The translations under genes and the position numbers were made by a program. From positions 1 through 12,919 of the forward strand of contig JACQVL010000244.1 in the NCBI GenBank assembly GCA_016209865.1: a stretch of DNA of 12,919 nucleotides, written 5' to 3'. Below the pieces are notes generated by a model that was given only the letters and a program-made list of their open reading frames with translations, did no database searches and had not been told where the DNA came from. Positions 1-12,919 of the stretch are shown one piece after another. Origin of the DNA: Candidatus Latescibacterota bacterium (GTDB taxonomy: Bacteria; JAAXHH01; JACQVL01). The stretch's first letter is position 1, and each line of letters starts with the position of its first letter.

Positions 1-507
1 ATTCGGGTGGCGATCAATCAGGGGAAATCCGTCCCGGAAGGGTGGTTGATCGACTCGGAGGGACGGCCGACGACCGACCCACGGGCGCTCAAGGCCGACC
101 CGCCCGGCGCGATCCTGCCCCTGGGGGGAGTCGTCGCCCACAAAGGGTACGGGCTGAGTCTGATGATGGAGGTGCTCGGCGGGACGCTCAGCGGGGAAGG
201 GTGCGCCGCTGGATCACGGGTGATGCACAGCAACGGGGTGCTGTTTACGGTGTACCATATCGAACATTTTACCGATCTGGACACCTACTACGACGAGATC
301 GAGGGCCTGATCCGACACGTGAAGTCGAGCCGGCTGGCGCCGGGGTTCTCGGAGATTCTGGCCCCCGGCGAGCCGGAATTTCGCAACGCCCGGCGACGAG
401 CCGCGGAGGGGATCGACGTGGACGACACCACCTGGTCGTACATCATCGCCGCCGCGCAGAGCGTGGGGCTGGAGCCGGGGAAATGGCAGGCGGAGGAGAT
501 AAGATAG
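1..507 (+). CDS. LDH2/MDH2-family oxidoreductase, C-terminal half (5' end outside window)
   Basis: The frame is open from base 1 to the TAG at 505-507, so about 168 C-terminal residues of a protein usually 330-350 long are present. The family (malate/L-lactate/ureidoglycolate/sugar-acid dehydrogenases) oxidises 2-hydroxyacids with NAD(P) in the cytoplasm. Evidence is the block around bases 130-200 reading GGVVAHKGYGLSLMMEVLGG, the family's glycine-rich KGYGL motif followed by a hydrophobic helix and LSGEG, plus the preceding DPRAL region and the late segment with the regularly seen PGEPE. The GTG at base 7 is internal, not the start. The substrate cannot be told from this half. It converges on a DUF2911 gene, and the stop codon lies inside the left arm of an inverted repeat. 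An RraA-type aldolase and sugar-type oxidoreductases lie close by, which fits a sugar-acid route (inference). Confidence 0.85.
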   Translation: MRVAINQGKSVPEGWLIDSEGRPTTDPRALKADPPGAILPLGGVVAHKGYGLSLMMEVLGGTLSGEGCAAGSRVMHSNGVLFTVYHIEHFTDLDTYYDEIEGLIRHVKSSRLAPGFSEILAPGEPEFRNARRRAAEGIDVDDTTWSYIIAAAQSVGLEPGKWQAEEIR

Positions 508-608
508 CAGGGGGCAGAGGGGAAAAAGAGCAAAACCATAGAGGGGTGGAAGAGCAGAAGGGATGAAATCTTTCTCTCCTCTGCCCCCCTGCTCCCCTGC
601 CCCTCTGC
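506..608. repeat. G/C-word inverted repeat between convergent genes
   Basis: The 15 bases at 506-520 (AGCAGGGGGCAGAGG) are complementary to 578-593 apart from one extra C. They bound a roughly 57-base loop. The right side continues as a period-8 array, CTGCCCCC / CTGCTCCC / CTGCCCCT / CTGC (581-608); the left side is two near-copies of a 7-mer, GCAGGGG / GCAGAGG. The element fills most of the 114-base gap between the converging dehydrogenase and DUF2911 genes, and includes the last two bases of the dehydrogenase stop codon. It could act as a bidirectional terminator or mRNA 3'-end structure, but there is no clean T-run. Confidence 0.7.
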
Positions 609-621
609 GGTTTTTGTCCCG

Positions 622-1179
622 TCATTCCGTCTTAAACGTCGCCTCCAGCTTGTGAGGCCCCCACGTCGCGGTCAGACGCCCACCGTCTCCTTCGCTCTTG
701 AGTTCGATGATGAATCGTTCCACCGATGGGTTGCCCTTCGTGTAGGTGAAGGGCACCTCCAGAACGTCGTTCTCACGCTTCGCCCCCGGCATACCCCAGA
801 CGCCCACTTCTTTATTAAAAATGAGCGACCATTTATCCCCTTCGACGTGCTTCGCCCAGGCGCTGTAACTCCCCTTGGGCAATTTCGCCTTCCCGAAGAC
901 GAGGCTCGCCTCCGTCTTCAATGTGGTCGATTCGTTCATCCCAAACCGCCAGACGAACCCGGCTGGGGCCATCCCCAGCATGTCCCGTCCCTTGAGCTCC
1001 GGTCGACCGTAATCGATGGAGATTTTCTTTCCCTTCACCGTGATCTCTACCATCCCGCGGTTACTTGCCATGGCCTGTGCTGGGGCGCTGGTCTGGGCTG
1101 TGACCTCATGCAGACCGATGAACAGGGCGAGGCACGAGAGGGTAGACAGGCCAAGCCATCGACGGGTACGACGCATCAT
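622..1179 (-). CDS. DUF2911 domain protein, exported (paralog 1)
   Basis: A 185-residue protein of unknown biochemical function from the DUF2911 family. The start is set by AGGAGG (1186-1191) six bases before the ATG at 1179; the frame stays open further upstream but without support. Residues 1-29 form a Sec-type signal: an RRTRR basic start, a hydrophobic stretch LSTLSCLALFIGL and a likely cleavage after VTA. The mature domain shows ISIDYGRP (53-60), VWRFGMNESTTL (76-87), LPKGSYSAWA (100-109) and the C-terminal WGPHKLEATF (173-182), all also found in the neighbour at 1350-1874. Probably periplasmic. It lies 170 bases downstream of its paralog on the same strand, so co-transcription is possible although a hairpin lies between. 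No catalytic residues are assigned. Confidence 0.85.
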   Translation of the reverse strand: MMRRTRRWLGLSTLSCLALFIGLHEVTAQTSAPAQAMASNRGMVEITVKGKKISIDYGRPELKGRDMLGMAPAGFVWRFGMNESTTLKTEASLVFGKAKLPKGSYSAWAKHVEGDKWSLIFNKEVGVWGMPGAKRENDVLEVPFTYTKGNPSVERFIIELKSEGDGGRLTATWGPHKLEATFKTE

Positions 1180-1307
1180 ACATGTCCTCCTGGGATGAAG
1201 GATGAGAGGGCCTGACCGGACGAGGGGCGCTCCCACCGTCCGGCACGGGTTGCGAGATGAGCCAAAATTTTCTTGCCTTTTGCTGATGGATACGGTATGC
1301 TGCACAC

Positions 1308-1329
1308 CAGGCGTGGCATAGCACGCCTG
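1308..1329 (-). terminator. Hairpin downstream of the second DUF2911 gene
   Basis: CAGGCGTG (1308-1315) and CACGCCTG (1322-1329) form a perfect 8-bp stem with a 6-base loop. It lies about 20 bases past the stop codon of the DUF2911 gene at 1350-1874, in that gene's direction. No T-run follows on the minus strand, so intrinsic termination is doubtful; an mRNA-stabilising or attenuating hairpin between the two paralogs is equally possible. Confidence 0.35.
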
Positions 1330-1349
1330 TGCGGAGCGGCGGCCCGGCG

Positions 1350-1874
1350 TTACTGCAGCCGGAATGTCGCGTCCAGCCGGTGAAGCCCCCATTGCACGAT
1401 CACATGGCCCTCATTGCCCTGGCCGGCGAGGGTGATCGTCAATTGTTCAATAGACTGATTCGTCTTCGTGTAGATGAAAGGAATCATGGAGATCGCGCTG
1501 GTGTCTTCCAGTTGACTCTGCAACGCTTCCACGTCCCGGTCGACGATGAGCCACCAGTTGTGTCCCGAACCGTGTTGCGCCCGCAGGCTGTAGGAACCTT
1601 GAGGGACGAGTGCCGGCCCGAACCTCAGGGGGGTGTCTGTCGTGAGGATCGTCGCGCGGGTATCTCCCATTTTCCAGATCGACCCTTCGGGGGTCCTGGC
1701 CAGGCCATCCGTCCCGTTCATCGACGGCCGGTCGTACTCGACGGTTATGCGTTTGTCGCGGAGCGTTAATTCAGCCCGGCCGCGGTCATTCCCTGAAGCG
1801 CTGCGCTGGTTGCTGCAGGCGAACAGCGACACGCAGAGGAGCAACAGGCTGATGTGAGCGACAGGCCGGGACAT
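1350..1874 (-). CDS. DUF2911 domain lipoprotein (paralog 2)
   Basis: A 174-residue protein of the DUF2911 family, function unknown. The start ATG (1874) follows AGGAG (1881-1885) with a six-base spacer. The N-terminus has a short hydrophobic stretch ISLLLLCVSLFAC ending in a lipobox (L17-F-A-C20), so it is predicted to be lipidated on Cys20 and membrane-anchored. The domain shows ITVEYDRP (43-50), IWKMGDTRATIL (66-77), VPQGSYSLRA (90-99) and WGLHRLDATF (162-171), which line up block for block with the neighbour at 622-1179; the pair looks like an old tandem duplication with one copy lipidated and the other simply secreted. A good promoter (1934-1961) and a repeat hairpin lie directly upstream. 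The frame extends far upstream, but that part is antisense to the RraA gene and not credible. Confidence 0.85.
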   Translation of the reverse strand: MSRPVAHISLLLLCVSLFACSNQRSASGNDRGRAELTLRDKRITVEYDRPSMNGTDGLARTPEGSIWKMGDTRATILTTDTPLRFGPALVPQGSYSLRAQHGSGHNWWLIVDRDVEALQSQLEDTSAISMIPFIYTKTNQSIEQLTITLAGQGNEGHVIVQWGLHRLDATFRLQ

Positions 1875-1890
1875 GCCTCTCTCCTGATGG

Positions 1891-1910
1891 ATTCTCGCTT
1901 GCGCGAGAAT
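1891..1910 (-). repeat. Dispersed hairpin repeat, copy 1
   Basis: ATTCTCGC (1891-1898), TTGC, GCGAGAAT (1903-1910): a perfect 8-bp stem with a 4-base loop. Read on the minus strand it is ATTCTCGCGCAAGCGAGAAT followed by CCATC and then the AGGAG ribosome binding site of the DUF2911 lipoprotein gene. It lies inside the predicted 5' leader of that gene. It differs from copies 2 and 3 by one compensated base pair (C:G to T:A), which supports selection on, or recent copying of, the paired structure. Confidence 0.75.
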
Positions 1911-1933
1911 GGCAGCAAATCGTGTGAGATTAA

Positions 1934-1961
1934 AATATAGAGAGCCCATACGACGAGTCAA
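1934..1961 (-). promoter_or_regulatory. Sigma70-type promoter for the DUF2911 lipoprotein gene
   Basis: On the minus strand TTGACT (1961-1956), a 16-base spacer and TATATT (1939-1934) give five of six matches to each consensus. Transcription would begin near 1925, leaving a leader of about 50 bases that contains the hairpin repeat (1891-1910). The hexamer arrangement is nearly the same as that before tRNA-Arg(TCT). Confidence 0.6.
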
Positions 1962-1994
1962 GGATTTTCGCTCATCACCGACAGGGAGGACAGG

Positions 1995-2663
1995 ATGGAA
2001 CGGGTTGACGCGAGGGTACTGGAGGCGCTGAAAGAATTCGATTCGGCCACGATCTTTAACGCCGTCGTCGAACGGCAGGGTGTTTCGAACGAAGAGTATA
2101 CCGGACCGGAAATCCGCGCGCTGCTCCCGGAACTGGGGCCGATCATCGGCTATGCCGTCACCGCAGAGCTCACCCCCCTCGACCCTGACTCCCCTGAACT
2201 GCCCTGGGAGGATTACTACGATTATCTGGCAACCACTCCCGGCCCGACGATCGCGGTGATAAAAGATGTCGATTCCCAGCCGCACCGGGCGGCCAGCTTC
2301 GGGGACGGGATGGCGCGCCTGCACAAAGCGCTGGGGAGTGTGGGCGGGATCGTCGACGGGAGCATCCGGGACCTGGCGGGCATCCGGGCCGCCGGATTTC
2401 CGATGTTTGCGAGCGGCACCGTGCCGGGGCATGGCCCGTTCCATCTGATCCGGTATGCCGCGCCGGTCACGGTCGGCCGGCTCCGGGTGCGAACGGGTGA
2501 CCTGCTGTTCGGCGACCTGGACGGCGTCGTGCGCATCCCGCTCGACATCGCGGCGGATGTGGCGCGCATCGCGGGCGACATCCGGCGGAAGGAACAGGCG
2601 TTCTTCGACATGGTGGACGCGCCGGACTTCACGATTGAGCAATACAAAGCCTGGAAAGACTGA
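1995..2663 (+). CDS. RraA-family aldolase/decarboxylase-like protein
   Basis: A 222-residue protein of the RraA / 4-hydroxy-4-methyl-2-oxoglutarate aldolase superfamily. Members cleave or decarboxylate oxo-acids using a divalent metal, or act as RNase E regulators; catabolic clusters normally contain the aldolase type. The family signature is present: FGDG (102-105), then GGIVDGSIRDLAGIRAAGFP (117-136) with the key Arg125-Asp126 pair, and a GDLLFGDLDGVVRIP block (168-182). The start ATG follows GGAGG (1985-1989) with a five-base spacer. The next gene, a Gfo/Idh/MocA oxidoreductase, begins 11 bases after the stop, so they form an operon; the oxidoreductase may make or use the oxo-acid (inference). 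The upstream half (residues 35-95) carries an acidic, proline-rich insert not typical of short RraA proteins. It should not be read as a true RNase E inhibitor. Confidence 0.85.
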   Translation: MERVDARVLEALKEFDSATIFNAVVERQGVSNEEYTGPEIRALLPELGPIIGYAVTAELTPLDPDSPELPWEDYYDYLATTPGPTIAVIKDVDSQPHRAASFGDGMARLHKALGSVGGIVDGSIRDLAGIRAAGFPMFASGTVPGHGPFHLIRYAAPVTVGRLRVRTGDLLFGDLDGVVRIPLDIAADVARIAGDIRRKEQAFFDMVDAPDFTIEQYKAWKD

Positions 2664-2674
2664 GAGGAGCGGGG

Positions 2675-3727
2675 ATGAGTCACACGTATCGCGTCGGGAT
2701 CGTGGGAACGGGCGGGATCGCGCACGCGCACGGCCGGGCCTGCCGGCATCTGGCGGACGTCGACCTCCGGGCGGTCTGTGACGTCAACCAGGAAGCGGTG
2801 CGGCGGTACGGGGATCAGTTCAACGTCGAACGGCGCTACACCAGCCTGGACGCGATGCTCGACGCGGAAGACCTGGATATCGTCATCGTGTCGACCTGGG
2901 GACACTCCCATGCCGAGGTCAGCAACGCGGTCGCCCGGTCACACAAAGCGCGCGCCATCCTGTGCGAAAAACCGCTCTGCCGGAATGCAGCGGAAGCGCA
3001 GGAGATGATCATGATCGCGCGCAAGCACGGGGTGTTGCTCGCCGAAGCGTTCAAATTCCGTCACCATCCGCAGCACCTGCGGGCGAAAGAGATCGTGGAT
3101 TCCGGCCGGCTGGGCGACCTGCAGGTCATCCGGAGCACGTTCTCCGGGTTTACCCCACCGGAATACCGGAAGCCGGAGAACAACTGGCGGTTCAACCGAG
3201 GCGTCGGGGGCGGCGTGATCTACGACATGGGCTGTTACAACATCCACCATGCCCGTTTCATCACCGGCGCAGAGCCGGTTCGAGTCTTTGCGACCGGATC
3301 CATCGGTTCCGCCTCTCAGGTCGATGAGTCAGTCGCCGCCGTCCTCGAATTCCCCGGCGACATCATCGCACAGTTTACCCTGAGCTTCCGCGCGTCCGGG
3401 TCGCAGTCGGCCGAGGTCTACGGCACACGGGGATGCCTCCGGTTCGACATGGCCTGGAACAACGAGAATCATCCGGTCTCGTTCCGCCTGTCCTACGGGG
3501 ACGGGAGCGCCGAGACGCATGAGTTGGCCCCGGTCGACCAGTTCGTCCTCCAGCTCCGCCATCTCTGCGACTGCCTGGAGACCGGTCATCCGCACCGGAT
3601 TCCGCCGGAGAACAGCCTGAACCAGATGCGGGTGATCGACGCGTTGTACGAGTCGATGTCGACCGGCCGGCCAGTCTCCCTGATGACACAGGGCACCGAC
3701 CACCGACCCCCGATCACCGACCACTGA
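2675..3727 (+). CDS. Gfo/Idh/MocA-family oxidoreductase (first of three)
   Basis: A 350-residue NAD(P)-dependent oxidoreductase of the glucose-fructose oxidoreductase / inositol dehydrogenase family. It shows the Rossmann motif VGIVGTGGIA (7-16), the nucleotide-end aspartate in VCDVN (34-38), the family lysine in CEKP (97-100), and the C-terminal domain motif GGGVIYDMGCYNIHH (178-192) with the D..H arrangement used in catalysis. The start follows GAGGAG (2664-2669), five bases before ATG, and lies 11 bases after the RraA stop. The last eleven or so codons (GTDHRPPITDH) are encoded by a heptamer tandem array, so this tail is probably not part of the conserved fold. The substrate is likely a sugar, polyol or a derivative, but cannot be specified. 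Confidence 0.9.
   Translation: MSHTYRVGIVGTGGIAHAHGRACRHLADVDLRAVCDVNQEAVRRYGDQFNVERRYTSLDAMLDAEDLDIVIVSTWGHSHAEVSNAVARSHKARAILCEKPLCRNAAEAQEMIMIARKHGVLLAEAFKFRHHPQHLRAKEIVDSGRLGDLQVIRSTFSGFTPPEYRKPENNWRFNRGVGGGVIYDMGCYNIHHARFITGAEPVRVFATGSIGSASQVDESVAAVLEFPGDIIAQFTLSFRASGSQSAEVYGTRGCLRFDMAWNNENHPVSFRLSYGDGSAETHELAPVDQFVLQLRHLCDCLETGHPHRIPPENSLNQMRVIDALYESMSTGRPVSLMTQGTDHRPPITDH
3695..3727 (+). repeat. Heptamer tandem array forming a gene's 3' end
   Basis: ACCGACC / ACCGACC / CCCGATC / ACCGACC / ACTGA: four heptamers and a partial copy with no spacer, ending exactly at the TGA of the oxidoreductase gene. Since 7 is not a multiple of 3, gain or loss of one unit would change the reading frame of the tail. 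Confidence 0.8.
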
Positions 3728-3737
3728 GGATCGAGCC

Positions 3738-4511
3738 ATGTCACTCAGAGCCATTCGAGGTCTGCTCATCGACCTGGACGGCGTCCTGTACATCGGCCGC
3801 CGGACGATTCCGGGCGCACTTCAGGCGATCAAGGCCATCAAGGCACGGCGTTTCCCGTACCGCTTCGTCACCAACACGACACGGATGGGCCGAAAGACGA
3901 TCGCGCAGCACCTCATCGGCCTGGGGTTCCCCGTCACCCCGTCCGAGATCATCAGCCCGCCGTCCGCCGCGGCGCAGTACATCCGGCAACAGGGGAAAAG
4001 CCGGTATTATCTCTTAGCCAATCGGTATATCCAGGACGCGTTCATGGGCCTGACGGAGACGGACGATCATCCTGACTTCGTGGTCGTGGGCGATCTGGGC
4101 AGACGGTTCACGTTCGATGCGTTGAACCGGGCATTTCGATTGATCTTGGCAGGAGCCGACATCCTCGCCCTCCAGAAGAACCGGTACTGGACGACGGAGA
4201 CCGGCCCCGTCCTGGATGCCGGGTCGTTCGTGGCCGCGCTCGAGTACGCGACCGGCAAGCGTGCGGTCGTGGTGGGAAAGCCGGAACAGGCGTTCTTTGA
4301 GTTAGCCCTGGCCGAACTGAACCTCCGTCCGTTCCAGGTCGCCATGGTCGGGGATAACCTCGACTCCGATGTGGGAGGAGCCCAGCAGGCTGGGCTGCAA
4401 GGGGTGCTCGTCCGGACCGGCAACTACCGCCCGGAGCATCTGACAGAATCCACGGTCAAGCCGGACCTCATCATCGATTCGATCGCGGCCCTGCCGGTTC
4501 ATCTGCCGTAG
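3738..4511 (+). CDS. HAD-IIA family phosphatase, LHPP-like
   Basis: A 257-residue haloacid-dehalogenase-type hydrolase of subclass IIA. Motif I is DLDGVLY (12-18, nucleophile Asp12 and acid Asp14), motif II VTNTTR (44-49), the motif III lysine lies in GKPE (180-183) and motif IV is GDNLDSD (205-211). The C2-type cap lies between motifs II and III. FVTNTTR and the RYWTTETGPVLDAGSFVAAL region (149-168) resemble the LHPP group (phospholysine/phosphohistidine and pyrophosphate phosphatases) more than the phosphoglycolate or NagD groups. The start overlaps the operon: tGAGGA (3726-3730) overlaps the preceding stop codon and is 7 bases before ATG, so translation is probably coupled. In this context it may remove phosphate from a sugar-phosphate intermediate (inference). 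It ends at a convergent junction with a long inverted repeat. Confidence 0.85.
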   Translation: MSLRAIRGLLIDLDGVLYIGRRTIPGALQAIKAIKARRFPYRFVTNTTRMGRKTIAQHLIGLGFPVTPSEIISPPSAAAQYIRQQGKSRYYLLANRYIQDAFMGLTETDDHPDFVVVGDLGRRFTFDALNRAFRLILAGADILALQKNRYWTTETGPVLDAGSFVAALEYATGKRAVVVGKPEQAFFELALAELNLRPFQVAMVGDNLDSDVGGAQQAGLQGVLVRTGNYRPEHLTESTVKPDLIIDSIAALPVHLP

Positions 4512-4528
4512 CCCCTCACTTCCCCCCA

Positions 4529-4616
4529 CCACCGGGCAGATGGGTAGTGGGCAGGTAGGCAGTAGACGGGGGAACGGCTTCTACTGCCCACTGCCTATTG
4601 CCCACCTGCCCGGTGG
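4529..4616. repeat. Long imperfect inverted repeat of 7-base words at a convergent junction
   Basis: The arm from 4529 (CCACCGGGCAG) pairs with the arm ending at 4616 (CTGCCCGGTGG). Complementarity continues inward with a few mismatches as far as GGCAGTAGA / TCTACTGCC, giving about 37 paired positions and a loop of only about 14 bases. The right arm reads CTACTGC / CCACTGC / CTATTGC / CCACCTGC, a period of 7. It occupies most of the gap between the HAD phosphatase and sat, which converge, so it could terminate or protect both transcripts. Confidence 0.8.
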
Positions 4617-4634
4617 AGAGGAAGGGGAGGAGGA

Positions 4635-5858
4635 TTAAGCCGACCGATAAAAATCCACTAACACCTGCCACGCCTTCTTCCCCATGAAGCCATCCGGCGG
4701 GGCCTGACCGTTGCGGGCGTAAGCGCGCATCTGCGTGCCTGAGATGAAGTCAAAATCGGCCGCTCGGGACGGATCGAAGAACGCCATCTTGCCGGCCTTC
4801 TTATCGTAAGCCGCGACCTTGAACGGCAGGATTTCCAGCTTCTCCAGGCCGGGCGCCATCTGGAGCACGACCTGGCCGTGGTCCGGATGGTACAGGTCGT
4901 CCGACTGCCCTTTGGCGTTGAGGCGTTCGGGATGTTTCATCCCGGCGGGGTCGCGTCCGACGATGTAGAAGTTCGACCCGGCGTTCAGCCGCGCTTTCGC
5001 GTGCCACTGGACTTCCGTCGGCCCGGCGTAGAGCATCGGGCTGGGGAAGATGGCGACGACCGTCGTCTCAGGGTCGAGGATGCCCTCATCCAGGACGGCG
5101 TCGTGCTGCTGCATCCGGACGTGGGTGGGCACGTCATCCGGTTTTGTCCACCCACCTAACGGGTGCAGCAGCAGGATGGGGTTCTGGTAGCCGCGTTGTA
5201 AGAGCCGTTCCCGCGTGTCCGTCATCAGCAGGGCGTGCCCGTTGTGGATGGGGTTGCGCAACTGGAACGCGTAGACCGCATCTGCTCCGCGTCGTGCGAA
5301 CTCGGCGCGCAGGTCGGCCGGGCTGAGCCGATAGTGGTCGAGGCCGTCTCCATAGGTGATGGGTTCGAGCACCGCCAGATCGCCGCCGACCAGCCAGTCC
5401 CCGGATGCGTTGATGATCTCGATGTACGGATGCCCCGGGTGGGTCGTCCCGAAGCTGCGGCTGGCGCGTTCTTCCTTACGGTGCGGGTAGAACTCCGGGT
5501 TGCGCAGGATGGCTAACGGCTCGCCGGACGGCTTCCGGAGGGTGATGGCCGTCTCTTTAGCGAGCCGTTCTTTGTCCTCCGTCGATACGGCTAAGACGAT
5601 CGGGATAGACATGTTGACGACCGAACCGTCCGGCAGGCGCAGGCAGTTGAAGTGCAGCGCCTGCAGGTATTCGCGTTCGCGCATGAAGCCCCGCAGTGGG
5701 CTGGCCCAGCCCTCGGAGAGGACATGCACCCACTGGACATCGATCTCGGTGATCGTGACGCTCTTCAGGCTTTGCGCCTCTGCGATCTTGGCACCCCGTA
5801 ATGCTTCAGGGACGATCAGGTTGACCAGCACCCCGCCGTCCGGTTCGATCAACGACAT
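4635..5858 (-). CDS. sat: ATP sulfurylase (sulfate adenylyltransferase), eukaryote-like type
   Basis: A 407-residue homo-oligomeric cytoplasmic enzyme that joins sulfate and ATP to give APS and pyrophosphate, the entry step of sulfate activation. The nucleotide-binding signature [14 protein letters not shown] (199-212), then HPLGGW (232-237), IVGRDPAGM (299-307) and FISGTQMR (371-378) are all intact. These stretches, and the segment around [16 protein letters not shown] (271-286), read almost like the sulfurylase domain of animal PAPS synthase and plant ATP sulfurylase. No APS-kinase domain is attached and no cysC lies nearby. ATG at 5858 is preferred (GAGGAG at 5868-5873, nine-base spacer); GTG at 5864 would leave only three bases. 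It is a single minus-strand gene between a convergent phosphatase and a divergent tRNA. An assimilatory role is likely because no dissimilatory genes are seen. Confidence 0.93.
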
Positions 5859-5886
5859 AGACACTGACTCCTCGACTGAGAAAAGG

Positions 5887-5914
5887 TTGACAGAGAGACC
5901 TTAACGTGTATATT
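5887..5914 (+). promoter_or_regulatory. Sigma70-type promoter of tRNA-Arg(TCT)
   Basis: TTGACA (5887-5892, perfect consensus), a 16-base spacer and TATATT (5909-5914). Transcription would start near 5921, about 18 bases before the mature tRNA 5' end. The same region must also hold the promoter of the divergent sat gene, for which I see no equally clear motif. Confidence 0.7.
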
Positions 5915-5938
5915 GATGACGATTCACCATGTTGTCAT

Positions 5939-6011
5939 GCCCCAGTAGCTCAGTGGATAGAGCATCGGACTTCTAATCCGAGGGTCGCAGGTTCAAATCC
6001 TGCCTGGGGTA
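5939..6011 (+). tRNA. tRNA-Arg (anticodon TCT)
   Basis: A complete cloverleaf. The acceptor stem is GCCCCAG with CTGGGGT (one G-U pair), discriminator A6011. The D stem is GCTC/GAGC, the anticodon stem TCGGA/TCCGA with loop CTTCTAA and anticodon TCT (5972-5974), the variable loop has five bases, and the T arm is GCAGG-TTCAAAT-CCTGC. CCA is not encoded. It reads AGA/AGG. A consensus promoter lies just upstream. Confidence 0.96.
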
Positions 6012-6190
6012 TCGTTCCAAAATATAGCACGGCGTGTTCTGACACAAGCAGAATATCGTGCAGGTCCTCCTTTCGTGACGGAACTCTTGTGAGACGGGAG
6101 GTGGGGCATTCTCGTGTCATCGGATTTGACTCTTCTTGTTCTTTCGCCCTGAGCTGAGGGATAGATGAACATTCACGACGGAGGTGTCTT

Positions 6191-6526
6191 ATGCTGTACC
6201 TGGTTACGGGTGAATACGTGGAGGTAGGCGGCGTACTTCCCCCGGAGCAAGTGGCGGCGAACCTGGAACAGGTCGTTCTTCCCAGTCTGGCGATGATCGC
6301 CACCTGGGTGGAGACGGGGAAAGCGAAAGGCGGGGTGTTTGCCGGAGAACGGGCGGGGGTCTTTGTCTTGGAAGCCGCCTCCAATGAGGAGGTAGGCCAA
6401 CTGTTAGCGAGTCTACCGTTCTGGGGGCTGGTCAAGTGGCACGTCAGGCCGCTCCAGACGTGGCGATCCGCCATAGAGCGGGATCGGAGCGTCGTCCAAC
6501 ACCTCAAGGCGAAGGGGAAACCGTAA
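6191..6526 (+). CDS. Small muconolactone-isomerase-like (ferredoxin-fold) protein
   Basis: A 111-residue protein. GGAGG (6180-6184) lies six bases before ATG. The order of elements resembles the muconolactone delta-isomerase / dimeric alpha-beta barrel group: an N-terminal strand MLYLVTGEYVE, a helix, a strand FVLEA (72-76), a helix SNEEVGQLLASLP (78-90) and a final strand VKWHVRPLQ (95-103). In this fold the SN(D/E)E..LL..LP block is characteristic. There is no aromatic catabolism gene next to it, so isomerase activity is not claimed; it may be a binding or stress-related member of the fold. It lies between two tRNA-Arg genes on the same strand, 179 bases after the first and 48 before the second, and could share a transcript with the second. 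There is no signal peptide or membrane segment. Confidence 0.7.
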   Translation: MLYLVTGEYVEVGGVLPPEQVAANLEQVVLPSLAMIATWVETGKAKGGVFAGERAGVFVLEAASNEEVGQLLASLPFWGLVKWHVRPLQTWRSAIERDRSVVQHLKAKGKP

Positions 6527-6574
6527 GGACATCGGGGGCTCTGCCTGCCCCGGCGTTGCAGGCCGACCGGAATC

Positions 6575-6649
6575 GCGCCCATAGCTCAGTTTGGAGAGAG
6601 CAACTGACTTCGGATCAGTAGGTCGGGGGTTCGAATCCCTCTGGGCGCG
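6575..6649 (+). tRNA. tRNA-Arg (anticodon TCG)
   Basis: A complete cloverleaf: acceptor GCGCCCA/TGGGCGC, discriminator G6649, D stem GCTC/GAGC with the 10-base loop AGTTTGGAGA, anticodon stem ACTGA/TCAGT, loop CTTCGGA and anticodon TCG (6610-6612), and T arm GGGGG-TTCGAAT-CCCTC (one G-U pair). CCA is not encoded. A TTTTT run follows at 6650-6654 and may end transcription. No promoter-like sequence is visible in the GC-rich 48 bases before it, where GCCTGC/GCAGGC (6543-6563) can form a hairpin. Co-transcription with the small gene upstream is therefore likely. Confidence 0.95.
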
Positions 6650-6709
6650 TTTTTGTATTTCAAGCACGTGGAAACCCACGTTCGCCCTTGCCCGGAAAGG
6701 ACAGAGACG

Positions 6710-7795
6710 ATGTCATGCGTACGGATCGGAGTGGTCGGTTGCGGCGCGATCGCGCAAATCCAGCATCTCCCCCATCTGAAGGAACTCCGCGACCGGTTCG
6801 ACTTAGCGGCGGTCTGCGATGTCTCCCGTCGATTAGTTGAGTTCATCGGCGACCTGTACGGCGTCCCCCACCGGTTCACCGATTACCGCGAGATGCTGAA
6901 CGCGAACTTAGATGCAGTGCTGCTGTGCTTCGCCGATCCCAAGACCGAAGTCGCAGTCGCCGCCCTGCGCGCGGGAAAACACGTCTTCATCGAGAAACCA
7001 ATGTGTTTCTCCGTCCAGGAGGCCGACCGCATCCTCAACGCGGCTCAGACATCCGGGAAGACCCTGATGGTCGGCTACATGAAGCAGCACGACCCCGGCT
7101 ATCAGTACGCCCTCACGCAGGTCCGCCAGATCCCCGACATCCGGTTCATCCAGGTCAACCATCTCCACCCGAGCAACGATCTCCACCTCAAAGAATTCAC
7201 CCTCTACCGGTTCGACGACGTGCCGCAGGAGGCGATCGAGCACACCAGCCAGTCGCGCGAGGCCGCCGTGCGAGAGGCGATCGGGGAGGTGTCCGACGAG
7301 ACCCGCCGGGTGTTCTTCCTCCTGTCGGGGAGCATGATCCATGACATCAGCAGTCTCCGTGGGATGTTCGGTCCGCCCGCCCGCGTGGTCAGCGCGGAGG
7401 TGTGGCGCGACGGCGGGTGCATCACGACCGTCTTCGCGTACGACGGCGACAAACGGTGCGTGGCCACCTGGACCGACCTCCCCGAACTGTGGGACTTCCG
7501 TGAGACCTTAGAGGTGTACGGTGGTGCGCAACGGGTCATCATCCGGTTCCCCACCGGGTTCGCCCGCGGGACTCCCTCCCCGGTGATCGTGCAAGGGATG
7601 GAAGAGGGGAACATTCCCTGGAAGAAGGAAGTGATCGTCAATACTCAGAATTCTTTTAAGCTGGAATTGATCCACTTCCATGAGTGCATCGTCAATGACA
7701 CACCCCCACTGACGGATGGAGTCGGGGCGCGGCACGACGCGGCGCTCGTCCGGGAGATCGTCCAGACGTACCTCAAAACAACGTTAGCACGTTGA
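6710..7795 (+). CDS. Gfo/Idh/MocA-family oxidoreductase (second of three)
   Basis: A 361-residue NAD(P)-dependent oxidoreductase. The start at ATG 6710 has AAGGA (6697-6701) eight bases upstream; an in-frame TTG at 6653 lies against the tRNA 3' end and is rejected. The Rossmann motif is IGVVGCGAIA (6-15), the aspartate VCDVS (35-39), the family lysine IEKP (94-97), and the C-terminal domain has GSMIHDISSLRGMFG (207-221) with the conserved His211-Asp212. Residues about 152-205 hold a long charged segment between the domains (HPSNDLHLKEF ... EAIGEVSDETRR), longer than in the other two family members here. It probably heads a transcript with the TIM-barrel isomerase 42 bases downstream. The substrate is unknown, but pairing with a sugar-isomerase-like protein suggests a polyol or keto-sugar. 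Confidence 0.9.
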   Translation: MSCVRIGVVGCGAIAQIQHLPHLKELRDRFDLAAVCDVSRRLVEFIGDLYGVPHRFTDYREMLNANLDAVLLCFADPKTEVAVAALRAGKHVFIEKPMCFSVQEADRILNAAQTSGKTLMVGYMKQHDPGYQYALTQVRQIPDIRFIQVNHLHPSNDLHLKEFTLYRFDDVPQEAIEHTSQSREAAVREAIGEVSDETRRVFFLLSGSMIHDISSLRGMFGPPARVVSAEVWRDGGCITTVFAYDGDKRCVATWTDLPELWDFRETLEVYGGAQRVIIRFPTGFARGTPSPVIVQGMEEGNIPWKKEVIVNTQNSFKLELIHFHECIVNDTPPLTDGVGARHDAALVREIVQTYLKTTLAR

Positions 7796-7823
7796 CGCGT
7801 TTGAACGTTAAAAACAGGAAGGG

Positions 7824-7841
7824 ATGCGAACAATTCGATGA
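7824..7841 (+). other. Possible five-codon leader ORF overlapping the next start codon
   Basis: ATG CGA ACA ATT CGA TGA (MRTIR) is preceded closely by AGGA (7816-7819). Its TGA overlaps the ATG of the TIM-barrel gene as ATGA. The main gene's own ribosome binding site is otherwise poorly spaced (the purine run ends about 14 bases before its ATG), so terminating ribosomes on this mini-ORF could help re-initiation. It could also be chance. Confidence 0.25.
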
Positions 7842-8776
7842 AACTTCTCTTCTGTACACTGACGTTACGTCCTTATCTGGAGCCGGCATCACGGGAGCGG
7901 GGCATCCCGTCCCCGGATGAACGGAGGCGGGTGTGGGACTGGCTCGTCGCGCATGGGTTCGACGGGATCGACCTCGGCGAGACATGGCTAAACTTCTACG
8001 ATGCCCCGGACGATGAGCTGGTCGCGGTCGGCCAGGAAGTCCGGGACCACGGCCTGGCGATCGGGGCGGTGACTGTTCTCCGGAAGATCATCACCCCGCC
8101 GGCGGATGAGCACGTCCAGATCGAGAACCGGCGGAAGCTCCGGCGGGCGGTGGAAGCGGCGGCGTTGGTCGGCGCGCCCATCGTCAACATGTCGATCTCC
8201 CCGGAACCCTGGCAGGTGAAGGTGCGGGAGCAGGACCTGCGCGGCCAGGCGGACCCGGTGGCCAGCAGCACACGGGCCGATGAGGAAGATTACCGCATCG
8301 CCGCGGAATTCCTGGCCTCGCTCGCTCTCGACGCGGAGCAGCAGCATATCGGACTGACGTTGGAACTCCACCAGAACAGCATCATCGACACTCCGGACAG
8401 GATGCTCCACCTGCTTCGTCACATCGACCATCCCAACGTGAAAGTCAACCCCGACCTGGGGAATTTCTACTTCGCCTTTGCGACCCCTCCCTGCTCCTGG
8501 GAAGATGCAGTGACCCAATTGGCCCGGCACACCGACTTCTGGCACGTGAAGAACATTCAACGGGTGTACGTCGAGTCCGAAGACCGGGCGTACCTGATCA
8601 ACGCTCCGCTCGACCAGGGGATGATCGACTACCGCCGCGCGTTGCGGATGATGGCGGCGCAGGGGTTCGACGGGTGGATCAGCATCGAGATGGCGGGACC
8701 GGGCGATCCGTTCGCGTGCATTCTGGCGGGGAAGGAGTATCTGGTGGGGTTGCTGAGGGAGATAGGAAAGACGTAA
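7838..8776 (+). CDS. Xylose-isomerase-like TIM-barrel protein (sugar phosphate isomerase/epimerase)
   Basis: A 312-residue protein of the AP-endonuclease-2/xylose-isomerase-like TIM-barrel superfamily, which includes inosose dehydratase, hydroxypyruvate isomerase and D-tagatose/psicose epimerases. Visible metal-site and barrel motifs in order are GFDGIDLGETW (40-50), LTLELHQN (173-180, Glu176), KVNPDLGNFY (202-211, Asp206), FWHVKNIQ (234-241, His236) and GWISIEMAGPGDPF (279-292, Glu284). The Glu-Asp-His-Glu set is the usual divalent-metal arrangement. Length is typical. It is 42 bases after a Gfo/Idh/MocA gene, a combination common in inositol and rare-sugar catabolism (family knowledge); the actual substrate is not determined. 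Its start has a purine-rich stretch but with long spacing. Confidence 0.85.
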   Translation: MKLLFCTLTLRPYLEPASRERGIPSPDERRRVWDWLVAHGFDGIDLGETWLNFYDAPDDELVAVGQEVRDHGLAIGAVTVLRKIITPPADEHVQIENRRKLRRAVEAAALVGAPIVNMSISPEPWQVKVREQDLRGQADPVASSTRADEEDYRIAAEFLASLALDAEQQHIGLTLELHQNSIIDTPDRMLHLLRHIDHPNVKVNPDLGNFYFAFATPPCSWEDAVTQLARHTDFWHVKNIQRVYVESEDRAYLINAPLDQGMIDYRRALRMMAAQGFDGWISIEMAGPGDPFACILAGKEYLVGLLREIGKT

Positions 8777-8807
8777 ACACTGCTCTCACGAAGCCGTGGA
8801 GGGAATG

Positions 8808-10109
8808 ATGAGCGAAACGGTCCGTGACGACCAGCAGGTCAGCGACCTCTCCGTCCCGCCTCAGCCCGGCCTGCTGCGCCGCGTGCAGGGCGGGCTTTCC
8901 CTGTTAGGGCCGGGGATTGCGGTCGCGGCCACGGGTGTGGGGGCCGGTGATCTGATCTCCAGCACGACGGCTGGCGCGCAATTCGGTACGCTGCTGCTCT
9001 GGTCTGCCCTCTACAGCGCCGTCCTCAAGTTCGTCCTCAACGAAGGGGTCGCCCGCTGGCAGCTCGCCACCGGCACCACCCTCCTCGAAGGGTGGGTGGA
9101 ACACCTCGGCCGGCCGGTTCAGTACTACTTCCTCCTCTACCTGATCGGATGGTCGTTCTTAGTCGGCGGTGGGCTCATCTCCTCGTGCGGGCTGGCTGCG
9201 CACACGATGATGCCTGCGCTCTCGGTGAACACATGGGCAATCCTGCACTCGGTCGTCGGTGCGGCGATTGTGTTGTGGGGGCGATACAGTTTGTTCGAGC
9301 GGATCATGAAAGTGCTGATCGGTGTGATGTTCTTTTCGTTCCTGATCTGCGCATGGGCGCTGCGTCCGGGGTTCATCACGCTCCTCCGTGGCCTGGTCAT
9401 CCCGTCCATCCCGGCCGGCTCGGTGAAGTCCATCCTGAGCGTCATCGGAGGGGTAGGCGGCAGCCTGACGATCCTGTGCTACGGGTACTGGATTCGGGAG
9501 TCAGGCCGCGCAGGTGCCGGATGGCTCCGTGGCGTCCGCATCGACCTGGGGTCTGCCTATAGCCTGACCGGCTTCTTCGGCGTCGCGGTCATGGTGCTGG
9601 CCGCGCAGGTGCAGCCTGAGGTGGTGAAAGGGTCGGGCATCGTCCTGGGGCTGGCCGACCGGATGGTAGATGTCCTGGGTCCGACAGGCCGCTGGGCGCT
9701 CTACGTCGGCTTCTGGGGGGCGGTCGTGACCTCATTGCTGGGCGTCTGGCAGGGCATTCCCTACATGTTCGCCGATTTCGTCGCCTTGATGAAGCGGCTC
9801 AGCGTCGAGGAGCGGGCCGCGCTGGTCAGCTCACAATCCCCCTACTACCGGGCGTTTTTGTTCTTTCTTACGGTTCCCACGATGCTTCTGCTGACGTTCG
9901 GCAGGCCGGTGACGGTCGTGCGCGTGTACACGATCGCTGGCGCGCTGTTCATGCCGTTCTTAGCGGCCACTCTGCTGTACATGAACTCCCGGCGCGCCTG
10001 GGTCGGCAGCCTGCGCAGCGGCTGGGTGACGAACGTGTTGCTGGTGATGGCCCTTGCGGTCTTTGCGTACCTCAGCATCAACGGGGTCGTGGAAGGCGCA
10101 GGGAATTGA
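8808..10109 (+). CDS. Nramp-family membrane transporter lacking the canonical metal-site motifs
   Basis: A 433-residue integral membrane protein with about 11 hydrophobic segments. The N-terminal segment GPGIAVAATG (34-43) followed by AGAQFG (55-60) aligns with transmembrane helix 1 of Nramp divalent-metal/proton symporters. However, the DPGN metal-binding tetrad reads GAGD (45-48), and the helix 6 MPH motif region reads GGSLTILCYGYWIRE (217-231) with no Met-Pro-His. The fold family is clear but the classical Mn/Fe site is absent, so the substrate may be another cation or something else. ATG 8808 is chosen because GGAGGG (8798-8803) has a four-base spacer; GTG 8796 and ATG 8805 are in frame. 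It follows the isomerase by 31 bases, so it may be co-transcribed and serve the same pathway (inference). Confidence 0.8.
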   Translation: MSETVRDDQQVSDLSVPPQPGLLRRVQGGLSLLGPGIAVAATGVGAGDLISSTTAGAQFGTLLLWSALYSAVLKFVLNEGVARWQLATGTTLLEGWVEHLGRPVQYYFLLYLIGWSFLVGGGLISSCGLAAHTMMPALSVNTWAILHSVVGAAIVLWGRYSLFERIMKVLIGVMFFSFLICAWALRPGFITLLRGLVIPSIPAGSVKSILSVIGGVGGSLTILCYGYWIRESGRAGAGWLRGVRIDLGSAYSLTGFFGVAVMVLAAQVQPEVVKGSGIVLGLADRMVDVLGPTGRWALYVGFWGAVVTSLLGVWQGIPYMFADFVALMKRLSVEERAALVSSQSPYYRAFLFFLTVPTMLLLTFGRPVTVVRVYTIAGALFMPFLAATLLYMNSRRAWVGSLRSGWVTNVLLVMALAVFAYLSINGVVEGAGN

Positions 10110-10112
10110 AGC

Positions 10113-10160
10113 AGTGACGAGTAAAACTCGGGGTACGGGATTCGGGGTACGGGATTCGGG
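10113..10160 (+). repeat. Heptamer array after the transporter gene
   Basis: TCGGGGT / ACGGGAT / TCGGGGT / ACGGGAT / TCGGG (10128-10160): two alternating heptamers giving an exact 14-base repeat 2.4 times. Just before it, AGTGACGAGT (10113-10122) is one and a half units of the different heptamer used at 12231-12261. The array starts a few bases after the transporter stop codon. It is not self-complementary. Confidence 0.85.
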
Positions 10161-10199
10161 AAGGGCAGGACAATAAACAGAACCGATCTCTCTGGTGTC

Positions 10200-10219
10200 A
10201 TTCCCGCGAAAGCGGGAAT
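10200..10219 (+). repeat. Dispersed hairpin repeat, copy 2
   Basis: ATTCCCGC (10200-10207), GAAA, GCGGGAAT (10212-10219): a perfect 8-bp stem with a GNRA-type GAAA loop. It is followed by CCATC and the TGGAG ribosome binding site (10227-10231) of the dioxygenase gene, the same order as copy 1 relative to its gene. Confidence 0.85.
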
Positions 10220-10240
10220 CCATCTCTGGAGTTCCCACTC

Positions 10241-10993
10241 ATGAACGATAATCTCAAGACTGCGATCGATCACCTTTCCACGTACGGCTATTGTCTGCTG
10301 GAAGACCGGATTCCGGCAGAGATGGCCCGGAGCATGGCGGAACGGTTCCTCGAACTGCACGCCGACCCCAAGAACAAGTCCTACATCAGCGGCGACGAGC
10401 ACTATCAGACGTTTTTCGGGATGATGAACTTCGACGATCGTGTCTGGGCGTGTGCCAGTCATCCGGATACAGTCGCCATCGCACGGCACTTTCTGGGACC
10501 GACCTGCCGCGTCGTCGAGGCGTGCTCCAAGCCCACCTGGCCGGGCGCGCCGCCTCAGGGCCTGCATGCGGATTCTGCCGGGAATTTCGCGCAGGTTCCC
10601 GATGTGCCGTGGATGGTCAACACCATCTGGATGCTGACGGATTTTACCGTCGAGAACGGGGCGACGGGCGTCGTCCCGATGAGCCATCGCTCGCGGATGA
10701 AAGGCCCTCCCCCGGACCTCACTCTGGACAGCCCGCTCATCAAGCCGATCACCGGCCGTGCTGGCTCGGTGATGCTGTGGCACGGTGGGCTGTTTCACAT
10801 GGCCCGCGGCAACACGAGCGGCCAGATTCGTGTCGGCCTCAACATCGCCTACTACCCGCGCTGGTTCAACAACTGGGTCGAGGGCGGCCATCAGCCAGTC
10901 TGGCCGGAGACGTACGTGCGGATGCCGGATGAGATGAAGCGGCTGTGTCCCGGCCTCCGTGGCCGCAACCGCGCGGAGATGTACGAACAGTAA
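10241..10993 (+). CDS. Phytanoyl-CoA dioxygenase (PhyH)-family Fe(II)/2-oxoglutarate oxygenase
   Basis: A 250-residue cytoplasmic non-heme iron oxygenase. It would couple oxidation of 2-oxoglutarate to succinate with hydroxylation of an unknown substrate. The iron triad is visible as HAD (His109, Asp111) in QGLHADSAGN and the distal His186 in LWHGGLFHMARG; Arg197 in QIRVGLNIAY is positioned to hold 2-oxoglutarate. NTIWMLTDFTVENGATGVVP (127-146) is the family's double-stranded beta-helix core. The length is usual for bacterial PhyH proteins. ATG 10241 has TGGAG (10227-10231) nine bases upstream, just after a hairpin repeat. Bacterial relatives act on very diverse small molecules, so phytanoyl-CoA is not implied. 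The oxidoreductase that follows may be a partner (inference). Confidence 0.88.
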   Translation: MNDNLKTAIDHLSTYGYCLLEDRIPAEMARSMAERFLELHADPKNKSYISGDEHYQTFFGMMNFDDRVWACASHPDTVAIARHFLGPTCRVVEACSKPTWPGAPPQGLHADSAGNFAQVPDVPWMVNTIWMLTDFTVENGATGVVPMSHRSRMKGPPPDLTLDSPLIKPITGRAGSVMLWHGGLFHMARGNTSGQIRVGLNIAYYPRWFNNWVEGGHQPVWPETYVRMPDEMKRLCPGLRGRNRAEMYEQ

Positions 10994-11042
10994 CAGGGAT
11001 AGACAGGATAAACAGGATTAGTCCCATCCTGTCCATCCCTGT
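10993..11042 (+). repeat. Inverted repeat between the dioxygenase and oxidoreductase genes
   Basis: ACAGGGATAGACAGGAT (10993-11009) pairs with ATCCTGTCCATCCCTGT (11026-11042) at 16 of 17 positions around a 16-base loop. The left side is also a tandem of ACAGGGATAG / ACAGGATAA / ACAGGATTAG. The left arm starts on the last base of the dioxygenase stop codon. No T-run follows, so it may be an mRNA-processing or attenuating hairpin rather than a simple terminator. Confidence 0.85.
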
Positions 11043-11060
11043 CGCAAAGGCTCCTTGCCC

Positions 11061-12242
11061 ATGACACGCACGATCGGGGTTGGCATCATCGGTATGGGAT
11101 GGATGGGGACGGTCCACAGTCGCTCGTACCTGCAGATTCCGGTGCGGTTTCCGGAGAGCGGCCTGTGTCCTCAGCTCGTCATCTGCGCCGATGACGCCGA
11201 GGCGCGCGCACGCGGCGCGCAAGAGATGTTAGGGTTCGCGCGGTCCACGACGGACTTGCGACAGGTCATCGCCGACCCGGACGTGGAAGTGGTGAACATC
11301 ACCACGCCGAACAACATGCACGTGGAGATCGTACGAGCTGCCGCCGCCGCAGGCAAGCACATCTTCTGCGAGAAGCCGGTCGGTCGTTCCCCCCAGGAAA
11401 CCGCTGAGATCGAGCACGTGGCGCACCAGGCCGGGGTGCTGACGTGGGTGGGGTACAATTACCGCTGGGCGCCCGTCGTGCAGTACGCGCGGCAATTGAT
11501 TCAGGAAGGAAGACTGGGCAGGCTGACGCACTATCGGGGCCGGTTCTTCGCCGGGTACGCCAGCAACCCGCATGGCGTCCTGTCGTGGCGTTTCCAGCGC
11601 GACCTGGCCGGACTGGGCGCGCTGGGCGACCTGATGTCGCATGCCGCCGATATGGCGCATCTGATCGCCGGGCCGATCGACCGGGTCGTCGGCAACCGCG
11701 AGACGTTCATCGCAGAGCGCCCGATGGCGACGCCGGGGGAGGGGACGCACTTTTCGGTCAGCACCGGCGGCCCAACCGCGCCGGTCACGAACGAAGACTA
11801 CGTGGGGGCGCTGGTGCGATTCCAGAACGGCGCACATGGGACGCTCGAAGTGTGCCGGGTCATCCAGGGCCCACAGTGTCAGATGGCGTTCGAGGTCCAC
11901 GGGACAGAAGGGGCGATCCGCTGGGATTTCGAGCGGATGAATGAGCTGCACCTGTACCGCGCTGACGGGGAGGACGCACAGCACGGCTACACGCGCATCA
12001 TGAGCGGTCCGGCGCACCCGTTCCACGCCCACTTCAACCCCGGCCCGGCGGTCGGTCTTGGGTATGACGATCTGAAGGTGATCGAAGCGTATCAGTTCCT
12101 CCAATCCATCGCGAACGGCCGGCAAGGGGAACCCGGGTTCGCTGAGGCGCTGGCCGTGGCGAACGTCCTGGCCGCGATCGAACGCTCGTGGGACACGCAG
12201 CGGTGGGAAGAAGTCCGGTCGCTCAAAATCAGTGACAAGTGA
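11061..12242 (+). CDS. Gfo/Idh/MocA-family oxidoreductase (third of three)
   Basis: A 393-residue NAD(P)-dependent oxidoreductase, the longest of the three. The Rossmann motif is [10 protein letters not shown] (7-16), followed by the family lysine in CEKP (103-106), YNYRWAP (132-138), and the substrate-domain motif [21 protein letters not shown] (184-204) with Asp190, His194 and His200. The GDL.SHA.D pattern resembles the myo-inositol / scyllo-inositol dehydrogenase side of the family, but the exact substrate is open. An insert at about 205-245 ([11 protein letters not shown] ... TGGPTAPV) is typical of a longer subgroup. ATG 11061 is preferred over TTG 11055; the ribosome site is weak (AAGG at 11047-11050, 10-base spacer) and partly covered by a possible small hairpin. 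The last codons (SDK-stop) are already part of a heptamer array. Confidence 0.9.
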
Positions 12243-12350
12243 CGAGTGGCGAGTGACGAGTTAAAAACAGAATGGATTCCCGCTTGCGCGGGAATGACGG
12301 ACAATACTAAGCGAACTGGTCTTACTTGTCACTCGTCACTTGTCACTCAT
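12231..12350. repeat. Two inverted heptamer arrays flanking a hairpin repeat
   Basis: The left array is AGTGACA / AGTGACG / AGTGGCG / AGTGACG / AGT (12231-12261). The right array is ACTTGTC / ACTCGTC / ACTTGTC / ACTCAT (12324-12350). The 18 bases 12231-12248 are the perfect complement of 12330-12347. The left array includes the stop codon of the upstream oxidoreductase gene; the right ends just before the AAGGAA ribosome site of the next gene. Hairpin repeat copy 3 lies near the centre. The whole intergenic region is therefore a composite foldback. Confidence 0.9.
12276..12295 (-). repeat. Dispersed hairpin repeat, copy 3
   Basis: ATTCCCGC (12276-12283), TTGC, GCGGGAAT (12288-12295): a perfect 8-bp stem. 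The flanking ATGG and GACGG match the flanks of copies 1 and 2 in the opposite sense, so the element points away from the downstream gene here, unlike the other two. Confidence 0.85.
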
Positions 12351-12364
12351 AAGGAATCTTCGCC

Positions 12365-12919
12365 ATGCCTACTTTCACAGTCGCCCTCGTTTCTGGCGGG
12401 AACAACATCCCCGATTGGGTCTCCGAGGCGATCGCGCGGGAAGGGATCGAGTTCGTCGTCGCGGAATGCACGACGCGTGACGAGCTGGCGCGATACGCGG
12501 GAGATGCGGACGTCGTCTGGCTCAACGGCGGGAGCCGCATCCTGACGGCGGAGAACCTGGACGCGATCCCGCGTTGCGGGGCGATCATCCGGACCGGCAG
12601 CGGCACAGACAACGTCGCCGTGGCGGCGGCGACGACGCGGGGGATCATCGTCGCCAATACTCCGCGAGTGTCCGAAGAAGAAGTATCGGATCACGCCATC
12701 GGACTGATGTTCGCCGTCGTCCGGCAGATCGCCACGCAGGACCGTTTCGTGCGCGACGGGACGTGGGACGCGCTCCGGGCCTGGCCGCTCTGGCAGATAC
12801 GCAAGAGAACTCTGGGACTGATCGGGTTTGGACACATTGCGCGGTGCCTCGTCCGGAAGATGAGCGGGTTTGAGCTGACAGTCCTGGCGTACGACCCGTA
12901 CGTCAGTCACGACATGATG
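12365..12919 (+). CDS. D-isomer-specific 2-hydroxyacid dehydrogenase, N-terminal part (3' end outside window)
   Basis: An open frame of 185 codons from ATG 12365 to the end of the window; AGGA (12352-12355) is nine bases upstream. It belongs to the NAD-dependent D-2-hydroxyacid dehydrogenase / phosphoglycerate dehydrogenase family, usually 310-340 residues, so a little over half is present. Evidence: the substrate-loop pattern IIRTGSGTDNV (74-84), ANTPRVSEEEVSDHAIGLMF (97-116), which is the family's hinge and helix, and the Rossmann motif LGLIGFGHIA (150-159) of GxGxxA type followed by YDPY (176-179). The catalytic His and Glu lie beyond the window. It reduces 2-oxoacids or oxidises 2-hydroxyacids; whether serine biosynthesis or sugar-acid catabolism is meant cannot be told. 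It is 122 bases after the third Gfo/Idh/MocA gene, separated by the composite repeat. Confidence 0.88.
   Translation, partial: MPTFTVALVSGGNNIPDWVSEAIAREGIEFVVAECTTRDELARYAGDADVVWLNGGSRILTAENLDAIPRCGAIIRTGSGTDNVAVAAATTRGIIVANTPRVSEEEVSDHAIGLMFAVVRQIATQDRFVRDGTWDALRAWPLWQIRKRTLGLIGFGHIARCLVRKMSGFELTVLAYDPYVSHDMM

What the first reader, a model, noticed from the sequence alone, without database searches (positions are those of the whole stretch)
3695..12350. A family of 7-base tandem arrays with different unit sequences at gene junctions
Four junctions carry arrays with the same period (7) but unrelated units: ACCGACC (3695-3727), CTACTGC/CCACTGC (4529-4616), TCGGGGT/ACGGGAT (10128-10160) and AGTGACR (12231-12261 and inverted at 12324-12350). 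The AGTGACG unit also appears once at 10113. Shared period without shared sequence suggests a common generating mechanism, not copies of one element. Cyanobacteria have heptanucleotide STRR repeats of this style; seeing them alongside this gene set is unexpected. Mechanism and role are unknown.
Basis: partly seen in the sequence, partly recalled or inferred. Interest (0 to 1): 0.7.

Follow-up and report, generated by a model that had tools for sequence, protein, structure and literature searches.

The report
Heptamer arrays bordering genes, outward-facing
In this uncultured bacterium about a quarter of the gaps between genes carry short repeats of a seven-letter DNA word, made from at least ten different words that all obey the same placement and direction rule, which extends a known but unexplained kind of bacterial repeat and shows that the usual four-stranded-DNA explanation cannot be the whole story.

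Summary
In detail: all four period-7 arrays are real, and they are a sample of a genome-wide system. In a 609 kb sample of the genome, 167 period-7 arrays were found (roughly 1,000 genome-wide by extrapolation) against none in shuffled sequence. At least ten unit families occur, AGTGACN the commonest; 91% of arrays are non-coding.

Added here: (1) Arrays abut gene ends (median 4 nt after stops, about 15 nt before starts), and the G-rich, C-poor strand reads away from the nearer gene in 118/142 cases (p=4e-16), whatever the unit. (2) Neighbouring arrays therefore converge, and some 37 junctions form stems of about 24 bp. (3) A sibling genus obeys the same rule with other units, some of period 8 (37/42). 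(4) Arms are conserved while the loops between them are mostly unique. (5) No AGTGACN array can form a G-quadruplex. (6) No RAYT or reverse transcriptase was detected in the 83%-complete genome.

The closest known kind is the intergenic heptamer repeats of Xanthomonas and Nostoc (Rehm 2015), which share placement, strand rule and convergent pairs. This is a multi-unit, largely non-G4 variant in a Latescibacterota-like lineage, most likely small selfish or neutral elements tolerated at gene borders; how they spread is unknown.

The parts
510..608 (.). period-8/16 purine-rich arm (GGGGGCAGAGGGG...) and inverted pyrimidine-rich arm (TCTCCTCTGCCCCCCTGCTCCCCTGCCCCTCTGC) at the junction of the 1-507 gene and the 622-1179(-) gene
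   Evidence: z -2.9
3694..3727 (-). solo ACCGACC array (G strand GGTCGGT on the minus strand); it contains the stop of the 2675-3727 gene and lies 10 nt upstream of the 3738 start; no hairpin
   Evidence: relatives of this gene match only up to about 3657-3661, so the array encodes the C-terminal tail
4524..4554 (+). left arm (GGGCAGATGGGTAGTGGGCAG) of a family A hairpin between convergent genes
   Evidence: whole hairpin -82.7 kcal/mol, z -7.3
4555..4590 (+). apical region of the family A element (GTAGGCAGTAGACGGGGGAACGGCTTCTACTGCCCA), conserved among about 30 copies
4591..4621 (-). right arm of the family A hairpin
10113..10122 (+). AGTGACGAGT module, stacked outside the CGGGGTW array with an AAAA linker
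10128..10161 (+). TCGGGGTACGGGAT array (2.4 x 14-mer), left arm of family B; no matching right arm here
10196..10223 (+). 28-nt core palindrome TGTCATTCCCGCGAAAGCGGGAATCCAT
   Evidence: 132 exact copies of its 23-mer core in the genome, 0 in 15 other genomes of the phylum; sharp ends
10993..11042 (.). ACAGGGATAGACAGGAT...ATCCTGTCCATCCCTGT hairpin on the other side of the 10241-10993 gene
   Evidence: z -6.3
12231..12261 (+). AGTGACN array, left arm of family C; contains the TGA stop (12240-12242) of the 11061-12242 gene
12272..12298 (-). second copy of the core palindrome, inside the loop of the family C hairpin
12324..12350 (-). inverted AGTGACN array, right arm, ending about 15 nt before the 12365 start

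Best explanation
The arrays are the arms of small non-coding intergenic repeat elements of the known heptamer-repeat kind. A typical full element reads: A-rich linker, 3-5 copies of a C-poor heptamer, A-rich linker, a 40-150 nt loop (often holding a 28-nt palindrome), T-rich linker, and an inverted heptamer array. SHOWN: genome-wide abundance; multiple unit families; position against gene ends; G-strand-outward direction; convergence of neighbours; stacked modules in a fixed order (GGTCGGT outside AGTGACN, 14:1); copied families A and B; loops mostly unique; lineage restriction. INFERRED: elements entered short gaps between genes (array-free tandem gaps have a median of 26 nt), so that the two arms end up beside the two flanking genes; the start-side arm was lost more often than the stop-side arm; and the elements persist as selfish or neutral DNA rather than as selected RNA hairpins. 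The agent that copies or writes the arrays is not identified.
For: 108 period-7 arrays against 0 in shuffles. 152/167 arrays are non-coding, array-bearing tandem gaps have a median of 112 nt against 26 nt, and frequency is equal (23-24%) at tandem, convergent and divergent junctions. Outward direction 118/142; solo arrays clearly nearer one gene 49/55. Same-unit neighbours 18 convergent: 1 divergent: 0 same-direction. The two outermost arrays of a junction share a unit family in 23/32 cases, against 6/22 for the two sides of a gene, so the junction is the unit. 14/49 apparently solo arrays have a degenerate inverted partner, against 0-2% in controls; partners are rarer when the far end is a start (7/35 v 7/14). 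Families A and B share whole bodies at 77-97% identity between loci. Exact AGTGACNx3 has 246 places in this genome, 0 in 15 others of the phylum and 0 in the reversed control. No excess of G.U over A.C on the sense strand of 37 stems (23 v 28) speaks against selection on RNA pairing.
Against: Loops are unique in about 23 of 28 paired cases, which is odd if whole elements were recently copied. Left and right arms of one element are not more alike in variant order than arms of different elements (p=0.10). Single arrays without a loop in gaps under 60 nt are 19:2 G-sense, a transcription-linked bias that simple insertion does not predict. No empty site or target duplication could be examined, and no mover was found: no Y1_Tnp, no RVT_1, one IS110, in an 83%-complete assembly. 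Some rows of the outward test are not independent (two arrays per junction), though the solo subset is significant on its own.
Confidence: 0.5

Rival explanations
1. Selected RNA elements: the stems act at transcript ends or between cistrons (terminators, mRNA 3'-end stabilisers, 5'-UTR insulators), and placement at stops and upstream of ribosome sites reflects function.
For: Strong stems at two window junctions (z -8.7 and -7.3); arrays 0-7 nt after stops; strand rule.
Against: Array frequency is the same at divergent junctions (9/37), where no 3' end exists; many arrays have no partner; mismatched-unit partners occur; no wobble bias on the sense strand (23 v 28; limited power).
Confidence: 0.2
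2. Small arm modules (array plus A-rich linker) are themselves the dispersing or locally generated unit, laid down with a fixed polarity at gene ends; hairpins are a by-product of two outward-facing arms meeting in one gap.
For: Unique loops, uncorrelated arms, stacked modules in fixed order, solo arrays obeying the rule, identical rule for unrelated units and for period 8 in G013.
Against: 72% of junctions pair arms of the same unit, which independent arrival does not predict; families A and B clearly copy whole bodies.
Confidence: 0.2
3. G-quadruplex elements, as proposed for GGGNATC repeats in Xanthomonas and Nostoc.
For: Same placement, strand rule and modal copy number of four (PMC4692102); 18/167 arrays fit a G3 quadruplex motif.
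Against: 0 of 63 arrays with AGTGAC units fit even a two-tetrad motif, and only 18/167 arrays fit G3, yet all families follow the same rule.
Confidence: 0.03
4. Slippage-driven contingency loci (phase variation).
For: Tandem repeats near genes; Mrazek's slippage idea for heptamers as cited in PMC4692102.
Against: Narrow copy number (mostly 3-5, maximum 9), only 19/167 perfect arrays, alternating variants (GAG 18 v 4.5 expected, GGG 2 v 12.7), about 1,000 arrays spread over the genome rather than at a few surface-structure genes.
Confidence: 0.04

Closest known systems
G-rich heptameric intergenic repeats of Xanthomonas (GGGAATC) and Nostoc/Anabaena PCC 7120 (GGGGAYT), Rehm et al. 2015 (PMC4692102)
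   Same: Period 7, mode of four units, intergenic, G strand sense near stops and antisense upstream of starts, convergent inverted pairs (70-75 in Xanthomonas), spread over the genome, not tied to mobile elements.
   Different: One unit there, ten or more here; most units here cannot form quadruplexes; A-rich linkers and stacked modules; period 8 also used in a sibling genus; different phylum.
TAACTGA heptamer repeats of Beggiatoaceae, cyanobacteria and Bacteroidetes, MacGregor 2015 (PMC4679880)
   Same: Short intergenic heptamer arrays, patchy across phyla.
   Different: In the Guaymas Maribeggiatoa genome mostly forward-oriented just upstream of starts and almost never inverted pairs; here both gene ends and paired.
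STRR heptanucleotides of Calothrix (Mazel 1990) and small dispersed repeats (SDR) embedded in heptamers of Nostoc punctiforme (Elhai 2008) (from memory; the primary papers are not in the library)
   Same: Several different heptamer units in one genome; a small hairpin lying within heptamer arrays.
   Different: The core palindrome TGTCATTCCCGCGAAAGCGGGAATCCAT was not compared with the SDR sequences; mobility not shown here.
REP/REPIN palindromes with RAYT transposases; GTAG/CGTC-tagged REPs (PMC3733652)
   Same: The 28-nt core palindrome is REP-like: small, abundant, extragenic, sharp ends.
   Different: No Y1 transposase detected in the genome; ends are TGTC/CCAT, not GTAG or CGTC; the heptamer arms have no REP counterpart.

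Membership tests
Heptameric intergenic repeats (Rehm 2015 type) | genome-wide excess of period 7 | tested here: met
   108 v 0 shuffled; 2 in 394 kb of 13 unrelated genomes
Heptameric intergenic repeats (Rehm 2015 type) | intergenic; G strand sense at stops and antisense upstream of starts | tested here: met
   152/167 non-coding; 78/88 at stops and 40/54 at starts outward
Heptameric intergenic repeats (Rehm 2015 type) | convergent pairs | tested here: met
   18:1:0 for same-unit neighbours
Heptameric intergenic repeats (Rehm 2015 type) | G-tracts able to form a quadruplex | tested here: not met
   18/167 overall, 0/63 for AGTGAC arrays; met only by minority families
Heptameric intergenic repeats (Rehm 2015 type) | same junctions occupied in a close relative | not testable with these tools
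   no genome of the same family held
REP/REPIN-RAYT | RAYT (Y1_Tnp) gene in the genome | tested here: not met
   0 matches to PF01797, 83% complete assembly
REP/REPIN-RAYT | GTAG or CGTC tag at one end of the palindrome | tested here: not met
   consensus TGTC...CCAT over 54 copies
MITE | terminal inverted repeats | tested here: inconclusive
   arms are inverted but not co-varying, often single
MITE | target-site duplication / empty site | not testable with these tools
   no near relative held
SDR within heptamers (Elhai 2008, recalled) | 20-30 nt hairpin embedded in heptamer arrays | tested here: inconclusive
   33/48 palindromes lie within 120 nt of an array, always on the inner side (49:0), but the outer side is mostly coding, so the side is partly forced
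Intrinsic terminator | enriched at 3' ends, absent from divergent junctions | tested here: not met
   23-24% of tandem, convergent and divergent junctions alike
Contingency-locus SSR | near-perfect, length-variable arrays | tested here: not met
   19/167 perfect, 3-5 units; length variation between strains not tested

The most novel reading that the evidence does not exclude
A unit-independent array-writing activity: something adds 3-5 copies of a C-poor 7- or 8-nt unit with the G-rich strand always pointing out of the gene, the polarity of telomere repeats, with convergent pairs laid out like head-to-head telomere fusions. Arrays would then be scars of healed or joined DNA ends at gene borders, rather than copied elements.
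Probability: 0.04. Interest if true: 0.9.

Novelty: new variant of a known kind. Interest (0 to 1): 0.5.

Why it matters
Excess of heptamers in bacterial intergenic DNA has been noted since 2007 without explanation (as reviewed in PMC4692102). This genome separates the variables: many units, most unable to form quadruplexes, follow one placement and strand rule, and a sibling genus does it with period 8 as well. That removes G-quadruplex formation and any particular unit as the general cause. It leaves polarity relative to gene ends, length of about 28 nt and C-poorness as the features a mechanism must explain, which can be tested in culturable Xanthomonas or cyanobacteria.

Tried and rejected
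Chance and low-complexity artefact: rejected (0 period-7 arrays in shuffles). Arms maintained as matched hairpins: not supported (p=0.10). RNA-pairing selection: no wobble bias. Terminator role: no junction-type bias. G4: rejected as common cause. RAYT, reverse transcriptase or IS110 as mover: none or one gene. Gene-level pairing (same unit on both sides of one gene): 6/22, near chance. In Xanthomonas, repeat junctions are more conserved than controls, which argues against the break-scar idea. Nostoc plasmids were sought as a comparison but the accessions tried are not held, and low-complexity BLAST gave nothing. Palindrome always on the inner side of arrays (49:0): not counted as evidence because the outer side is mostly gene. 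A-rich flanks occur on both sides of arrays, so the inner AAAA alone is not diagnostic.
Full report
OBSERVATION. Tandem Repeats Finder confirms period-7 arrays at all four places named. Two of them are pairs of inverted arms rather than single arrays: 4524-4554/4591-4621 and 12228-12254/12324-12350. As RNA the 4505-4632 stretch folds at -82.7 kcal/mol (z -7.3) and the 12228-12352 stretch at -61.8 kcal/mol (z -8.7); the 3695 and 10128 arrays form no hairpin of their own. Two more low-complexity hairpins sit at other junctions, 510-608 and 10993-11042. Gene calling places the arrays at gene ends. The stop codon of the 11061-12242 gene lies inside the 12231 array, and the 3694-3727 array encodes the C-terminal tail and stop of the 2675-3727 gene; matches to relatives end before both.

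ORGANISM. The nearest named matches of the 8802-10106 protein (69-73% identity) are Candidatus Latescibacterota/Handelsmanbacteria MAGs. The window's genome (G000, 3.75 Mb, 356 contigs, 83% complete) is the only one of its family held; relatives are of the same order.

GENOME-WIDE. Sixty contigs (596 kb) were sampled, plus the window (609 kb together). At TRF score 40 or more there are 227 arrays in the contigs: 108 of period 7, 33 of period 14, 7 of period 21, against 0 of period 7 in shuffles. Sibling genus g3 has 1 in 400 kb, and sibling G013 has 14 of period 7 and 16 of period 8 in 183 kb. An independent periodicity scan gave 80 segments for period 7, 11 for period 8 and about 6 for every other period from 4 to 12; six of each were runs of N. 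At score 36 there are 167 merged arrays, about 1,000 if extrapolated to the genome. Units: AGTGACN, GGTSRTC, GGATTTT, AAGGACG, CAGGGGT, CGGGGTW, GGATTGC, GGGAAAT, GAGTGAA, GGGCAGT and others. Thirteen unrelated genomes gave 2 period-7 arrays in 394 kb. Exact AGTGACN x3 occurs at 246 places in G000 and none in 15 other genomes of the phylum; GGTSRTC x3 at 37 places and none.

ANATOMY. Of 167 arrays 152 are non-coding, although gaps between called genes make up only 8.4% of the sequence. They occupy 23-24% of tandem, convergent and divergent junctions alike; tandem gaps with an array have a median of 112 nt, without 26 nt. The main rule: the strand richer in G than C reads away from the nearer gene end in 118 of 142 arrays (p=4e-16), in 78/88 near stops (median 4 nt) and 40/54 near starts (median 14.5 nt). 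Among solo arrays clearly nearer one gene it is 49/55. The same holds in G013 with different units and periods 7 and 8: 37/42, p=4e-7. In unrelated contigs of the IMG/VR collection that carry AGTGACN arrays it is 17/22, p=0.017, with cruder gene calls. As a consequence neighbouring arrays converge: 18 convergent, 1 divergent, 0 same-direction for equal units; 13 convergent, 0 divergent, 6 same-direction for different units. Arrays are flanked by A-rich linkers on the G strand (AAAARC[array]AAAA), and modules stack in fixed order, GGTCGGT outside AGTGACN 14:1.

WHAT IS COPIED. Families A (4512-4637, about 30 copies, conserved apex GTGGACGGGGGAACGGCTTCYAC) and B (10107-10236) share whole bodies between loci; B bodies carry three different right arms at different loci. 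For paired arrays in general, however, about 23 of 28 loops are unique in the data held. The two arms of one AGTGACN element do not share variant order beyond chance (p=0.10), while variant strings are far from random: GAG 18 v 4.5 expected, GCG 11 v 1.9, GGG 2 v 12.7. The junction is the unit: its outermost arrays share a unit in 23/32 cases, the two sides of a gene in 6/22. Apparently solo arrays often have a worn inverted partner: 14/49 against 0-2% in array-free gaps, less often when the far end is a start. The core palindrome TGTCATTCCCGCGAAAGCGGGAATCCAT has 132 exact copies of its 23-mer core in G000 and none in the other 15 genomes, with sharp ends.

MECHANISM. Shown: position, polarity, copying of some families, lineage restriction, absence of detected Y1_Tnp and RVT_1, and one IS110 gene. 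Inferred: small selfish or neutral DNA elements entering short gaps, with later erosion. RNA-level selection is not supported by junction type or by wobble pairs on the sense strand of 37 stems of mean length 24 (23 v 28), though that test has modest power. G-quadruplexes cannot be the common cause (0/63 AGTGAC arrays, 18/167 overall). Slippage alone does not fit the narrow 3-5 unit range and the scarcity of perfect arrays. What remains unexplained is the 19:2 sense-strand bias of single arrays in gaps under 60 nt, and why loops are unique while arms are not.

COMPARISON. Rehm et al. 2015 (PMC4692102) describe GGGAATC and GGGGAYT heptamers in Xanthomonas and Nostoc with the same placement, strand rule, modal copy number of four and, in Xanthomonas, convergent pairs; repeat junctions there are more conserved than controls. 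MacGregor 2015 (PMC4679880) describes TAACTGA arrays mostly upstream of starts. STRR and SDR papers on cyanobacteria are cited from memory only. The present case is therefore a new variant of a known kind, and its value lies in showing that one rule covers many units and two periods.

Noticed in passing
L314, L315, L316, L320, L328, L330, L335, L350, L351, L352, L360, L362, L368 (IMG/VR contigs): At least 13 viral contigs share a near-identical stretch GCCTAGTGTCAAATCGAA-(AGTGACC/A)n-GACAAGGAAGGAAGGAACC: a conserved feature of one phage group holding the same heptamer.
   Followed up: no
window 10241-10993: A phytanoyl-CoA-dioxygenase-like gene sits between the transporter and the Gfo/Idh-like gene that are neighbours in sibling genus g3, and is flanked by a repeat on each side (10113-10223 and 10993-11042), as if inserted at a repeat-bearing junction.
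   Followed up: partly
L198-L207 (G013): Sibling genus uses both 7- and 8-nt units (TGATTTGT, GGCAGGTG, TTTGTAC and others) with the same outward, convergent layout.
   Followed up: yes
window 5938-6013 and 6574-6650: Two tRNA-Arg genes (anticodons TCT and TCG) about 560 nt apart, with one small gene between them.
   Followed up: no
L341 (IMG/VR contig end), L322: Long AGTGACG arrays (8 to about 17 units) in contigs of about 69% G+C, longer than the AGTGACN arrays sampled in G000, some paired with a distant inverted array.
   Followed up: no
L141, L149, L162, L175: Another dispersed repeat, around GAGACCCTTCGCTGCGCTCAGGGTGACATGG, recurs inside loops between heptamer arms.
   Followed up: no
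AGTGACN arms, G000: Internal units alternate (GAG, GCG) and uniform arrays (GGG) are depleted, suggesting perfect tandem arrays are lost or avoided.
   Followed up: partly
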